Source: Archangium violaceum (GTDB lineage Bacteria; Myxococcota; Myxococcia; Myxococcales; Myxococcaceae). Taken from it: a stretch of DNA of 64,000 nucleotides. The position numbers were made by a program, and so were the translations under genes. Position 1 is the first letter of the stretch; the number at the start of each line of letters is the position of its first letter. The stretch lies in contig NZ_CP069396.1 of NCBI RefSeq assembly GCF_016887565.1, positions 3,871,001 through 3,935,000 on the forward strand. The letters are read 5' to 3'. Shown here piece after piece: positions 1-64,000 of this stretch. The notes beneath the pieces are model-generated. The model saw only the letters and a list, made by a program, of their open reading frames with translations. It searched no databases and was not told the origin of the DNA.

Positions 1-1664
1 ACGCGGGTGCCATCCAGGAGGGCGTGCGCCACCTGCACCGCTCCATCGTCGGAGACGTGCAGCGCTCCGTGCGGGGCGAGCTGGTGCGTGTCGAGCAGGA
101 GCTCGAGGGCCTCGGGATGATCCTCTTCGCGCCCGGGATGGGGGACGACGCCATGCGGTACTCGCTCGTCGGTGCCCGCATGGCCACCCTGTCCAACATC
201 GACTTCGTCTCGCTGTACGCCTCGGGTGGGCAGAGCGTGAAGACCGTGAAGGCGGACGAGGTGCCGGACCCGAAGCTGCCCTCCCGGCTGGAGCCCGAGC
301 TGCTCGCGGCCCTCGGCTCGTCTGGCGGGCACCTGGTGGTCCAGGGCGTGCGTGTCGGCGCGCAGGGCGGGCCCGTGCTCGAGGTGTTCTTCCCCATCAC
401 GCGCGAGGGCACCGTGCGCGCCATCCTCGGCACCCAGGTGAAGCTCGGCGAGCTGTGCGCGCTGATGGGCGAGCTGGGCGAGAAGTTCCTCGGCTCGCGC
501 GAGAACGTGTTCGTCGTGGACCGGGAGCGGAGGCTCGTGTTGCACGCGGACCCGTCCCGCGTGGCCGCCCGCGAGGACTTCTCCCAGCACGGCCTCTTCG
601 CGGCGCTGAGCGGGGACTCGTCCTTCGGCACGGACATGGCCGCCATCTCGGACTTCCACCTGGGTGGCCAGGAGATGATCGGCTCGCTCGAGTCCCTCTC
701 CGAGCGCGGTTGGGCGGTGGCGGTGCAGCAGCCCCAGGCCGTGGCCTATGCCTCCCTGTCGGAGATGCGCAGGTCCATCCTCACCGCGCTCGCGGTGGCC
801 GCACTGGTGGCGCTGGGGGTCGGGCTGCTCGGGGCCCGGCAGCTCACCCGGCCCCTCCGGGACCTGGTGGCGGCGACGCGGGCCCTCGCCGAGCGCGCCT
901 TCCGCGGCGTGGGCGAGCGCGTCACCCGGCGTGGGGACGAGCTGGGCACCCTGGGCCGCGCCTTCGACAGCATGGCCCTGACGCTGGAGTCGAAAGAGCG
1001 CGAGGTCATCATCCAGACGCAGGTGCGCGCGGCCCTCAGCCGCTACCTGTCTCCGGACGTGGTGGACCTGGTGGTGTCCAACCCCGACAAGCTGCGGCTC
1101 GGAGGCGAGCGCCGCGAGGTGACGATCTTCTTCGCGGACGTGGTGGGCTTCACCCGGCTGTCCGAGTCCCAGCCTCCGGAGATCATCGTCGCGCTGCTCA
1201 ACGAGCTGTTCACCTTCGCCACGGAGATCATCCAGCGGCGCGGGGGCATCATCGACAAGTTCATCGGTGACTGCATCATGGCGGTATGGGGCACGCCCCA
1301 GGCGCACGAGGACGACGCGCTGCGCGCGGTGCAGGCGGCCGAGGACCTGCGCCGCTGGCTCGACGTGGGCAACCGCCGCTGGCGCGAGCGGTGGGGCATC
1401 GAGATCCAGCTCGCCATCGGCGTGCACACGGGCCCCGCGGTGGCGGGCAACGTCGGCAGCGAGAAGCGCATGGAGTACACCGTTATCGGTGACACGGTGA
1501 ACGTGGCCGCGCGGCTCGAGTCCATGGCCCAGCCGGGGCAGATCCTTGTCAGCGAGTCCACGCGCGAGCGCATCGGCGAGGCGGCCGTCGACCTGGTGCC
1601 CGCCGGCGAGCGCAAGCTGCACGGCCGCACCGCCGCCACCCGCATCTACGAGGTGCCGGTCTGA
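1..1664 (+). CDS. Cache/HAMP class III adenylate cyclase (5' partial)
   Basis: Membrane-bound sensor cyclase predicted to make cAMP. The frame is open to the left edge, so the N-terminus and probably the first membrane segment lie outside. Numbering from the first in-window start-like codon (GTG at 24): an extracytoplasmic dCache-like sensor spans roughly residues 15-245, a membrane helix 250-272, HAMP 273-325 and a short linker, followed by a class III cyclase domain from about 360 to 546. Both metal-binding aspartates are present (D372 in FFADVVGF, D416 in DKFIGDC), as are the transition-state pair N493/R497 (NVAARLE). K412 with T486 matches the Lys/Thr pair that selects adenine in CyaC-type enzymes, so ATP is the likely substrate. 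Its TGA overlaps the ATG of the next gene (TGATG), indicating translational coupling to the kinase. The overall class is confident; the ligand is unknown. Confidence 0.9.
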   Translation, partial: AGAIQEGVRHLHRSIVGDVQRSVRGELVRVEQELEGLGMILFAPGMGDDAMRYSLVGARMATLSNIDFVSLYASGGQSVKTVKADEVPDPKLPSRLEPELLAALGSSGGHLVVQGVRVGAQGGPVLEVFFPITREGTVRAILGTQVKLGELCALMGELGEKFLGSRENVFVVDRERRLVLHADPSRVAAREDFSQHGLFAALSGDSSFGTDMAAISDFHLGGQEMIGSLESLSERGWAVAVQQPQAVAYASLSEMRRSILTALAVAALVALGVGLLGARQLTRPLRDLVAATRALAERAFRGVGERVTRRGDELGTLGRAFDSMALTLESKEREVIIQTQVRAALSRYLSPDVVDLVVSNPDKLRLGGERREVTIFFADVVGFTRLSESQPPEIIVALLNELFTFATEIIQRRGGIIDKFIGDCIMAVWGTPQAHEDDALRAVQAAEDLRRWLDVGNRRWRERWGIEIQLAIGVHTGPAVAGNVGSEKRMEYTVIGDTVNVAARLESMAQPGQILVSESTRERIGEAAVDLVPAGERKLHGRTAATRIYEVPV

Positions 1665-2956
1665 TGCTCCAGGTGGGGCAGCTCGTCGGCGAGCGCTTCC
1701 GTGTCTTGCGTACGCTCGGCCAGGGGGGAATGGGCACGGTCTACGTGGCGGAGCAGCTCGGCCTGGGCCGCCACGTGGCCCTCAAGGTGATGCACCCGCA
1801 CATCGCCAGAGCCCCCGGTTTCTCCGAACGCTTTCAACGGGAGGCCCAGGTGCTGGCCCGGCTGCGCCACCCGGGCTCGGTGGAGGTGTACGACTACGGG
1901 CTCGACTCCGGCTTCCTCTACCTCGCCATGGAGCTGGTGTCCGGCGAGACGGTGGAGTCCCTGCTGCTGCGAGAGGGCGCCCAGCCGGTGCCGCGCGCGG
2001 TGGACCTGACCGTGCAGGTGCTGGAGGTGCTGGAGGCCGCACACGTGCTCGGCATCATCCACCGCGACCTCAAGCCCGCGAACCTCTTCCTCGACAACCA
2101 CGAGGGCCGCGAGCGCGTGAAGGTGCTCGACTTCGGCCTGGCCGCGCTCGGCGGGGAGCTGAACGTGCGGCTCACCCAGGAGGGCATGGCCGTGGGGACG
2201 CCGGGCTTCATGTCCCCGGAGCAGATGCGCGGGCTGCCGCTGGACGGACGCAGCGACCTGTACTCGGTGGGGTGCGTGCTCTACGAGCTGCTCACCGGGG
2301 TGCCTCCCTTCCCGGTGGCGGTGTCAGCGGAGGCGGCCGTCGCGCACCTCTACAGGCCGGTGCCTCCCCTCCGGGAGATGCGGCCAGCCCTCTCCATTCC
2401 CCAGAGCCTGGAGGCCACGGTGATGAAGGCGCTGGAGAAGCTGCCCGAGCTGCGCCCGGCGGACGCGGCGGCCATGCGCCAGGAGCTGCTGGCCGTGCTC
2501 GACGAGCCGCTGGGGCCGGCCGCGCCGAAGAAGCGGGGCGAGGGCAAGAAGACGGAGCGGGGACTCGGGCTCGCGCGGCACGAGGTGCCCGTGCCGAAGC
2601 CCGTGGCCGGTGGGCTGCCCGTGGGGGTGGTGGCTTCGCGCGAGGGGAGCACGGAGACCACGCTGGTGATGTCGCTCTCGGCGTGCGGCTTCCAGGCGCG
2701 GGTCGTCTCCCCGGAGGGGCCCCTGGGGGAGCTCGGCGCGCTGCTCTTCGTCGCGGACGGGCGGGAGTCGCTCGCGCATGCGAGAGCCCTGGCTTCGCGC
2801 CCCGGTGCCCCGCCGGTGTTGCTGTGCGGCCCCGCGGATGACTGGGAACTGGTGACGGGTGCCCTCGAGGGCGGGCTCTTCGACTTCGTCCCCCTGCCGT
2901 TGGATTCGCTCGATCTGACCCGGAAGGTGTCGCGTGCTCAGAAATCCAAGCGTTAG
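1664..2956 (+). CDS. Ser/Thr protein kinase with C-terminal pseudo-receiver domain
   Basis: Hanks-type kinase of 430 residues. The catalytic domain covers about 10-275: glycine loop GQGGMG at 19-24, ATP-binding K41, catalytic HRDLKP with D135, DFG with D156, and SPEQ in place of APE. No membrane segment is visible, so it is predicted cytosolic. After a basic linker (about 285-315), residues 320-430 read like a response-regulator fold: an ALLFVADG strand where the phospho-acceptor is expected, a PPVLLCGP strand, and a GLFDFVPLPLD segment resembling the DFL-KP region of receivers. The acidic pocket is poorly kept, so this looks like a pseudo-receiver for protein contacts. It starts inside the stop of the adenylate cyclase, and its end overlaps the FecR/LysM gene by 23 bp, so the three genes probably form one signalling unit. 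Confidence 0.88.
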   Translation: MLQVGQLVGERFRVLRTLGQGGMGTVYVAEQLGLGRHVALKVMHPHIARAPGFSERFQREAQVLARLRHPGSVEVYDYGLDSGFLYLAMELVSGETVESLLLREGAQPVPRAVDLTVQVLEVLEAAHVLGIIHRDLKPANLFLDNHEGRERVKVLDFGLAALGGELNVRLTQEGMAVGTPGFMSPEQMRGLPLDGRSDLYSVGCVLYELLTGVPPFPVAVSAEAAVAHLYRPVPPLREMRPALSIPQSLEATVMKALEKLPELRPADAAAMRQELLAVLDEPLGPAAPKKRGEGKKTERGLGLARHEVPVPKPVAGGLPVGVVASREGSTETTLVMSLSACGFQARVVSPEGPLGELGALLFVADGRESLAHARALASRPGAPPVLLCGPADDWELVTGALEGGLFDFVPLPLDSLDLTRKVSRAQKSKR

Positions 2957-5327
2957 AGCGCTCTTCGCCGCGCTCGCCCTTGTGCTGTTCTCGCCGGCCA
3001 TTTCATGGGCCCAGCAGGCCCCGGACGACGACGTGTACGTGGTGCAGCCCGGGGACACGTGTGGCAGCGTGGCGCGCAAGGTGTTCGGCGACGCGACGGT
3101 CGGCTCGGCGAAGCTGCACGCGCTCAACAAGATGGGGCCGCCGCCGCACGAGCTGAAGCCGGGCACGGTGCTGCGCATCAAGGGCGACCCGGACGCGCGC
3201 CTCACCTTCATCAAGCCCGAGGTCAACTCCAAGCGGGCCGGCAAGGTGGAGTGGCGCGAGGCGAACACCGGGCAGGGGCTGTGGCGGCTGGACTCCGTCA
3301 ACACGCTGCGCGAGGCCGGCGCCGAGGTCACCTTCCGCGATCTGACGCGGCTGCAGATGAACGAGAACGCGCTCGTCGTCATCTACGGCAAGGCCGCCCA
3401 GGCGACGGACAAGGTGAAGAAGTCCGGCGCGGTGGAGCTGCTGCAGGGCGAGCTGAACGTCTCTCTGGCGGAGCTGCGCGGCGAGCCCGTGGGAGTGCAG
3501 ATGCCGGCGGCCACGGTGGCGGCGCGCTCGAAAGACATCCACGTGGGCGTGGACGCGCAGCAGATGAGCCGCGTGTCCGTCTTCGACGGTCAGGCCGAGG
3601 TGTCGGCGCAGGGCCAGAGCGTCCAGGTACCGAAGGATCATGGGACGCGGGTGGCCAGGGGCCAGCTTCCCGAGAAGCCGCGCCCGCTGCCCGAGGCCCC
3701 GTCGTGGGCGGGCGGTGTCCGCTCGGTGCGGCTGCTGCTGGAGGACAAGGGGGTGGACGAGGAGCTGGCGTGGGCCCCCGTGAAGGAGGCGGCGTCGTAC
3801 CGGGTGGAGCTCGCGCGAGACGAGCGCTTCAACGACCGGGTGCACGGCGAGACGGTGCAGGCGGCGGGGGAGGGCCCGAAGTCCGTGGCTCGAGCACTGG
3901 GGCCCGGCAGGTACTTCGCGCGAGTGCGCGCCGTGGACGCGGCGGGCCTGTTGGGCAAGGCCTCCGCCGTGCGGCAGGTGGAGGTGCTGCGCGTGAAGAC
4001 GGAGCGGGGCGTGGTGGGGCCCCAGGGCATCCAGGGCATCCAGGGCATCCAGGGCGCGCTCCGGGTGGACTTCTCGGTCGAGGGCGCCGAGTCGCTGGAC
4101 TTCCGCCTCGACGGCGCGCCCACGACGCACCCGGTGCGGGTGGAGAGCGTAGGCACGCATACGCTGGAGCTGATGCCTCGCGGGGTGCCCGACGCGCGCC
4201 CGGAGAAGCTGTCGCTCACGGTGTCGCCGCCCCGCGTGGAGGTGGACCTGGAGCCCGTGGCCGATGCCTTCCGGGTGAAGGTGCTGGTGCTCGACGAGCG
4301 CGGGACGCCGCTGGAGGGACCCTTCCCGCAGTTGAAGCTGCTCGGGCAGTACGGCACGCGGGTGGAGGCGTCGCTGCAGCGCCAGAAGGATGGCTCGTTG
4401 ATGACGCGGGCGGTGCCGGGCATGCGCGGCGGTGAGCGCGTGGCCGCCCTGGAGGCACTCTGGGGTGACACGTCCATCCAACAGGTCAGTGCCCTGGCGC
4501 CGGTGGAGCAGCGAGCCCCGGCTCCCGTGGTGACCGTGGAGCCCGCGCCCGTCGTGAAGGCCGCCGAGGAGGAAGTGGCGCTCCAACCGCTGCTGGGCGC
4601 TCCGTCGGGTGGCTTGGTGGAGGCGGCTCCGCTGCCCACCGCATGGCTGCCGCAGGCCTGGCTCGGCGAGCTGCGCGTGCAGCCCGCGTTGGGCTCGGGA
4701 GGCGTGGACCTCGCTCGCGGTCGCACCGTGCTCGCCGTGGAGGGCCGGGTGTCCGAGCGGGTGGCCCTGGGCACGGCGGTGGCCCTGCGTCCCGGAGCGT
4801 TGCTGCGCGGTGGTGACGAGGCGGGCGAGCTGCCCGCGACGGCACCGTCCGTCTCGTTGTCTGGGCGGGTGCGGCTGACGGACTCCCCGGCCTTCCGCGT
4901 GCTGCTGTCCTTCGATGGCACCTTCGCGGGCTCCGGCTTCGGCCAGGAGGTCCAAGGGCTGCGGCTGCGTCCAGCGCTGCTCGCGGGGATGCGCAGGGGG
5001 CAGTGGGCCTTCTCCACCAGCCAGGGTTACGCCCTCCGGCCGGGTCAGGCCCAGGCCACCTGGGACAGTGCGTATCAGGCGTGGTTCCTGCCCCTTCCCC
5101 GGCTGGCGCTCGGGGCCGAGCTCGATGGGCTGGTCGACGCCACGCCTCGTGCGGACGGACCCGTGGCCTTCGCGGCCGGGCTGGGTGCGCGCCTGCGACT
5201 CGCTGGATTCGAGCTGGGGACCTCCGTGCGCCGGGGCTTCGGTCCCGACGGGACCCGCGTCTGGGGCGACTGGAGCGCGTTGCTGACACTCGGCTGGTCG
5301 GGGCTCACTCCCACACAACCCCAGTAG
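2934..5327 (+). CDS. Secreted LysM / FecR-domain cell-envelope protein
   Basis: A 797-residue exported protein, GTG start, overlapping the kinase by 23 bp. A signal peptide is clear (hydrophobic core at about 8-22, likely cut after SWA at 26). Domains in order: LysM at about 34-83 ([19 protein letters not shown]), a FecR-like domain at about 100-230, Pro-rich and fibronectin-like stretches with a collagen-like [10 protein letters not shown] run near 364, and a long C-terminal region rich in alternating beta strands (about 580-797) that could be an outer-membrane barrel. LysM implies peptidoglycan binding. FecR domains in such multi-domain proteins are found in envelope proteins rather than iron sigma regulators. 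Coupling to an adenylate cyclase and a kinase suggests an envelope-stress or surface-sensing role (inference). No terminator is apparent before the iron cluster. Confidence 0.82.
4023..4055 (+). repeat. Three 9-bp units encoding Gln-Gly-Ile
   Basis: The 9-bp unit CAGGGCATC is repeated three times without change and followed by CAGGGC. It encodes a collagen-like Gly-Ile-Gln run inside the LysM/FecR protein. The perfect nucleotide repetition suggests slippage and possible length variation between strains. Confidence 0.85.
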
Positions 5328-5425
5328 CGACACCAACCTCCGGAGTCATCCTCTCGCTTCACTACCCGTGCGCGCGGCGCTTGACGGGAAGGGGCGGGAT
5401 ATGGCACCTGTCTGCCCTGAATAAT

Positions 5426-5450
5426 GATAATGAGAACCATTCTCATTATC
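5426..5450. promoter_or_regulatory. Fur box upstream of mxcC
   Basis: Perfect inverted repeat with 11-bp arms, GATAATGAGAA and TTCTCATTATC, around a 3-bp centre (CCA). The left arm closely matches the Fur hexamer consensus GATAAT and is strikingly AT-rich for this genome. It lies 54 bp before the mxcC start. It should confer Fur/iron repression on the myxochelin operon; a Fur-controlled myxochelin regulon is established in Stigmatella. A TTGACG at 5381-5386 could be a -35 element, but no good -10 accompanies it. Confidence 0.88.
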
Positions 5451-5503
5451 TGAGTGTCGTTTCGGCCCGGCGGTCTCGGGCGCGTCGAAGGGAGTCGGAA
5501 GAG

Positions 5504-6277
5504 ATGGGAGCGACCACCAGAGTGGCCCTGGTGACAGGTGCGGCGCAGGGCATTGGTGCGGAGGTGGCGCGGATGCTGGCCGACGGTGCGTCGGTGGCGT
5601 TGCTCGACAAGCGGGAGGAGGGGCTGGCCTCGCTGGTGGCGGAGCTGCGCGAGCGCGGGTGCCGTGCCGCCGCCTTTCCGGCCGACGTGAGCGACAGTGC
5701 CGCGGTCGAGCGGGTGGTGGAGCGGGTCGAGCGCGAGCTGGGGCCCATCGAGATCCTGGTCAACGTGGCGGGTGTGCTGCGGATCGGCTCGGTCGTGTCG
5801 CTGAGCGATGAGGACTGGGCCTCCACCTTCGCGGTCAACACCCACGGGGTCTTCCACGTCTCCCGCGCGGTCGCCAGGCGCATGGTGCCTCGCCGGACGG
5901 GAGTCATCGTCACCGTCGGCTCGAACGCCGCCGGGGTGCCGCGCATGCAGATGGCCGCCTACGCCGCCTCCAAGGCCGCCTCGACCATGTTCACCAAATG
6001 TCTGGGATTGGAGCTGGCCCAGCACAACATCCGCTGCAACGTGGTGTCTCCCGGCTCGACCGACACGGCCATGCAGCGCTCGCTCTGGGCCGACGAGAAC
6101 GGTGCGCAGGCGATGATCTCCGGCTCTCCCGAGACCTTCCGCGTGGGCATTCCGCTGCGCCGGATCGCCACTCCCACCGATATCGCCGAGGCGGTGTCCT
6201 TCCTGGTCTCCGACCGGGCCCGCCACATCACCATGCACGACCTGTGTGTCGACGGTGGTGCGACCCTGGGGGTGTAG
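5504..6277 (+). CDS. mxcC: 2,3-dihydro-2,3-dihydroxybenzoate dehydrogenase MxcC
   Basis: Short-chain dehydrogenase of 257 residues that oxidises 2,3-dihydro-2,3-dihydroxybenzoate to 2,3-dihydroxybenzoate with NAD (EntA reaction), the last step to the catechol unit of myxochelin. The ATG at 5504 is preceded by GGAGTCGGAAGAG; the frame is open further upstream, but that extension would run across the Fur box and is not real. SDR hallmarks: TGAAQGIG nucleotide loop at 11-18, NVAG, and the catalytic YAASK with Y153 and K157. As first gene behind the Fur box it opens the operon mxcC-D-E-F-G-DAHP synthase. The 97-bp gap to mxcD holds a second Fur-like dyad. Assignment is secure from sequence plus context. 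Confidence 0.95.
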
Positions 6278-6297
6278 GAATTCTTGCTGTCTCGAAG

Positions 6298-6320
6298 TTG
6301 AGAATAGTTTGCATTTTCAA
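6298..6320. promoter_or_regulatory. Second Fur-like dyad between mxcC and mxcD
   Basis: Inverted repeat TTGAGAAT-N7-ATTTTCAA (7 of 8 arm positions match) in an otherwise GC-rich gap. The half-site TGAGAA is shared with the mxcC Fur box, but the arms sit 6 bp further apart, a shift that fits Fur binding to arrays of hexamers. It could mark an internal iron-regulated promoter for mxcD onward. No clear -35/-10 was found, so this is suggestive only. Confidence 0.45.
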
Positions 6321-6374
6321 TGTCAGTCGTGCGGGAAGAGTGGTCCTGAATCCCGACACGGGAAGGTGACTGTA

Positions 6375-7598
6375 ATGACCGAGAGTCCCACGGTGCCGCA
6401 GGCGCTGGCCGCGCAGTTGCTCGAGAGTTACGAGGCCGGTTCGTCCTTCTTCTTCGCCTCGCCCAAGCGCACGCTGTTGGCGCGAGGCACGTTCGCCACC
6501 GTGCCGCACGCCGGTGGCACGAACGCGCTGGAGCGTCTGCCCGAGCGCGTGGCGGCGGTGCTCAACGACGCACGGGAAGCCGCTCATGACATCCCGGTGG
6601 CGGTCGGCGCGGTGCCCTTCGACGGCTCGGTCCCGGCGCAGCTGGTGGTGCCGATGACCCTGCAGCGGGCGGGGCCGCTGGTGTTCGATTCGGCCGCTCC
6701 CGTGCATCGTGCCCCGGCGGCGCGCTACACGGTCCGGCCGGTGCCCGAGCCCGCCGCCTATATCGATGGGGTGACGCGGGCGCTGGAGCTGATGCGCAGC
6801 GGCCCGCTGCGCAAGGTGGTGCTGTCCCGCTCGCTGCACCTCAGCACCCCCACGCCGATCGATCTGCGGCAGCTGCTGCGCAACCTGGCCCAGCGCAACT
6901 CCACGGGCTACACCTTCGCGGTGGACTTGCCTCCTCAGGCGACCGCGCCTGGGGCGGGCCGGCGGACGCTGATCGGCGCCAGCCCCGAGCTGCTGGTCTC
7001 TCGCTCGGGAATGCAGGTGCTGGCCAATCCACTGGCGGGCTCCGCGCCTCGCAGCGCCGATCCGCGCGAGGATCAGGCTCGGGCCGCCGCACTGCTGGCG
7101 TCGCCCAAGGATCTCCACGAGCACGCCGTGGTGATCGACGCGGTCGCGGAGGCCATGCGTCCATTCTGCAAGCGGCTGGAGGTGCCCGCTGGGCCCTCGC
7201 TCGTCAACACCGCCACCATGTGGCACCTGTCGAGCCGGATCACCGGCGAGCTGGCGGATCCGTCGATTTCCTCGCTGATGCTGGCCCTCGCGCTGCATCC
7301 CACGCCGGCGGTGTGTGGCTACCCGACCGAGCTGGCCCACGCGGCGATCGACACGATCGAACCGTTCGATCGCGGCTTCTACACGGGCACGGTGGGCTGG
7401 TGCGACGCGAACGGAGACGGCCAGTGGGCCGTGACCATCCGCTGCGCCGAGGCCGATGAGCGCACGCTGCGGCTGTTCGCGGGAGCGGGGATCGTGGCGG
7501 GCTCGAAGCCCGAGTCCGAGCTGGCCGAGACCGAGGCGAAGTTCCGCACCATGCTCCAGGCGATGGGGCTGGGGCAGGGCGCCGAGGTGCAGCCATGA
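6375..7598 (+). CDS. mxcD: Isochorismate synthase MxcD
   Basis: Chorismate-utilising enzyme of 407 residues converting chorismate to isochorismate (EntC/DhbC reaction). The ATG at 6375 follows GGAAGGTGACTGTA, a good ribosome site, whereas an upstream extension would code through the Fur-like dyad. Family signatures: the [10 protein letters not shown] stretch followed by NPLAGSAPR near the middle, a His-Glu-His segment [21 protein letters not shown], and the C-terminal GFYTGTVGW with the IRCAE motif of the chorismate-binding fold. Magnesium-binding acidic residues typical of the family are present. Its stop overlaps the ATG of mxcE by 4 bp (ATGA), so the two are translationally coupled. It draws chorismate from the shikimate pathway, which the DAHP synthase at 14634 replenishes. 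Confidence 0.95.
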
Positions 7599-9259
7599 CT
7601 TCGCCTGTCCCTCGGGAGGAAGCGGCCCCGCTGCCGGGCTGCCCCACGTGGCCCGAGGAGTTCGCCACGCGGTACCGGAAGGCCGGCTACTGGCGGGGCG
7701 AGACCTTCGGCCAGATGCTGCGCGAGCGGGCCCGGAATCACGGTGAGCGCACCGCGCTCGTGGCCGGCGCCCAGCGCTGGACCTACCGCGAGCTCGACGC
7801 GCGAGCAGACCAGCTGGCCGCCGGGTTCCATGCCCTGGGCATCAAGCCGCGGGACCGGGTGGTGGTGCAGTTGCCCAACATCGGCGCGTTCTTCGAGGTG
7901 ATCTTCGCGCTGTTCCGGCTGGGCGCGCTGCCGGTGTTCGCGCTTCCCGCGCACCGTGGCGCGGAGATCAACTACTTCTGCTCGTTCACCGAGGCGGTCG
8001 CCTACATCATCCCGGACAAGCACTCCGGCTTCGACTACCGCACGCTGGCCGAGCAGGTCCGTGGCGCGGTGCCGACCCTGCGGCATGTGATCGTCGCCGG
8101 TGAGGCCGGCCCGTTCACCTCGTTGAGCGGGCTGTACGCCTCTCCGGCCGAGCTGCCGGGGCCGAGCGCCAGCGACGTGGCGTTCTTCCAGCTGTCGGGC
8201 GGCAGCACGGGCGTCCCCAAGCTCATTCCGCGCACCCACGACGACTACATCTACAGCCTGCGGGGTAGCGTGGAGATCTGCCAGCTCGACGGGTCGAGCG
8301 TGTACCTGTGCGCGCTGCCCGCCGCGCACAACTTCCCGCTCAGCTCGCCGGGCGTGCTCGGCACCTTCTACGCGGGTGGCACGGCCGTGCTGGCGCTGAA
8401 CCCCAGCCCGGACGAGGCCTTCCCGCTGATCGCGCGCGAGCGGGTCACGATCACCGCGTTGGTGCCTCCGCTGGCGATGATCTGGCTGGAGTCCGCCAAG
8501 GCCAGGCGGCACGACCTGTCGAGCCTGCGCGTGCTGCAGGTCGGAGGCGCGAAGTTCAGCGCCGAGGCCGCCCGGCGGGTGCGTCCCACGCTCGGCTGCA
8601 CGCTGCAGCAGGTCTTCGGCATGGCCGAGGGACTGGTCAACTACACGCGGCTGGATGACCCCGAGGAGCTGATCGTCACCACCCAGGGTAGGCCGATCTC
8701 TCCCGACGATGAGATCCGGGTGGTCGACGAGGAGGGGAACGAGGTCGCTCCGGGGGAGACCGGTCAGCTGCTGACGCGCGGTCCCTACACCATCCGTGGC
8801 TACTACATGGCCGAGGCGCACAACGCGCGGGCGTTCACGCCCGATGGCTTCTACCACACGGGTGATCTGGTCCGGGTGACACTGGAAGGCTACCTGGTGG
8901 TGGAGGGGCGCGCGAAGGATCAGATCAACCGGGGCGGTGACAAGGTCGCGGCCGAAGAGGTCGAGAACCACCTGCTGGCTCATCCCTCCGTCCACGACGC
9001 GGCGGTGGTCGCCATTCCGGATCCGTTCCTCGGCGAGCGCACCTGCGCGTTCGTCATTCCCCGTGAGACACCGCCGACCGCCGCCGCGCTCAATGCCTTC
9101 CTGCGCGAGCGCGGACTGGCGGCCTACAAGATTCCGGATCGGGTCGAGTTCATCGCCGCGTTCCCGAAGACCGGGGTCGGCAAGGTCAGCAAGAAGGCCC
9201 TGCGCGAGACGCTCACCCGTTCCCCCTCGAAAAACGCCGCTTCCACCCCTTCGCGTTGA
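7595..9259 (+). CDS. mxcE: 2,3-dihydroxybenzoate-AMP ligase MxcE
   Basis: Stand-alone adenylation enzyme of 554 residues that activates 2,3-dihydroxybenzoate with ATP and transfers it to the aryl-carrier domain of MxcF (EntE/DhbE family). The P-loop-like core [18 protein letters not shown], the GMAEGL motif, the YHTGDLVRV hinge region, [12 protein letters not shown] and the C-terminal [11 protein letters not shown] with the catalytic lysine are all present. N246 in [12 protein letters not shown] corresponds to the Asn that contacts the catechol hydroxyl in DhbE (N235), supporting dihydroxybenzoate rather than an amino acid as substrate. It overlaps mxcD by 4 bp and is followed 14 bp later by mxcF. 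Length and motif order are normal for the family. Confidence 0.96.
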
Positions 9260-9273
9260 AAGGAGTCACTCCC

Positions 9274-10200
9274 ATGGCACTCCCCGCCATTTCTCCCTAT
9301 CCCATGCCCGGCGAGGCAGACCTGCCCAGGAACAAGGTGTCGTGGACGCCGGACCCCAAGCGCGCGGTTCTGCTGATCCACGACATGCAGAACTACTTCC
9401 TGAATGCCTTCACCCCCGGCCAGTCGCCCGTGACGGAGCTGCTGGCGAACATCCAGCGGTTGAAGCAGCACTGCGCCGCGCTGGGCATTCCGGTGGTGTA
9501 CTCGGCCCAGCCCGGCGGTCAGACGCCCGAGCAGCGCGGACTTCAGCTGGATCTCTGGGGTCCGGGCATCAACGGTGGCCCGCACCAGAAGCAGATCGTC
9601 GATGCGCTCGCTCCGGGTGAGAACGACATCCTCCTCACCAAGTGGCGTTACAGCGCGTTCATCAAGACCGGGCTGCTGGAGCTCCTGCGCGAGCGCGGGC
9701 GCGACCAGCTGATCATCACGGGCATCTACGCTCACATCGGCTGCCTCCAGACGGCCAGCCATGCGTTCATGCACGACGTGCAGGCGTTCCTGGTCGCCGA
9801 CGCGCTGGGCGACTTCTCCCTGGAAAACCACCAGATGGCGCTGAACTACGCGGCGCGGCTGTGCGCCGTCACCACCACCACGCAGCGGGTCATCGACGAG
9901 CTGCGGCCCGCGACCGCCCAGGGCGAGCAGCCCCTGAGCCGTCAGCAGGTGCGTGAGGATGTTGCCGAGCTGTTGCTGCAGGGGCCCTCGGAGATCGGCG
10001 ATGACGAGAACCTGCTCGAGAGAGGGCTCGACTCGATCCGGATCATGAGCCTGGTCGAGCGTTGGCGGCGCACCGGAGCGGAGATCTCCTTCGTGGAGCT
10101 GGCCGAGCGCCCGACCCTGACCGATTGGTACGCACTGCTGTCCTCGAGTGCGCGGGGCGTGACGGCGACGTCCCAGGGCCAGTCCCACCGCCCCTCGTAG
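9274..10200 (+). CDS. mxcF: Isochorismatase / aryl carrier protein MxcF
   Basis: Bifunctional EntB-like protein of 308 residues. The N-terminal isochorismatase domain (about 1-215) hydrolyses isochorismate to pyruvate and 2,3-dihydro-2,3-dihydroxybenzoate; visible motifs are LLIHDMQNYFL with the catalytic Asp, TKWRYSAF with the Lys, and GIYAHIGCLQTA. The C-terminal aryl carrier domain (about 225-300) carries S254 in RGLDSIR for phosphopantetheine and receives the aryl group from MxcE. The ATG at 9274 has an ideal AAGGAG at 9260-9265; the slightly earlier in-frame TTG at 9256 lies inside the mxcE stop and lacks such a site. In myxochelin assembly this single carrier is used twice, once per lysine amine. 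Confidence 0.96.
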   Translation: MALPAISPYPMPGEADLPRNKVSWTPDPKRAVLLIHDMQNYFLNAFTPGQSPVTELLANIQRLKQHCAALGIPVVYSAQPGGQTPEQRGLQLDLWGPGINGGPHQKQIVDALAPGENDILLTKWRYSAFIKTGLLELLRERGRDQLIITGIYAHIGCLQTASHAFMHDVQAFLVADALGDFSLENHQMALNYAARLCAVTTTTQRVIDELRPATAQGEQPLSRQQVREDVAELLLQGPSEIGDDENLLERGLDSIRIMSLVERWRRTGAEISFVELAERPTLTDWYALLSSSARGVTATSQGQSHRPS

Positions 10201-10260
10201 TCCATGCAACGAGGGGTCATCCCCTCACCGTGTGTGTTTCCCCCCAGGGAGTACCGAGCG

Positions 10261-13200
10261 ATGAGCGATTCACAGGACGCCCGCTGGCCGCTGTCGGCGG
10301 CCCAGCACGGAATCTGGCTGGGCCAGCAGTTCGATCTCGAGAGCCCGGTGTACAACGCGGGCGAGTGTCTCGAGATCCGCGGGCCCGTCGATGTGGCGCT
10401 CTTCGAGGCGTCGGTGCGGCAGGCCGTCGGAGAGGCCGAGGCGCTCAACGTGCGCTTCGTGTCCGGTGGCGAGGGGCCCGTTCAACTCCTCGGGCCTTCG
10501 CCGGACTGGACGCTGCACGTGGTCGATGTCAGCGACGCTCCGGACCCCTGGGAGGCCGCGCGGGCGTGGATGAGGGAGGACCTGTCCCGGCCTGTCGATC
10601 TCGCTTGCGGGCCGCTCTTCGCGGAGGCGCTGTTCAAGGCCGCTCCCGACCGGTTCTTCTGGTACCAGCGCATCCATCACATCGCCATGGATGGCTTTGG
10701 CTTCTCGCTGCTGGCACGGCGGGTGGCGGATCTCTACACCGCACGCGTCACCGGCCGGCCCGCCACGGGTGGCTTCGGCTCGCTGCGCACCGTGTTGGAC
10801 GAGGACGCGGCCTACCGGGCCGGGTCTCAGTACGAGCTCGACCGGGCCTTCTGGGTGGAGCGCTTCGCGGATAGGCCCACCCCGGTGAGCCTGGCGGAAC
10901 CCGCGCCCATGTCGGCCAGCTTCGTACGCCAGACGCGCCACCTGTCAGCTGGCGACGTGGAGCGGTTGCAGACGGCCGCCCGTCAGGCGGGTGTGAGCTG
11001 GCCGGACCTCGTGCTCGCGGCCACGGCGGCCTGGTTGCACCGATTGACCGGTGCACCGGAGGTGGTGCTCGGCCTGCCGGTGATGTCCCGGCTCGGCTCG
11101 GCCGCGCTGCGCGTCCCGTGCATGGCGATGAACATCGTGCCGTTGCGCGTGCCCGTGCGCCCGGGGATCGGCTGGTTCGATCTGGCCCGTGAGGTCGCCT
11201 CGGAGCTGCGCACCATGCGGCCCCACCTGCGCTACCGGTACGAGCAGCTCCGCCGCGACCTGCGGCTGGTCGGCGGGCAGCGCCGGCTGTTCGGCCCGGT
11301 GGTCAACATCATGCCGTTCGACTACGCCCTGCGCTTCGCGGGGATGCCGACCGTCGCGCACAACATCTCCGCCGGGCCGGTCGAGGATCTCTCGATCGGT
11401 CTGTACGCCCGGTCCGATGGTGGCGGAGTGCGGGTCGACTTCGACGCCAACCCGGCCTGCTATCGCGCCGAGCAACTGGACACCCACCAGCGCGATTTCC
11501 TCCAGCTTCTGGAGTCACTGGTCGGTGCGCCCGACCAGGTCGTGGGTCGTGCCAGCGGCCATGGCGCCACACCCGCCTCCAGCGTGGGGGCAGGGGAGGG
11601 CCGCTCGCCCGTGCTCGACGGAGGACCGCTCCCCTCGACGGTGCGCGCGGTGCTGGAGATGATCTCCGATCGTGCCCACGAGCAACCCCATGCGGTCGCG
11701 GTGGAACATGGCCAGCAGCGGCTGAGCTACCGCGAGCTGCTTCAGGCCGCCTGTGTGATGGCGGACCAGCTCGTCGACGCGGGCGTGCGGCCCAACACCC
11801 CCGTGGCGGTGATGTTGCCCAGGGGAATCGATGCGATCGTGGCGAGCCTGGGCGTGCTGTTCTCCGGGGCGGGTTATCTGCCGCTCGACCCCCAGGGGCC
11901 CGCGTCCAGGACCAGCGCGATCCTCGAGGACGCCGCTCCCGCGTTGATCATCACCACCGATCCGGCGGCCCCGGGTCGTCCGGTCGTGCGGAAGAATGAG
12001 CGGAGCGCGTCGGCCTCGCCCCGCCCAGCTCCCGCCGCGCAGACGGCGGACGAGCAGTTGGCGTATGTCATCTACACCTCCGGCTCGACGGGTCAGCCCA
12101 ATGGTGTGCAGATCACCCGGGGGGCGCTGGCCCACTTCGTGGCGGGGGCGACGCAGCGCTACGGGCTGAGCCGCGAGGACCGGGTGTTGCAGTTCGCGCC
12201 GCTGCACTTCGATGCCAGTGTCGAGGAGATCTTCCTGACCCTGTGCGCTGGCGCGAGGCTGGTGCTGCGTACCGATGAGATGCTCCAGTCGGTGACGCGG
12301 CTGCTCGACGCCTGTGCCGAGCACGGCATCACCGTGCTGGACCTGCCCACGGCGTTCTGGCACGAGCTCGCCTACAGCGTTTCAACGGGCGCGGCCCGTC
12401 TGCCGTCCTGCATCCGCACGGTGATCATCGGTGGAGAGGCCGCGCTTCCCGAGCGGGTCGCGCGCTGGCGCGCCGCCGTCGGGTCCGAGGTGACGTTGCT
12501 CAACACCTACGGCCCCACCGAGGCCACCGTGGTGGCCACCGTCGCCACGCTCAGTGGTGCTGGCGAGCCCGGGTCCGTCGGAGAGGAGATTCCGATCGGC
12601 CGTCCGCTCCCGGGTGTTCGTGCGGTGCTCATCGACAAACACGGGAAACTCGCCGCTCCGGGCACCGAGGGCGAGCTGTACCTGGTGGGCGGCGGTCTGG
12701 CGCGAGGTTATCTGGGACGCCCGGAGCTGGACGCGGCGCGTTTCAAGCTGCTCGATGCTCTGCCCGGCAGTCCACGTGCCTACCGTACGGGTGACAGGGT
12801 CCGGGTGCGCGAGGATGGACAGCTGGTGTTCGTCGGTCGCGTCGATGACGAGTTCAAGATCAGCGGTCACCGGATCGACCCGGCCGAGGTCGAGACCGTG
12901 CTGCTGGGACACCCCGGCGTGCGCGAGGCCGCCGTGGTCGGTCAGAGCCTGCCGGGAGGCACGAAGCGGCTGTGCGCGCACATCGTCGCGGCGTCCCCCG
13001 CTCCCTCCGCGACGGAGCTGCGCCGGTACCTGCTGGCGGAGCTGCCCGCGCCCATGGTGCCGGGTGCCTTCGTGTTCTCCGAGCGCCTGCCCCGGACCAG
13101 CACGGGCAAGATCGATCGCTCCGAGCTGCGCCGCATGCTGCCCACCGAGGAGTCCGCCTCGGCGACCATCGCGGCCACCGAGCTCGAGCGTGTGGTGCTG

Positions 13201-14595
13201 CGCGTCTGGGAAGAGGTCCTGGGCGTGAGCGGCATGTCCGCGCAGGACGACTTCTTCGACCTTGGCGGGCAGTCGCTCCAGAGCATCCAGGTGGCCAACC
13301 GGCTCAGCGTCGCGCTGGGCCGCGAGGTTCCCGTCGCCACGGTGTTCCGTTACCCGACCGCGGCCGGGCTGGCGCAGATGTTGGAGCGAGGCGCGGAGGC
13401 CGGGTCCGAGAGCGGTGGCCTCACCGCCGCCATGCTCGCCGATGCCGAGCTGTCCGAGGAGATCGTTCCCCGACAGCTTCCAACCCCGAGCCAGGCACAG
13501 CAGGCTCCACCGCGGCAGGTCCTGCTGACCGGCGCCACCGGCTTCGTCGGCGCACACCTGCTCGACCAGTTGCTGCGCCAGACCGATGCACGGGTGGTCT
13601 GCCCGGTGCGCGCCAGCGACGAGGCGCAGGCGATGGAGCGGATTCGCGCGGCCCTGGTGGCCCAGAGGCTCCCGACCACGGGCCTCGCCGAGCGGGTGCT
13701 GGCACTGCCGGCCGACCTGACGCAACCGATGCTGGGGCTTGGCGCCACGCGGTTCCACGGGCTGGCGGCCGAGTGCGACGCCGTCTACCACAACGCCGCG
13801 GTGGTCAGCGTCGTGCGCGAGTACGGCAGCCTGCAGGCGGTCAACGTGCGGGGGACTCGCGAGCTCCTGAGGCTGGCCGCCGCCGTGCGGCCCAAACCCT
13901 TCCACTACGTCTCGACGCTGGCGGTGGCCCCGCAGGCGAACCTCAGCCCCGAGGTTCCCGAGGACTTCGTGCGCGCGCACCCCGGTCTGCGCGATGGCTA
14001 CCAGCAGAGCAAATGGGTGGCGGAGCGGCTGGTCCAACAGGCGGGCGAGCGCGGTCTGCCGGTGGCGGTGTACCGGCTTGGGCGAGTCGTGGGCGCGCCC
14101 GACAGCGGCATCGTCAATCCGCAGGACCTGGTCTGGCGCATCCTGCTGGCGGGCATCCCCGCGGGGGCGCTCCCCATGCTCGACGTGAGCGAGTCATGGA
14201 CGCCGGTGGATTATGTGGCGCGGGCGCTCGTGCGGCTCTCGCTGGTGCCTCGGCCCGGCACGGTGTTCAACGTCACGCCCGTTCCGGAGGTCCGGCTGAT
14301 GGAGCTGTTCGGCTGGGTGCGTGACTACGGCTACCCGGTCGAGCTGTTCCCGGTCCCCGAGTGGCGCGCGCGCGTGGCGGAGCGCGCGGGCAACGCGGAC
14401 AACAGCACCACACTGGCGTTCTTCGATCTGCGCTCGGGCTCGGCGGAGCCCGCCTTCGGCCTGGGGCCCATCCGCAGCGAGCGGGTGACACAGGCCCTGG
14501 AGGGCAGCGGCATCTCCTGTCCGGTGGCCGATCGCCAGCTGCTCCACCGCTACCTGGACTACTGCGTGGAGCACGGCCTCCTCCCGAAACCGTGA
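10261..14595 (+). CDS. mxcG: Myxochelin NRPS MxcG (C-A-PCP-reductase)
   Basis: Single-module NRPS of 1444 residues. Condensation domain about 10-440 with H139-H140-xxx-D144-G145; adenylation domain about 470-960 with TSGSTG, NTYGPTE, YRTGD and TGKIDR motifs; peptidyl carrier about 970-1040 with S1005 in GGQSLQ; NADPH thioester reductase about 1080-1444 with [11 protein letters not shown] and the YQQSK Tyr/Lys pair. Aligning A-domain pocket residues by eye to PheA gives D-A-E-D-I-G-T-V-V-K, whose acidic positions suit L-lysine. In the reconstituted Stigmatella pathway the C domain acylates both lysine amines with dihydroxybenzoate, and the R domain releases the aldehyde and reduces it to the alcohol myxochelin A. 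The ATG at 10261 (behind CCAGGGAGTACC) is preferred over an in-frame ATG at 10204. Confidence 0.96.
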
Positions 14596-14633
14596 CGACT
14601 TCCCCAGCCCCTCTTCTTGGAAACGGTACTTCT

Positions 14634-16010
14634 GTGACGAACCGAAACTGGACCCCCCACTCCTGGCGGGAGAAGCCCGCCAACCACATTCCCGACGACT
14701 ACCCGGATCCTCTCGCGCTCGCTCGCACCGAGGCCGAGTTGTCGCGCCTGCCTCCCCTGGTATTCGCGGCCGAGTCACGCCGCCTGACGGCCTCGCTCGC
14801 CCAGGTCGCCGAGGGCAAGGCGTTCCTGCTGCAGGGTGGTGACTGCGCGGAGAGCTTCAAGGAGTTCACGGCCGACAACATCCGAGACACCTTCCGGCTG
14901 ATCCTCCAGATGGCGGTGGTGCTCACCTTCGCGGGTGGCCGTCCGGTGGTGAAGGTGGGCCGGATCGCCGGTCAGTTCGCCAAGCCCCGCTCCAGCTCCG
15001 TCGAGACCATCAACGGGGTCACCCTGCCGGCCTATCGCGGCGACATCATCAACGGGATGGACTTCGATCCCCTCGAGCGCACGCCGGATCCGAAGCGGCT
15101 GCTCAAGGCCTATCACCAGTCCTCGGCCACGCTGAACCTGCTGCGCGCCTTCTCACAGGGCGGCTACGCGGACCTCTGCGAGCTGCACCGGTGGACGCTC
15201 GACTTCATCGCGGGCAGCCCGCAGGGCGACCGCTACCGCGGGCTGGCGGACAAGATCTTCGAGTCCCTGTGCTTCATGCGCAGCCTCTGCGTGAGCCCGG
15301 AGCACCAGCCCTCCCTGGGCCCGGTCGACCTCTTCACCAGCCATGAGGCCCTGCTGCTGAACGTCGAGCAGGCCATGACCCGCGTCGATTCCTCGACGGG
15401 GGATTGGTACGACACCTCCGCGCACATGCTGTGGATTGGCGAGCGGACGCGCCAGCTCGACGGGGCGCATGTGGAGTTCATGCGGGGCATCAAGAATCCC
15501 ATCGGCCTGAAGTGCGGCCCGACGCTGGAGCCGGACGAGCTGTTGCGGCTGATCGACGTCCTCAACCCCAAGGCCATCCCGGGGCGACTGACGCTCATCG
15601 GCCGCTTCGGCGCGGACAAGGCCGCCGAGTGTCTGCCCAGGCTGATGGCCGCCACCCGGCGTGATGGCCGCCCCGTGGTCTGGTCGATCGACCCGATGCA
15701 CGGCAACACGCTCAAGGCGAGCAACGGGTACAAGACCCGGCCCTTCGACCGCATCCTGTCGGAGGTGAAGACCTTCCTTCAGGTCGCCGCCGCCGAGGGC
15801 GTTCATCCGGGCGGTCTGCACCTGGAGATGACCGGGCAGAACGTCACCGAGTGCCTGGGCGGTGCCCGCGCGGTGACCGAGGACGACCTGTCCAGTCGGT
15901 ACCACACCCACTGCGATCCGCGACTCAACGCGGACCAGGCGCTGCAACTCGCCTTCCTCGTGGCGGAGGCGCTCCACTCTCTCCGAGACCTCCAGGTCCG
16001 GGCGGCCTGA
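14634..16010 (+). CDS. Class II (plant-type) DAHP synthase
   Basis: 3-deoxy-7-phosphoheptulonate synthase of 458 residues: joins phosphoenolpyruvate and erythrose 4-phosphate, the first shikimate step. The start is GTG at 14634, 38 bp after mxcG; the frame runs further back, but only antiparallel to mxcG coding sequence. Class II signatures: [11 protein letters not shown] near 65, [13 protein letters not shown], the metal/PEP region [25 protein letters not shown] and [13 protein letters not shown] near the C-terminus. Stigmatella carries a comparable extra DAHP synthase (aroAA5) with its myxochelin genes, so this copy probably boosts chorismate supply under iron starvation and may escape normal aromatic feedback (inference). 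It appears to be the last gene of the mxcC operon before the separate promoter of the receptor gene. Confidence 0.93.
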
Positions 16011-16024
16011 ACCGGAGATCCTCC

Positions 16025-16054
16025 TTGACAGTACTGGCCGTAGGGGACTAGCTC
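16025..16054 (+). promoter_or_regulatory. Candidate housekeeping promoter for the receptor-TonB operon
   Basis: A consensus TTGACA (16025-16030) is followed after 18 bp by TAGCTC (16049-16054), or after 17 bp by CTAGCT. The predicted start of transcription near 16061 places the Fur box directly over the initial transcribed region, an arrangement that would let Fur block initiation. Confidence 0.5.
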
Positions 16055-16064
16055 TGCCGCGAAA

Positions 16065-18653
16065 ATGAAAATGAGAACCAGTTTCATAATCCCCAGCGTG
16101 TCTGGGGATCATGACAGATGCGGAGGCCACGGCCTTTTCGTCCCGGCGGTGCTGCTGGCGGGGCTTCTCGTGTCCGGTCTGGCCCAGGCCCAGGCTGGAG
16201 CGCTTCAACCTGGAGGAGCGGGGGCGCCCCAGGAGTCCGGAGCGGTTCCGGCTCCTGCTCCGGCGCTCGTGCCGCCGAAGTTGCTGGAGTTCGTCCAGGC
16301 GCTGTACCCGGCCCAGGCGGAGCGCGAGCGGCTCGAGGCGAGGGTTCCCCTCCGGCTCAAGATCGACGCGAGCGGCACCGTCACGGAGGCGGAGGTGCTC
16401 GAGCCCGCCGGACATGGCTTCGACGAGGCGGCCCGCGAGGCGGCGCTCCGCTTCCGCTTCGAGCCAGCGAAGCGCAACGGCATCGCGATGCCCTCGCTCA
16501 TCCTCTACACCTACGAGTTCCGTCTGCCCCAGCAGGAGACTCCTCCTCCTGCGGAAGCCGCCGAGCCCGTCGTGCCCCCCTCCAATCCTCCTGGCCCGGA
16601 GGCCGCCAACGAGGAGCCCATCGAAGTCACCGTCGAGGGCGAGTCCGAGGCGGAGCGCCGGCGCCAGTCCGCCGAGGCGGTCCAGGTCATCGAGACCGAG
16701 AACATCCAGCGCGAGGCCGCCGACATGGGAACGGCCCTGGCTCGCACGGAGAGCGTGGCGGTGCGCCGCGAGGGAGGCCTTGGCAGCCGCACGCGCTTCT
16801 CACTCGCCGGGCTCTCGGATGAGCAGATCCGCTTCTTCGTCGACGGCATCCCGCTCGAGCTGGCGGGCTTCGGGCCCAACATCTCCAACGTCCCCGTCAA
16901 CCTGGTCCAGCGTATCGACCTCTACCAGGGCGTCGTGCCCATCCGCTTCGGCGCCGATGCCCTGGGAGGGGCGGTCCAGCTCGTCACCGACCAGGAGGTC
17001 CGCGGGACGAGCGCCGATGCGTCCTACGAGTTCGGCTCCTTCGACACGCATCGCCTCACGGCGGGTGTACGGCACTTCCAGGAGTCCACCGGGCTGTTCG
17101 CCCGGGCCAATGGCTTCTTCGATTACGCCAGGAATGACTATCCCATGGAAGTCCTGGTCGCCGACGAGCTGGGGAGGCCCAAGCCCACGCGCGTCTATCG
17201 CTTTCATGATGGCTACAGGGCCGCGGGGGGTGGTGTCGAAGCGGGCTTCATGGATAGGCCCTGGGCCAGGCGTCTGCTCCTGCGCGCGTTCCTGGGGACG
17301 TACGACAAGGAGATCCAGCACAACCCCGCCATGACGGTGCCGTATGGCGGGGTGGACTCCGGCGATCTCTCCGGTGGCGCCACCCTCCGTTTCGAGCAGC
17401 TCTTCTCCCAGGTGTTCTCGGTCGACGCGGTCGCCGGCTACACCTGGCGCCAGACGACCTTCCTGGATCTCGATCAGTGCGCCTACAACTGGTTCGGCCG
17501 CTGCGTCCGGGAGCTTCCGCAGCAGGGTGAAATCCAGCCGCGTGCCGTCGAGCGGTACGTGGATCAGCACACCGGTTTCGCACGGCTCAACCTGGGCTGG
17601 AATGTCTCCGAATCCCAGACGCTTCGCTTCTCGCTCGCGCCGACGTTCGTGACCCGGAGTGGCGAGGACAAGCGTCTCCGTGCCCGGCAGCAGGTCGACC
17701 CGCTCGACAGCGAGCGCAACCTGTTCTCGCTGGTCAGCGGTCTCGAATACGAGCTCGATGCCCTCGACGAGCGCCTCGAGAACATCGTCTTCGTCAAGGA
17801 TTACCTCCAGCTGGCGCGCGCGGAGAAGCTCCTGCCCAGTGGTGTCTTCCAGCCTCTCGAGCAGAACACCCACGAAGTGGGCGTGGGTGACGGCGTCCGG
17901 TTCCGGCTCTCCCAGCGGCTCTACGCGAAGGCTTCCTATGAATGGGCCACGCGCCTGCTGCGTCCGGACGAGCTCTTCGGCGATGGGATGCTCATCAACG
18001 ACAACCTCGACCTGAAGCCCGAGACCAGTCACAACGTCAATCTCGGACTCACTTTCGATACCGAGCAGATGCCGGCGGGCGCGTTTCGCGCCAGCGTGAA
18101 TGGGTTCGGACGCCTCGCGAACCAGCTCATCATCCTCACGGGCAAGGAGAGCTTCTTCACCTACCAGAACGTCTACGCGGCCCGAGCCCTGGGCGTCGCG
18201 GGCTCGGCGGGGTGGACTTCTCCGGGGCAATACCTGGCACTTGACGGCAACGTCACCTGGCAGGACTTCCGCAACATCTCCAGCGAAGGCGACTTCGGTT
18301 CCTTCGAGGGCAGGCGCATCCCCAACCGCCCCTACCTGCTGGCCAATGGCAGTGCCCGCTTCCAGCTCGCGGGTCTGGTGAGCCCTCAGGACGAGCTCTC
18401 GCTGACGTGGCACTCACGCTACATCCACGAGTTCTTCCGTTCGTGGGAAGGCGCGGGCACCCGGGACAGCAAGATGGTGATTTCCTCTCAACTGCTGCAC
18501 TCGCTCGCCCTCTCCTATGTCACCCGCGCCGCGCCCACCACGCTGAGCTGGACGGTCGACGTGCAGAACCTGACCGACGCGCCCTCTTTCGACTTCTACG
18601 GAGTACGGCGCCCCGGGCGGAGCATCTTCGCCAAGCTCACGGTGGCGCTCTGA
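16065..18653 (+). CDS. mxcH: TonB-dependent ferric-myxochelin receptor with N-terminal TonB-C-like domain
   Basis: Outer-membrane receptor of up to 862 residues, predicted to import ferric myxochelin. After a signal-like hydrophobic stretch (about 25-42), residues 75-155 read as a TonB C-terminal-type domain (RVPLRLKIDASGTVTEAEV, then GHGFDEAAREAALRFRF and two strands). A Pro/Glu linker, a plug domain (about 185-320, with SLAGLSDEQIRFFVDGIPLE) and a 22-strand-type barrel follow, ending FAKLTVAL. The start is uncertain. ATG 16065 lies inside the Fur box and 4 bp past the predicted transcription start; the next in-frame start-like codon is GTG 16098. A receptor carrying a TonB-like domain differs from the classic STN signalling extension. 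Location next to mxcG and ExbB/D/TonB supports the MxcH role; the exact substrate is inferred. Confidence 0.88.
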   Translation: MKMRTSFIIPSVSGDHDRCGGHGLFVPAVLLAGLLVSGLAQAQAGALQPGGAGAPQESGAVPAPAPALVPPKLLEFVQALYPAQAERERLEARVPLRLKIDASGTVTEAEVLEPAGHGFDEAAREAALRFRFEPAKRNGIAMPSLILYTYEFRLPQQETPPPAEAAEPVVPPSNPPGPEAANEEPIEVTVEGESEAERRRQSAEAVQVIETENIQREAADMGTALARTESVAVRREGGLGSRTRFSLAGLSDEQIRFFVDGIPLELAGFGPNISNVPVNLVQRIDLYQGVVPIRFGADALGGAVQLVTDQEVRGTSADASYEFGSFDTHRLTAGVRHFQESTGLFARANGFFDYARNDYPMEVLVADELGRPKPTRVYRFHDGYRAAGGGVEAGFMDRPWARRLLLRAFLGTYDKEIQHNPAMTVPYGGVDSGDLSGGATLRFEQLFSQVFSVDAVAGYTWRQTTFLDLDQCAYNWFGRCVRELPQQGEIQPRAVERYVDQHTGFARLNLGWNVSESQTLRFSLAPTFVTRSGEDKRLRARQQVDPLDSERNLFSLVSGLEYELDALDERLENIVFVKDYLQLARAEKLLPSGVFQPLEQNTHEVGVGDGVRFRLSQRLYAKASYEWATRLLRPDELFGDGMLINDNLDLKPETSHNVNLGLTFDTEQMPAGAFRASVNGFGRLANQLIILTGKESFFTYQNVYAARALGVAGSAGWTSPGQYLALDGNVTWQDFRNISSEGDFGSFEGRRIPNRPYLLANGSARFQLAGLVSPQDELSLTWHSRYIHEFFRSWEGAGTRDSKMVISSQLLHSLALSYVTRAAPTTLSWTVDVQNLTDAPSFDFYGVRRPGRSIFAKLTVAL
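16067..16091. promoter_or_regulatory. Fur box at the start of the receptor gene
   Basis: This 25-bp segment matches the mxcC Fur box at 21 of 25 positions, sharing the core AATGAGAACCA; its right arm is less perfect (GTTTCATAATC). It sits directly downstream of the TTGACA/TAGCTC promoter and overlaps the first possible ATG of the receptor. Confidence 0.75.
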
Positions 18654-18704
18654 TTTCGCAGGACCCCCAGCAGTACGACTCAAGACAGCAGAAAGGCATC
18701 TCAC

Positions 18705-19937
18705 GTGAAGCTCGCGACCCCTCTTCGCTCCCTCCGCTTCGTCACGGCGCTCGCCCTCCCTCTCCTCGCGGGTTGTGAGCCCGACGACACGAACAACCCG
18801 GACGGCGGGAATGGTTCCAACACCCCGCTGTATGCCATCACGACGCAGATCCTCACGGCCGATGAGCCCGTGAGCTACGTCCTGCTGACGGACAAGGTGG
18901 ACCACGCCGAGTCGCTGGTGCTGGATGACAAGGCCATCGAGGTTCCCGGACGCGCGCTCGGCGTCGGCATCCAGAAGTCGGGCCACCTCTACGTGGCTGG
19001 AGACGAGGGCCCCACGGTCACCCGTTATACCCTGTCGAGCGCTGGACGCCTGGAGCAGTCGGGCGTGGTGAGCTTCGAGGGCAAGGGTGTGTCGTCGATT
19101 GGCGAGTACCAGAGCCAGTTCCAGTTCGTCTCGCCGACCAAGGCGTACTACTTCGACGGGCGCACCTCGCAGGCCATCGTCTGGAACCCCACGGACATGA
19201 CGGTCACGGGGAGCATCAACCTCACTGGCATCTCCGTCGAGGGCGCGATCCTGACCTTCTCCGCGGTGCCGATCCGCCGCGAGAACCAGGTGATCATGCC
19301 CCTGGGCTGGCGCCCGGCCACGGGGATTGGCATCGTCAAGCAGGCCGGCGTGGTCGTCATCGACACGAGGACCGATACGGCGACGATCGTGAAGGATGAT
19401 CGCTGCGGCTACGTGCGCGAGGGCGTCGTCGGTCCCGACGGCATGGTCTACATCGCGACGGAGGTGTACGGCTCGGCGGTGCGCCGGATGGCGGGCGAGA
19501 ACACGCCGGTGCCTTGCGTGCTCAAGTTCGATCCCCAGACGCTCAAGTTCGATCCTTCCTTCTTCGTGGAGCTCAGCTCGCTCGCCAAGGGGAGCACCGC
19601 CGGTACGCTGTTCCCCGGCTCCAATGGGAACGTCTACCTGCGTGTCCTCGATGAGACCGTCTACACGGTGAAGGACGGAACGCACCCCCGGCTCGTGGCG
19701 AGCGCCCCGGCGTGGAAGTGGTGGAAGGTCCAGTTCAACCCCCTGTCCGCCACCCCCGTCGAGTCGCTCCCGGCGAGCTCCGGCAGTGCCTTCCTGTACC
19801 AGGCCGACGACCGCATCCTCTTCTCCGAGTTCACGAGCGGGTCCGCGTCGACGAACCTCCGTGAGCTGACGGACCAGAGCGGGAAGGTGACGACGAACTT
19901 CCAGGGCGTCGCCTTCTCCTTCCTCCAGGTTCGCTGA
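18705..19937 (+). CDS. Lipoprotein, beta-propeller-like, in the siderophore-uptake operon
   Basis: A 410-residue lipoprotein with GTG start and an AAAGG site just before. The lipobox LLAGC puts the acylated cysteine at C24, followed by an Asp/Asn-rich spacer. The body has repeating strands with Gly-Asp and Pro-Asp-Gly turns (for example VVGPDGMVYIATE), as expected for a seven- or eight-bladed propeller; no catalytic motif was recognised. Position between the TonB receptor and ExbB argues for a ferric-siderophore-binding role on the periplasmic face or cell surface. The overall look recalls DUF4374-type lipoproteins such as XusB, which binds ferric enterobactin beside its receptor in Bacteroides; that resemblance is from memory and unverified. 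It is 51 bp from the receptor and 124 bp from exbB. Confidence 0.75.
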   Translation: MKLATPLRSLRFVTALALPLLAGCEPDDTNNPDGGNGSNTPLYAITTQILTADEPVSYVLLTDKVDHAESLVLDDKAIEVPGRALGVGIQKSGHLYVAGDEGPTVTRYTLSSAGRLEQSGVVSFEGKGVSSIGEYQSQFQFVSPTKAYYFDGRTSQAIVWNPTDMTVTGSINLTGISVEGAILTFSAVPIRRENQVIMPLGWRPATGIGIVKQAGVVVIDTRTDTATIVKDDRCGYVREGVVGPDGMVYIATEVYGSAVRRMAGENTPVPCVLKFDPQTLKFDPSFFVELSSLAKGSTAGTLFPGSNGNVYLRVLDETVYTVKDGTHPRLVASAPAWKWWKVQFNPLSATPVESLPASSGSAFLYQADDRILFSEFTSGSASTNLRELTDQSGKVTTNFQGVAFSFLQVR

Positions 19938-20061
19938 GCCGTCCAAGCGACCTGTTCTCCGCCGCGGGGCGTAGCCGGCTGGCTCACGTCCCGCGGTGGC
20001 TCCGCCCATCGCGGAGGTCATGACCCATGGTAAGGACCCTCACCGAGGAAGGAGGACGACG

Positions 20062-20739
20062 ATGCCCATCGTTGAAATGATCAAGAATGTCTTCGTGCAG
20101 TGGGGCGCCAACTGGGTCCTCTGGCTGCTGTTCGCGCTCTCCCTGGGGAGCGTTGGTATCATCGTCGAGCGCTGGTTCGTCTTCCGCGGCAAGCAGGATG
20201 TCCTTCGCGAGCTCTCCGACACCCTCGAGGAGACGCTCTCGAGCGGGGACTTCCCCGGGGCGCTGGCGAAGCTTGAGAAGCGGACGTCTGTCGGAGCGGT
20301 GGTGGCCCGGGCCGGGCTCCGCCTCGCGCCGCGGGGGCTGACCGCCGCCGACAAGGGCATGCAGAGCGCCCTGGCCATCGAGCGCTCCACGTTGGAGAAC
20401 CGCCTGGCCTATCTGGGCACCCTGGGAAACAACGCGCCCTTCATCGGACTCTTCGGGACCGTCATCGGCGTCCTCCTCGCCTTCGAGGCGCTCGGCCAGA
20501 CGACGGGGGGACGCACCGGAGGGGTGGCCTCGAACCTCGTGATGGGCGCCATCGCGGAGGCCCTGGTGGCGACCGCCGTGGGCATCGGTGTCGCCCTGCC
20601 CGCGGTCGCGGCGTATAACTACTTCCAGCGGCGGATTACCCGCATGCTCTCGGATGCCGAAGCGCTCACCAACCTCGTGCTGGCCTATGTGTCCGCCCGG
20701 GAGAAGAGCGCCGGAGCGGCCGGGAAGGGAATGGACTAG
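20062..20739 (+). CDS. exbB: ExbB, MotA/TolQ/ExbB proton channel
   Basis: A 225-residue inner-membrane protein of the TonB energiser. The ATG at 20062 follows GAAGGAGGACGACG, an excellent ribosome site; the in-frame extension upstream is not needed. Three membrane helices are visible: about 15-38 (NWVLWLLFALSLGSVGIIVE), about 115-140 (NAPFIGLFGTVIGVLLAFEAL) and about 155-180 (EALVATAVGIGVALPAVAAYNYF), with the family's G-L-x-G-T-V-x-G motif in the second. It would form the pentameric channel that powers the adjacent TonB through ExbD. It is separated by 2 bp from exbD. A dedicated Exb set behind a siderophore receptor is common in Myxococcota. Confidence 0.93.
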   Translation: MPIVEMIKNVFVQWGANWVLWLLFALSLGSVGIIVERWFVFRGKQDVLRELSDTLEETLSSGDFPGALAKLEKRTSVGAVVARAGLRLAPRGLTAADKGMQSALAIERSTLENRLAYLGTLGNNAPFIGLFGTVIGVLLAFEALGQTTGGRTGGVASNLVMGAIAEALVATAVGIGVALPAVAAYNYFQRRITRMLSDAEALTNLVLAYVSAREKSAGAAGKGMD

Positions 20740-20741
20740 TC

Positions 20742-21173
20742 ATGGCGGGTGGAACGCAACCACGCGGCGGGCTGATCGAGGGAATCAACGTCACGCCGCT
20801 CGTCGACATCACGTTGGTGCTCCTCATCATCTTCATCGTCACCGCGAAGATGATCGACAACCAGGCCCTGCCCCTCGACCTGCCCCAGGCCTCCCAGAGC
20901 GAGGAGCTCCAGACGGTTCTCGCCATCTCGATCACCGCGGACGGTAGGATCCAGGTGGATGGAGCGGACACGGATGCAGCGGCCTTGCGGGACAGGGTGC
21001 GTCAGGCGCTCGCGACGGACCCGGAGCTTCGTGCCGTCATCCAGGCGGACGGAGCGGTTCCCCACCGGCAGGTCATCTCGGTGCTCGACCAATTGAAGGA
21101 GGTGGGGCTCACCCGCGTGGCCTTCGGCACGGTCCGTCCGGAGCCAACGGAGGATGGGCGTGCGAACCCCTGA
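20742..21173 (+). CDS. exbD: ExbD, TonB-system proton channel subunit
   Basis: Biopolymer-transport protein of 143 residues. A short N-terminal cytoplasmic tail leads into a single helix (about 17-38) containing D22 in VTPLVDITLVLLIIF, the proton-binding aspartate equivalent to E. coli ExbD D25. The periplasmic domain has the conserved VPHRQVISVLDQLKEVGL motif. It partners ExbB and TonB. The last 20 bp overlap the start of tonB, so expression is coupled. Confidence 0.94.
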   Translation: MAGGTQPRGGLIEGINVTPLVDITLVLLIIFIVTAKMIDNQALPLDLPQASQSEELQTVLAISITADGRIQVDGADTDAAALRDRVRQALATDPELRAVIQADGAVPHRQVISVLDQLKEVGLTRVAFGTVRPEPTEDGRANP

Positions 21174-22011
21174 GCCACCCCCGGAGCGCGAGTCCGGCGC
21201 CGAGAGCATCGCGGAGATCATCCTCGGACCCGTGAAGCCGAGGACGCCGGGCGTGCTCGTGTGGGCGGCGGTGGCGACGGTGTCCCTGCACGGTGTGGCG
21301 GGCGTGTTCGCATGGCGGGTGTGGCAGGAGGGGGCCTCGCGCGCTCCGCCGGTGGCCGCTCCGAAGCCGCCGATCCGGGTCGATCATGTGGTGGACCTGC
21401 GACCCCAGGCCATTCCCGAGCCTCCTCCTCCCGTGTCTCCCCCAGCTCCGCCTCCGCCGCGGCAACAACGGCAGCGAGCGGCTCGGGCCGAGACGCCACC
21501 GAGCCGCGCGAAGCCCACCAACGCGCCTCCCTCTTCCGAGCCCGCTCGGGCCGGAGAGGTCGTCGCCGTGAAGGAGGGGGAAGCGCCCCTCGACTTCACC
21601 GGATTCGACATCGTGAGCGGTCAGGCCGAGAGCTATGCCGGAGGCGTGACGGCTTCCAACGGAAGCTCCGCGCGGGCGGTCGAGGCCGTCGCTGGCTCCG
21701 GAGACGATGCCAATGGAACCGGAACGAGCAGGGCCCGCCCCATCCGGCTCCCCGCGCGCAACTGGGACTGCCCCTGGCCGCGTGAGGCGGACACGCTGCG
21801 CATCAACGAGCAGACGGTCGTGCTGCGCGTCGTCGTGACTCCCGAGGGCCAGGTGACCTCGGCCGAGCTGGTGTCCGATCCGGGCCATGGTTTCGGCCAG
21901 GCGGCGCTCGCCTGTGCGCGGGGGGCGCGCTTCGACGCCGCCCTCGACCGGGACGGCCGTCCGTACGCGGCCACCTCGCCGCCGATCCGGGTCCGGTTCA
22001 AGCGTCGGTGA
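21154..22011 (+). CDS. tonB: TonB energy transducer
   Basis: A 285-residue TonB protein: a cytoplasmic tail, one signal-anchor helix at about 30-54, a Pro-rich periplasm-spanning section (about 70-105), a low-complexity linker and a C-terminal TonB domain (about 195-285, with VVLRVVVTPEGQVTSAELV and GFGQAALACARGARF). A Cys pair (DCPWP and ALACARG) could form a periplasmic disulfide. ATG 21154 overlaps exbD by 20 bp. GGAGG directly abuts that ATG, so GTG 21160, six bases later, is an equally plausible start. It is predicted to energise the upstream receptor. Its C-terminal domain resembles the extra N-terminal domain of that receptor. A hairpin terminator candidate begins at the stop codon. 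Confidence 0.9.
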   Translation: MGVRTPEPPPERESGAESIAEIILGPVKPRTPGVLVWAAVATVSLHGVAGVFAWRVWQEGASRAPPVAAPKPPIRVDHVVDLRPQAIPEPPPPVSPPAPPPPRQQRQRAARAETPPSRAKPTNAPPSSEPARAGEVVAVKEGEAPLDFTGFDIVSGQAESYAGGVTASNGSSARAVEAVAGSGDDANGTGTSRARPIRLPARNWDCPWPREADTLRINEQTVVLRVVVTPEGQVTSAELVSDPGHGFGQAALACARGARFDAALDRDGRPYAATSPPIRVRFKRR

Positions 22012-22036
22012 GGGGGATGACGGGCCGTCGCCCCCT
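22011..22036 (+). terminator. Hairpin at the end of the iron-uptake operon
   Basis: AGGGGG pairs with CCCCCT, and inside it GACGG pairs with CCGTC, giving an almost continuous GC stem that begins on the last base of the tonB stop. No T tract follows, so it is either a Rho-assisted terminator or a 3'-end stabiliser. Confidence 0.5.
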
Positions 22037-22072
22037 GGCTGATTCGTCGGGAGGCTCCTAGAGTCGCCTCGT

Positions 22073-23083
22073 ATGGACATGCCCGAGTTCATCGAGGTGC
22101 GGCGGCCGCGCTGGGAGAAGCTGGAGTCCCTGCTCGACAAGGCGGAGGGGCAGGGTCTGCGCGCCCTCGAATTGGAGGAGGCCCGCTCGTTGGGCAAGCT
22201 GTACCGCGCCGTCTCCAGCGACCTGCTCTGGGTGCGCGCGCGCAGCGGCTCGGCGGACGTGAGCGCGTACCTCAATGACCTGGTGGGCCGGGCCTATGCG
22301 ATTACCTACCCGGGCCAGCGGCCGCGCTTCGCGGACGTGTGGGGCTTTGTCGCCCGGGGCTTTCCCGCGCTGATGCGTCAGGAGTGGCGCATGTACGCGG
22401 CGTCGGTGCTCCTGTTCCTGGCGGGCGCGGGCTTCGGGTACCTGGGCATGCTGGTGGACCCCGACGCGGCGCCCTACCTCGTCCCCGACCAGCACCTGGG
22501 CATGGACCCCATCAAGCGCGCCGCCGAGGAGGCCGCGGGCGATGGCATGTCGGTGGGGCAGCAGGCCCAGTTCACCACCTTCCTCTTCACGCACAACATC
22601 CAGGTGGCCTTCCTCGCCTTCGCGCTGGGCATCACCGTGGGCGTGGGCACGGCGCTGATGCTCTTCACCAACGGGCTGATGCTGGGCGCGCTCGCGCAGG
22701 TGTACACAGCCAAGGGCATGGCTGGCTGGTTCTGGGCGTGGATCCTCCCCCACGGCATTCCGGAGATCACCGCCATCTGCATCGCGGGCGCGGCGGGCTT
22801 CGTCATCGCCCGGGGTCAGATCGCTCCGCGCGGTCTCCCTCGAGGCATGGCGCTGCGCCAGGAGGCCGTACGCGCGGTGAAGCTCCTCTTCGGCACGCTC
22901 GCGCTCTTCGTGCTCGCGGGCTTCATCGAGGGCACCATCTCGCAGATCCACCCGCCGAAGCTCTCGGTGGCCTTCAAGGTCTCCTTCGCCCTGACGGTGG
23001 GCCTGGGCGTCTACGCGTACCTGTGCTCGGACTGGATGAGAGGGGCGCGTAGGGCCGCCGCGGATGGAAGCGGCGCGTCGTAG
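22073..23083 (+). CDS. SpoIIM-family (DUF95) integral membrane protein
   Basis: A 336-residue multi-pass protein of the stage II sporulation M family. A soluble N-terminal helical part (about 1-85) is followed by about five to six membrane helices: 100-122, 178-205 (NIQVAFLAFALGITVGVG), 210-235, 240-262 with the family motif ILPHGIPEITAICIAGAAG, 285-305 and 315-332. In Bacillus, SpoIIM belongs to an engulfment complex; in Gram-negative bacteria homologues usually sit with MoxR/DUF58/DUF4129 genes and their role is unclear. Here that MoxR cluster is 10 kb away and in the opposite orientation, with no RDD-family gene visible. ATG 22073 is used; ATG 22079 is an alternative. The protein family is clear; function is not assigned. 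Confidence 0.85.
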   Translation: MDMPEFIEVRRPRWEKLESLLDKAEGQGLRALELEEARSLGKLYRAVSSDLLWVRARSGSADVSAYLNDLVGRAYAITYPGQRPRFADVWGFVARGFPALMRQEWRMYAASVLLFLAGAGFGYLGMLVDPDAAPYLVPDQHLGMDPIKRAAEEAAGDGMSVGQQAQFTTFLFTHNIQVAFLAFALGITVGVGTALMLFTNGLMLGALAQVYTAKGMAGWFWAWILPHGIPEITAICIAGAAGFVIARGQIAPRGLPRGMALRQEAVRAVKLLFGTLALFVLAGFIEGTISQIHPPKLSVAFKVSFALTVGLGVYAYLCSDWMRGARRAAADGSGAS

Positions 23084-23136
23084 AAAAGCAGCTTCATGAA
23101 CGTGGTAGTTTGTCTGTTCGAGGGGCGCACCACGGC

Positions 23137-26100
23137 ATGGACAACGACATCACGGATCCGTCTCCGTCAGGCACTCCAGGGCTTCCTCTCTCCCGGGGAA
23201 AGAGCGTCGCTGGGCGTTTCATCATCGAGGATCTGGCTGGGCGTGGCGGCATGGGCTTCGTCTACCGGGCCAGGGATTGCCTCTCCGACCGGCCCGTCGC
23301 CCTCAAGTTCCTGCACGTCATCGACTCGCCGGAGGTGGCCTACCGCTTCAACCGCGAGGCCGTGCTGCTCTCCGAGCTGTGCCACCCCGGCATCGTCTCC
23401 TATGTCGCGCATGGCACCACCGAGGCGGGCCAGCGCTTCCTGGCCATGGAGTGGCTCGAAGGCGAGGACCTGGCTCAGCGTCTGAGCCGCCAGTCCCTTG
23501 GCCTCTCCGAGGCCCTGGCCTTGCTGCGCCGCGCCGCCGAGGCGCTCGTCACCGCGCACCAGCAGGGCATCGTCCACCGTGACCTCAAGCCCTCCAACCT
23601 CTTCCTGCGGGGAGGCCGTCCCGAGGACGTGGTGCTGTTGGACTTCGGCATCGCCCGCACGCGCTCCCTGCTGGCGGTGACACGCCCCGGCATCGTGGTG
23701 GGCACTCCGGGCTACATGTCGCCCGAGCAGGCCTCCAGCCAGCCAGACACTCCCCCCAGCGCCGACATCTTCTCCCTGGGCTGTGTGCTCTACGAGTGCC
23801 TCACGGGTCAGCCGCCCTTCGCCGCTCCCCACTTCGCCGCCGCGCTGGCCAAGATTCTCTTCACCGAGCCCGCTCCCCTGCACACGCTGCGCGCCGATCT
23901 GCCCCCGGGCGTGCAGGTGCTGGTGGACCGCATGCTGGCCAAGGACCCGCGGCGGCGGTTGCTGGATGCCTCCACCCTGCTGGAGGCGCTCTCGGCGCTG
24001 GAGTCCGTGCCGGAGTTGTTGTTGCCCCGTGGCATGGAGGACTCGCGTCCCCCCAGCCTGGCCGGGGCCGAGCAGCAGCTCGTCAGTGTCTTGCTGGTGT
24101 CCCTGTTGGGCGTGCAGCCCGATGAGCAGGGCCCGGTGGAGCGGGCCTGGGCCTCCTCGCTGGATGCGCTGCGTGTGGCGCTCGCTCCCCTTGGCGCCCG
24201 GGTGGAGTTGCTGGCGGACGGCTCGCTGGTGGCCACGCTGGTGCCAGAGCGCGGCAGTGCCACGGATCAGGCCGCCCTGGCGGCCCGGTGCGCGCTCACC
24301 TTCAAGGAGCGCTGGCCCGAGGCCGCCGTCGTCCTGGTCACGGGCCTGGGCGTCATCAATGAGCACCTGCCGGTGGGTGATGCCATGGACGGGGCGGGGC
24401 GGCTGTTGCGCCAGCTCGAGCGGATGCCCGCCTCCTCCTGTGTGGTGTTGGACGAGGTGACGGCCGGATTGCTGGGGCCCGGCTTCCAGCTCTCGCGCTC
24501 CTCGGCGGGCACCTTCCTGCTGCAAGGCGAGCAGCTCAGCGCCGATGCGTCCCGTCCGCTGCTGGGCAAGCCCACCCCCTGCGTGGGGCGCGAGCAGGAG
24601 CTGGCCCGGCTCGACTTCACGCTCGACTCCTGCATCGAGGCGCCAGCCGCCCGGGCCCTCCTGGTGACGGCCCCCGCGGGCGTGGGCAAGTCCCGGCTGC
24701 GCCATGAGTTCCTCCGCCGCATCGAGCGCCAGGAGCAGCGGGTGCTGGTGCTGCTGGGGCGGGGAGACCCCATGAGCGCGGGGGCCTCGTACGGCCTGCT
24801 GGGGCAGGCGTTGCGGCGGCTGTGCGGCATCGTGGAAGGGGAGAACCTGGAGGCACGCCGGACCCGGCTGTACCAGCGCGTGGCCCGGCACCTCCCCGAG
24901 GACGAGGCCCAGGATGTCGTCGAGTCCCTGGGCGAGTTGTGCGCCATCCCCTTTCCCGGGGAGGCGAGTCCACGCCTGCGTGCCGCGCGCGGCGATCCGC
25001 GGCTGATGAGCGCTCAGGTGAGCCGGGCGCTGGTGTCCTTCCTGGGCGCGGAGTGCACCCACCAGCCGGTGCTGCTGGTGTTGGAGGATCTGCACTGGAG
25101 CGATGCGCTCACCATCAAGCTGGTGGACGAGGTGCTGCGGGAGCTGGCCGGACGGCCATTGATGGTGCTGGCGCTGGCGCGGCCCGAGGTGAAGGAGCTC
25201 TTCCCCGGGTTGTGGTCGCCCTCCCTTCAGGAGTTGCCGCTCCAAGGCCTGAGCCGCAAGGCCAGTGCCCGGCTGGCGCGCGAGGTGCTCGGGTCGCGGG
25301 TCTCCGACACCGTCGTGCGGAGGGTCGTGGAGCAGTCCGACGGCAACGCGCTCTTCCTGGAGGAGCTCATCCGCGTGGCGGCCGAGGGACGCGGGGAGGC
25401 CGCGCCGGAGACGGTGCTGGCGGTGCTCCAGTCGCGTCTGACACGGATGGAGTCCGGGGCCCGTCAGGTGTTGCTGGCCGCCAGCTTCTTCGGCCGCACC
25501 TTCTGGGCTCAGGGGGTAGGGGAGTTGTTGGGCCGGCAGGACGCGACGGACATGCTGGCGCAGCACCTCCGGCAGCTCGTGGCGCAGGAGGTCATCGAGC
25601 CACAGCCCGACAGCCGCTTCCCCGGCACGGTCGAGTACCGCTTCCGGCACGCGCTCGTGCGGGACGCGGCCTATGGCCTGGTGCCCGACCGTCACCGGCT
25701 CACGGGCCACGGTTTGGCCGGCGCCTGGCTGGAGCGGATGGGGGAGACCGACCCGGTGGTGCTCGCCACGCATTACCAGCTCGGGCAGCAGCTGGAGCTC
25801 GCGGCCCATTTCTATACCCGGGCCGCCGAGCAGCTCTTCGAGCGCAATGCCTTGCAGGGATGTCTCCAATGTGTGGAGTCGGCCCTGGCCTGTGGCGTGG
25901 GCGGCGAGGCCCAGTCCCGGTTGCGCGCGCTCCAGGCCGTGGTGGCCATCTGGCTGGAGCAGATCCAGAGGGCGCTGGAGCTCGGAATGCCGGTGGTGTC
26001 CGAGTTGAAGGCGGGCAGCCGGTTGTGGTGCAGGTTGATGGGAGGACTGATTCTCGGGACCGGGCAGGACGGTCAACAGGAGCGGGCGGTCAGGCTGAGA

Positions 26101-27090
26101 GAGCTCCTGCTGCGCACCTCTCCGGAGCCCGAGGCGCTCGCCGCCTATATCGAATCCGTTGCCCTGCTGGGTCTCACCATGGCCTGGTCCGGTTCGCGCC
26201 AGGGAATGGAGCAACTGCTCGGGCGCATCATCGAGGTGGGCGCGGACATCGTGAGCGATGATCCGGTGGCGCGTGGCTGGATGAGATTCATGCAGGGCTA
26301 TTTCCTTCACCTCATCGAGGCCAGGCCCTGGCAGGCCTTCCTGGTGGCCGAGCTGGGCATGCGGGACTTCCGGGAGATCGGCTCCGAGCGCAACGCGAGC
26401 GCGCTGGAGACCCTGTCGGGGATGGCCCTGGACGCACTGGGGGCATTGCCCGGGGCCTTGGAGCGGCTGCGGGATGCGGTCGCCATCTCCCTGCGGACGG
26501 ATCAACGTCTCGTGGGAGCCCACGCCCGGCATCATCTGATCCAGGCGTTGGCGGGCAGCGCCGATCCGGAGCATCAGCGCGAGGCGCGGGAGCTGGTTCG
26601 CGAGTGGATGGGAAATGGAGACTTCCTGTCCTTCAAGCAGGGCACGGCGCACGCGATGCTGGCGAAGGTGGTGGCGGCCAGCGGCGAGCTCCATGAGGCC
26701 GAGGTGTATGCCCGCAGGGCCTGCGAGCTCCTGGAGCCGTTCCTGTCCTACCTGGTCTATGCGCGCACGGTGCTCAGCAACGTGTTGCTCGCCCAGGGGC
26801 GCGCCACGGAGGCCCGGCAGGTGGCGGACCTGGGTGTGCAGGACGTGGCGCGCATGGGCAGCTGGGGGGTGTACGCGGTCGCCATGCACCTGGCGCTGAC
26901 GGAGGCCTGCTTCGCGGAAGGGGATGAGTGCACGGGGGAGATGGCCCTTCGGGAGGCCTATGAGTGCGTTCGAGCGCGCGCCGACGACATTCCAGACCCC
27001 GCGGCGCGCGAGCGCTTCCTGCGCCAGGTGCCCGAGAATGCTCGCACCCTCGCGCTGGTCCGCCAGCGCTGGGGCGAGGCCACGGCGTAG
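23137..27090 (+). CDS. Giant Ser/Thr kinase with pseudo-cyclase, AAA/STAND ATPase and helical repeats (paralogue 1)
   Basis: A 1317-residue cytosolic signalling protein. Kinase domain about 25-290: GRGGMG loop, K57, HRDLKP with D149, DFG with D169, SPEQ. Residues about 316-480 resemble the class III cyclase fold that often precedes such ATPases, including a C-terminal VGREQEL junction, but metal aspartates are absent (VSLLG replaces F-A-D-x-x-G), so it should be inactive. An AAA/STAND ATPase follows, with Walker A PAGVGKS (K518) and Walker B VLEDLHWSD (E650/D651). From about 870 to the end, helix-rich TPR-like repeats are inferred. The ATG at 23137 is chosen because the second paralogue begins with the same Met-Asp-Asn-Asp and the spacing to the kinase domain then matches. 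The architecture resembles PknK-like regulators. Confidence 0.9.
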   Translation: MDNDITDPSPSGTPGLPLSRGKSVAGRFIIEDLAGRGGMGFVYRARDCLSDRPVALKFLHVIDSPEVAYRFNREAVLLSELCHPGIVSYVAHGTTEAGQRFLAMEWLEGEDLAQRLSRQSLGLSEALALLRRAAEALVTAHQQGIVHRDLKPSNLFLRGGRPEDVVLLDFGIARTRSLLAVTRPGIVVGTPGYMSPEQASSQPDTPPSADIFSLGCVLYECLTGQPPFAAPHFAAALAKILFTEPAPLHTLRADLPPGVQVLVDRMLAKDPRRRLLDASTLLEALSALESVPELLLPRGMEDSRPPSLAGAEQQLVSVLLVSLLGVQPDEQGPVERAWASSLDALRVALAPLGARVELLADGSLVATLVPERGSATDQAALAARCALTFKERWPEAAVVLVTGLGVINEHLPVGDAMDGAGRLLRQLERMPASSCVVLDEVTAGLLGPGFQLSRSSAGTFLLQGEQLSADASRPLLGKPTPCVGREQELARLDFTLDSCIEAPAARALLVTAPAGVGKSRLRHEFLRRIERQEQRVLVLLGRGDPMSAGASYGLLGQALRRLCGIVEGENLEARRTRLYQRVARHLPEDEAQDVVESLGELCAIPFPGEASPRLRAARGDPRLMSAQVSRALVSFLGAECTHQPVLLVLEDLHWSDALTIKLVDEVLRELAGRPLMVLALARPEVKELFPGLWSPSLQELPLQGLSRKASARLAREVLGSRVSDTVVRRVVEQSDGNALFLEELIRVAAEGRGEAAPETVLAVLQSRLTRMESGARQVLLAASFFGRTFWAQGVGELLGRQDATDMLAQHLRQLVAQEVIEPQPDSRFPGTVEYRFRHALVRDAAYGLVPDRHRLTGHGLAGAWLERMGETDPVVLATHYQLGQQLELAAHFYTRAAEQLFERNALQGCLQCVESALACGVGGEAQSRLRALQAVVAIWLEQIQRALELGMPVVSELKAGSRLWCRLMGGLILGTGQDGQQERAVRLRELLLRTSPEPEALAAYIESVALLGLTMAWSGSRQGMEQLLGRIIEVGADIVSDDPVARGWMRFMQGYFLHLIEARPWQAFLVAELGMRDFREIGSERNASALETLSGMALDALGALPGALERLRDAVAISLRTDQRLVGAHARHHLIQALAGSADPEHQREARELVREWMGNGDFLSFKQGTAHAMLAKVVAASGELHEAEVYARRACELLEPFLSYLVYARTVLSNVLLAQGRATEARQVADLGVQDVARMGSWGVYAVAMHLALTEACFAEGDECTGEMALREAYECVRARADDIPDPAARERFLRQVPENARTLALVRQRWGEATA

Positions 27091-27145
27091 GACGAGCGGC
27101 GTTGGTGGGTGCACCCCGCCCAGCGACGCACAGTAGAAAAGGGCT

Positions 27146-27171
27146 TCACGACCCGACTCGGCGGGTCGTGA
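27146..27171 (+). terminator. Perfect 10-bp hairpin between the two giant kinase genes
   Basis: TCACGACCCG and CGGGTCGTGA form a perfect 10-bp stem around a 6-base loop, 55 bp after the first kinase gene. A weak T-containing tail (GTCTTCAC) follows. It may terminate the first gene, making the two kinases separate units. Confidence 0.5.
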
Positions 27172-27301
27172 GTCTTCACTCGCGGAGAATCCATTCCGGC
27201 GGTTCGTCGTGTTAGCCTTTTCCCATACATTGGGAGGCGCATTCGCTCCTTTTTGGAGCGGTGGCCGCTCCGGCGACTGCGGGAGGGCACAGACGTACAT
27301 C

Positions 27302-30300
27302 ATGGACAACGACAGCACGGAGCCGACGGTTCCCCACAAGGTCCAGCCCCAGTTCCTTCTTCAGGGGCTCGTCATCGCCGGCCGCTTCACCCTCGAGGCG
27401 CTGGCGGGTCGTGGAGGCATGGGGACCGTCTACCGCGCCACGGATTCCCACTCCGGACGGCCCGTTGCCATCAAGCTGCTGCATGCCGTGACATCTCCGG
27501 AGGTGGCCTACCGCTTCAATCGCGAGGCACTCCTGCTCTCCGAGCTGAGCCACCCCGGCATCGTCTCCTACGTCCACCATGGAACCAGCGAGGCGGGGCA
27601 GCCCTACCTGGCCATGGAGTGGCTCGAGGGGGAGGACCTGTCGAAGCGTCTGGCCCGTCAGCCTCTCACCCTGCCCGAGAGCCTGCGCCTGCTGCGCTGC
27701 GTAGCCGAGGCGCTCGCCACGGCCCACGCACAGGGCATCGTCCATCGTGACATCAAGCCCTCCAACCTCTTCCTGCGCGGGGGCCGTCCCCAGGACGCGG
27801 TGCTGCTGGACTTCGGGCTGGCCCGTTACACCACGCGCTCCCTGGTGGCGGTGACGATGAGCAACACGGTGCTCGGTACAGCGGGCTACATGGCACCGGA
27901 GCAGGCCTCCAGCCAGCCGGAGATTTCTCCCGCCGCGGACATCTTCTCGCTGGGGTGCGTGCTGTATGAGTGTCTCACGGGCAGGCCGCCCTTCGATGCC
28001 TCGCACTTCGCCGTCGCGCTGGCCAAGATTCTGTACGCTGAACCGGCCCCGCTGAACACGCTGCGCGCCGACCTGCCTCCCGACTTGCAGGTGCTGGTGG
28101 ACCGGATGCTGGTCAAGGATCCGCGGCGGCGGTTGCCGGACGTGGCCAGCCTGCTGGAAGCACTGACGGTGCTGGAGTCCGTTCCCGAGCTCGTTCCACC
28201 GCGGGCATCGAAGCAGTCGCGCTCTCCGGGCCTGGGTGATGCCGAGCAGAAGCTGGTCAGTGTCCTGTTGGTGTCCTTCGAGCCCATGCGGGGCGGGGAG
28301 TCGGGCGGGCATCTGACCCAGGGCTTCGCCCTGCGCGACTCGTTGCGCCCGGCGCTCGCGCCCTATGGGGCCCAGGTGGAACTGCTGGCGGATGGCTCGC
28401 TCGTGGTCTCGCTGGTGCCGGAGCGGGGGACTGCCACGGATCAGGTGGCGCTAGCGGCCCGGTGTGCGCTCACCCTCAAGGAGCGCTGGCCCGAAACCAC
28501 CGTGGTGCTGGTCACCGGCCGCGGCGTCTTCAACGAGCGGTTGCCGGTGGGCGATGCCCTGGACAGGGCGGGGCGGCTGCTGCGCCAGTTGGAGCGGATG
28601 CCCACCGCCGCTTTCGTGGTGATGGATGAAGTGACGGCTGGCCTGCTCGGGTCGGGATTCCAACTCTCTCGCTCTTCCGAGGACTTCTTCCTGCTGCAGG
28701 GAGAGCAGTCCTGGACCGACGAGTCCCGTCCGCTGCTGGGCAGGCCCACGGCCTGTGTGGGCCGGGAGCAGGAATTGGCCCTGCTGGATTTCACCCTCAC
28801 GGCTTGCATCGAGGAGCAGGCGGCCCGGGCCGTATTGGTGACGGCCCCTCCGGGCATGGGGAAGTCCCGGCTGCGCCACGAGTTCCTCCGTCGCATCGAG
28901 CGCAGGGAGTCACGGCCCCTGGTGCTGCTGGGGCGGGGGGATCCCATGGGCGCGGGAGCCTCCCATGGTCTGCTGGGTCAGGCCCTGCGGCGGCTGTGTG
29001 GCCTGGTCGAGGGGGAGTCGCTGGAGGCGCGCCGGGGTCGGCTGTTCCAGCGCGTGACCCAGCACCTGCCCGAGGACGAGTCCCAGGATGTTGTCGAGTT
29101 CCTGGGTGAGTTGTGCGCCATTCCGTTCCCCGAGGAGGACAGCCCGCGCCTGCGCGCCGCACGGGGAGATCCGCGTCTGATGAGCACGCAGCTGGGTCGG
29201 GCGCTGACGGCCTTCCTGAAGGCCGAGTGCACCCACCAGCCGGTGCTGCTGATGTTGGAGGACTTGCACTGGAGTGACGCGCTCACTATCAAGCTGGTGG
29301 ACGAGGTATTGCGCGAGTTGGCCGAGCACTCCTTCATGGTGCTGGCGCTGGCGCGGCCCGAGGTGAAGGAACTCTTCCCGGGCCTGTGGTCGAGGCGATT
29401 GCAGGAATTGCAGCTCAACGGCTTGAGCCGCAAGGCCAGTGGCAGGCTGGTGCGTGAGGTGCTGGGACCGAGGATGACCGACTCCGTCGTGCAGAGGGTC
29501 GTGGAGCAGGCCGACGGCAACGCGCTCTTCCTGGAGGAACTCATCCGAATGGTGGCCGAGGGGCGCGGGGAGGCTCCGCCGGAGACGGTGCTGGCGGTAC
29601 TGCAAGCGCGCTTGATGCGGATGGAGCCAGGGATGCGCCAGGTGCTGCTGGCCGCCAGCTTCTTCGGCCGCACCTTCTGGTCGGGTGGGGTGAGAGCGCT
29701 GCTGGGTCGCCAGGGCGAGGACGAGTCGTTGGAGATGCACCTGCGGCAACTCGTGCGACAGGAGGTCATCGAGCCGCAGCCTTCCGGGCGCTTCCCTGGC
29801 CTGGACGAGTATCGCTTCCGGCACGGGCTGGTGCGGGATGCGGCCTACGGTCTGGTGCCCGACAACCATCGGGCAATGGGCCACCGTCTGGTGGCGGCGT
29901 GGCTGGAGCGGATGGGAGAGCCAGACCCGCTGGTGCTCGCCACGCATTACCAGCTGGGGCAGCAGTTGGATCATGCCGCGCTCTTCTATGCCCGGGCCGC
30001 CGAGCAGCTCTTCGAGCGGCACGACCTGCAGGGGACGATGCGCTGCGTGGACGAGGCCCTGGCCTGTGGTGTGAGCGGCGAGCCCCTGGTCCGATTGCGT
30101 GCGCTGCAGTCCGTGGTGTGCTTCTGGAGGGATGAATTCGCGAAGCTGCTGGAACTGGGGGGCCCGGTATTGGAGGGGTTGAAGGCGGGCAGTCCGTTGT
30201 GGTGCAGGCTGGTGAGCGGGCTCATCATCGCGAACGCGCATGACGGCCGCCACGATCAGGTGGCCAGGCTGAGTGAGCTGCTGTTGCGTACCAATCCGGA

Positions 30301-31291
30301 GCCGGAGGCGGTCGCGCCTTATGTTGAGTCCATCGCATTGATGGGCGCGGCGGCCATCTGGTCCGGTGCTCGCCAGAAGGTGGAAGTCCTGCTCGGGCGG
30401 TTGTTGGAGGTGGGCCCCGAGGTCATGGCGCGAGACGCCGTGGTGCGTGGCTGGATGGGGTTCTTGAAGTCCCATCTGCTCTACCTCCTCGAGGCCAGGC
30501 CCTGGCAGGCCTTCTTGGTGTCGGAGCAGGGCTGGCGGGACTTTCGAGACATCGGTTCGGAGCGGGAGGTCATCCTGCAACAGGCACTCTCGGGCGCGAT
30601 GTTGGTCTCACTGGGGGACATTCCTGGCGCGGTGGAGCGCCTGCGCGCGGCCGTGGCCGTCATCCAGGGCAAGGAGTTGCACCTCGTGGGCACCCATGTG
30701 CAGCTCTATTTGCTCCAATCGCTGGCCAGCAGCCCGGAGCCGGCACATCGGCAGGAGGCCCTCTTGCTGGCGAGGGAGTGGGTGACTCATACGCTGGTCA
30801 TCGAACGGACGAACAGCGAGAATTCCTTTTCCTTCAGGCGCGGCATGTCGTGCGCCATGCTGGCGCATGTCATGGCGGGCAATGGCGAGTTGCGCGAGGC
30901 CGAGTCCCATGCACGCATGGCGTGTGCTCAGCTGGCGCCGTTCCCGGCCTATCTGATCTTCGCGCGGACGACCCTCGCCTCCGTCCTGCTGGCCCAGGGG
31001 CGCGTGGCGGAGGCCCGGGCGGTGGCGGCGCTCGGTGTGCGGGAGTTGGAGCAGATGGGGAGCGAAGGCGAGTACGCGGTATCCATGTACCTGGCGTTGG
31101 TGGAGGCCTGCTTCGCCGGGGGGGACATCGGGGCGGGGGAGGCGGCCTTGCGCAAGGCCGTGCGGTGCGTGCGAGCGCGTGCCGACGACATTCCAGAACC
31201 AGCCACGCGCGAGCGCTTCCTTCGTCGGGTGCCCCAGAACGCCCGTATCTTGGAACTGGCCCGCCAGCGCTGGGGCGAGGCCGTGGCGTAG
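27302..31291 (+). CDS. Giant Ser/Thr kinase with pseudo-cyclase, AAA/STAND ATPase and helical repeats (paralogue 2)
   Basis: A 1329-residue tandem paralogue of the gene before it, collinear from end to end. Kinase domain about 26-292 with GRGGMG, K58, HRDIKP (D150) and DFG; the activation segment ends in APEQ here rather than SPEQ. The degenerate cyclase-like region (about 318-484) is even further from catalytic, with VSFEPMR where the metal Asp would lie. Walker A PPGMGKS has K521 and Walker B is MLEDLHWSD. The C-terminal helical repeats are the most diverged part relative to paralogue 1, as expected if the two recognise different partners. The start ATG at 27302 gives the same Met-Asp-Asn-Asp N-terminus as paralogue 1. 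The 211-bp leader contains two hairpins (27146-27171 and CGCTCC-TTTTT-GGAGCG near 27255), suggesting independent control. Confidence 0.9.
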   Translation: MDNDSTEPTVPHKVQPQFLLQGLVIAGRFTLEALAGRGGMGTVYRATDSHSGRPVAIKLLHAVTSPEVAYRFNREALLLSELSHPGIVSYVHHGTSEAGQPYLAMEWLEGEDLSKRLARQPLTLPESLRLLRCVAEALATAHAQGIVHRDIKPSNLFLRGGRPQDAVLLDFGLARYTTRSLVAVTMSNTVLGTAGYMAPEQASSQPEISPAADIFSLGCVLYECLTGRPPFDASHFAVALAKILYAEPAPLNTLRADLPPDLQVLVDRMLVKDPRRRLPDVASLLEALTVLESVPELVPPRASKQSRSPGLGDAEQKLVSVLLVSFEPMRGGESGGHLTQGFALRDSLRPALAPYGAQVELLADGSLVVSLVPERGTATDQVALAARCALTLKERWPETTVVLVTGRGVFNERLPVGDALDRAGRLLRQLERMPTAAFVVMDEVTAGLLGSGFQLSRSSEDFFLLQGEQSWTDESRPLLGRPTACVGREQELALLDFTLTACIEEQAARAVLVTAPPGMGKSRLRHEFLRRIERRESRPLVLLGRGDPMGAGASHGLLGQALRRLCGLVEGESLEARRGRLFQRVTQHLPEDESQDVVEFLGELCAIPFPEEDSPRLRAARGDPRLMSTQLGRALTAFLKAECTHQPVLLMLEDLHWSDALTIKLVDEVLRELAEHSFMVLALARPEVKELFPGLWSRRLQELQLNGLSRKASGRLVREVLGPRMTDSVVQRVVEQADGNALFLEELIRMVAEGRGEAPPETVLAVLQARLMRMEPGMRQVLLAASFFGRTFWSGGVRALLGRQGEDESLEMHLRQLVRQEVIEPQPSGRFPGLDEYRFRHGLVRDAAYGLVPDNHRAMGHRLVAAWLERMGEPDPLVLATHYQLGQQLDHAALFYARAAEQLFERHDLQGTMRCVDEALACGVSGEPLVRLRALQSVVCFWRDEFAKLLELGGPVLEGLKAGSPLWCRLVSGLIIANAHDGRHDQVARLSELLLRTNPEPEAVAPYVESIALMGAAAIWSGARQKVEVLLGRLLEVGPEVMARDAVVRGWMGFLKSHLLYLLEARPWQAFLVSEQGWRDFRDIGSEREVILQQALSGAMLVSLGDIPGAVERLRAAVAVIQGKELHLVGTHVQLYLLQSLASSPEPAHRQEALLLAREWVTHTLVIERTNSENSFSFRRGMSCAMLAHVMAGNGELREAESHARMACAQLAPFPAYLIFARTTLASVLLAQGRVAEARAVAALGVRELEQMGSEGEYAVSMYLALVEACFAGGDIGAGEAALRKAVRCVRARADDIPEPATRERFLRRVPQNARILELARQRWGEAVA

Positions 31292-31347
31292 GGCCTACAG
31301 AACGCCGCGTGTCTCACACATGCTCATGTCCTCTTCAGGGGAGAGGT

Positions 31348-31818
31348 TCAGGCTTCCTCGTCAGGAAGGAGCGTTCGGAGCAACTCGTCGTCCGGACCGA
31401 GCGGGCGCCAGCCAGGCGGCGGCGGCGTGGCGAGGAGTGTTGCCATGACATGCCTGGCGCGCTCCTCATGGGTATCCGGGGTGAAGGCACTCCACGAGCC
31501 GAGGGCGATGGCAACCTCCAGACGAGCTTCGTCGTCCAGCACGGCCGGCCAGCCGTCGGGGAGGCTCTCCCACAGCTCGCGCACGAGTTGTCCGCGCACC
31601 AGACGTGTGAGCCGATGGCTTCGCTCCGCCTCGGCCACCAACCCGCTGAACACCTGCACCGCGTTGACTTCGTCCCCGCCAAGCTCCTGGGCCAGTTCCA
31701 CCAGCGGGAGGGTAGGGCGCGCCTCTGCGAAGGCTGTGAGCGAGTCGTAACCACGCTCGCGGACCCGCTCGTACAGGCGGACCTTCCAATCGCCCTCCCA
31801 GGAACGATCCTCGCTCAT
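31348..31818 (-). CDS. Putative immunity protein (SitI-like) for the adjacent lipoprotein toxin
   Basis: A 156-residue soluble, acidic protein without signal peptide or recognised domain. Its ATG overlaps the stop of the lipoprotein gene by 4 bp (ATGA), so both are made from one message. It contains a run of short helices (LTAFAEARPTLPLVELAQEL, ARLEVAIALGSW) and is Trp/Pro-rich near the end. The small size, strict coupling and downstream position fit the immunity partner of a polymorphic toxin; SitI proteins in Myxococcus are likewise diverse, small and encoded directly after sitA. No sequence-level homology to a characterised immunity protein was recognised. It converges on the second kinase gene with 56 bp between. 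Confidence 0.6.
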   Translation of the reverse strand: MSEDRSWEGDWKVRLYERVRERGYDSLTAFAEARPTLPLVELAQELGGDEVNAVQVFSGLVAEAERSHRLTRLVRGQLVRELWESLPDGWPAVLDDEARLEVAIALGSWSAFTPDTHEERARHVMATLLATPPPPGWRPLGPDDELLRTLLPDEEA

Positions 31819-33266
31819 GCTCCTCTCCAGGGAGTAAAGGCCACCGGAAGATTATGGCGCTTCATCTCCCTTGCGACGATCCTCAGGATGGTATTGGGCG
31901 TCAACATCCGGCCAGCGACGGTCTCGGCGTCGTGCAGCGCCTTCATGATCATCTGGTTCCATTCGCCGGGCCATGTGCGACCCAGGCGCCAGTCGCCACC
32001 GCCATGGAGCGCCTCGTGTTTTGCTTGCTCCATGCTGACGCAGAACTGGTCGATGCTCATGTCGCCGGTGAATCCGCGCTTCTCGAACCACTCTCGGAAC
32101 TCTCGCGGCAGGACGTGGTGCTGAGGTGGCTCGGCCATGCCGGCTCCCGCTCTGCCTGTCACACGCATGCCTCGCACCTCGGGCCCGTCGCCGAGCGCCT
32201 CGCGCACGCCTCGCGGCAGGTCCTGGTTCGATTCGGACATCAGCACCTGGCCGGCGTGTATCCGCACAGCGGCGCTGACGACGGATACGGAGATGACGCC
32301 CGCCTGTACGAGCCGGCGCATCATCTCCACCCACTCAGCGGAGACGACAATCCGAGTGCCCATCATCACACCATCAGCTCCCATCACGAGGCCGACACCG
32401 AGTGTGGCGGGAGCGGTCGGCGGCAGCCGAGGCAACGACACTCTCATCGCCGACAGAAGAGTGAGCATCTCCATGCTCTGCGCCGCCGCCATGAACTGCC
32501 TTCCGCGCTTCTCTGCTACGCGCACGGCTTGTCGGGTTTTATCGAACTCGCCGGTGAGGTGGCCGATCAGCGCGGGGAGGTCGGCCGCCGCTGCTTCGAC
32601 CTGTCCAGGGTTCAATGAGGAGAGGGCTGTCATGGCGGGCTCGAGCATCTTCTGCGAATGGTCCAGGTCCATGAGCAGCTTCTCCACACTGTAGAAGGGG
32701 CATTGCTGGAGCACGACGTCAGTGAGGTTGAGGAAGTCGAGCCATGCGGCGAGCAGGATGGAGCCCAACATGGCGGCTTCGAGGCGTGGGCCTGCGAGGC
32801 GTAGGAGGGCGAGCTCCATTTCCGGGTCATCCACCTCCGAGGCGGTGTTGGCCAGCCGGGTGGCTGCAGCGAGCTCGGCGTCAATCCATCGCAATTGACG
32901 TTCACCATGACTGACGTAGGGGACAAAGAGGCCGGCGGCTCGGCCGGCGATTCCCAACTTGCTGGCCTTGAGTCTGGAGAGCTCGCCAGCGATGCGGCGC
33001 GTGGTGCCCGATACGTCGAAAATGGCACTGAAGACCGCTTGACGGGCCTGTGTGGATGCAAGTGGCGAGGAGGGTGGGGATGCGAGGCCGTGCGGAGGCT
33101 CCTTGCTCGGCCCTTGGGCCAACGCAGGCGCCGCGGTCTCGCGAGGTGTGTAGCTCAGGCTCGTACCCCGGCCGAGCGGTGACGTCAGCGGCACGCAGCC
33201 GGTGGACTGCAGAGCCATGGTGAGCAGCAGCCCCACCCACCTGGCCCGTGGCGAGTCAGTGTGCAT
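31815..33266 (-). CDS. SitA-like polymorphic lipoprotein with C-terminal HNH/AHH-type toxin domain (TIGR02269/DUF2380-like)
   Basis: A 483-residue lipoprotein. The ATG at 33266 gives a clean type II signal peptide: Arg-rich start, hydrophobic core 10-19 and C24 after Ser-Thr-Gly; an upstream in-frame extension would bury it. A Pro/Ser-rich spacer leads to a helical body with Gly-rich hydrophobic stretches near 285-330. The last 101 residues form a distinct module with H383-H384-x-x-P387 (QHHVLPREFREWF) and, further on, KHEALHGGG with H417/H421, then a conserved Trp pair. This His-His/His arrangement is characteristic of toxins of the HNH/AHH nuclease type and of the Myxococcus paralogous lipoprotein family TIGR02269 (DUF2380). 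SitA toxins of myxobacteria share this plan and are passed between kin by outer-membrane exchange. Toxin activity is inferred. Confidence 0.72.
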   Translation of the reverse strand: MHTDSPRARWVGLLLTMALQSTGCVPLTSPLGRGTSLSYTPRETAAPALAQGPSKEPPHGLASPPSSPLASTQARQAVFSAIFDVSGTTRRIAGELSRLKASKLGIAGRAAGLFVPYVSHGERQLRWIDAELAAATRLANTASEVDDPEMELALLRLAGPRLEAAMLGSILLAAWLDFLNLTDVVLQQCPFYSVEKLLMDLDHSQKMLEPAMTALSSLNPGQVEAAAADLPALIGHLTGEFDKTRQAVRVAEKRGRQFMAAAQSMEMLTLLSAMRVSLPRLPPTAPATLGVGLVMGADGVMMGTRIVVSAEWVEMMRRLVQAGVISVSVVSAAVRIHAGQVLMSESNQDLPRGVREALGDGPEVRGMRVTGRAGAGMAEPPQHHVLPREFREWFEKRGFTGDMSIDQFCVSMEQAKHEALHGGGDWRLGRTWPGEWNQMIMKALHDAETVAGRMLTPNTILRIVAREMKRHNLPVAFTPWRGA

Positions 33267-33354
33267 TGTCTGTTCCCAGGCCCACGAGGGCGAATGAGCC
33301 TGTCCTGGCGTCAAGGACGGCTCGGAGCCCATGGTCAGTCGAGGCCCTTGGCGC

Positions 33355-34662
33355 CTACAGCACGCCGCGCGCCTTGATGTCCAGGTAGCGGTTCACCGCG
33401 GCCAGGCTCAGCTCATCCGGCTGGACGTCGAGCATCTGCACTCCCCCGGAGCTCACCTTCGCCTTGAGTGCCTCGCGGTCCGTCAGCAGCTCGCTGGCCA
33501 CGGCCTGTTGGAAGGCCTGCTCGGCGCCCGAGGGCGGCGTGCGCAGCAGGTTCGCCAGCGCCGTGTCCCGTACGGACAGACACAGGGGCACGTGTCGCCG
33601 CGCCAGCCGGTGCAGCGGCGCCACCATCGTGGAGGCCTGCTCCTCGTCGAGGAAGTCCGTGAACACGCACAGCAGGCTGCGCCGCGTGAGGCGCACGTTC
33701 AGCTCCTTGAAGAGCGCCAGGTAGTCCACGTACGTGAGGCTCGGTGTCGTGGAGTAGAGCGTGTCCAATATCTTCCGGTACTGCATTCGGCCCGCCGCCG
33801 GAGGCAGGTAGGCCTTCACCCCGTCCGCGAACACCGCCAGCCCTACCCGGTCCCCATTGCGCACCGCCACGAAGGCCAGGAAGAGCGCCGCGTTGACGGC
33901 ATGGTCCAGCTTGGTCAGCCCGTCCACCTGCGCCGCCATCGAGCGGCCCGCGTCCACGCAGATGAGGATGGACTGCGAGCGCTCGGACTCCATCACCCGC
34001 GTCACCGGCCTCGTGCGCCGCGCCGTGGCCTTCCAGTCCACCTCGCGCACCGAGTCTCCCTGCGCGTAGTCCCTCAGGCGCGCGAACTCGCTGCCCCGGC
34101 CGTCCCGCCGCAGCTGCCGCAGGCCCAGGTTCACCAGATCCAACGCCGCGCCGGACAGCAGCAGGCGGCTCGCGCCCCGCAGGTCCGGGAACACCGACAC
34201 CTTCTGCTCCGCGGGCACATGCCGCTCGTGGAAGACGAGCCCCAGCGGCCCGCGCACCCGCACGTGCACATCCCCGAAACCGAACCTGCCGCGCTTCACC
34301 GGCGTCACCCGGTACACCCAGCGCGTCTGGCTGTCCGGAGGCAAGTGCAGCGGGGCCTCCTCGGGCTCGGCGGTGAAGGACTCGGGCACGTCGTCGCGCA
34401 CCCGCACGTCCACCGCCTGCCCTCCCCGGTGCACCAGCAGCAGCTCCACCTTGTTGGGCGCCCCCACGGACAGACGGGCCGGCAGCTTCCGGCTCACCTC
34501 CAGACGCACCCGGCGGGCCAGCAGCAGGTCCACTCCCGCGAGCGCCAGCCCGAGCGCGTCCAACACCAGCACCACGCCGCCGAGGCCCGGGAAGAATCCC
34601 GCCGCCATCATCGGCACGGCCAGCAGGCACAGCAGCACCCACAGGCGCCCGGTGGGAATCAC
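33355..34662 (-). CDS. DUF58-family protein with VWA-like fold
   Basis: A 435-residue membrane-anchored protein. Two N-terminal helices (about 5-45) precede a beta-rich region (about 50-180) and the DUF58 segment ([20 protein letters not shown] near 200), then a von Willebrand A-like domain with a MIDAS-type DAGRSM motif around 240. DUF58 proteins almost always pair with MoxR ATPases and are thought to help fold or assemble metal-dependent envelope or enzyme complexes. It starts 4 bp inside the MoxR gene and is the last gene of the five-gene minus-strand cluster. Confidence 0.88.
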
Positions 34663-35660
34663 CGCGGGACCTCGATGGACTGCACCACCTCGCGCAGCAC
34701 GTCCGAGGGCGTGGCCCCGTCCAGCTCCGCGTCCGGCGACAGCAGCAGGCGGTGCTTCAACACCGGCGCGGCCAGGAAGCGCACGTCATCCGGCGTGACG
34801 AAGCCCCGGCCGCGCAGCGCCGCCAGCGCCTTCGAGGCCAGCAACAGGTGCACGCCCGCGCGAGGCCCCGCGCCCAGGCGGATGCGGCTGGAGGTCCGCG
34901 TGGCCGCCACCAGCTTGCGCACATAGGAGAGCACCGGCGGCTCCACCGTCACCTCGTTGAGCGCCGCCCGTGCCGCCAGCAGTCCCTCCTTCGTCACCGC
35001 CGCTCCCACGCCCGCGCGCGTCAGGTCTCCCGAGTCGAAGCCCCGGTGCACCGAGGCGAGGATGGCGTCCTCCTCCTCGGGCGCCGGGTAGCCCACGTCG
35101 ATCTTCAGGAGGAAGCGGTCGAGCTGCGCCTCGGGTAGCGGGTAGGTGCCCTCGGACTCCACCGGGTTCTGCGTGGCGAACACCGTGAAGAGCGGTGAGA
35201 GGGGCATGTTGCGGCCCTCCAGCGACACGGCGCGCTCCTGCATGGCCTCCAGCAGCGCGGACTGTGTCTTGGCGGGGGCGCGGTTGATCTCATCCGCCAG
35301 CAGCAGGTCCGTGAAGATGGGGCCTCGCACCAGCACGAAGGACTGGCTCTTCAGGTCGAAGATGCTGGTGCCCAGGATGTCGGCGGGCATCAGGTCCGGG
35401 GTGAACTGGATGCGCTTGAAGTCCGAGCTGACGCTCCTCGCGAGCGCCTTGGCCATCAGCGTCTTGGCCACGCCCGGTACGCCCTCCAGCAGCACGTGGC
35501 CGCCGGCGATGAGGCCGACGAGCATCAGCTCCAGCGGCTCGTCCTGGCCGACGACGGCCTTGCGCACCTCGGAGAGCACGCCCTCGCGGATGGCATGGGC
35601 GGCGGCCACGGCGTTGCTGGCGGCGGTGGACGGGTGGGGGGCGATGGTGGGCAGGGTCAT
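34659..35660 (-). CDS. MoxR-type AAA+ ATPase
   Basis: AAA+ chaperone-like ATPase of 333 residues, cytosolic. Walker A GVPGVAKT (K66), Walker [15 protein letters not shown] (D123/E124), the sensor region [21 protein letters not shown] and the C-terminal lid RGFVTPDDV are standard for the MoxR family. The start overlaps the DUF4350 gene by 4 bp, and the end overlaps DUF58 by 4 bp, giving fixed stoichiometric expression. Known MoxR proteins act with DUF58/VWA partners in maturation of protein complexes; the client here is unknown. Confidence 0.93.
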
Positions 35661-36952
35661 GACTCCTCGGCTCTCGACATGGCGGGCTCGCCCGGCGGCG
35701 GCCCGGAAGGATGGATGCGCTGGCGCAGCATCGCGGCGCGCGTGGCCAGCTGCTGCAAATCACTCTCGGTGTCGGTGGACTCGGCGTTGCGGGCGATGGC
35801 GCGCAGGCCGTTGGCCAGGTCCTCCCGCCCGCGCGCCGCCAGGCTCTCGGCCACGGCCTTCGCGGGGGCGTGCGCGGGCAGGCCCGCGTGCAGGGCCAGC
35901 TCCTGGGTGAGGCCACGGGTGATGAGGCCAGCGGCGAAGGCGTGGTGCCGCCCCTCGCGGTACAGGCGGCTCATGGCGAAGAGGGCGTCGGTGGCCCCCA
36001 CGCGCACGGCCTCGGGCGGCGGGCGCGGCCGGCCGAAGCGCTTGAGCGCCACCGCCCACAGGCTCAGCCCCAGCAGCAATTGCGCTACCGCGAAGTGCAG
36101 GCCGTAGCGGCGGGCGAAGTCCACCAGGGAGCGCTCGTTGGTGAAGCCGTGGTGGTGCTCGTCGAACTCGTAGGGCCCCGGGCCCAGTGCCCTCAAGGCG
36201 CTCAGCCAGAACTGCGCGTTGTCCGCGCGCGCGAGCGCCTGGTTCATCGCCAGCTCCGGCGCGCCCACCACCAGCACCTTGCCCGCGCCGTAGGGCACCA
36301 CCGCCGCCACCGTCAGTCCCAGCGGCTCGTCCTCGAGCAGCGGCACGGCGCCCGTCTCGGGCAGCGTCAGGTAGGCCTGCACCTTCGCCTCCACGCGCTC
36401 CACGCCCAGCGTGTACGGGCTGGACAGGGGCGGGACGAGCGTGCGCATGGGCAGCGAGGTGTCCGCCTTGCGGAGCTTCACCCCCACCGCGTCCAGCAGC
36501 CGGTTCTCCTTCGAGCCCCAGGGGACATAGACGAGGTGGTGTCCCTCGCGCACGTGGTCGAGCAGCTTCTCCGTCTCGGTCTCGCTCAGCTCGGGCACGT
36601 GCAGCCGGTTGAGGCCGTGGCGCGGCACCTCCTCGTCGTCCTCCTCCTCATCCGAGTCGGAGGCGAGCGCCGTCTCGTCCGGGTCGTCCTCGCGGGCATC
36701 CTCCACCTCCACCGCGAGCAGCACCGGCGAGCCCGTGCCCTGGACGATCTGCAGGTCCGCGGTGCGCCGGAGGACGGGCATGCCACTCTCCTCGGCGAGC
36801 AGGTAGAGGCCGCGCGCCCCGTCCGGCTGGGCGCGCCAGGTGGAGAGCGTGTCGGCGAAGCCACCCCGGGCCGCGCCGCGCACCAGCCACGAGCCCAGCA
36901 GGGCGGTGACGATCAATCCCCCCACCACCAGCAGCGGGAAACGGTCACGCAC
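35657..36952 (-). CDS. DUF4350 membrane protein of the MoxR cluster
   Basis: A 431-residue protein with an N-terminal helix (about 7-24), a large extracytoplasmic domain and a second helix around 303-322 ([20 protein letters not shown]). The middle domain contains a strongly acidic run near 97-108 and the [16 protein letters not shown] motif followed by [10 protein letters not shown], typical of DUF4350. It has no catalytic signature. It overlaps DUF4129 by 8 bp and MoxR by 4 bp. In related clusters it is always encoded beside MoxR/DUF58 and is assumed to be part of the same envelope complex. Confidence 0.82.
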
Positions 36953-38819
36953 TGGCGGCCTCCGGGGTGGCGGGGGTGGACAGCAGCGGGGCGCACAGCG
37001 CGCGGAAGTCGCGGTAGCCGTCCGAGCCCACCGGCAGGTTGCCGTACCAGGCGAAGTCGAAGCGCAGCGTCAGCTCGCGGAAGGGGGGCACCCACTCGCG
37101 GCGGCCCTTGAACTGGCGCAGGTAGTCCCAGTTGCTCAGCGTGGTGTCGTAGTGGATGACGCCATCGCGGTGCAGTCGGGAGAGCAGGGCGAGGTACAGG
37201 CTGCGCACCGCCTCGCGGTACTCACCCCGGGCGGCCAGCTCGTCGGCGAGCTGGGCCCAGCCCTCGGGTGGGCGGGAGAGGGCGTTCGTCGGATCCGCCG
37301 CCAGTGTCGTCGCGTCCTGGGTGCTCACCTCGAGCCGCGCGCCCTCGTCCTTCGCGTTCTTTCCGAGCGCCTTCAGCAGCACCAGCGCGAGCACCACCAG
37401 CACCCCGGCGACGAGGACCACCACCAGCACGTTGGCCACGTTCAGCCCGCTGAGGCCGGACCAGTTCGGGGGCTTCGCCGGAGCGGGCTCGTCCCGGTCG
37501 AAGAGCTTCTTCAGCCAGTCCCCCAACCATTTGAGGAAGCGCTGCCAGGGGCCCTCGGGCTCCGGCTCGGTGGGGGCCTTCTCCTTCTGCTCCTGGGGGT
37601 CGGGCACCTGGAACTCGGGTCGCGCGAGGATGTCCCGGGCGCGAGCCTGGGAAGCCCGTGCATCCGCCTGGGCCTTCTCCAACTCCGCCGTCTGCTGCGC
37701 GAGGGTGACGCCCTGCTCGAGCCGCTCCATGGCCCCGCAGTCCTCGTCCTCGTACACGCTCTCCTCCACGCCGTGCACGAGCCGCTGGAACTTCCGGGCC
37801 TCGGCCGGGCTCAGCGAGGCGAGGGTCTGCTTCCATGAATCCGTCGCCTCATGCTCGCAGAACTCGGCGAGGCTCTCCAGGCGCTGCTCCGTCTCCGCGA
37901 GGGACTCGGGTTCCTTCGACTGCTGCGCCCGTGCCGGCGTGGCCAGCAGGCAGGTTCCCACGAGCGCGAGCAGGACGAGCGCCGCGCTCCGGGCTCCCGC
38001 GCGTCCAGCCGGCAGCCTCGAGGGCAACTGTTGCACCGCCGCCAGCAGGTCCAATCCTTCCTGGCGGACCCGCCCATCCACCAGCAGCAGCGTGGCGGTG
38101 GCGGCCCGCAGCGGCTCGAAGAGGGTGAAGGTGACGGCCACGAGGAAGACGAGCCAGGGCGTGTTGTCCAGCGAGGCGAAGCGCTCGGCGAAGGTGAGGT
38201 CGATGCCGAGCAGCTTGCGGCCGACGTAGAGCAGGGCGTTGACGCCGACGTGGAGGTTGAAGAAGACCAGGAACTGGACCAGCAGCAGCAGGCGGACCCC
38301 GGTGGCTCCAGAGCGCGCCGGGCCGAGCATCTTCGAGCACATCCCGTACAGGCCCAGGGGGCTGCCGCGACCCTGCATGGTGGCGGCGAAGCCCACCAGG
38401 TGCGCGGACAGGAAGAGGAAGGCGGAGCCCAGCGAGAGGGTGAGCGTCAGCAGGTTGAAGAGGAAGAGGTAGGCCACGGTGCACAGGAGGCTCGGTGCGC
38501 GGGCCAGCGCGGCGCGCAGCGAGCCCCACGCCGTGGGCTCTCCCGGGCCCTGGCCGAGCAGCAGCTCCTGCACGTGGTGGCAGGCGGCGCCCTGGAAGAG
38601 GCCCCGGACGAGCCAGGCCAGGGTGAACCCGAGCGCGGGCAAGGACAGCGAGCGGTGGTTGGTGACCGCGTCCGTCAGGTGCATCAGGGCGGCGGTGACG
38701 AGCGCTCCGCCGGGCAGGGTAAGGGCCCACACGCCGGAGCCGCGCACGCACACGCGCAGGCCCGCGTCCAGGATCGCCACCGCCCCTCGGGGGCGCAGCT
38801 CGAGCGCGGAGACGGCCAT
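36945..38819 (-). CDS. DUF4129 multi-pass membrane protein of the MoxR cluster
   Basis: A 624-residue protein. The N-terminal half has about six membrane helices (about 30-300). A processing-like segment (ATPARAQQ) then starts an extracytoplasmic, charged, coiled-coil-prone region (about 325-470). A further helix near 490-515 (VANVLVVVLVAGVLVVLALVLL) precedes the C-terminal cytoplasmic DUF4129 domain (LADELAARGEYREAVRSLYLALL, later FDFAWYGNLPV). It looks like a fusion of a separate six-helix protein with a DUF4129 protein, because the second half on its own has the normal layout signal peptide-domain-helix-DUF4129. The ATG at 38819 sits one base after the stop of the B-box gene; an upstream in-frame extension would overlap that gene. 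Confidence 0.82.
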   Translation of the reverse strand: MAVSALELRPRGAVAILDAGLRVCVRGSGVWALTLPGGALVTAALMHLTDAVTNHRSLSLPALGFTLAWLVRGLFQGAACHHVQELLLGQGPGEPTAWGSLRAALARAPSLLCTVAYLFLFNLLTLTLSLGSAFLFLSAHLVGFAATMQGRGSPLGLYGMCSKMLGPARSGATGVRLLLLVQFLVFFNLHVGVNALLYVGRKLLGIDLTFAERFASLDNTPWLVFLVAVTFTLFEPLRAATATLLLVDGRVRQEGLDLLAAVQQLPSRLPAGRAGARSAALVLLALVGTCLLATPARAQQSKEPESLAETEQRLESLAEFCEHEATDSWKQTLASLSPAEARKFQRLVHGVEESVYEDEDCGAMERLEQGVTLAQQTAELEKAQADARASQARARDILARPEFQVPDPQEQKEKAPTEPEPEGPWQRFLKWLGDWLKKLFDRDEPAPAKPPNWSGLSGLNVANVLVVVLVAGVLVVLALVLLKALGKNAKDEGARLEVSTQDATTLAADPTNALSRPPEGWAQLADELAARGEYREAVRSLYLALLSRLHRDGVIHYDTTLSNWDYLRQFKGRREWVPPFRELTLRFDFAWYGNLPVGSDGYRDFRALCAPLLSTPATPEAASA

Positions 38820-38820
38820 G

Positions 38821-39093
38821 TCAGAGCTCCGCCGCCATGCGGGCGAGCAACAGGACACCGCCATACAGCAGGGAGGCTCCGATGAGGGCCAGCAGCACGT
38901 TGCCCACCGTCCATTCCCGGCGCTCCGCCAGCGCCTGCAGCGACTTCAGCCGCTTCTCCAGACAGCTGGCGCACCGATTGATGCCCTCGAACTGCGTGGT
39001 GCACTCGCGGCAGATGACGCGGCGGCACTCCACGCAGATGCCCAGCCCGGTGCGCTCCGGGTGATAGTGGCAGCGGCCCGAGCCCTGAATCAT
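38821..39093 (-). CDS. Small B-box-type zinc-finger membrane protein
   Basis: A 90-residue protein opening the MoxR cluster. Residues 8-44 form a B-box/rhomboid-associated zinc finger: Cys-x-x-His pairs in CHYHPERTGLGICVECRR, then CRECTTQFEG and CASC, enough for two zinc sites. A single membrane helix follows (about 63-85, VLLALIGASLLYGGVLLLAR). The arrangement, a cytosolic zinc finger with a C-terminal tail anchor, is common in Myxococcota, usually of unknown role. The one-base gap to DUF4129 shows co-expression. Confidence 0.8.
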   Translation of the reverse strand: MIQGSGRCHYHPERTGLGICVECRRVICRECTTQFEGINRCASCLEKRLKSLQALAERREWTVGNVLLALIGASLLYGGVLLLARMAAEL

Positions 39094-39117
39094 GGGTGCA
39101 GCCTACGAAATCCCGGG

Positions 39118-39138
39118 CCGACCGTGCCAGCGGGTCGG
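39118..39138 (-). terminator. Weak hairpin after the PstS-like gene
   Basis: CCGACC and GGTCGG pair around a 9-base loop directly downstream of the PstS-like stop codon, in the 48-bp gap before the MoxR cluster. An ATTTC stretch follows in the direction of transcription. The stem is short, so this is tentative. Confidence 0.3.
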
Positions 39139-39141
39139 AGA

Positions 39142-40029
39142 CTACTTCTCCGGGAAGTAGCCCACCTCGAGGACGATCTTCTGTCCCTCGGGTGACAGGG
39201 CGTAGTCGATGAAGTCCCTGTCGATACCGCTCGCCTCGCGGGGCAGGTAGAAGAAGAGCCTGCGCGACAGGGGATAGGCGCCGCTCCGGATGTTCTCCGG
39301 GGTGGGCGCGATGGCCTCCGCGTGTGCGTCCTTCTTCACCTTCACCTCCTTGACGCCCTTGGCGTAGGCGGAGCCCCCGTAGCCGATGCCGTTGCGATCC
39401 AGGGACACCGCGTGCACCACCGCCGCGGTGCCAGGCAGGGTCAGGGCCCGCGGGGTGAAGTCCTCGCCGCCGAGCACCTCGTCCTTGACGAAGGAGTAGG
39501 TGCCCGAGGAGTTCTCCCGCGAGTAGGGGACGATGGGGGCGTCCCTGCCGCCCAGGTCCTTCCAACGGGTGACGTCAGCCAGGTAGATGTCCTTGAGCTG
39601 CGCGATGGTGAGGACGTCCACCGGGTTGCTCTCATGGACGTAGAAGGTGATGCCGTCCCGGGCGACGGGGACCTCCACCGGGCCGTCGGGGTCGCGCTGC
39701 CGGGCCTGCTGTTTCTCGGCCTCCTTGATGGGGCGGCTGGACATGGCGATGTCCGTGGTGCCGTTGATGAGCGCCGCGATGCCCGTCCCCGAGCCGCCTC
39801 CGGTCACCTGGATCTTCGCGCCCGGGTGCGTCTTCATGAACTGCTCGGCCCAGCGTTGTCCCAGGAGGACCATCGTGTCCGAGCCCTTCACCGTCACGGT
39901 GCCTCGGGGCCCCTTCACGGCGGCGCTCGGGGAGCCCGCATCCACTTGCGAGGAGGACGGCGGGCGCCTGCAGCCGGCGAGCAGGGCGATGAGCGTGGCG
40001 GTGAAGAACAGGGACAGCGGCGTTCTCAT
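39142..40029 (-). CDS. PstS-family phosphate-binding lipoprotein (orphan)
   Basis: A 295-residue lipoprotein with lipobox LLAGC (C20) when started at ATG 40029; a GTG four codons earlier is possible. The PBP-like fold starts at KGSDTMVLLGQRWAEQFMK and includes the phosphate-loop signatures GGGSGTGIAALINGTTDIAMSSR and SRENSSGTYSFVKDEVL (Ser/Arg/Ser-Gly-Thr contacts). It should bind phosphate in the periplasm, but no pstC, pstA, pstB or phoU lies nearby, so it is either a stand-alone sensor/scavenger or feeds a transporter elsewhere. Downstream of a TonB receptor by 45 bp; whether it belongs to that operon is unclear. Confidence 0.88.
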   Translation of the reverse strand: MRTPLSLFFTATLIALLAGCRRPPSSSQVDAGSPSAAVKGPRGTVTVKGSDTMVLLGQRWAEQFMKTHPGAKIQVTGGGSGTGIAALINGTTDIAMSSRPIKEAEKQQARQRDPDGPVEVPVARDGITFYVHESNPVDVLTIAQLKDIYLADVTRWKDLGGRDAPIVPYSRENSSGTYSFVKDEVLGGEDFTPRALTLPGTAAVVHAVSLDRNGIGYGGSAYAKGVKEVKVKKDAHAEAIAPTPENIRSGAYPLSRRLFFYLPREASGIDRDFIDYALSPEGQKIVLEVGYFPEK

Positions 40030-40074
40030 GGGAACGCCCACTCTACAACGGGGCCCTGTCCCTGGCGGGGACGA

Positions 40075-42303
40075 TCAGAGGTCGATCTCCACGCTCGCGA
40101 AGACGCGGCGGCCCTCCATCTGGTAGTCGAAGGGGAAGTCGCCGATCTTCACCAGGTAGTTCCGCGCGTTCAGCAGGTTGGTCACCTTGAGCTCGGCGGT
40201 GGCCCAGCCGGTGAGCTGGTAGCGGACGTTGGCATCGAATCGGACCCAGGCGGGCACCACCGAGGGCCTCGCGGCGGCGTTCAGGGGCTCCAGCAGCTCC
40301 TCCTCGCGGCGGTGCACCTCGCTCTGGTAGCGCCCCTGGAGCGCGAAGCTGAAGCGCTCCCGCTGATAGCTCGCCCCGGCCTTGGCCAGGTGGGTAGGTG
40401 CCCAGGTGAGGCGTCCCGCACGGGCGGGTGACACGCCATTCGAGTCGGAGCCATCGAGCAGCCGCACATAGGTGTAGCTGCCGAAGGCCGACACCCGGCC
40501 CTGTTGCCCCAGGTCCACCTCCGCCAGGAGCTCGGATTCCAGGCCCGCGTTGGTCTGGGAGAGGAGGTTGGTCAGTTCGCCGTCGCTGTAGCCGGTGAGG
40601 TTGTCGTAGCGCGAGTGGAAGAGGGTGTTCCGCCAGATGAGATTCGGGCTGATGCTCCAGTCGGCGCCGAGGTCGAAGGTGGTGACCTGCTCGGGACGCA
40701 ACACCTCGACATTGGCGTCCAGCATCCAGGTGTCGGTGCCGAAGAGCTCACCCGAGGACGGTGCGCGGAAGGCCCGGCCGGCCTGGAACTTGAGGCTGAG
40801 CGCGGAGCTGGGGAGGAACACCAGAGACAGCCTCGGGCTGAGCTGCTCATAGGACTTGTAGCGCCGGGACGAGTCCGGCTGCCTCGGGTCACGGTAGTGG
40901 AAGAATTGGAAGTCGTAGCGCAGCCCCAGGGTCAGCGACAGGGGCAGGTCCAGCATCCGGCTCCAGACGAGCTGGGAATAGGCGCCCACCTTGTTGAAGG
41001 GCTCGTCGAGGATGGCCGCATAGAGGGGGCGGAGCAGCACCGGAGTCTCCGAGGCGGGGTAGCCCCCCTCCGCGTCGGCGAGGTCGGCGTTGCTATAGTG
41101 CTGCTCGTCGCCATGGTACAGGGTGGTGCCGTACTCCACGCCGCCGAGCAGGGAGAGGTGCCCATCCAGCAGGTTGGCCGAGAGCTGGGCCCGTCCGAAG
41201 AGCTCGTTGACCGCGCTCTTGAACACCTCGGTCACGCCGGAGGGGTAGAGCCCGTCGAGGGCGCCGCTCGGATAGAAGCGCACGTGGTTGTCGTACTCGT
41301 GCCGCTGGTACTTGAAGACGTATTCCTGCTCCAGCGTGCCCCCGGGCGGCGAGTGGTAGCGCAGCACCGCGATGTGCCGGCGGTCCCTCATGGGCTCTTC
41401 GATGTCGGGTACCCAGAACGCCCAGCCATGGCCGGTGCCGTAGCTCCAGTCCTGCAGGTGGTACTGCAGGGACAATCCCTCCAGCGCCTCGAGCGCCTCC
41501 ACCTTGACGAAGAGGTAATCGCTGTCATGGCGGTCGCGGATGGTGAAGCGCTGGAGCGCACCCGTGGCATCGGTGCGCCCCGAGCCGTCATACGAGAGAT
41601 AGGAGAAGCCATCCGTGCGCAGGTGCTGGAAGCCGACCACCGCGGAGACGTGCCGGGAGCGGGTGACCGCCACCGCGTCCACGGCGGCGGTGCCCTGGCT
41701 GCCGAAACGCAGCCGCGCCTCGCTGTTGATCTCCATCCGCTCGCCCTCGCTCAAGGTGCGTGCCGAGGAGAGGGTATTGAGCGCGATGACCCCGTGGATG
41801 GCACTGGAGCCATACAGGGATGAGGCGGGGCTGCGGAGGATCTCCACGCTCTTCACCATGAAGAGGGGGGTGATGTCCCAGGTGAACGCGGCGGCCGTGT
41901 CGTTGTCGTTCATGGGCACGCCGTCCACCAGCAGGAGCAGGTGGTTGTTGTTCCACCCCTCCCAGAGGCCGCGGGCGCCCACCGTGCTGCGCTCGTAATC
42001 GTGCGAGGCGAAGAAGCCGGGCTGGCTGAAGAGGATGTCCTCGAGCGTCGTCCAGCCGAACCGCTGCATCTGCTCGCGTGTCACCACCGAGGCCACGCCG
42101 GGTGCCTCCCGGGCCTTCTGGAGGCGCTTGGAGGGCGCGGAGAGCTCCACCTGGAGCAGCTCCTCCAGGGAGAGGGATTGTGTCCACTCGGGTTCCGAGT
42201 CCTCTTCCGGGGCCGGTTCGTCATGCGCTTGGGCGGGGAGGGTCGACAGGGCCGCGGCCAGGGGCAGCATGCGGCGCCAGGGAATCGGGGAACGGGGCGA
42301 CAT
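40075..42303 (-). CDS. TonB-dependent receptor in a sensory trio
   Basis: A 742-residue outer-membrane receptor with signal peptide (cut after about 26, AQA) and a short acidic region. The plug domain (about 55-175) begins with APSKRLQKAREAPGVASVVT and includes LVDGVPMND and the SSLYGSSAIHGVI motif; the barrel ends in ASVEIDL. There is no STN or TonB-C extension, unlike the receptor at 16065. It follows a hybrid histidine kinase (12 bp) and a YfiR-like gene, a trio often seen in Proteobacteria and Myxococcota, where sensing rather than bulk uptake is suspected. The ligand is unknown; the plug sequence resembles colicin-I/vitamin-type receptors more than siderophore ones. Confidence 0.85.
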   Translation of the reverse strand: MSPRSPIPWRRMLPLAAALSTLPAQAHDEPAPEEDSEPEWTQSLSLEELLQVELSAPSKRLQKAREAPGVASVVTREQMQRFGWTTLEDILFSQPGFFASHDYERSTVGARGLWEGWNNNHLLLLVDGVPMNDNDTAAAFTWDITPLFMVKSVEILRSPASSLYGSSAIHGVIALNTLSSARTLSEGERMEINSEARLRFGSQGTAAVDAVAVTRSRHVSAVVGFQHLRTDGFSYLSYDGSGRTDATGALQRFTIRDRHDSDYLFVKVEALEALEGLSLQYHLQDWSYGTGHGWAFWVPDIEEPMRDRRHIAVLRYHSPPGGTLEQEYVFKYQRHEYDNHVRFYPSGALDGLYPSGVTEVFKSAVNELFGRAQLSANLLDGHLSLLGGVEYGTTLYHGDEQHYSNADLADAEGGYPASETPVLLRPLYAAILDEPFNKVGAYSQLVWSRMLDLPLSLTLGLRYDFQFFHYRDPRQPDSSRRYKSYEQLSPRLSLVFLPSSALSLKFQAGRAFRAPSSGELFGTDTWMLDANVEVLRPEQVTTFDLGADWSISPNLIWRNTLFHSRYDNLTGYSDGELTNLLSQTNAGLESELLAEVDLGQQGRVSAFGSYTYVRLLDGSDSNGVSPARAGRLTWAPTHLAKAGASYQRERFSFALQGRYQSEVHRREEELLEPLNAAARPSVVPAWVRFDANVRYQLTGWATAELKVTNLLNARNYLVKIGDFPFDYQMEGRRVFASVEIDL

Positions 42304-42315
42304 GGGGGGATGGCC

Positions 42316-44259
42316 TCAACTCATGACGGGGAGGGAGGAGGGGGAAGCGTGACCCTCGAGCAGGGCGCGGAGCCGCTCGCGCAGGATGTCCATGTCGATG
42401 GGTTTGCCCAGGGCCCGCTCCTGGTGCTGTTCGAGGAAGGCGCGGGTCGTCTCGGTGAAGGCGCCGCCGGAGAGGAAGAGCACCGCCCGGGCCTGCTCGG
42501 GGTTCGTCCGCTGGAGCTCGGCGTAGAGCTCCATGCCGGTCATCTCCGGCATCATCAGGTCGCACAGGATGACGTCGAAGGGGGGGCCCTGACGCACCCG
42601 GGCCAGGGCCTCGCGTGCACCCGTCGTCACGACCACCTCGTGCTCGCGGCCCAGGGCCCTGCGGAGCGCGGCCCCCACCAGGGGCTCGTCATCCACCACC
42701 AGGATGCGGGCCCGCTTCGCCCTGGGGGCCGGTGCGGCCGGCTCGTCCGTGCCATCGCGCGCCGCGGTGGTGCAGGGCGGGAGCACCACCGTGAAGGTGC
42801 TCCCTTCGTTCGGCTCGCTCTGGACCTCGATGAGGCCACCCAGGCTGGTGACGATGCCCTGGCAGACGGACAGTCCGAGCCCCGTGCCCACCCCCACCGG
42901 CTTGGTGGTGAAGAAGGGAGTGAAGAGACGGCCGCGGACCTCGGGTGTCATCCCGCTGCCGGTGTCGGTGATGGCCACCCGCACCCGTCCGTCCTCTCCC
43001 TGTTGGGTGGAGATGCGGATCTCATTCCGGTCCGCGGCCCCCGGCTCGATGGCGTGCGCGGCGTTGATGAGCAGGTTGAGGAAGACCTGGGCCAGCCGGA
43101 CCTCGTTGGCCTCGACGGGCGGGACCGGCTGGTAGTCGCGCACCAGTCGGGCGCGGTGGCGGATCTCATTGCCCGCCATGTTGATGGCGGTCTCCAGGGT
43201 GTGTCTCAGGTCCGTGGGCTCGCGCTTGCCGTCGTCCCCGCGCGAGAAGGACTTGAGGCTCTGGACGATGTGCTGCACGCGCGCGCAACCCTCGCGGGCC
43301 TCGGAGAGGGCCTTGAGCACCTCCTCCCAGTCCTCCTCCTCCTGCGTGGACGGGGCATCCGGGGTGCCTTGTTGGGCGAGGCGCTTCAATTGCGGCAGCT
43401 CGCGCAGGGCGAACTGGAGATTGGCGGTGACGTAGGCGAGGGGATTGTTGATCTCATGCGCCACGCCGGCCGCGAGCGTGCCCACGGAGGTGCGCCGGTC
43501 CGCGACGATGAGCTGCTCCTGGGTGCTGCGCAGCTCGCGCACCTGGGACTCGATGAGGGCGCGCTGTTCGTACAGCCGGTCCAGCATGCGCGAGAGCGCG
43601 GCGGCCAGGGTGCCCGTCTCGTCGCGCCGGCTGAGGTCGAGCTCTCCCCGGGCGCCCAGGTCTCCCTCGGAGATGCGCAGCGCCACGCGGGTGACGCGAT
43701 TGAGGGGCTTGACCAGCAGGGTCCCCAGCGCGGAGGCGGCCAGCATCCCGATGCCGATGATGAGCGCGGAGATGAGCGCGGCGAGCTGCTGGGTGCGCCG
43801 GCTCTCCCGTTGCAACTCGGCGAGGCTGAGGCCCAGCAACAGCGTGCCCTGCTGGCCCCCCCGGGTCTGGATCTGGACCCGGGCGAGCACCTCCTGCCCG
43901 CGGATGAACGCCCCCTGTCTGGCTTCGAGTGGCTCCTTCGGGGCGCGCTCCGGGTGCCAGGCGGACAGGGGGGTGCCATCCTCGAGCAGCAGCAGGGCGA
44001 AGACGGCCTCCGGAATGGAGTCGAGCGTCTCCAGGTGGCGTCTGCCGTAGATGGGGTCCCCGAAGTCGAGCGCCGGTTCGGTGGCGTTGGCCAGCAGCCG
44101 GGTGAGGCCCAGGGCGCGGTCCAGCATCCAGTGCTGTGCCTGTTCTTCCATGCGCGCGGGGAAGAAGAGGAGGAAGAAGAGGGCGAAGGCGGTGGAGAAG
44201 AGCACCACCAGGGTGATCAGCCGGGCCCGCAGGGAGAGATGACGGGGCATGAGGTCCAT
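42316..44259 (-). CDS. Hybrid histidine kinase with HAMP and C-terminal receiver
   Basis: A 647-residue membrane sensor. Helix 1 at about 14-34, a periplasmic domain to about 160 (with ALDFGDPIYGRRHLETL, typical of sensors paired with YfiR-like proteins), helix 2 at 160-182, HAMP 183-236, a coiled coil, a HisKA domain with phospho-acceptor H268 in GVAHEINNP, a HATPase with NLLINAAHAI, TDTGSGM and GVGTGLGLS, and a receiver at about 517-635 with D567 in ILCDLMMPEM. Both phosphorylation sites are intact, so it should autophosphorylate and pass phosphate to its own receiver, with no output domain attached. It lies 3 bp after the YfiR-like gene and 12 bp before the TonB receptor. Confidence 0.93.
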   Translation of the reverse strand: MDLMPRHLSLRARLITLVVLFSTAFALFFLLFFPARMEEQAQHWMLDRALGLTRLLANATEPALDFGDPIYGRRHLETLDSIPEAVFALLLLEDGTPLSAWHPERAPKEPLEARQGAFIRGQEVLARVQIQTRGGQQGTLLLGLSLAELQRESRRTQQLAALISALIIGIGMLAASALGTLLVKPLNRVTRVALRISEGDLGARGELDLSRRDETGTLAAALSRMLDRLYEQRALIESQVRELRSTQEQLIVADRRTSVGTLAAGVAHEINNPLAYVTANLQFALRELPQLKRLAQQGTPDAPSTQEEEDWEEVLKALSEAREGCARVQHIVQSLKSFSRGDDGKREPTDLRHTLETAINMAGNEIRHRARLVRDYQPVPPVEANEVRLAQVFLNLLINAAHAIEPGAADRNEIRISTQQGEDGRVRVAITDTGSGMTPEVRGRLFTPFFTTKPVGVGTGLGLSVCQGIVTSLGGLIEVQSEPNEGSTFTVVLPPCTTAARDGTDEPAAPAPRAKRARILVVDDEPLVGAALRRALGREHEVVVTTGAREALARVRQGPPFDVILCDLMMPEMTGMELYAELQRTNPEQARAVLFLSGGAFTETTRAFLEQHQERALGKPIDMDILRERLRALLEGHASPSSLPVMS

Positions 44260-44262
44260 GGA

Positions 44263-44862
44263 TCACTCCCGGTCGGGTTTGACGAGCTGGGAGAGGCTGA
44301 GCAGCCCGGCATCGAGGTCCGCGCCCTCCTCCCGGGCCGCCGAGAGATGGACGAGGATGATGGGCGAGTCCCCCTGGCGGCTGAGCCCGATGGCCAGGCC
44401 CTGGGCGACCTGGGCGCGGCTGCCCGTGAAGGAGAGGATGGACAGGTGCCTCGTCACCTGGGCGATGCGGTCCGTGTAGGCCTCGAGGCCCTCGCACGCG
44501 TAGAGCGCCGCCGCGCGGGCCGCGGAGAGCTCCGCCTGGAGCTGGGACGGATCACGGAAGCCGATGCGGATGACACGCACGGGCCGGCCCAGGATGGACT
44601 TCCCGCGCGAGGCTGCCTCCAGCGCGCGGGTGAACTCCCGAGCCGTCTGTTCCGAGCCCTCGTTGCCCTCCAGATGGAGGACGACCACGGTCAGGGGCGG
44701 AGGGAGGGTGCCCATCCTCCGGTCGTAGGCGAGGATGCGCACCAGCAGGGATGCGCGCAGCGTGGAAGGAAGTCCCTCGGCCCGTGCCGTCTGGCTGAGC
44801 AGCGCGAGCAGCACGCCGAGGGTCCAGAGGCCGCGTCCGAGCCGTCCCCGGTTGCTGTTCAT
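44263..44862 (-). CDS. YfiR-like (DUF4154) periplasmic protein
   Basis: A 199-residue exported protein, signal peptide cut after about residue 28 (TARA). The family's opening LLVRILAYDRRM, the middle GRPVRVIRIGF, and the closing GADLDAGLLSLSQLVK are visible. In Pseudomonas, YfiR is a periplasmic redox-sensitive inhibitor of the diguanylate cyclase YfiN. Homologues encoded before HAMP histidine kinases and TonB receptors are thought to modulate those kinases. The family's usual Cys pairs are not kept: only one cysteine (YACEGL) is present after cleavage, so disulfide gating is unlikely. The ATG at 44862 is preceded by GGGGGA at good spacing. First gene of the trio. Confidence 0.8.
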   Translation of the reverse strand: MNSNRGRLGRGLWTLGVLLALLSQTARAEGLPSTLRASLLVRILAYDRRMGTLPPPLTVVVLHLEGNEGSEQTAREFTRALEAASRGKSILGRPVRVIRIGFRDPSQLQAELSAARAAALYACEGLEAYTDRIAQVTRHLSILSFTGSRAQVAQGLAIGLSRQGDSPIILVHLSAAREEGADLDAGLLSLSQLVKPDRE

Positions 44863-44872
44863 CGTGCATCCC

Positions 44873-44894
44873 CCAATGCCAAGCCTGACATTGG
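44873..44894. promoter_or_regulatory. 22-bp dyad upstream of the YfiR-kinase-receptor operon
   Basis: The arms CCAATGCCAAG and CCTGACATTGG are complementary at 9 of 11 positions (outer six perfect). The site lies 11 bp before the first start codon of the trio, where an operator could block transcription or translation. The regulator is unknown. Confidence 0.4.
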
Positions 44895-45006
44895 AAGTAT
44901 TCCACCGAAGGCGGGGGCGCGCAGCCTGGCGGGTCTCGGCGCCCGGAGTGCTGTCGTGTTCTGGAAGCCCTGACGAGTCGGGAAAAGTGTGTGGGTGGTG
45001 AGTGAC

Positions 45007-46677
45007 TCAGGGATTGCCGTCGGTGGCCATGGCCTTGCCCGTGCCTGCCTTCTGGGCGCTAGGAACGGGCGCCCCCTCCTGGATCCACCCCTCCACCACC
45101 TCCAGCTGCTCGGGGCTCAAACCTCCAGCGGGCATGGGAGGGAGCCCTGGAGTGGTCCCCTGGAGGCGCAGGTAGAGCTCGCTCTTGAGGTCGCGGGGGA
45201 TGACGAAGGGCGAGTGCCCGGGGCGGGGGGCCAGCAGCCGCTGCGCGTTGCCGATGTCGTCGCAGCGCGCGAGGCGCAGGTTGCCGGCATTGCCACCGGC
45301 GGCGCCGTGGCAGCTCGTGCAGAGCGGGTCGATGATGTCGCGCTGGATGCGCGAGAACGAGTCGTCGCGCGTGGCGAGCTCGCGGCAGCGCGCATCCTGG
45401 TCGGCGTCCTTGCCAGGATTGACGGACAGCCCGGGCGCGGGGATGCCATCGCCCTGGGAGGGATCGAAGAACAGGCGCAGGACGGTGCCGTTCTTGTCCT
45501 CGACGAGGAAGATGGAGCCGTCCCGGGCCACGCTCACGCCGACGGGAGAGCCCAGGGGCTGGGAGCCCTTCTTGTACCAGCCCTTGATGATCTCGAAGGG
45601 CTCGCCGGTGGGCTTGCCGGTGGCATCGGTGGGGATGGCGACGAGCTTCTGCCCGAAGTCCCGGTACCCGTGGTACGTGACGAGCAGCTTGCCCTTGTAC
45701 CAGTCGGGGAACATGCCTCCGGAGTAGTACGCCATGCCGAGGGGAGCCACGTGGGCGGGCAGCTGGAGCGCGGGCTGGCGCATGCGCGAGCAGTCGAAGC
45801 CCTTGAACTCGGGACTGGCCTTGTTGCCGTCGTAGCAGTAGGGCCAGCCATAGTCCTGCCACGGGACGATGATGTTGAGCTCCTCGCGGGGCTCGGTGCG
45901 ATCATCGAGCGTGCTGTCGGCCTTGTTGATGGAGTCTCGGGAGTTCTCGCCCTGGACGAACAGCCCCGACTCGGGGTGGATGGCCATGGCCATGGAGTTG
46001 CGCAGCCCGACGGCGTAGTTCATCCACCGGGGGGCGGTGCGGTTCGGGCCGGTCAGGGCGTAGCGCCGGATGACGCCTCGCGCGGAATGGCCTTGCGCCT
46101 CGGGGCAGGTGCGGCCCTTGGCGTTGCGATAGCCTTTGGTGGCCTCGCAGTTGTCCGAGGCGGAGCCGCGATTGACATACAGGTAGCCCTGCTTGTCGAA
46201 GAGGATGGCCGTCAGGGGATGGCGCCCGTCGGTGGGGAGCTCGTCGACGACGGTCTCCTTCGTGGAGGCGGGATCGGCCGCATCGGGGTTGACGCGGATC
46301 ACCCGGGAGATCTCCCCGACGTAGAGCAGCCCATCCGGGCCGATGGCCGAGCCATGGGGGCGATCGAGCCCATCGAGCAGCTTGCGCTTCACATAGGTAT
46401 GGGAGGCGGCGTCCGGGGTGAGGCGCCAGAGCGAGCCCTTCCTGGGGACCCAGCCGCCCATGTCGACCACGACGAGGCTGCCATCGGCGAGGGTCGTCAC
46501 CGTGCGGGGGAAGCGGAAGCCATCGGCGACCACGCCGACGCAGACGCCGCGAGGCGTGGTCACGTCGATGCGGGGTAGGCCATCACAGTTCCCGGAGGCG
46601 GTGTACTTGCCTGTCTGGGCCGAGGCCCCGAGGGGAAGGGTTGCGAGCAGCAGTCCAAGGCGAAGCGACGTCTTCAT
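45007..46677 (-). CDS. Secreted PQQ-type glucose/sorbosone dehydrogenase with C-terminal cytochrome c motif
   Basis: A 556-residue exported protein (signal peptide cut after about 20, ASA). Residues about 30-420 form a six-bladed propeller of the soluble glucose dehydrogenase / sorbosone dehydrogenase type, with VTTLADGSLVVVDMGGW, DRPHGSAIGPDGLLYVGE, a catalytic-type His, and PVGVSVARDGSIFLVEDKNG. The C-terminal 130 residues carry one haem c motif, C453-T-S-C456-H457, and a distal MPAGGL stretch typical of fused planctomycete-type cytochrome domains. Such fusions pass electrons from the propeller's substrate to the haem and on to the respiratory chain; the sugar oxidised is unknown. Start at 46677 with GGGAG nine bases before. 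It is divergent from the DUF2780-like gene. Confidence 0.88.
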   Translation of the reverse strand: MKTSLRLGLLLATLPLGASAQTGKYTASGNCDGLPRIDVTTPRGVCVGVVADGFRFPRTVTTLADGSLVVVDMGGWVPRKGSLWRLTPDAASHTYVKRKLLDGLDRPHGSAIGPDGLLYVGEISRVIRVNPDAADPASTKETVVDELPTDGRHPLTAILFDKQGYLYVNRGSASDNCEATKGYRNAKGRTCPEAQGHSARGVIRRYALTGPNRTAPRWMNYAVGLRNSMAMAIHPESGLFVQGENSRDSINKADSTLDDRTEPREELNIIVPWQDYGWPYCYDGNKASPEFKGFDCSRMRQPALQLPAHVAPLGMAYYSGGMFPDWYKGKLLVTYHGYRDFGQKLVAIPTDATGKPTGEPFEIIKGWYKKGSQPLGSPVGVSVARDGSIFLVEDKNGTVLRLFFDPSQGDGIPAPGLSVNPGKDADQDARCRELATRDDSFSRIQRDIIDPLCTSCHGAAGGNAGNLRLARCDDIGNAQRLLAPRPGHSPFVIPRDLKSELYLRLQGTTPGLPPMPAGGLSPEQLEVVEGWIQEGAPVPSAQKAGTGKAMATDGNP

Positions 46678-46830
46678 GAAGTGGGCTCCCGGGGAGGGAT
46701 ACTACCCCGGAGGCGCCCCCGGGTTCCGTCCTGCAACGGACGTCCACTCCGGCCCGTGCGAGGTTTTCCGGTGGGAGGGAGGCGAGGTCCGTTAGAACCG
46801 CCGCTCTCTGAAGACACGGAGGAGAACGGA

Positions 46831-47376
46831 ATGGACCTCATCGGACAGCTCTCGCAGCAACTGGGAGTGGACTCCAACCAGGCGCAGGGCCTCGCGGGCT
46901 CGTTGCTGAAGCTGGTTCAGGGCACCGTGAAGGAGAAGCTGGGCGCGCAGGCGGCGGATCAGATGGGGCAGGCCATTCCCGAGATGCAGGGCTGGGAGCA
47001 GCAGGCCCCGCGGGAGGGGTCCGGTGGTGGCGGGCTGCTGGGAGGGCTCGGAGGACTCCTCGGGGGACAGGGCCAGTCGGGTGGGGGCGGCGGTGGGCTG
47101 ATGGGGGCGCTGGGCGGCCTTGGTGGCCAGGCGGGCGAGGTGGCGGGCATCGTGGCGCTGTTGCAGCGCTTCAACATCGACGCGGGCAAGGCCTCGCTGG
47201 TGGCGCCGCTGCTGCTCAACTTCCTCAAGTCGCGGCTCGACCCGAAGCTGGTGAGTGGCATCCTCACCGTGATGCCGATGCTCGCCAACCTGGGCGGCGG
47301 TGGGAACACACCGGAGGGGGGCGGCTCCCAGGGCGGCGGAGGCCTGGGCGGAATCCTGGGGGGCCTCATCCGCTGA
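46831..47376 (+). CDS. DUF2780/DUF937-like Gly-rich protein
   Basis: A 181-residue protein with ATG at 46831 behind ACGGAGGAGAACGG. An N-terminal helical part (about 1-60, LAGSLLKLVQGTVKEKLG), a Gly-rich linker (about 60-95), a second helical part (about 100-150, VAGIVALLQRFNIDAGKASL) and a Gly-rich tail are visible; there is no signal peptide. The VcgC/VcgE-like family (DUF2780) and the YidB family (DUF937) share this look; no biochemical role is established. The gap of 153 bp to the divergent dehydrogenase must hold both promoters; none was recognised. Confidence 0.75.
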   Translation: MDLIGQLSQQLGVDSNQAQGLAGSLLKLVQGTVKEKLGAQAADQMGQAIPEMQGWEQQAPREGSGGGGLLGGLGGLLGGQGQSGGGGGGLMGALGGLGGQAGEVAGIVALLQRFNIDAGKASLVAPLLLNFLKSRLDPKLVSGILTVMPMLANLGGGGNTPEGGGSQGGGGLGGILGGLIR

Positions 47377-47439
47377 GGTCATCGGGAAAGCGAGGGGTTG
47401 ACCCGTTCGACCTCTCGCGTCACCTTGCGCCACTGGACC

Positions 47440-49545
47440 ATGAGCAACCCTGACGGAGAGCTGCCCACCGAGGCAAAGGCCATCATCGCGGAAGAGGAGG
47501 CGCTCCTCGGCCGCGTGCTCGCCTCATTGGAGGCCGCGAGGCAGCGGGGCGACAGCCGTCATCAAGAGACGCAAGGGCTCGTCGCCCAGTTGCAGGTGCT
47601 GCGTGACGAGGCCGCCACCGCTCCCGTGGCGGACCTGCCCCACCTGCTCCATCAGATGAACCAGGCGCGCGCGCTCCTGGAGCGACAGGGGACGACCCTC
47701 CTGCCGGATGCCAACGCCCCGTACTTCGCGCACCTGCGCGTGGAAGGGCCCGCCGGCATCCGGGACTACCTGCTGGGCCGCACCAGCTTCGCCGACGCGT
47801 CCGCCGACGTCCGCATCATCGACTGGCGCTTCGCCCCGGTGGCCCGGGTCTTCTACCGTTACGGAGAGGGCGACTCGTACGAGGAGTGGTTCGGCGAGCG
47901 GCTCTCCGAGGGCACCGTCGAGGTGCGGCGGCTCGTCGTCATCGATCGCGGGCGGCTCACGCGCATCCAGTCCGGCACGCTCGTGCTGGCGCGCACGCCC
48001 GAGGGCTCCTGGCGGCAGCTGGGCTCGGGACCTTCCTCCCAGCTCGCGGGCGGCTCGGGGACGGCGGTGCGGCCGGGCCAGCTCGGAGTGGGGGAGGGGG
48101 CCTCGCGGCGCGAGGGGTCTCTCGACGTGACGGCGATGCTCGACGCCGAGCAGTTCGAGGCCGTGAGCGTGGCCGCGGATCAGCCGCTCCTGGTGCTGGG
48201 GAGCGCGGGCAGCGGGAAGACCACGGTGGCCCTGCACCGGCTCGCGAAGATCGCCTTCGACGACCGCGCGCGCTACCCCGAGTCGCGGATGAAGGTCATC
48301 GTCCCGGAGGAGGGGCTGGCCAGGCTCTCCCGGCGCCTGCTCGCGCCGCTCGGCCTGGACAAGGTCTCCGTCGAGACGCTCGACTCCTGGGCCGCCATGG
48401 CAGCGCGCATCTCCTTCGGCGCCAAGGCCATCAAGCTGTGGGAGGACACGCCACCGCTCGTCGCGAAGCTCAAGCGACACCCGGCCCTGCGCCTGTCGTT
48501 CGCGGCCCGGCTGGGCGTGCTCAAGTCCTCCGTCACCACCCTGCCGCAATTGCGCAAGCGGCTCGCCGAGGTCTTCACCGACCGGCGCTTCCTGGAGGGC
48601 GTGGTCTCCCGCTCGAACGGGGACCTGCCGCTCACCGCCGTCGACGAGACGGTGCGGCACACGATGCTGCAGATCGCCACGCCGCTCTCGCGCGAGCTCG
48701 AGGGCGTGGACCCCGAGCGCCTCGAGACGCTCGACGGCAAGTCCCTGGAGAGCGACACGCCCGACGCGCTGGCCGGCACCCTGGACCTGGAGGACCTCCC
48801 GCTGTTGCTGTTCCTGCGCTTCCAGGGAGGCAACCTGGGCGCCGTGGGCCGGCTGGTGCACGTCGTGCTCGACGAGACCGAGGACTTCTCCCTCTTCGAG
48901 CTGTTCGTGGTGGGCAAGCTGCTGGGCGAGGCCCGGAGCTGCACGCTGGCGGGTGACGAGATGCAGCAGACCTCGACGAGCTTCGCGGGATGGCCCGCGG
49001 TGCTCGCCGAGCTCGGAATCCGTGACGCGGCGACCTGCCGGCTCCAGGTGTCCTACCGCTGCCCGAGGCCGGTGACCGAGCTGGCGCGCAAGGTGTTGGG
49101 CACTCAGGCCACCACGGCGGCACCCCAGACGGGCCGCGAGGGAGCGCCCGTGGGCTTCCACCACTTCCCGGACGAGGCCCAGGCCCACCTCTTCATCGGC
49201 GAGGCGCTGCGCGACCTGTTGGAGCGCGAGCCCCATGCGTCCGTCGCCGTCATCGCCAGCAGCCCCGACCAGGCGCGGGCCTTCCACCGCGTCGTCGCGG
49301 ACATGTCCTGGGCCCGCCTCGTGCTGGAGGGGGACTTCTCCTTCGAGCCGGGCGTCGACGTGACGGACGTGGACAACGTCAAGGGGCTCGAGTTCGACTA
49401 CGTCGTCATCCCGGATGCGACGGCGCGGGCCTACCCGGCCCACGACGAGGCTCGTCGCAGGCTTCACATCGCCATCACCCGCACCTCCCATCAGCTCTGG
49501 ATCGTCTCGGCGGAGGTCCGCTCGCCCCTGCTCGCTGGCTCATGA
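47440..49545 (+). CDS. HelD-like SF1 helicase / RNA-polymerase-associated ATPase
   Basis: A 701-residue superfamily 1 ATPase. An N-terminal coiled coil (about 5-90, AIIAEEEALLGRVLASLEAA) and a beta domain (YFAHLRVEGP, DWRFAPVARVFY) precede the ATPase. Walker A GSAGSGKTT has K260, Walker B reads VVLDETEDFS with D478/E479, and the C-terminal helicase motifs VKGLEFDYVVIPDA and LHIAITRTSHQLW are present. The N-terminal coiled coil plus DWR region is diagnostic of the HelD group, which rescues stalled RNA polymerase by prising off nucleic acid. The usual Gln of DEAQD is replaced (DETED). The ATG at 47440 is favoured over a TTG 42 bp upstream. The stop is 36 bp before the next gene. Confidence 0.85.
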   Translation: MSNPDGELPTEAKAIIAEEEALLGRVLASLEAARQRGDSRHQETQGLVAQLQVLRDEAATAPVADLPHLLHQMNQARALLERQGTTLLPDANAPYFAHLRVEGPAGIRDYLLGRTSFADASADVRIIDWRFAPVARVFYRYGEGDSYEEWFGERLSEGTVEVRRLVVIDRGRLTRIQSGTLVLARTPEGSWRQLGSGPSSQLAGGSGTAVRPGQLGVGEGASRREGSLDVTAMLDAEQFEAVSVAADQPLLVLGSAGSGKTTVALHRLAKIAFDDRARYPESRMKVIVPEEGLARLSRRLLAPLGLDKVSVETLDSWAAMAARISFGAKAIKLWEDTPPLVAKLKRHPALRLSFAARLGVLKSSVTTLPQLRKRLAEVFTDRRFLEGVVSRSNGDLPLTAVDETVRHTMLQIATPLSRELEGVDPERLETLDGKSLESDTPDALAGTLDLEDLPLLLFLRFQGGNLGAVGRLVHVVLDETEDFSLFELFVVGKLLGEARSCTLAGDEMQQTSTSFAGWPAVLAELGIRDAATCRLQVSYRCPRPVTELARKVLGTQATTAAPQTGREGAPVGFHHFPDEAQAHLFIGEALRDLLEREPHASVAVIASSPDQARAFHRVVADMSWARLVLEGDFSFEPGVDVTDVDNVKGLEFDYVVIPDATARAYPAHDEARRRLHIAITRTSHQLWIVSAEVRSPLLAGS

Positions 49546-49581
49546 GGCCGCCACTTCGCTGTCCAGACGAGAGGACTTCGA

Positions 49582-50229
49582 GTGAAAATCATTGTAACCA
49601 AAAATGGACAGTCGTGGCAGAATGCGGGGGCGATGGAGCAGCGCGCCCAGCTGTTGTCACGGCTGTCGAGGTGCAATCCGGGCCAGCAGGTTCCCGGAAT
49701 GTTTCTCGATGCCGTGCTCGTGTCTGCCGACGCCCGGAGCGCGGAGGTGGGTGGGCTCGCCCGGCGCCTGCTCGGTGAGGGAGAGCGGCTGGTGGAGAGC
49801 TACCGCTACCCGGTGGCCTGGATGCTGGGGATGCTCGACGTCATCGGGCAGGCCGCGGTGGCCAACGGCGAGTCCTACGGCGAGGCGCTCTTCCACTGCG
49901 GGCAGGATGCGGGCCGCGCCTATGTCCGGAGCTCCGTGGGACGGGTGCGTGCCCTGGGCGCCATCGCGTCCGGCCTGCACCGCACGCTGGAAGGCATCCC
50001 GAGCGCGGCCGCGGTGGCGGTCAATTTCGGTGAGCATTCCTACCGGCGGCTGAGCGCCAGCTCCGGGGAGCTCGTCTTCAAGCAGGACATGATTGGCCTG
50101 GCCTGGAACGCCGGCATGGTGGTGGCCAGTACTTCCGCGGCCCTGTCCATGGGCCCGGATGAGCTGAAATTCGAGGGCATCCCGACGGACGAGGATGCCA
50201 GCAGCTTCCTCCTGCGCATCAGCTGGTAG
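49582..50229 (+). CDS. DUF2378 (TIGR02265)-like myxobacterial protein
   Basis: A 215-residue cytosolic protein, GTG start behind GAGAGGACTTCGA; an alternative ATG lies at 49633. It is predicted alpha/beta without membrane segments. The block SYRYPVAWMLGMLDVIGQAA followed by AGRAYVRSSVGRVRAL resembles the DUF2378 family, a group with many paralogues in myxobacteria but no known function; the match is partial. The first 13 codons are unusually AT-rich for this genome. A lone gene in the same direction as HelD (36 bp) and the PilZ gene (284 bp). Confidence 0.55.
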   Translation: MKIIVTKNGQSWQNAGAMEQRAQLLSRLSRCNPGQQVPGMFLDAVLVSADARSAEVGGLARRLLGEGERLVESYRYPVAWMLGMLDVIGQAAVANGESYGEALFHCGQDAGRAYVRSSVGRVRALGAIASGLHRTLEGIPSAAAVAVNFGEHSYRRLSASSGELVFKQDMIGLAWNAGMVVASTSAALSMGPDELKFEGIPTDEDASSFLLRISW

Positions 50230-50409
50230 CGGGTTCCCAGCCCTCTCCGACAAGACAGGGATTGGCCTCGCGCCATGCGCGGTGGCTGTCCGTGTATTCC
50301 CTGACAGCCCCAGCCAGCGTGGCAAGCCCGGCCATGCCTCCAATCCCTAACGCATGCTCCAGACCCGGGGTCTCGGAGCGGCGGTGCGTGAAGCTTTTTC
50401 GTGGCAAGG

Positions 50410-50430
50410 TTGATTCGTCACGCGAGTCAA
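50410..50430. promoter_or_regulatory. 21-bp imperfect dyad upstream of the PilZ gene
   Basis: TTGATTCG and CGAGTCAA (7 of 8 complementary) flank TCACG, 84 bp before the PilZ gene. A TTGACG at 50449-50454 may be a -35 element; the -10 is not clear. A candidate operator only. The rest of the 284-bp gap shows nothing else convincing. Confidence 0.3.
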
Positions 50431-50513
50431 TGACTTTCGGTCCGGTGCTTGACGGGGAATGGAGGGATGTGTTTCCTGTTGTATGAAAGCGATTGGGAGC
50501 AGGGGGAATTGTC

Positions 50514-52622
50514 ATGCAGGGAATCACGGAAGGGCTGACGAGTCTTCCGACGGGTGCCGCGAGGTCGGTCACCGGTCCGTACTCGGGGTACTCGCTCCAT
50601 GGTCCGGGTGGCATCCAGGTGGTGCTGCCCGAGCAGGGGGCGGTGCTGGGCCGGGCGACGCTGCTGAGCCCCACGACGGTGTGGACCCTGTCCGGGAGCG
50701 TGGCGGACACGCTGATGCACGAGCGGACGCTGCGGGTGTGTCTGGACGCGGGTGGGACGACCATCGGCCCACTGGTGGGAGAGGCCCGGTGGAGTGATGC
50801 CGGGGAGCGGGGCACCGCGCTGGGCATCCAACTGCTGGGCATCTCCGCGGAGCAGGGACGGCAAATCCTGTCATTGTTGGATGACGCGGTCCTCCGAGGC
50901 AGCGCCGAGCCCGAGGCCTCGCCCCTGCCGGTGCAGGAGGAGATCTCCGGAGGCGAGCGCATCGAGTCCATCCTCACGGCCATCTCCGCCATGAGCAACA
51001 AGGGCGTGCTGCGCCGGCCGGGCCGGACGGTGCGGGTGGCGTTGGAGCGTCTGGACGCCGAGGCGGGCCTGCTGCACTGGCGTTGCACCGAGCCGGGGGG
51101 CGAGTGGGGCGAGCCGCCCTATGAGCTCGAGGTGATGGGTTACAACTCGGCCTATCGGATGCGCCTGGCGGGGCCCGTGGCCGACGGGGAGCGGCTGGTG
51201 ACCCGGCTGCCCGAGCGGCTGTGGCGGGTGCGTCACCGCTGGCACCGCCGCGTGCCGGCGCCCCCGGGCCTGCGGGCCCGCTTCGACCATCCACTCTGGA
51301 GGGAGCTGGGGCGGCGGGAGCGTGAGATCGTCGACGTCTCCTTCTCCGGCCTGGCCGTGCGCGGTGGGAGCGATGACCTGATCTTCCCGGGCCTCATCCT
51401 GCCCCTGGAGGTGGAGACGGCGGAGGGTGAGTCCATCTACCTGAGCGGGGAGGTGCGTCACGTGTCGTCCGCGCGGAGCGACGGACGGCGGGTGTTCGGT
51501 CTGGAGGTCCGGCCGGTGACGGAGCGGGACGCGGTGGAGTGGACGCGCCTCGTCTCGCAGTCGCTCTGCCCCAGCACGCGCACCAGCGAGGAGCTGCTCG
51601 AGCCGCTGTGGGACCTGTACGTCGCCTCGGGCTACTTCAACCTGGCGGGCAAGTCCTCCGAGCACTTCGCCGAGCTCCGCCGGAGCTTCATCGACCTGGG
51701 CAGGCGGGCGGCGCAGCTGCCGCGGCTCTTCTGCCAGACGGTGTGGCCCTCGGAGCGGGGCGTGGAGGCGTCGCTCTCCTCGCTGAAGCCCTACCGGTAC
51801 TCCTGGATGCTGCACCAGCTCGGGCGGCGGCCCGGGCGGCCGGAGAACGCGCCCCACGTGCCGGGGCAGATCCTCCGCGACACCTACCTGCGCACGCTGG
51901 AGCACTCGCAGAGCGACCCCGAGTTCCGGTGGATGTTCTGCTACGCCGAGTCCACCGTGCCCTGGATGTACCGGACGCACCTGCGGTTCGTCCAGCGGAT
52001 GCAGGACGGCGGGCAGTCGCTGGTGATGCCGCTGCGGATGATGGACGTGGAGTGCGGCGAGCCGAGCGGGCAGATCCGCCCGGGGGACCTGGACATCGGT
52101 CCCGCGTCGATTGGCGAGAAGTACCTGCTGGCCAGCCAGATCGCCCGCACCCGCCCGGCCTGCTACGTCGAGGCGCTGGACTTCACCCGCGACCGCCTGG
52201 AGCTGTGGGGCGTGTCCCGGGCCTGGCAGGGGGCGGGGCTGGAGCGCGAGCGGCGGATCCTCGTGGCGCGCCGCCAGGGCATTCCCTTGGCCGCGCTGGT
52301 GCTCGAGCTGGGGCACCCCGGGACGAACCTCTTCCGGCTGCTCGATGCCGCGCGCCTGTTCCCGCTGTCTCCGGACGGGCGGAGCGCCTACGTGGCGCTG
52401 CTGGACGAGGCGCGCCGCTGGTTCGCGCTCCGGGGGCGAAGCACCTTCGTCTACCTGTGCGAGGACGGCGGCGAGTACGCGAAGGCGGCCCGGCTGCACG
52501 ACGACCCCTCGGCGCAGCCCTGTCTCTGGATCATCCCCGCCACCCTCGTCCCCGAGTTCCTGGAGCACATCCACGAACAGTCCGTCGGCAGTCCCCAGCA
52601 GAGCACCTCTCACCACGCTTGA
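50514..52622 (+). CDS. PilZ-domain protein with acyltransferase-like C-terminal half
   Basis: A 702-residue cytosolic protein, ATG at 50514 behind AGGGGGAATTG. Two N-terminal beta domains (about 20-125 and 150-360) belong to the PilZ/YcgR type: the second has an Arg-rich entry (RHRWHRR, 240-246) and D274-V-S276-F-S-G279, the two motifs that bind c-di-GMP. The last 330 residues (about 365-690) look like a pair of GNAT-type acyltransferase folds (AELRRSFIDLGRRAAQLPRL, later RRQGIPLAALVLELGHPGTN); the catalytic site was not identified. Binding of c-di-GMP could therefore gate an acyl transfer or a degenerate relative of it (inference). It is followed 20 bp later by a haem-oxygenase-like gene with a strong ribosome site, so the two probably act together. 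Confidence 0.7.
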   Translation: MQGITEGLTSLPTGAARSVTGPYSGYSLHGPGGIQVVLPEQGAVLGRATLLSPTTVWTLSGSVADTLMHERTLRVCLDAGGTTIGPLVGEARWSDAGERGTALGIQLLGISAEQGRQILSLLDDAVLRGSAEPEASPLPVQEEISGGERIESILTAISAMSNKGVLRRPGRTVRVALERLDAEAGLLHWRCTEPGGEWGEPPYELEVMGYNSAYRMRLAGPVADGERLVTRLPERLWRVRHRWHRRVPAPPGLRARFDHPLWRELGRREREIVDVSFSGLAVRGGSDDLIFPGLILPLEVETAEGESIYLSGEVRHVSSARSDGRRVFGLEVRPVTERDAVEWTRLVSQSLCPSTRTSEELLEPLWDLYVASGYFNLAGKSSEHFAELRRSFIDLGRRAAQLPRLFCQTVWPSERGVEASLSSLKPYRYSWMLHQLGRRPGRPENAPHVPGQILRDTYLRTLEHSQSDPEFRWMFCYAESTVPWMYRTHLRFVQRMQDGGQSLVMPLRMMDVECGEPSGQIRPGDLDIGPASIGEKYLLASQIARTRPACYVEALDFTRDRLELWGVSRAWQGAGLERERRILVARRQGIPLAALVLELGHPGTNLFRLLDAARLFPLSPDGRSAYVALLDEARRWFALRGRSTFVYLCEDGGEYAKAARLHDDPSAQPCLWIIPATLVPEFLEHIHEQSVGSPQQSTSHHA

Positions 52623-52642
52623 GTTCACAAAGGAGCAACATC

Positions 52643-53386
52643 ATGGAGCTGCTGAAGAAGCTGTACGAGCCTCACACCCTCCTCGCGCGCAGCCGTCTGG
52701 ATTCCGACTCCTCCATCCGCCGGCTGTTGGATCCGTCGCTCAAGCCCATCGTGCTCGAGCGCTTCCTCATCGAGTGGATGGCGCGCGCCTCGTACATGAC
52801 CGAGCCCGTGGACGGGTGGATCCGCCGCACGGGGCAGCGCTGCATCGAGCAGGGCATGGAGCGGCTGGGCCAATCGCTCATCACCCACGCGAAGAGCGAG
52901 ACGGGCCACCACTTGATGACCATCGAGGACGCCCGCGCCCTGGTGCTCCACTGGAACGGGCGGCACACGCCCCAGCTGAACATGGAGCAGCTGCTCGGGC
53001 AGACGCCCACCGAGTCCATGAAGGAGTACCGCCAGCTGCACGAGGAGACCATCGAGGGCCCGTACCCGGTGGGGCAGATCTCCATCGAGCGGGAGATCGG
53101 CTTCCTGGCCGTGCACTTCGGGCCGCGGATGATGAAGCAGGTGGAGAACGTCCTGGGCAAGGAGGTCGCCGACAAGCTCACCTTCCTGGCCGAGCACGTG
53201 GCGGTGGACGTGGGCCACACGCTGCTCAATGAGAAGATGCTCGAGGATGCCATCACCCGCTCGCCCGAGAACGCGCGCATCTACGCGGAGACCGGCGCCC
53301 GGGCGATGACGACGTACATCCGCTTCCTCGGTGACTGCCTGCACATCGCGGAGGATCTGCTGGCGCCCCTGCGCGCCGTGGCGTGA
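52643..53386 (+). CDS. Haem-oxygenase-like diiron oxidase (HDO) family protein
   Basis: A 247-residue all-helical soluble protein. The ATG at 52643 follows AAAGGAG; a longer in-frame extension exists but runs through the PilZ gene. The diagnostic HDO signature is H185-x3-D189-x2-H192 in the C-terminal helix, with E86 and H89/H90 in THAKSETGHH and E149/E151 in SIEREIG as the other probable iron ligands. HDO enzymes (such as CADD, UndA, SznF) activate oxygen for decarboxylations, N-oxidations or cofactor synthesis. Substrate unknown; pairing with a c-di-GMP/acyltransferase-like protein suggests modification of an acylated metabolite. Ligand assignments are by pattern and spacing. It converges on the oxidoreductase gene with 4 bp between stops. 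Confidence 0.72.
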   Translation: MELLKKLYEPHTLLARSRLDSDSSIRRLLDPSLKPIVLERFLIEWMARASYMTEPVDGWIRRTGQRCIEQGMERLGQSLITHAKSETGHHLMTIEDARALVLHWNGRHTPQLNMEQLLGQTPTESMKEYRQLHEETIEGPYPVGQISIEREIGFLAVHFGPRMMKQVENVLGKEVADKLTFLAEHVAVDVGHTLLNEKMLEDAITRSPENARIYAETGARAMTTYIRFLGDCLHIAEDLLAPLRAVA

Positions 53387-53390
53387 GTCG

Positions 53391-54425
53391 TCAGGATGGC
53401 TCGGGCACCGCGCGGAGGAGGACGATCTTCCCCCGGACACCTCCGCGCTCGAGCAGCTCCTGGCCGGCCCGCCCCGACAGGAGCGGCAGGCGGTGCGCGA
53501 TGAGGGGCTCCACCTTCCGCTCCGCCAGCAGCTCGAAGAGCCGGGGGAGATCCTCGCGGAACGGCTTTGGATCCTCCCGGTAGAGCTGGGTGATGCCGTA
53601 GAAGGCGGAGCGGCGGCCCCGGAGCCGTGTCCCCACGAAGAGGGACGCCATGCCCAGGAAGGTGCCCAGGTTGTCGCTGCTCCCGTCGCGGCCCACCGCG
53701 CTCGTGAAGCCGTAGGAGACCACCTGCCCGCCCTTGCGCACCGCGCGCGCGCACAGGGTGATGTTTCCTCCGCCAATGCCGTCGAAGGCCACGTCCACGC
53801 CCTCGGGGACGAGCTCCCGCACTGTCTGGTCGAAGGGGCGCTCCTTGTAGTCGATGAACCGCGCGCCCTGGGCACGGATGGCTTCGCTCTTGGGTGGAGA
53901 GTCCACGCCGAACACCTCGGCACCGGCCACCCTCAGCAGTTGGAGCAGCGCCGTGCTCACGCCTCCTCCCGCTCCCGTCACCAGCGCACGCGTGCCCCGC
54001 TGCACCCGGGCCACGCGGTGGATCATCTGGTACGCCGTCACGTAGTTGAGGATGAGCGCGGTCACCTCCGCGTCATCGAGGCCGTCTGGTACGGGGATGA
54101 ACTCCTCCGCGCCCCGGGTCATGAACTCCGCGCAGCCACCGTGGACCGTCAGCGCCGCCACACGCTGGCCAACCCGGAGCCCGGTGACGCCGGGGCCGAT
54201 GGCGTCCACGTCCCCGACGACCTCGTAGCCGGGGGTGAACGGAAACCGGGGCGCGTAGGGGTAGTAGCCGCGCCGCATGATGATGTCGGTGAAGCCGACA
54301 CCGGTGGCGCGCACGCGCACGCGCACCTGGCCGGGACCGGGTGGCTCGAGCGGCAACTCCCTCAGCTCGAGCGCCTCGGGGCCGCCCTTCCTCGTCAACA
54401 GGACCGCACGGTAGGTGGAAGTCAT
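53391..54425 (-). CDS. Zinc-free medium-chain NADPH:quinone-type oxidoreductase
   Basis: A 344-residue MDR enzyme. Residues 1-120 form the GroES-like domain (FTPGYEVVGDVDAIGPGV); the Rossmann domain follows with ALVTGAGGGVSTALL where the family has AxGGVG. Zinc ligands of alcohol dehydrogenases are missing, so a quinone/enone reductase using NADPH is expected. The ATG at 54425 fits; the frame runs open for another kilobase upstream, an artefact of GC-rich composition. It is divergent from a LysR gene with a 66-bp shared region containing a perfect dyad, so that regulator probably controls it. Confidence 0.9.
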   Translation of the reverse strand: MTSTYRAVLLTRKGGPEALELRELPLEPPGPGQVRVRVRATGVGFTDIIMRRGYYPYAPRFPFTPGYEVVGDVDAIGPGVTGLRVGQRVAALTVHGGCAEFMTRGAEEFIPVPDGLDDAEVTALILNYVTAYQMIHRVARVQRGTRALVTGAGGGVSTALLQLLRVAGAEVFGVDSPPKSEAIRAQGARFIDYKERPFDQTVRELVPEGVDVAFDGIGGGNITLCARAVRKGGQVVSYGFTSAVGRDGSSDNLGTFLGMASLFVGTRLRGRRSAFYGITQLYREDPKPFREDLPRLFELLAERKVEPLIAHRLPLLSGRAGQELLERGGVRGKIVLLRAVPEPS

Positions 54426-54469
54426 GTGTGAGGAATTAGCGCCGCCGCCGATGGGCGTCGATGCGCAAG

Positions 54470-54490
54470 CGTGCAATACTGCGTTGCACG
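54470..54490. promoter_or_regulatory. LysR-type operator in the divergent promoter
   Basis: Perfect inverted repeat CGTGCAA-TACTGCG-TTGCACG, ending one base before the LysR start codon and 45 bp upstream of the oxidoreductase. This matches the layout of a LysR autoregulatory site that also activates the divergent gene. Confidence 0.65.
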
Positions 54491-54491
54491 T

Positions 54492-55367
54492 ATGCAGGCG
54501 ACGAGCTGGGATGATCTGCGCTTCTTCCTCGCCGTGGCGAAGCACGGGACGCTGGCCACGGCCGCCCGTTCGCTCGGCGTGAACGCCTCCACCGCCGGGC
54601 GCCGCATCCAGGCACTGGAGAAGTCGTTGCGCGTGAGGCTCTTTCTTCGCACGCGCGAGGGTTTGCGTCCATCGGCCGCGGGCGAGCAGCTCCGGCAGCG
54701 GCTGGCGAAGCTGGAGCCGGAGCTGACGCGTCTCATCGGAGGCGAGCTGACGCCGGCCGAGGCCGTGGCCGGCACGGTGCGCATCGCCACGACGGAGGCC
54801 CTGGCCGCCTATCTGGTGGATCGCGGGTTGTGCGCGCTCAAGGACGAGCACCCGGGGCTGGTCCTGGAGCTGCTCGGAGGCAACCGCCCGGTGGACCTGG
54901 CTCGCGGCGAGGCGGACATGGCCATCCGGGTCACGAAGCCCGAGGGCGCCAACCTCAAGGTGAGGCAGCTCCAGGCCCAGGCCTTCGGGGTGTACGGGTC
55001 GGCGGGCTACCTGCGGCAGCGGGGCCGGCCACGTGGCGAGCGCGAGCTCGGGGGTCATGACCTGGTGGTGGTGGGCGGTGAGCTCGGTGCGCTGCCAGAG
55101 GCGCGCTGGATGGAGGGGCACCAGGGCGCTCGCATCGTCCTGAGGACGAACAGCATGCCCGCGCTCCTGGCCGCCGTCCGCAACGGGGTGGGGCTTGGAG
55201 TGCTGCCGAGCGGGTGGGCCCAGGTCGAGCCGGATCTCGAGCGTCTCTTCGAGGTGCCGGAACTCCCGCGTCGGCCCATGTGGTTGGTCATCCAGCCCGA
55301 GGCCCACGAGCGCGCCGCGGTCCGGGTCGTGGCGGCGCGTCTCAAGGAATTGCTGGACCCGGCCTAG
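54492..55367 (+). CDS. LysR-family transcriptional regulator
   Basis: A 291-residue regulator. The winged HTH covers about 4-63 (DLRFFLAVAKHGTLATAARS, then NASTAGRRIQALEKSLRVRLF); the effector-binding domain runs from about 85 to the end. The ATG at 54492 is chosen because an ATG 21 bp earlier lies inside the operator dyad. Typical pairing: the regulator senses a quinone or electrophile and controls the divergent oxidoreductase and itself (inference). Length and domain order are normal. Confidence 0.9.
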   Translation: MQATSWDDLRFFLAVAKHGTLATAARSLGVNASTAGRRIQALEKSLRVRLFLRTREGLRPSAAGEQLRQRLAKLEPELTRLIGGELTPAEAVAGTVRIATTEALAAYLVDRGLCALKDEHPGLVLELLGGNRPVDLARGEADMAIRVTKPEGANLKVRQLQAQAFGVYGSAGYLRQRGRPRGERELGGHDLVVVGGELGALPEARWMEGHQGARIVLRTNSMPALLAAVRNGVGLGVLPSGWAQVEPDLERLFEVPELPRRPMWLVIQPEAHERAAVRVVAARLKELLDPA

Positions 55368-55391
55368 CGCGGCCCTTGTCGAGGATTGCCC

Positions 55392-55577
55392 ATGCCACCC
55401 ACCGTCATCCGCTCCCCCCGAGCCCTCCTCCTCGCCACGGCCTTCTCGGCACTCGGGCTCGGCGCCTGCGTGCAGGAGTGTGAGTTCAAGCCCCATTGCG
55501 AGGGAAACGTCGTCATGGATTGCCCTCTTCGCTCAGGGCTGCCATGTGGACGCCGCGCTGGGCACAGCCGTCCGTGA
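55392..55577 (+). CDS. Short Cys-rich lipoprotein, possibly a remnant
   Basis: A 61-residue open frame with a convincing lipoprotein signal (hydrophobic core 11-24, LGLGAC with C26) and then CVQECEFKPHC, five to six cysteines in total, ending abruptly in basic residues. No ribosome site is obvious. Myxobacterial Cys-rich lipoproteins usually continue for hundreds of residues, so this is either a genuine micro-lipoprotein or the start of a decayed gene. The next 320 bp contain no gene. Confidence 0.4.
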   Translation: MPPTVIRSPRALLLATAFSALGLGACVQECEFKPHCEGNVVMDCPLRSGLPCGRRAGHSRP

Positions 55578-55743
55578 CTCGCAACGAATTTCGACTCCCG
55601 CGTCTCTCCCAGTCGCGACGCTCGTCACCTTGCTCCTCGCGCGGGCTTCGACGCGGTGTGTTGATTGAGTGACAAAAGTGTTGGATGATCTTTGGCACCT
55701 CAAACGTCCGCGAGTCGCGGACCGCTGAAGGAGTCAAAGACAC

Positions 55744-55810
55744 ACGCGCTGGTGCAATCCCTGCCGGCAATCGGGGTCGAGACCCGATTGGCGCAGCAGG
55801 GGAACCGCGT
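55744..55810 (+). other. Nested inverted repeats, candidate structured 5' leader RNA
   Basis: Three nested stems are collinear: ACGCG/CGCGT, CCCTGC/GCAGGG and CAATCGGG/CCCGATTG around the 7-base loop GTCGAGA, with asymmetric internal loops. All 19 base pairs are Watson-Crick. It lies 88 bp before the polysaccharide-lyase start and is not part of any gene. Possible roles are a riboswitch-like or protein-binding leader, or a transcription attenuator. It matched no riboswitch consensus that could be recalled. The rest of the 55578-55898 gap shows an AT-richer stretch near 55668-55700, possibly promoter-containing. Confidence 0.45.
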
Positions 55811-55898
55811 CCCGAAGATCTGAACCCTCATCCACCGGCCGCCGCGCGCGGTCCGGACCCACTCGTCGTCTGTCGACATTTCCTGGAGAGCCCCTGAC

Positions 55899-57095
55899 GT
55901 GAAGAAGACCCTCCTCTTGGCTGAAGCGCTGTTCGTCCTCGCTGGTATCGGCTGTGGTGGAAACCCCGATGACCTGGTTTCCAATTCCAACGAGCCGGGT
56001 GAATCCCTCGCGGTCTCATCCGAGGCGTTGACCACGCAGAACTGCGCGCAGCTGACGGCCAACTCGGTGATCGACAACGGCAACGATGGCAACCTCCCGA
56101 CCAACACGCTCGATGACCTGGCCGACACGCGCTGGAGCAGGTTCGGCAGGGACTCGTGGATCGACTACGACCTGGGCTCGGTGCAAACCCTGACGGGAGT
56201 GGCCATCGCGTGGCACCAGGGCAACGCGCGCGCCAGCGAATTCTCGGTCTCCGTCTCCTCGGATGGGCTGAGCTACACGTCCGTCTACACCGGGAAGAGC
56301 ACTGGCACGACGACGGCGGCGGAGACGTACTCCTTCGCTGCCCGCGCCGCGCGCCGCCTGCGCATCTACGTCAAGGGCAACACCGTGAACGAGTGGTCGA
56401 GCATCGCGGAGGCCCGCGTGTGCGGAACGTCCTCGACCGGCGGCGGCACCGGCTCCGGCGTGGTGTGGCGCGGTGACTTCGAGACGGGTGACCGCTCCCA
56501 GTGGTCCAAGACGCAGATGGTCAGCGCGGACCGGCTGCAGGTGCTGTCCTCCCCCACGCGTCAGGGCAGCTACGCCATCAAGGTGACCGTGAAGCAGGGG
56601 GACAACCCCATCAGCGCCAGCGGCAACCGCAACGAGCTGGTGCGGATGACGAACGAGAAGGAAGGCGACGAGTACTTCTACCGCTGGAACACGATGTTCG
56701 CCTCGGACTACCCGAGCGCGAAGACCTGGCAGCTCTTCACCCAGTGGCACCACTCCGGCGACAGTGGTTCGCCGCCGGTCGAGTTCTACGTCAATGGTGA
56801 GACGATCTACCTGCGCCTGCAGGGGAGCAACGTGGTGTGGAGCAGGCCGCTGGTGCGCGGGCAGTGGCTGGACTTCATCTTCCACGTGAAGTGGTCGGCC
56901 AAGTCGAGCGTCGGCTTCGTCGAGCTGTACGTCAACGGCCAGCTCGTCCTGCCCAAGAAGTACTCGGCCACCCTGTACAGCGGGATGACCAACTACCTGA
57001 AGGTGGGCCTGTACCGGAACAGCACCATCGCCCCGACCGGCGTGGTGTACCACGACGGGTGGATCCAGGGCCGCAGCCTGGCGGACGTCCAGTAG
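55899..57095 (+). CDS. Secreted lipoprotein polysaccharide lyase with discoidin (F5/8C) domain
   Basis: A 398-residue lipoprotein with GTG start behind CTGGAGAGCC. Lipobox LAGIGC gives C19. A Ser/Glu-rich spacer is followed by an F5/8 type C (discoidin-like) carbohydrate-binding domain at about 45-175 (WIDYDLGSVQTLTGVAIAWH, later RRLRIYVKGN). A Gly/Ser linker leads to a beta-jelly-roll lyase of the heparin-lyase I / PL20-like superfamily at about 187-398 (GDFETGDRSQW, RNELVR, WQLFTQWHHSG, YLKVGLYRN, VYHDGW). It probably cleaves acidic polysaccharide such as uronic-acid polymers at the cell surface; the exact linkage is unknown. The only gene here with a long, structured leader. Confidence 0.82.
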   Translation: MKKTLLLAEALFVLAGIGCGGNPDDLVSNSNEPGESLAVSSEALTTQNCAQLTANSVIDNGNDGNLPTNTLDDLADTRWSRFGRDSWIDYDLGSVQTLTGVAIAWHQGNARASEFSVSVSSDGLSYTSVYTGKSTGTTTAAETYSFAARAARRLRIYVKGNTVNEWSSIAEARVCGTSSTGGGTGSGVVWRGDFETGDRSQWSKTQMVSADRLQVLSSPTRQGSYAIKVTVKQGDNPISASGNRNELVRMTNEKEGDEYFYRWNTMFASDYPSAKTWQLFTQWHHSGDSGSPPVEFYVNGETIYLRLQGSNVVWSRPLVRGQWLDFIFHVKWSAKSSVGFVELYVNGQLVLPKKYSATLYSGMTNYLKVGLYRNSTIAPTGVVYHDGWIQGRSLADVQ

Positions 57096-57096
57096 C

Positions 57097-57597
57097 TCAG
57101 GGCAGCCCGGCCACCCACCGCACCAGGTCGGAGGTGGTCACCAGCCCCGTCAGGGCACCCCCCGGTGCCACGACGGGGACCCGGTGGACGCCCGCGATGG
57201 CCATGACCTTCGCGGCCTCGGCGAGCGAGGCGCCCGCCGGCACGGTGAGCACCTGCCGCGTCATCACGTCCTCGACAGTGGTGTCCTCGAGGACGTGCTG
57301 GTCGGAGGGCAGCGTCACGGAGTCCGCGGACTCCTCGTCGAGCTGGTGGCGCACCAGGTCCGTCTTGGACAGCATCCCCACGAGCAGGCCCGCCTCGTCC
57401 ACCACGGGAATCCCACTGATGGCGTGCTCCAGCATCAACTCGGTCGCCGTGCGCAGGCTGGTGTCCGGGTGGACGGCGATCACGTTCCGGACCATCACCT
57501 CGTCCACCGTGCACAGCGCCGGGGCGGGCAGCGGCTCCGTCTCTTCCTCGTAGAGGGAGGAGACGGTCGGGAGGTCGGTCAGAAGGGCGGCGCGCAT
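57097..57597 (-). CDS. Tandem CBS-domain protein
   Basis: A 166-residue cytosolic protein made of two CBS domains: about 31-85 (TVDEVMVRNVIAVHPDTSLR, GIPVVDEAGLLVGMLSKTDL) and about 103-162 (TVEDVMTRQVLTVPAGASLA, RVPVVAPGGALTGLVTTSDL). Such stand-alone pairs bind adenosine nucleotides and act as energy sensors or regulators of unlinked proteins. The ATG at 57597 has AGGAG eight bases before it; the in-frame extension upstream is discarded. Converges on the lyase with one base between stops. Confidence 0.9.
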   Translation of the reverse strand: MRAALLTDLPTVSSLYEEETEPLPAPALCTVDEVMVRNVIAVHPDTSLRTATELMLEHAISGIPVVDEAGLLVGMLSKTDLVRHQLDEESADSVTLPSDQHVLEDTTVEDVMTRQVLTVPAGASLAEAAKVMAIAGVHRVPVVAPGGALTGLVTTSDLVRWVAGLP

Positions 57598-57790
57598 GGT
57601 GGTGCTCCTGTTCAGGGGCCCCGCTCCGCGTCTGGCCACTGCGCCCACGCTTCTGGAGGCCCGATGCTCGAGGCCTTTCAATGCAAAGTGGGCGCCATGC
57701 CCTTTCAGAGGGCTTTTCGGGAGCGTGTGCGCAGGTCCTGCGTTCGGGGTTGGCCGGTCGCGCAGGCCCTGCATGTCCACGCTGGCCTGC

Positions 57791-58165
57791 TCAGCTTCCG
57801 AGCAGCTTCTTCAGGGACCCATCCGCCAGGGCCTTGGTCGTGTCGTCGAAGCCGCCGATGAGCACGCCGCGCACGAAGACCTGGGGGAAGGTGGGCCAGC
57901 CACTCCACATCTTGATGGCGAGCCGCTGCTTCCACATGCCGAAGTAGCTGCCGTACTCGAGGTAGGTGAACTGGATACCTGCCTCGGTGAGGGCCTGGCG
58001 CACCCGCTTCACGAAGGGGTTCTGCGCCATGCCCACCACGACCACGGCATCACGCTCCACGGTGGTGCGGACCTGGTCGACGACGTCTCGGTGGAAGTTG
58101 GCCATGGCCTCGGCCACGGCGGGAGCGCGCTTGTCCTGAGGGTGCAGGGGACGGGGGGTTGTCAT
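57791..58165 (-). CDS. Glutaredoxin-fold protein lacking all cysteines
   Basis: A 124-residue protein whose sequence follows monothiol glutaredoxins: a redox-helix entry VVVVGMAQNPFVKRVRQAL, the cis-Pro segment WPTFPQVFVRG, and the terminal GG motif VLIGGFDD. The active-site Cys (CGFS or CPYC in enzymes) is replaced by Asn-Pro-Phe-Val, and the protein has no cysteine at any position, so thiol-disulfide exchange and Cys-ligated FeS binding are impossible. The glutathione-binding surface looks kept. It may have become a binding or regulatory protein. The ATG at 58165 is favoured over an upstream extension. Confidence 0.78.
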   Translation of the reverse strand: MTTPRPLHPQDKRAPAVAEAMANFHRDVVDQVRTTVERDAVVVVGMAQNPFVKRVRQALTEAGIQFTYLEYGSYFGMWKQRLAIKMWSGWPTFPQVFVRGVLIGGFDDTTKALADGSLKKLLGS

Positions 58166-58401
58166 ATGGGGCGCCAACCTAACGAGTGCCTCCTCGCGCT
58201 CGCAATCCAAAACGCCCCGTCAGGGTTCCGCGGTCTCCACGTCTCTCTTTGGTGAAAGGAGCGGTGGCCAGGCTGATGGCGACGACGCCGAGCGCGATGA
58301 GCCCCAAGCATGCCGCTGATGCCGGCTCCTCCGACGCGCTCGTCGGTGACTGCCTGGCCACCGCTCCGATCCTCCCCCGTACCCGCTGATGTGCTGCTAC
58401 G

Positions 58402-60681
58402 TCATTCGAGCACGCGCTCGCAGCGGCCCGGGATGGCGCCCCTGGCCAGCTGCTCGTTCATCCCGTGCGGGAAGCGGACCTCCTTCGTCTTCGGCTTCGG
58501 CCCGTGCGGGTTCACGCACACCGCCACCTTGTCGAGCGTCACCGCCCAGCCCTGCACGCCGAGCGGTCCGAACCCCCAGCCGGTGATGCGCCTGCCATTG
58601 GCGCTCATCGCCATGGGCGTGCCGAGGTCCCACTGCTCGACCGCGAGCATGCCCTGGTCGATGAGGAAGTCGCCGAAGTTGACCATGCCCAGCTCCCGCG
58701 TCCACAGGAACGGCTCGCGCTGCGTGAAGAAGCCCGAGAAGCCCAGGATGACCGAGCCGTCGTCCGACACCACGGTCGCCGACGCGCGGTTGAAGAAGTC
58801 CGGCAGGCCGGGGACGGGAAGCTTCCCCAGCGACTCCAGGCCCGTGCGCTCGTCCCAGCGCCATGCACTACCGTTCTCCGCGCCCTGCCCGACGATGACG
58901 GAACCGTCCGCGCTGACATCCCCGGCCTCACCGACCAGGACGTCCGGGTCCATCAGGTGCTGCTGGCCGTGCTTCCAGTAGACGCCGATGCGGCCGCTGT
59001 ACTCAGGGTGGAGGTCGTTCCACCCGACCACCACGCGGCCGTCCTCGTTGGTCGCGTTCGCCCGCGTCCAGGGTCCCAGGCCTCCGAGGTCCTCCAGGCC
59101 TCGCTCGGCCGTCCAGCGGAAGGCGAACGGCGAGCCGCAGCCCCCCGGGCCGTACGCCAGTCCCACCACCGCGTCGCCGTTCCCCGAGAGGTCGAAGGGG
59201 CTGGTCTCCACCGCGTCGCACGAGCCCACCGCGCCCTTGCGCACGGGGAGGGCCTTCCAGGACTGGCCTCCCGTCCAGATGCCCGTGCGAATGAGCCCAT
59301 CCGGGCCGGTGAAGCTGCCGGAGATGATGCGCCCGCTCTTGTCCACCTTCACGTTGCCGTTGCCGCCGAGCACCGTGAAGCCGTCCTTCTCCGACCACCG
59401 CCAACCCGGTGCGTCCTGCCCCACGAAGCCGCCGACGATGACCTTGCCATTGCCCGACACGCCGGAGGGCTGGATGCTGGCGACCGGGATGGCGAAGAAG
59501 TTCTCGTCCGCCTCGGCGACGTTGAAGAGGATGTCCGCGGTGATGGGCGCGCCCGCCGCGGCGGCGAGCTCGGTGTAGGCGCAGCGGTCGTCCGTCTCCG
59601 AATGCCCCGACTCTCCCGCTCCGTTGTAGAACTCCTCCCCACCCGGCAGGGGCGAGGGAGGCGTGGAGAAGCCGCCCTGCACGATGCCGTCCACGTACAC
59701 CACGTACCGTGCCCCCGGCGTCAGGCCGTTGAGGGTATAGCTGCCATCCGGAGTGGTGGACTGGCCCTGGCTGTAGTCACCGGACAGCGCGGACACCGAG
59801 TCGCCATAGGGGTTGGCGACGTTGCGCGCGATGACGTTGATGCCGGTGAGGGGCGTGCTGCCGTCGGTCAGCAGGATGCGGCCGCGGAGGGTGCCCCGGC
59901 TCCCGGGCCAGCCGGCCGCGGGGTAGAGGTTGGAGAGCGAGGCGAGGTCGTCCGGGTGCTCCACCGTGGATTGCGCCGCGCCCGTCTGCTCCGGGCTGAT
60001 GAACGGGTACATCGTCTCGATGTCGTCCACGGTGAGCGGCGCGGAGTACGGCGGCGTGCAGCCCGTGGGGCCTTCCGCGTCGCCGTAGAAGGCGATGGCG
60101 CCGTTCGTCTGCGAGTGGGCCAGGTTGATGGAGTGGCCGAACTCGTGGGTGAAGACGGCCGCGAACCCCGTGCCCGTGGCGTCCGATGGGTCCACCGCGG
60201 CGCCATTCATCACCGCCCAGCTCTCGGTGATCGTCGTCCCGTCGGACCACTCCGGGCTGGCGATGCCGAGCACCCCGTCGGGCGCGCCGAAGAAGTCGCG
60301 GATGATGGAGCCGTCATGGTCGTACAGGACGTGGATGCCACCTCCATTGAAGGTGCCGACGACCTGAGCCGCGTTCGTCCCGTCGATGTCCGGCAGCCCC
60401 AGGAGGGCGAAGTCACCGGCCACGGTGGCCGTGAAGTCCGAGCTGGGGACCTGCGTCCACTGGCCGAACGCGAAGGCCGTGAGGGCATCCGCGGTCTTGT
60501 TGCTCAGGACGCCCAGGGGGCCCAGGTCGGTGTACACCCGCACGGGGACGCCGTTGGGGTATGCGTAGGGAATGCGGCGTTCCGGGTCGGCGATGAGGAG
60601 CGGGCCGCCAGCGTGGGCCAGGGTGGCCGTGGTGAGCGCGGCGACGGCTCCGAGACGGAGGAAGCGGTTCCTAGCGCTCAT
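58402..60681 (-). CDS. Secreted metzincin-like protease with HAF-type repeats
   Basis: A 759-residue exported protein, signal peptide cut after about 24 (AHA). The N-terminal zincin domain (about 30-260) has HEFGHSINLAH: zinc ligands H179, H183, H189 and catalytic E180, in the metzincin HExxHxxGxxH pattern with Asn in place of Gly. A carboxypeptidase-like Gln/Thr beta domain (about 270-370, GTLRGRILLTDG and TPDGSYTLNGLTPGARY) is followed by HAF-like WD-type repeats (about 395-720, for example ATNEDGRVVVGWNDL and ADGSVIVGQG) that probably form a propeller. It is likely an extracellular or surface proteolytic enzyme of the predatory lifestyle (inference). Overlaps the upstream gene by 11 bp. 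Confidence 0.82.
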   Translation of the reverse strand: MSARNRFLRLGAVAALTTATLAHAGGPLLIADPERRIPYAYPNGVPVRVYTDLGPLGVLSNKTADALTAFAFGQWTQVPSSDFTATVAGDFALLGLPDIDGTNAAQVVGTFNGGGIHVLYDHDGSIIRDFFGAPDGVLGIASPEWSDGTTITESWAVMNGAAVDPSDATGTGFAAVFTHEFGHSINLAHSQTNGAIAFYGDAEGPTGCTPPYSAPLTVDDIETMYPFISPEQTGAAQSTVEHPDDLASLSNLYPAAGWPGSRGTLRGRILLTDGSTPLTGINVIARNVANPYGDSVSALSGDYSQGQSTTPDGSYTLNGLTPGARYVVYVDGIVQGGFSTPPSPLPGGEEFYNGAGESGHSETDDRCAYTELAAAAGAPITADILFNVAEADENFFAIPVASIQPSGVSGNGKVIVGGFVGQDAPGWRWSEKDGFTVLGGNGNVKVDKSGRIISGSFTGPDGLIRTGIWTGGQSWKALPVRKGAVGSCDAVETSPFDLSGNGDAVVGLAYGPGGCGSPFAFRWTAERGLEDLGGLGPWTRANATNEDGRVVVGWNDLHPEYSGRIGVYWKHGQQHLMDPDVLVGEAGDVSADGSVIVGQGAENGSAWRWDERTGLESLGKLPVPGLPDFFNRASATVVSDDGSVILGFSGFFTQREPFLWTRELGMVNFGDFLIDQGMLAVEQWDLGTPMAMSANGRRITGWGFGPLGVQGWAVTLDKVAVCVNPHGPKPKTKEVRFPHGMNEQLARGAIPGRCERVLE

Positions 60682-61312
60682 TCTTCATCCTCCCCTGGCT
60701 CACCCAGTTCTCCCGCACCGCGCGGCGGACCAGACCGAGAAAGGACTCGGCGTCCACGGCGCCCCGCTTCTTCGACAGCATCGCGGCCTCCTCCTTCTTC
60801 AGGAGCTCCGGGGAGACCCTCACGCCGTCGAACAGGCCCTCGTTGTCCGTCGCGTTGAGCACACGGTCGTTGGCGATGCGCAGCTTGCCCTGCTCCAGGC
60901 CCACCGTGGTCTGCAGTCCCGTGAGCCGTGCGGGCGCATGGAGGAACATCACCACCCGCTCGTCCTTCGTGTAGCGCGACCAGCCGTCCGGAGTGACGGT
61001 CATCAGCGTGCGGCCGTTCGGCATCTTCCGCGGAGCCCGCAGGCCGAACTGGCGGAAGGTGTACGTCCCTCCCGAGTGCTTCCCGCGGAGCTGCTCGTCC
61101 ACGCGCAGGGTGACTTCGGTGTACGGCACTCCGCGCGCATCGATTCCGTCGCTGACGCTCTGCACCGCGCCGACGAGGATGCTGTCCGACTGCTGGATGA
61201 GCTCCACCAGGTTGCGCCTGCTCGCCGACGCGGCGAAGGCCTCCGCCGAGAACAGCAGACAGGTGAGCAGCGCGAGCACTCCGCGCCGCGGGTTCCACTC
61301 CGGATACGACAT
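60671..61312 (-). CDS. Exported hypothetical protein coupled to the protease
   Basis: A 213-residue protein with a signal peptide (hydrophobic core about 11-25, cut after FAA). The mature part begins with a helix (NLVELIQQSDSILVGAVQSV), then beta strands (EVTLRVDEQLRGK, YTFRQFGL, ERVVMFLHAP) and a helical C-terminus. The beta section resembles small carbohydrate- or peptidase-associated beta-sandwich domains, but no family was recognised. It overlaps the protease start by 11 bp, so it may be its chaperone, inhibitor or substrate adaptor (inference). Confidence 0.7.
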   Translation of the reverse strand: MSYPEWNPRRGVLALLTCLLFSAEAFAASASRRNLVELIQQSDSILVGAVQSVSDGIDARGVPYTEVTLRVDEQLRGKHSGGTYTFRQFGLRAPRKMPNGRTLMTVTPDGWSRYTKDERVVMFLHAPARLTGLQTTVGLEQGKLRIANDRVLNATDNEGLFDGVRVSPELLKKEEAAMLSKKRGAVDAESFLGLVRRAVRENWVSQGRMKNER

Positions 61313-61450
61313 GTCGACCTCCCAGACTCCAGTGAGTGCTCCGGCTCACGTCTTCCGGAGCACGTCGCCGAGGGTAGGGGGGCCGTGGAGGCGCCACCAT
61401 CGGGGACTCCCTGAGGGGGCCTCGGGGAATCCCCGAGACGGTGCGGCGGC

Positions 61451-62104
61451 TCAGGTGGACTCGGTCGGCACCAGCCCGTGGCGCATGGCCAGGCGGACGA
61501 GCGCGGGCACGTCGTAGATGCCCAGGCGCTCCATGAGCTGTGCACGGTGTGTCTCCACCGTCTTGACACTCACGCCGAGCCGCGCGGCGATGCCGCGTGT
61601 CCCATGCCCCTCCGCGATGAGCTGGAGTGTCTCTCGCTGGCGGGGCGTGAGCAGGTCCAGCTCGTTCGGTGCGGGCGCTCCCTCGCCGGTGCGCAGGAAG
61701 CCCGCCACCACCGCCCCGGAGATGGCGGGGCTGAGGTACGTGCGCCCCTGATGGACCGAGTCCAGCGCCACCTTGAGCTCGTCCACTGCGGAGTCCTTCA
61801 CGAGGTAGCCCGCCACGCCCGCGCGGAGCGCCTGGGCGACGTACTCCGTGGCGGTGTGCATGGAGAGGATGAGCACCCGTGTGGCGGGGCACAGCCGCGC
61901 CAGGCGCCGCGCCACCTCGATGCCGTTGAGCCCCGGCAGGGAGATGTCCAGCAGCAGCACGTCCGGCCGCAGGCGCCCGGCCAGCTCGAGCACCTCCTGG
62001 CCATCCCCGCTCTCCGCCAGCACGGTGACGTCCGGGAGGGACTCCAGCAGGGCCCGCAGCCCCGCCCTCACCAGCTTGTGGTCATCCGCCAGCAGTACGC
62101 GCAC
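61451..62104 (-). CDS. NarL/FixJ-family response regulator
   Basis: A 217-residue regulator: receiver domain 1-120 with acidic pair DD at 7-8, phospho-acceptor D53 in LLLDISLPG and the conserved Lys in YLVKDSA, then a LuxR-type HTH at about 150-212 (LTPRQRETLQLIAEG, GVSVKTVETHRAQLMERL). The GTG at 62104 follows GGAGGAG and overlaps the kinase gene by 23 bp; a longer ATG start would overlap it further. Cognate of the sensor kinase next to it. Target genes are not evident nearby; the protease operon is the closest candidate. Confidence 0.93.
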   Translation of the reverse strand: MRVLLADDHKLVRAGLRALLESLPDVTVLAESGDGQEVLELAGRLRPDVLLLDISLPGLNGIEVARRLARLCPATRVLILSMHTATEYVAQALRAGVAGYLVKDSAVDELKVALDSVHQGRTYLSPAISGAVVAGFLRTGEGAPAPNELDLLTPRQRETLQLIAEGHGTRGIAARLGVSVKTVETHRAQLMERLGIYDVPALVRLAMRHGLVPTEST

Positions 62105-64000
62105 GATGCTCCTCCTCTTCGGCGAGTGGCACCTCGGCCACGACACTCGTCCCCTCGCCGGGCCGGGACGTCACCTCGAAGCGGCCCCCCAGGTCCCTCA
62201 CCCGCTCCTGCATGCCGAACAGCCCGAAGCCCCGGGAGGCGCCACCCGCGAGTACCGATTCGGGCGCGAAGCCCTTGCCGTCGTCGCGCACCTCCAACCG
62301 GACGGCCTCTCCGGCCGGCTCCAGCCGGACGTCGATGTGCCGCGCGCCCGCGTGGCGCAGGGCGTTGGTGACCGCTTCCTGGATGACCCGGAACAGGACG
62401 ATGTCCCGCTCCGCCCCGAGCACTGGCAGATCCGGGGCCGCGTCGAAGCCGATTCCGACGCCACCGCGCTGCCGCACGCCGCGCAGATAGCCCTCCAGGG
62501 CGGGCACGAGGCCGATCTCGTCGAGCATCGGCGGACGGAGGTCGATGGAGAGAGCCCTCACCTGGCCGATGAGCCGGTCCACCAGGGAGATCGTCTCGGC
62601 GAGGCGGTCCATGCCCGGGCCGGCGGCTCGCCCCGCGGCGGCCACGAGGCCCAGGTTGATCTTCACGGCGGTGAGCGCCTGGCCGAACTCGTCGTGCAGC
62701 TCCTGGGCGAGGTGCTTGCGCTCCTGCTCCTTCGCCGCCTCCAGCCGCATCGTCAGGCGGCGCAGGCGCGCGAAGGCCTCCCGCAGGCCGTCACGGCTGG
62801 TGCGGGCCTCCGCCAGCGCCTGCTCCCGCTCGGCCTGGAGCTCGCGGAGCGCCCGGTTGCGCCGCTGCAGATCCCTCGTCCTCCAGCCCAGGCCCGCGAC
62901 CACTCCGAGCATGAGCAGCACCAGGGCGCCGAAGTGGACCTCGCCACGCCGCCAGAAGGGTGGGGTGACCCTCAGGGCGAGCGGGCGCGTCTCGCCCCAG
63001 TCACGACCCGGAGCACGCCCACGGATGCTCAGCTGGTAGTCTCCGGGCGGCAGCGCGTGGAAGGTGAGCTGGCTGCGCGACCCGAGCGGCAGCCAGGCGC
63101 CGTCGGCCGTGAGCCGGTAGGCGTACTCCGCGTCGCCCCGGCTGAAGTCGAGGACGGCGAACTCCAGCGAGAAGGGCTGCGCCCAGGGCACCTCCAGGGA
63201 GGTCAGCTCCCACACGGGACGATCGGGGCGTGCCTCCATCCCCTCGATGGAGGTGATGATGAGGGGAGGAGTGGGGCCCCGTTGGGGACGGACGGAAGGG
63301 TCCAGCGCGACGACGCCCTTCCGGGTTCCCCAGTAGAGCCGCCCACCGTCCAGCGCCACGGCCTTGGCGTTGAAGACCACCGTCGGCAGCCCGTCGGACG
63401 CGGCGTAGCTCTCGAAGTGCCCCGACGCCTCGTCGAAGCGCGAGAGCCCCGCTCTCGTCGACACCCAGAGCGCCCCGTCCGGCGAGCGCGCGAGCGCCAC
63501 CACGTGGTCGTCGATGAGGCCCTCGCCGCGCGTCCAGCGCGCCACGTCCGGGATTCCCCCTCCCGCGTCGGGCACGACGCGCTGGAGCCCCCCACCCACG
63601 GTGCCAATCCACACCGCTCCGGACGGGTCCTCCAGCAGCGCGCCGACGTGGTGGTGACTGAGCCCCGGCGAGCCGCCCGGGGAGAGGCGCGTGCACTCGA
63701 GGGTCTCTTCCTCCACCGTGCAGAAACCCGCCCCGCCCGAGCGCGTGCCCACCCAGAGCCGCCCGCGGCGGTCCTCCATCAACACCGTGACGAAGTCGTC
63801 GGGGATCGAGCGCGGGTCCGCGGCGGAGTGACGGAAGACGACGAAGTCATCGGTCTCCGGCTGGTAGCGGTAGAGGCCGCCCCCTCCAGAGCCAAGCCAC
63901 ACGCGCCCCCGGGAGTCCTGGAGCAGCGAGTAGACGAAGCCCGGCGCCCGGCCTTCTCCCTCGCCCAGTCCCCGCCGGTAGAACCGGAAGTCGCCGGTGG
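62082..64000 (-). CDS. Propeller-type sensor histidine kinase (HisKA_3), 5' partial
   Basis: The frame stays open to the right edge, so the N-terminus is outside the window. The visible 639 codons begin within two-component-regulator propeller repeats (repeated VWLG/LWVGTR and AVWIGTVGGGL blades) and a Y_Y_Y beta domain (FSLEFAVLDFSRGDAEYAYRL). A membrane helix near the border of the kinase part (FGALVLLMLGVVAGLGW), a coiled coil, the HisKA_3 dimerisation helix with the phospho-acceptor His in QELHDEFGQALTA, and a HATPase domain with EAVTNALRHAGA and DDGKGFA follow. Such sensors often respond to polysaccharides or small molecules in the periplasm. It is translationally coupled to its response regulator by a 23-bp overlap. 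Confidence 0.9.
   Translation of the reverse strand, partial: TGDFRFYRRGLGEGEGRAPGFVYSLLQDSRGRVWLGSGGGGLYRYQPETDDFVVFRHSAADPRSIPDDFVTVLMEDRRGRLWVGTRSGGAGFCTVEEETLECTRLSPGGSPGLSHHHVGALLEDPSGAVWIGTVGGGLQRVVPDAGGGIPDVARWTRGEGLIDDHVVALARSPDGALWVSTRAGLSRFDEASGHFESYAASDGLPTVVFNAKAVALDGGRLYWGTRKGVVALDPSVRPQRGPTPPLIITSIEGMEARPDRPVWELTSLEVPWAQPFSLEFAVLDFSRGDAEYAYRLTADGAWLPLGSRSQLTFHALPPGDYQLSIRGRAPGRDWGETRPLALRVTPPFWRRGEVHFGALVLLMLGVVAGLGWRTRDLQRRNRALRELQAEREQALAEARTSRDGLREAFARLRRLTMRLEAAKEQERKHLAQELHDEFGQALTAVKINLGLVAAAGRAAGPGMDRLAETISLVDRLIGQVRALSIDLRPPMLDEIGLVPALEGYLRGVRQRGGVGIGFDAAPDLPVLGAERDIVLFRVIQEAVTNALRHAGARHIDVRLEPAGEAVRLEVRDDGKGFAPESVLAGGASRGFGLFGMQERVRDLGGRFEVTSRPGEGTSVVAEVPLAEEEEHRARTAGG

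Follow-up and report, generated by a model that had tools for sequence, protein, structure and literature searches.

A Hairpin in the Predicted 5' Leader of a Myxobacterial Polysaccharide Lyase Gene Appears to Be Kept as a Folded RNA

Introduction

Structured 5' leaders of bacterial mRNAs include the 5' stabiliser hairpins of the ompA type, the leaders processed by RNase III, and the riboswitches and other cis-regulatory leaders collected in Rfam. The ompA leader of E. coli, a 5' stabiliser, combines a stem-loop near the RNA 5' end with a long leader and a gene for a surface or secreted protein. In stabilisers of this type, the fold is kept and the loop sequence is variable. RNase III-processed 5' leaders carry a long, irregular, untranslated hairpin with internal loops. 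Riboswitches and Rfam cis-regulatory leaders are structured, covarying elements linked to the gene that follows. To our knowledge, few gene-specific RNA leaders have been described for myxobacteria.

Here we describe hairpin 2, an element in front of a polysaccharide lyase gene in a 13.2-Mb, single-contig genome of Archangium. It lies in a 64-kb stretch of DNA, hereafter called the window. The lyase leader shares with the ompA type a stem-loop near the inferred 5' end, the length, the surface or secreted product and the variable loops. Hairpin 2 itself begins only after ~50 nt of the inferred RNA, a sequence relation to ompA-type stabilisers is not known, and a stabilising role is a prediction here. 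Hairpin 2 shares with RNase III-processed leaders the long irregular hairpin with internal loops and the untranslated state, and cleavage here is putative. Like riboswitches and Rfam leaders, it is a structured, covarying and gene-linked element of a 5' leader. Unlike them, it has no Rfam match, no loop core common to the two genera that carry it, and no recognisable expression platform. The hairpin 2 leader adds a new RNA element to a known type, the cis-acting structured 5' leader. No published description of this lyase leader was found in the portion of the literature that the search made available. A covarying leader that Rfam lacks and that belongs to a single family of secreted lyases is a compact reporter system, which could address the post-transcriptional control of secreted enzymes in these predators.

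Organization of the Lyase Leader

The features of the locus are listed in Table 1. The match of the lyase to Polysacc_lyase has an E value of 1.1e-49, and its N-terminal start reads as lipoprotein-like. By sequence, the 11 solved relatives that were found cover the F5/8 part only, which in these structures belongs to alginate lyases, to glucanases or to CBM32 domains solved in isolation. Of 145 genomes searched in the order, 87 have a relative of the lyase.

Table 1. Positions of the leader elements and neighbouring genes in the window
Feature	Position	Strand	Description
LysR-type regulator	54471-55367		Upstream of the lyase leader
Promoter-like site TTGATT-17-GATGAT	55661-55689	+	Conserved as TTGATT-17-GATGnT in 10 of 10 orthologs
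Hairpin 1	55706-55722	+	7-pair stem, ~10 nt from the inferred RNA 5' end
Conserved AAGGAGTCAAAG	55728-55739	+	Between hairpins 1 and 2
Hairpin 2	55744-55810	+	Three nested stems, asymmetric internal loops
Hairpin 2, stem 1	55746-55753 with 55804-55810	+	7 pairs, U55750 bulged
Hairpin 2, stem 2	55759-55766 with 55792-55801	+	8 pairs, 2-nt bulge at 55794-55795
Hairpin 2, stem 3	55768-55775 with 55783-55790	+	8 pairs
Hairpin 3, GC-rich	55835-55856	+	Fold 3' of hairpin 2, ahead of the ribosome site
GGAGAG, Shine-Dalgarno-like	55885-55890	+	14 nt ahead of the start codon
Lyase gene, GTG start	55899-57095	+	398 aa; F5/8-type C domain and Polysacc_lyase (PF14099)

Because the promoter-like site is conserved, we infer that transcription starts near 55696, 5' of hairpin 2. 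The mRNA would then have a 5' leader of ~200 nt with three hairpins. A scan with the sigma-70 consensus did not report the site at 55661-55689. A looser pattern, TTGAnn-17-(G/T)AT(G/A)nT, fits 40 of 65 lyase leaders, a set that includes duplicates. The 25 leaders without it are 18 from Corallococcus, which have another conserved sequence, TTGTGTYCGAAATA, at the promoter position, and L043, L047, L049, L070, L076, L077 and L078. Related sequences, TTGAGT/TTGAAT-17-GATGCT/GATACT, precede the paralogs and the lyases with Myxococcus-type leaders. This paralog/Myxococcus pattern has eight matches in 96 genomes, all immediately 5' of lyase genes, in a narrow test where the pattern does not match the site at 55661-55689 itself. 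A pattern made from the leader tail matches twice in 39 genomes, each time at an orthologous lyase, and this test is likewise narrow, as the hairpin 2 locus itself was missed. In four Myxococcus-type leaders (L042, L044, L046 and L054), GGGCAGGCAGGC and CAATTACAA(T/C)C stretches were seen by eye 5' of the promoter-like site; they are possibly transcription-factor sites.

Fold and Stability of Hairpin 2

The best fold of hairpin 2 has a free energy of -36.7 kcal/mol (z -3.70), and one of 200 dinucleotide shuffles was equally good. It contains 23 pairs, 22 Watson-Crick and one G-U, and the loop between stems 1 and 2 is asymmetric, with 5 nt (55754-55758) on one side and 2 nt (55802-55803) on the other. 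A sequence-only reading of this DNA had proposed 19 Watson-Crick pairs in three nested stems with asymmetric loops; the stems and loops stand, and the pair count is higher. The same reading had noted that no T tract follows, and this is borne out: the stem is followed by CCCGAAGATCTGAACC, and a scan of 55360-55960 gave no terminator-like site. Its description of the gap as otherwise empty was mistaken. The gap also holds the conserved promoter-like site, the two other hairpins and what is probably a decayed gene remnant.

The window is 70% GC, and 86 of 6394 67-nt windows of its + strand (step 10) are as stable as hairpin 2, so its stability alone is unremarkable. When only windows with a GC content within 0.04 of that of hairpin 2 are counted, 11 of 3272 are as stable. 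The case for hairpin 2 rests on comparison across genomes, stability alone being common here.

The ten orthologs used for comparison come from every available genome of two genera: six of Archangium (g1), the source genome included, and four of a second genus (g6), which we take to be Cystobacter. Against its own shuffles, each of the ten hairpins has a z between -2.17 and -4.35, and between 0 and 5 of its 200 shuffles reach the same stability. When the full leaders were folded, the mean pair probability of hairpin 2 was 0.71-0.96 in nine orthologs and 0.37 in the remaining one (L038). Hairpin 2 is thus predicted to fold independently within the full leader in nine of ten orthologs. Stem 1 is displaced relative to the alignment in three of the ten.

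Conservation and Covariation

In all ten genomes of the two genera, the orthologous lyase gene is preceded by hairpin 2 in the same position. The orthologous leaders can be aligned from the promoter-like site through the start codon. Compared with its nearest relative, the leader is 86-97% identical depending on the segment, with hairpin 2 the lowest (79/92), and identity is 68% over the 293 nt that precede the promoter. Between hairpins 1 and 2, GGAGTCAA is invariant in all ten orthologs. GGAG-type motifs were seen by inspection in many, but not all, other leaders of the family. In several leaders, the GGAG motif may pair over a long range with codons 4-8; the motif is invariant in the orthologs and these codons are nearly so.

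The other hairpins are less regular. Hairpin 1 is present with two-sided pair changes in seven of ten orthologs, and gaps are seen in the other three, one of which (G046) has a short stem around AAGGA in its place. Hairpin 3 is absent in two of the ten (G047 and G073). The 5' internal loop of hairpin 2 is of the GCAA type in five of six Archangium genomes, GAAGA in the sixth (G047), and ACAUC or ACAUU in the second genus. As far as these alignments go, the pairing of hairpin 2 is better kept than its loops.

The hairpin alignment (10 rows, 9 distinct) was scored over 21 pairs, or 186 cells, of which 91.9% are paired, against 37-48% when the partner was slid. Two-sided changes that keep pairing occur in 5 of 21 pairs (reached by 2 of 500 shuffles) and in seven cells (0 of 500); there are 19 further pair types, a number reached by 3 of 500 shuffles, and none of the 500 reaches the covariation score of 0.265. 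These shuffles ignore relatedness, so that the counts out of 500 are not probabilities; the ten orthologs are close relatives, and the scored structure derives from the same sequences. The covariation term of RNAalifold is -0.36 for hairpin 2, +0.39 (unfavourable) for the whole leader, and -1.36 for the Corallococcus leaders described below. The covarying structure on the mRNA strand that characterises a structured 5' leader is present, at modest size.

The pair types bear on the strand of the folded molecule. Over the 17 RNAalifold pairs, the + strand cells are 120 Watson-Crick, 33 G-U, 2 A-C and 11 other. When stem 3 is defined from the source sequence only, the other nine rows give 49 Watson-Crick, 17 G-U, 0 A-C and 2 other. 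The cells of the Corallococcus structure are 261 Watson-Crick, 22 G-U, 4 A-C and 13 other. Because G-U is tolerated and A-C hardly is, the folded molecule is most likely the sense RNA, neither DNA nor an antisense transcript. Hairpin 2 appears to be evolutionarily kept as a folded RNA leader. The sequence-only reading had proposed covariation analysis as a check on a cis-acting structured leader transcribed from 5' of 55810. The conserved position in all ten genomes and the covariation speak for the structured leader and disfavour the outcome of no covariation; for the start 5' of 55810, the promoter-like site gives an indication by inference.

Distribution of Hairpin 2 and Related Leaders

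The lyase query has six to at least 12 matches per genome in the ten genomes of the two genera, and at least 12 in the source genome. Judged by sequence, the lyase of these genera belongs to a large paralog family. A covariance model (R1) was built from the ten ortholog leaders and searched in 96 genomes of the family. For this and the second model below, stricter filters were used and the best 45 or 48 candidates per genome were scored, so that weak copies could escape. R1 matched its own ten source leaders at E 1.1e-19 to 2.8e-12, and beyond them it gave no match below E 0.03 in the 96 genomes. Leaders of paralogous lyases come next, with E values of 0.0375, 0.04 and 0.554; outside lyase leaders, there are six weak matches with E 0.12-0.63. 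By this search, no convincing copy of hairpin 2 is seen away from the lyase family among the 96 genomes.

In Corallococcus, a different hairpin is found in the same slot, with its own covariation and with loops that differ from those of hairpin 2. The Corallococcus alignment shows 94.3% of 300 cells paired, two-sided change in 6 of 25 pairs (0 of 500 shuffles) and a covariation score of 0.207 (0 of 500); further pair types are no better than in shuffled alignments (147 of 500). The slot hairpin contains 18 of the 25 pairs and four of the six with two-sided change, and the preceding hairpin contains the other seven and two. Folding of four Corallococcus hairpins gave z of -2.91, -1.49, -2.15 and -1.21. 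A second covariance model (R2), built from 12 Corallococcus leaders, matched before the lyase at E 4.9e-16 or better in 15 of 16 Corallococcus genomes, most of which are sources of the model. In the sixteenth (G060), the match is weak (E 0.038), and the lyase lies at the contig coordinates of L116. The leader of L116, from Corallococcus interemptor, has the slot-hairpin segment deleted. The remaining R2 matches are weak, with E values no lower than 0.006, and with a limit of E 1 the model matches somewhere in 42 of 96 genomes. As two genera carry different hairpins in this slot, the importance of fold versus sequence becomes testable.

Myxococcus-type leaders are shorter, and inspection of the 17 that were aligned showed no counterpart of hairpin 2; the leader alignment left out L043 and L047. 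One of these leaders (L046) also has no hairpin 1. Hairpin 2 is absent from the leaders L063 and L076. L063 is a second lyase copy in the source genome (G000:C1:3723658-3724833, minus strand), in which, by inspection, hairpin 2 is gone from a leader that otherwise keeps its promoter-like site, its tail and hairpin 1. The corresponding copy in G045 (L062) has hairpin 2, and the two make a natural deletion pair. Since hairpin 2 is missing in L063, L116 and L076 and not seen in Myxococcus-type leaders, it is not essential. Hairpins 1, 2 and 3 are individually absent in some leaders; therefore, the leader is modular.

Proposed Role and Alternatives

The reading that we prefer, which may equally well prove right or wrong, is that hairpin 2 is a module of a structured lyase mRNA leader, transcribed from the site at 55661-55689, and acts through its fold alone. 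The leader RNA would be transcribed from this promoter-like site, and hairpin 1 would shield its 5' end. Hairpin 2 would be an independently folded stem that sets the lifetime of the mRNA, possibly through a cut by RNase III, and it may also insulate the long leader against mispairing. A role of the fold only is favoured because the loops vary, hairpin 2 is predicted to fold independently, access to the ribosome site is unchanged, and neither a terminator nor CsrA is found. The mean predicted access of the ribosome site is 0.341 both with and without hairpin 2, and it ranges from 0.05 to 0.51 between leaders with the hairpin. The mean predicted openness of the start region is 0.513 with hairpin 2 and 0.484 without it, a small change.

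It is possible but doubtful that some RNA-binding protein or small RNA of myxobacteria recognises hairpin 2, perhaps together with the GGAG motif, and tunes translation or decay of the lyase mRNA up or down. The restriction of convincing hairpin copies to the lyase family and the invariance of GGAGTCAA in the orthologs are consistent with such a regulator. So is the 3' arm TGGCGCRACGGGAGRGCYG, which is found exactly, among the matches listed, at three orthologous and two paralogous lyase leaders whose 5' arms differ. The 3' arm of hairpin 2 itself is not among the TGGCGCRACGGGAGRGCYG matches at up to two mismatches, and thus the motif is not kept here; elsewhere, with up to two mismatches allowed, it is about as frequent as the reversed control. 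Also against a regulator are the loop letters, which differ between the genera, and the loss of hairpin 2 from some paralogs with otherwise similar leaders. CsrA is the best known binder of GGA. Control by CsrA was rejected, as none of 39 relatives, the source genome among them, gave a PF02599 match (controls were positive in 3 of 14). The sequence-only reading had suggested metabolite sensing or regulator binding; loop variation, unchanged ribosome-site access, the negative CsrA search in the 39 relatives and the paralog losses do not support this, and what is left of it is the doubtful case of some other regulator.

A broader version of regulation is unlikely. It holds that the three-hairpin leader is a device dedicated to controlling myxobacterial polysaccharide lyases after transcription. 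A lineage-specific RNA-binding protein or small RNA with a part in predation or development would read hairpin 2, and the hairpin modules would be swapped between genera while the slot is kept.

Neutrality of the stable hairpins in this GC-rich leader, which would then be tolerated structures gained or lost without function, seems quite unlikely. Equal stability is indeed common locally, some family members lack one hairpin or another, RNAalifold gives small covariation terms, and the hairpins of three Archangium paralogs (L065, L066 and L068; z 0.13, 0.10 and -0.18) are no better than their own shuffles. The two-sided changes that keep pairing in two genus groups and the bias of G-U over A-C, however, point to selection on RNA, and the slot is kept in all ten genomes of Archangium and the second genus and in 15 of the 16 of Corallococcus.

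A metabolite riboswitch controlling the lyase, as the sequence-only reading had envisaged, is very unlikely. The inferred 5' leader of a single enzyme gene, the asymmetric internal loops, the covarying stems and the GCAA-type 5' loop of most Archangium genomes would suit one. The change of this loop in G047 and in the second genus leaves no conserved unpaired core. By prediction, neither a terminator nor sequestration of the ribosome site provides an expression platform, the access of the ribosome site being unaltered by removal of hairpin 2. The Rfam scan that the same reading had proposed was run and gave no relevant family at strict or loose thresholds. With Rfam 15, there was no match in the window at the gathering cut-off, and a loose scan of 55368-55960, to E 10, gave just three chance matches to unrelated families (E 1.6-9.8). 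In 20 related loci, eight matches up to E 5 were found, to tRNAs and unrelated families, none of them in the leader.

The 5' arm of hairpin 2 resembles the anti-Shine-Dalgarno sequence in some orthologs. A ribosome-site switch was rejected, as in 0 of 14 leaders did the 5' arm pair better, at the 5% level, with the real site than with shuffled sites (mononucleotide shuffles).

A leader-peptide attenuator, in which the hairpin region encodes a short peptide that controls the lyase through its translation, is hardly credible: a GTG-started frame runs through hairpin 2 behind a Shine-Dalgarno-like AAGGAG in the source sequence, yet one-base gaps, and stops in several rows, break the frames across the ten orthologs, and the idea was rejected as no short reading frame is conserved over them. 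An intrinsic terminator was also rejected, since the scan of 55360-55960 found none and the stem has no U tract.

Region Upstream of the Leader

In 55391-55640, one frame has a signal-peptide-like start, and the end of another frame resembles the end of a longer protein that sits upstream of the lyase (L034) in G046. This region is probably the remnant of a gene for a small cysteine-rich lipoprotein, decayed by deletion and frameshift. In G045 (L033), the protein that adjoins the leader upstream ends like the gene at 50493-52622. It appears that ~2.9 kb (52623-55550), including the LysR gene, is missing in G045 or inserted here.
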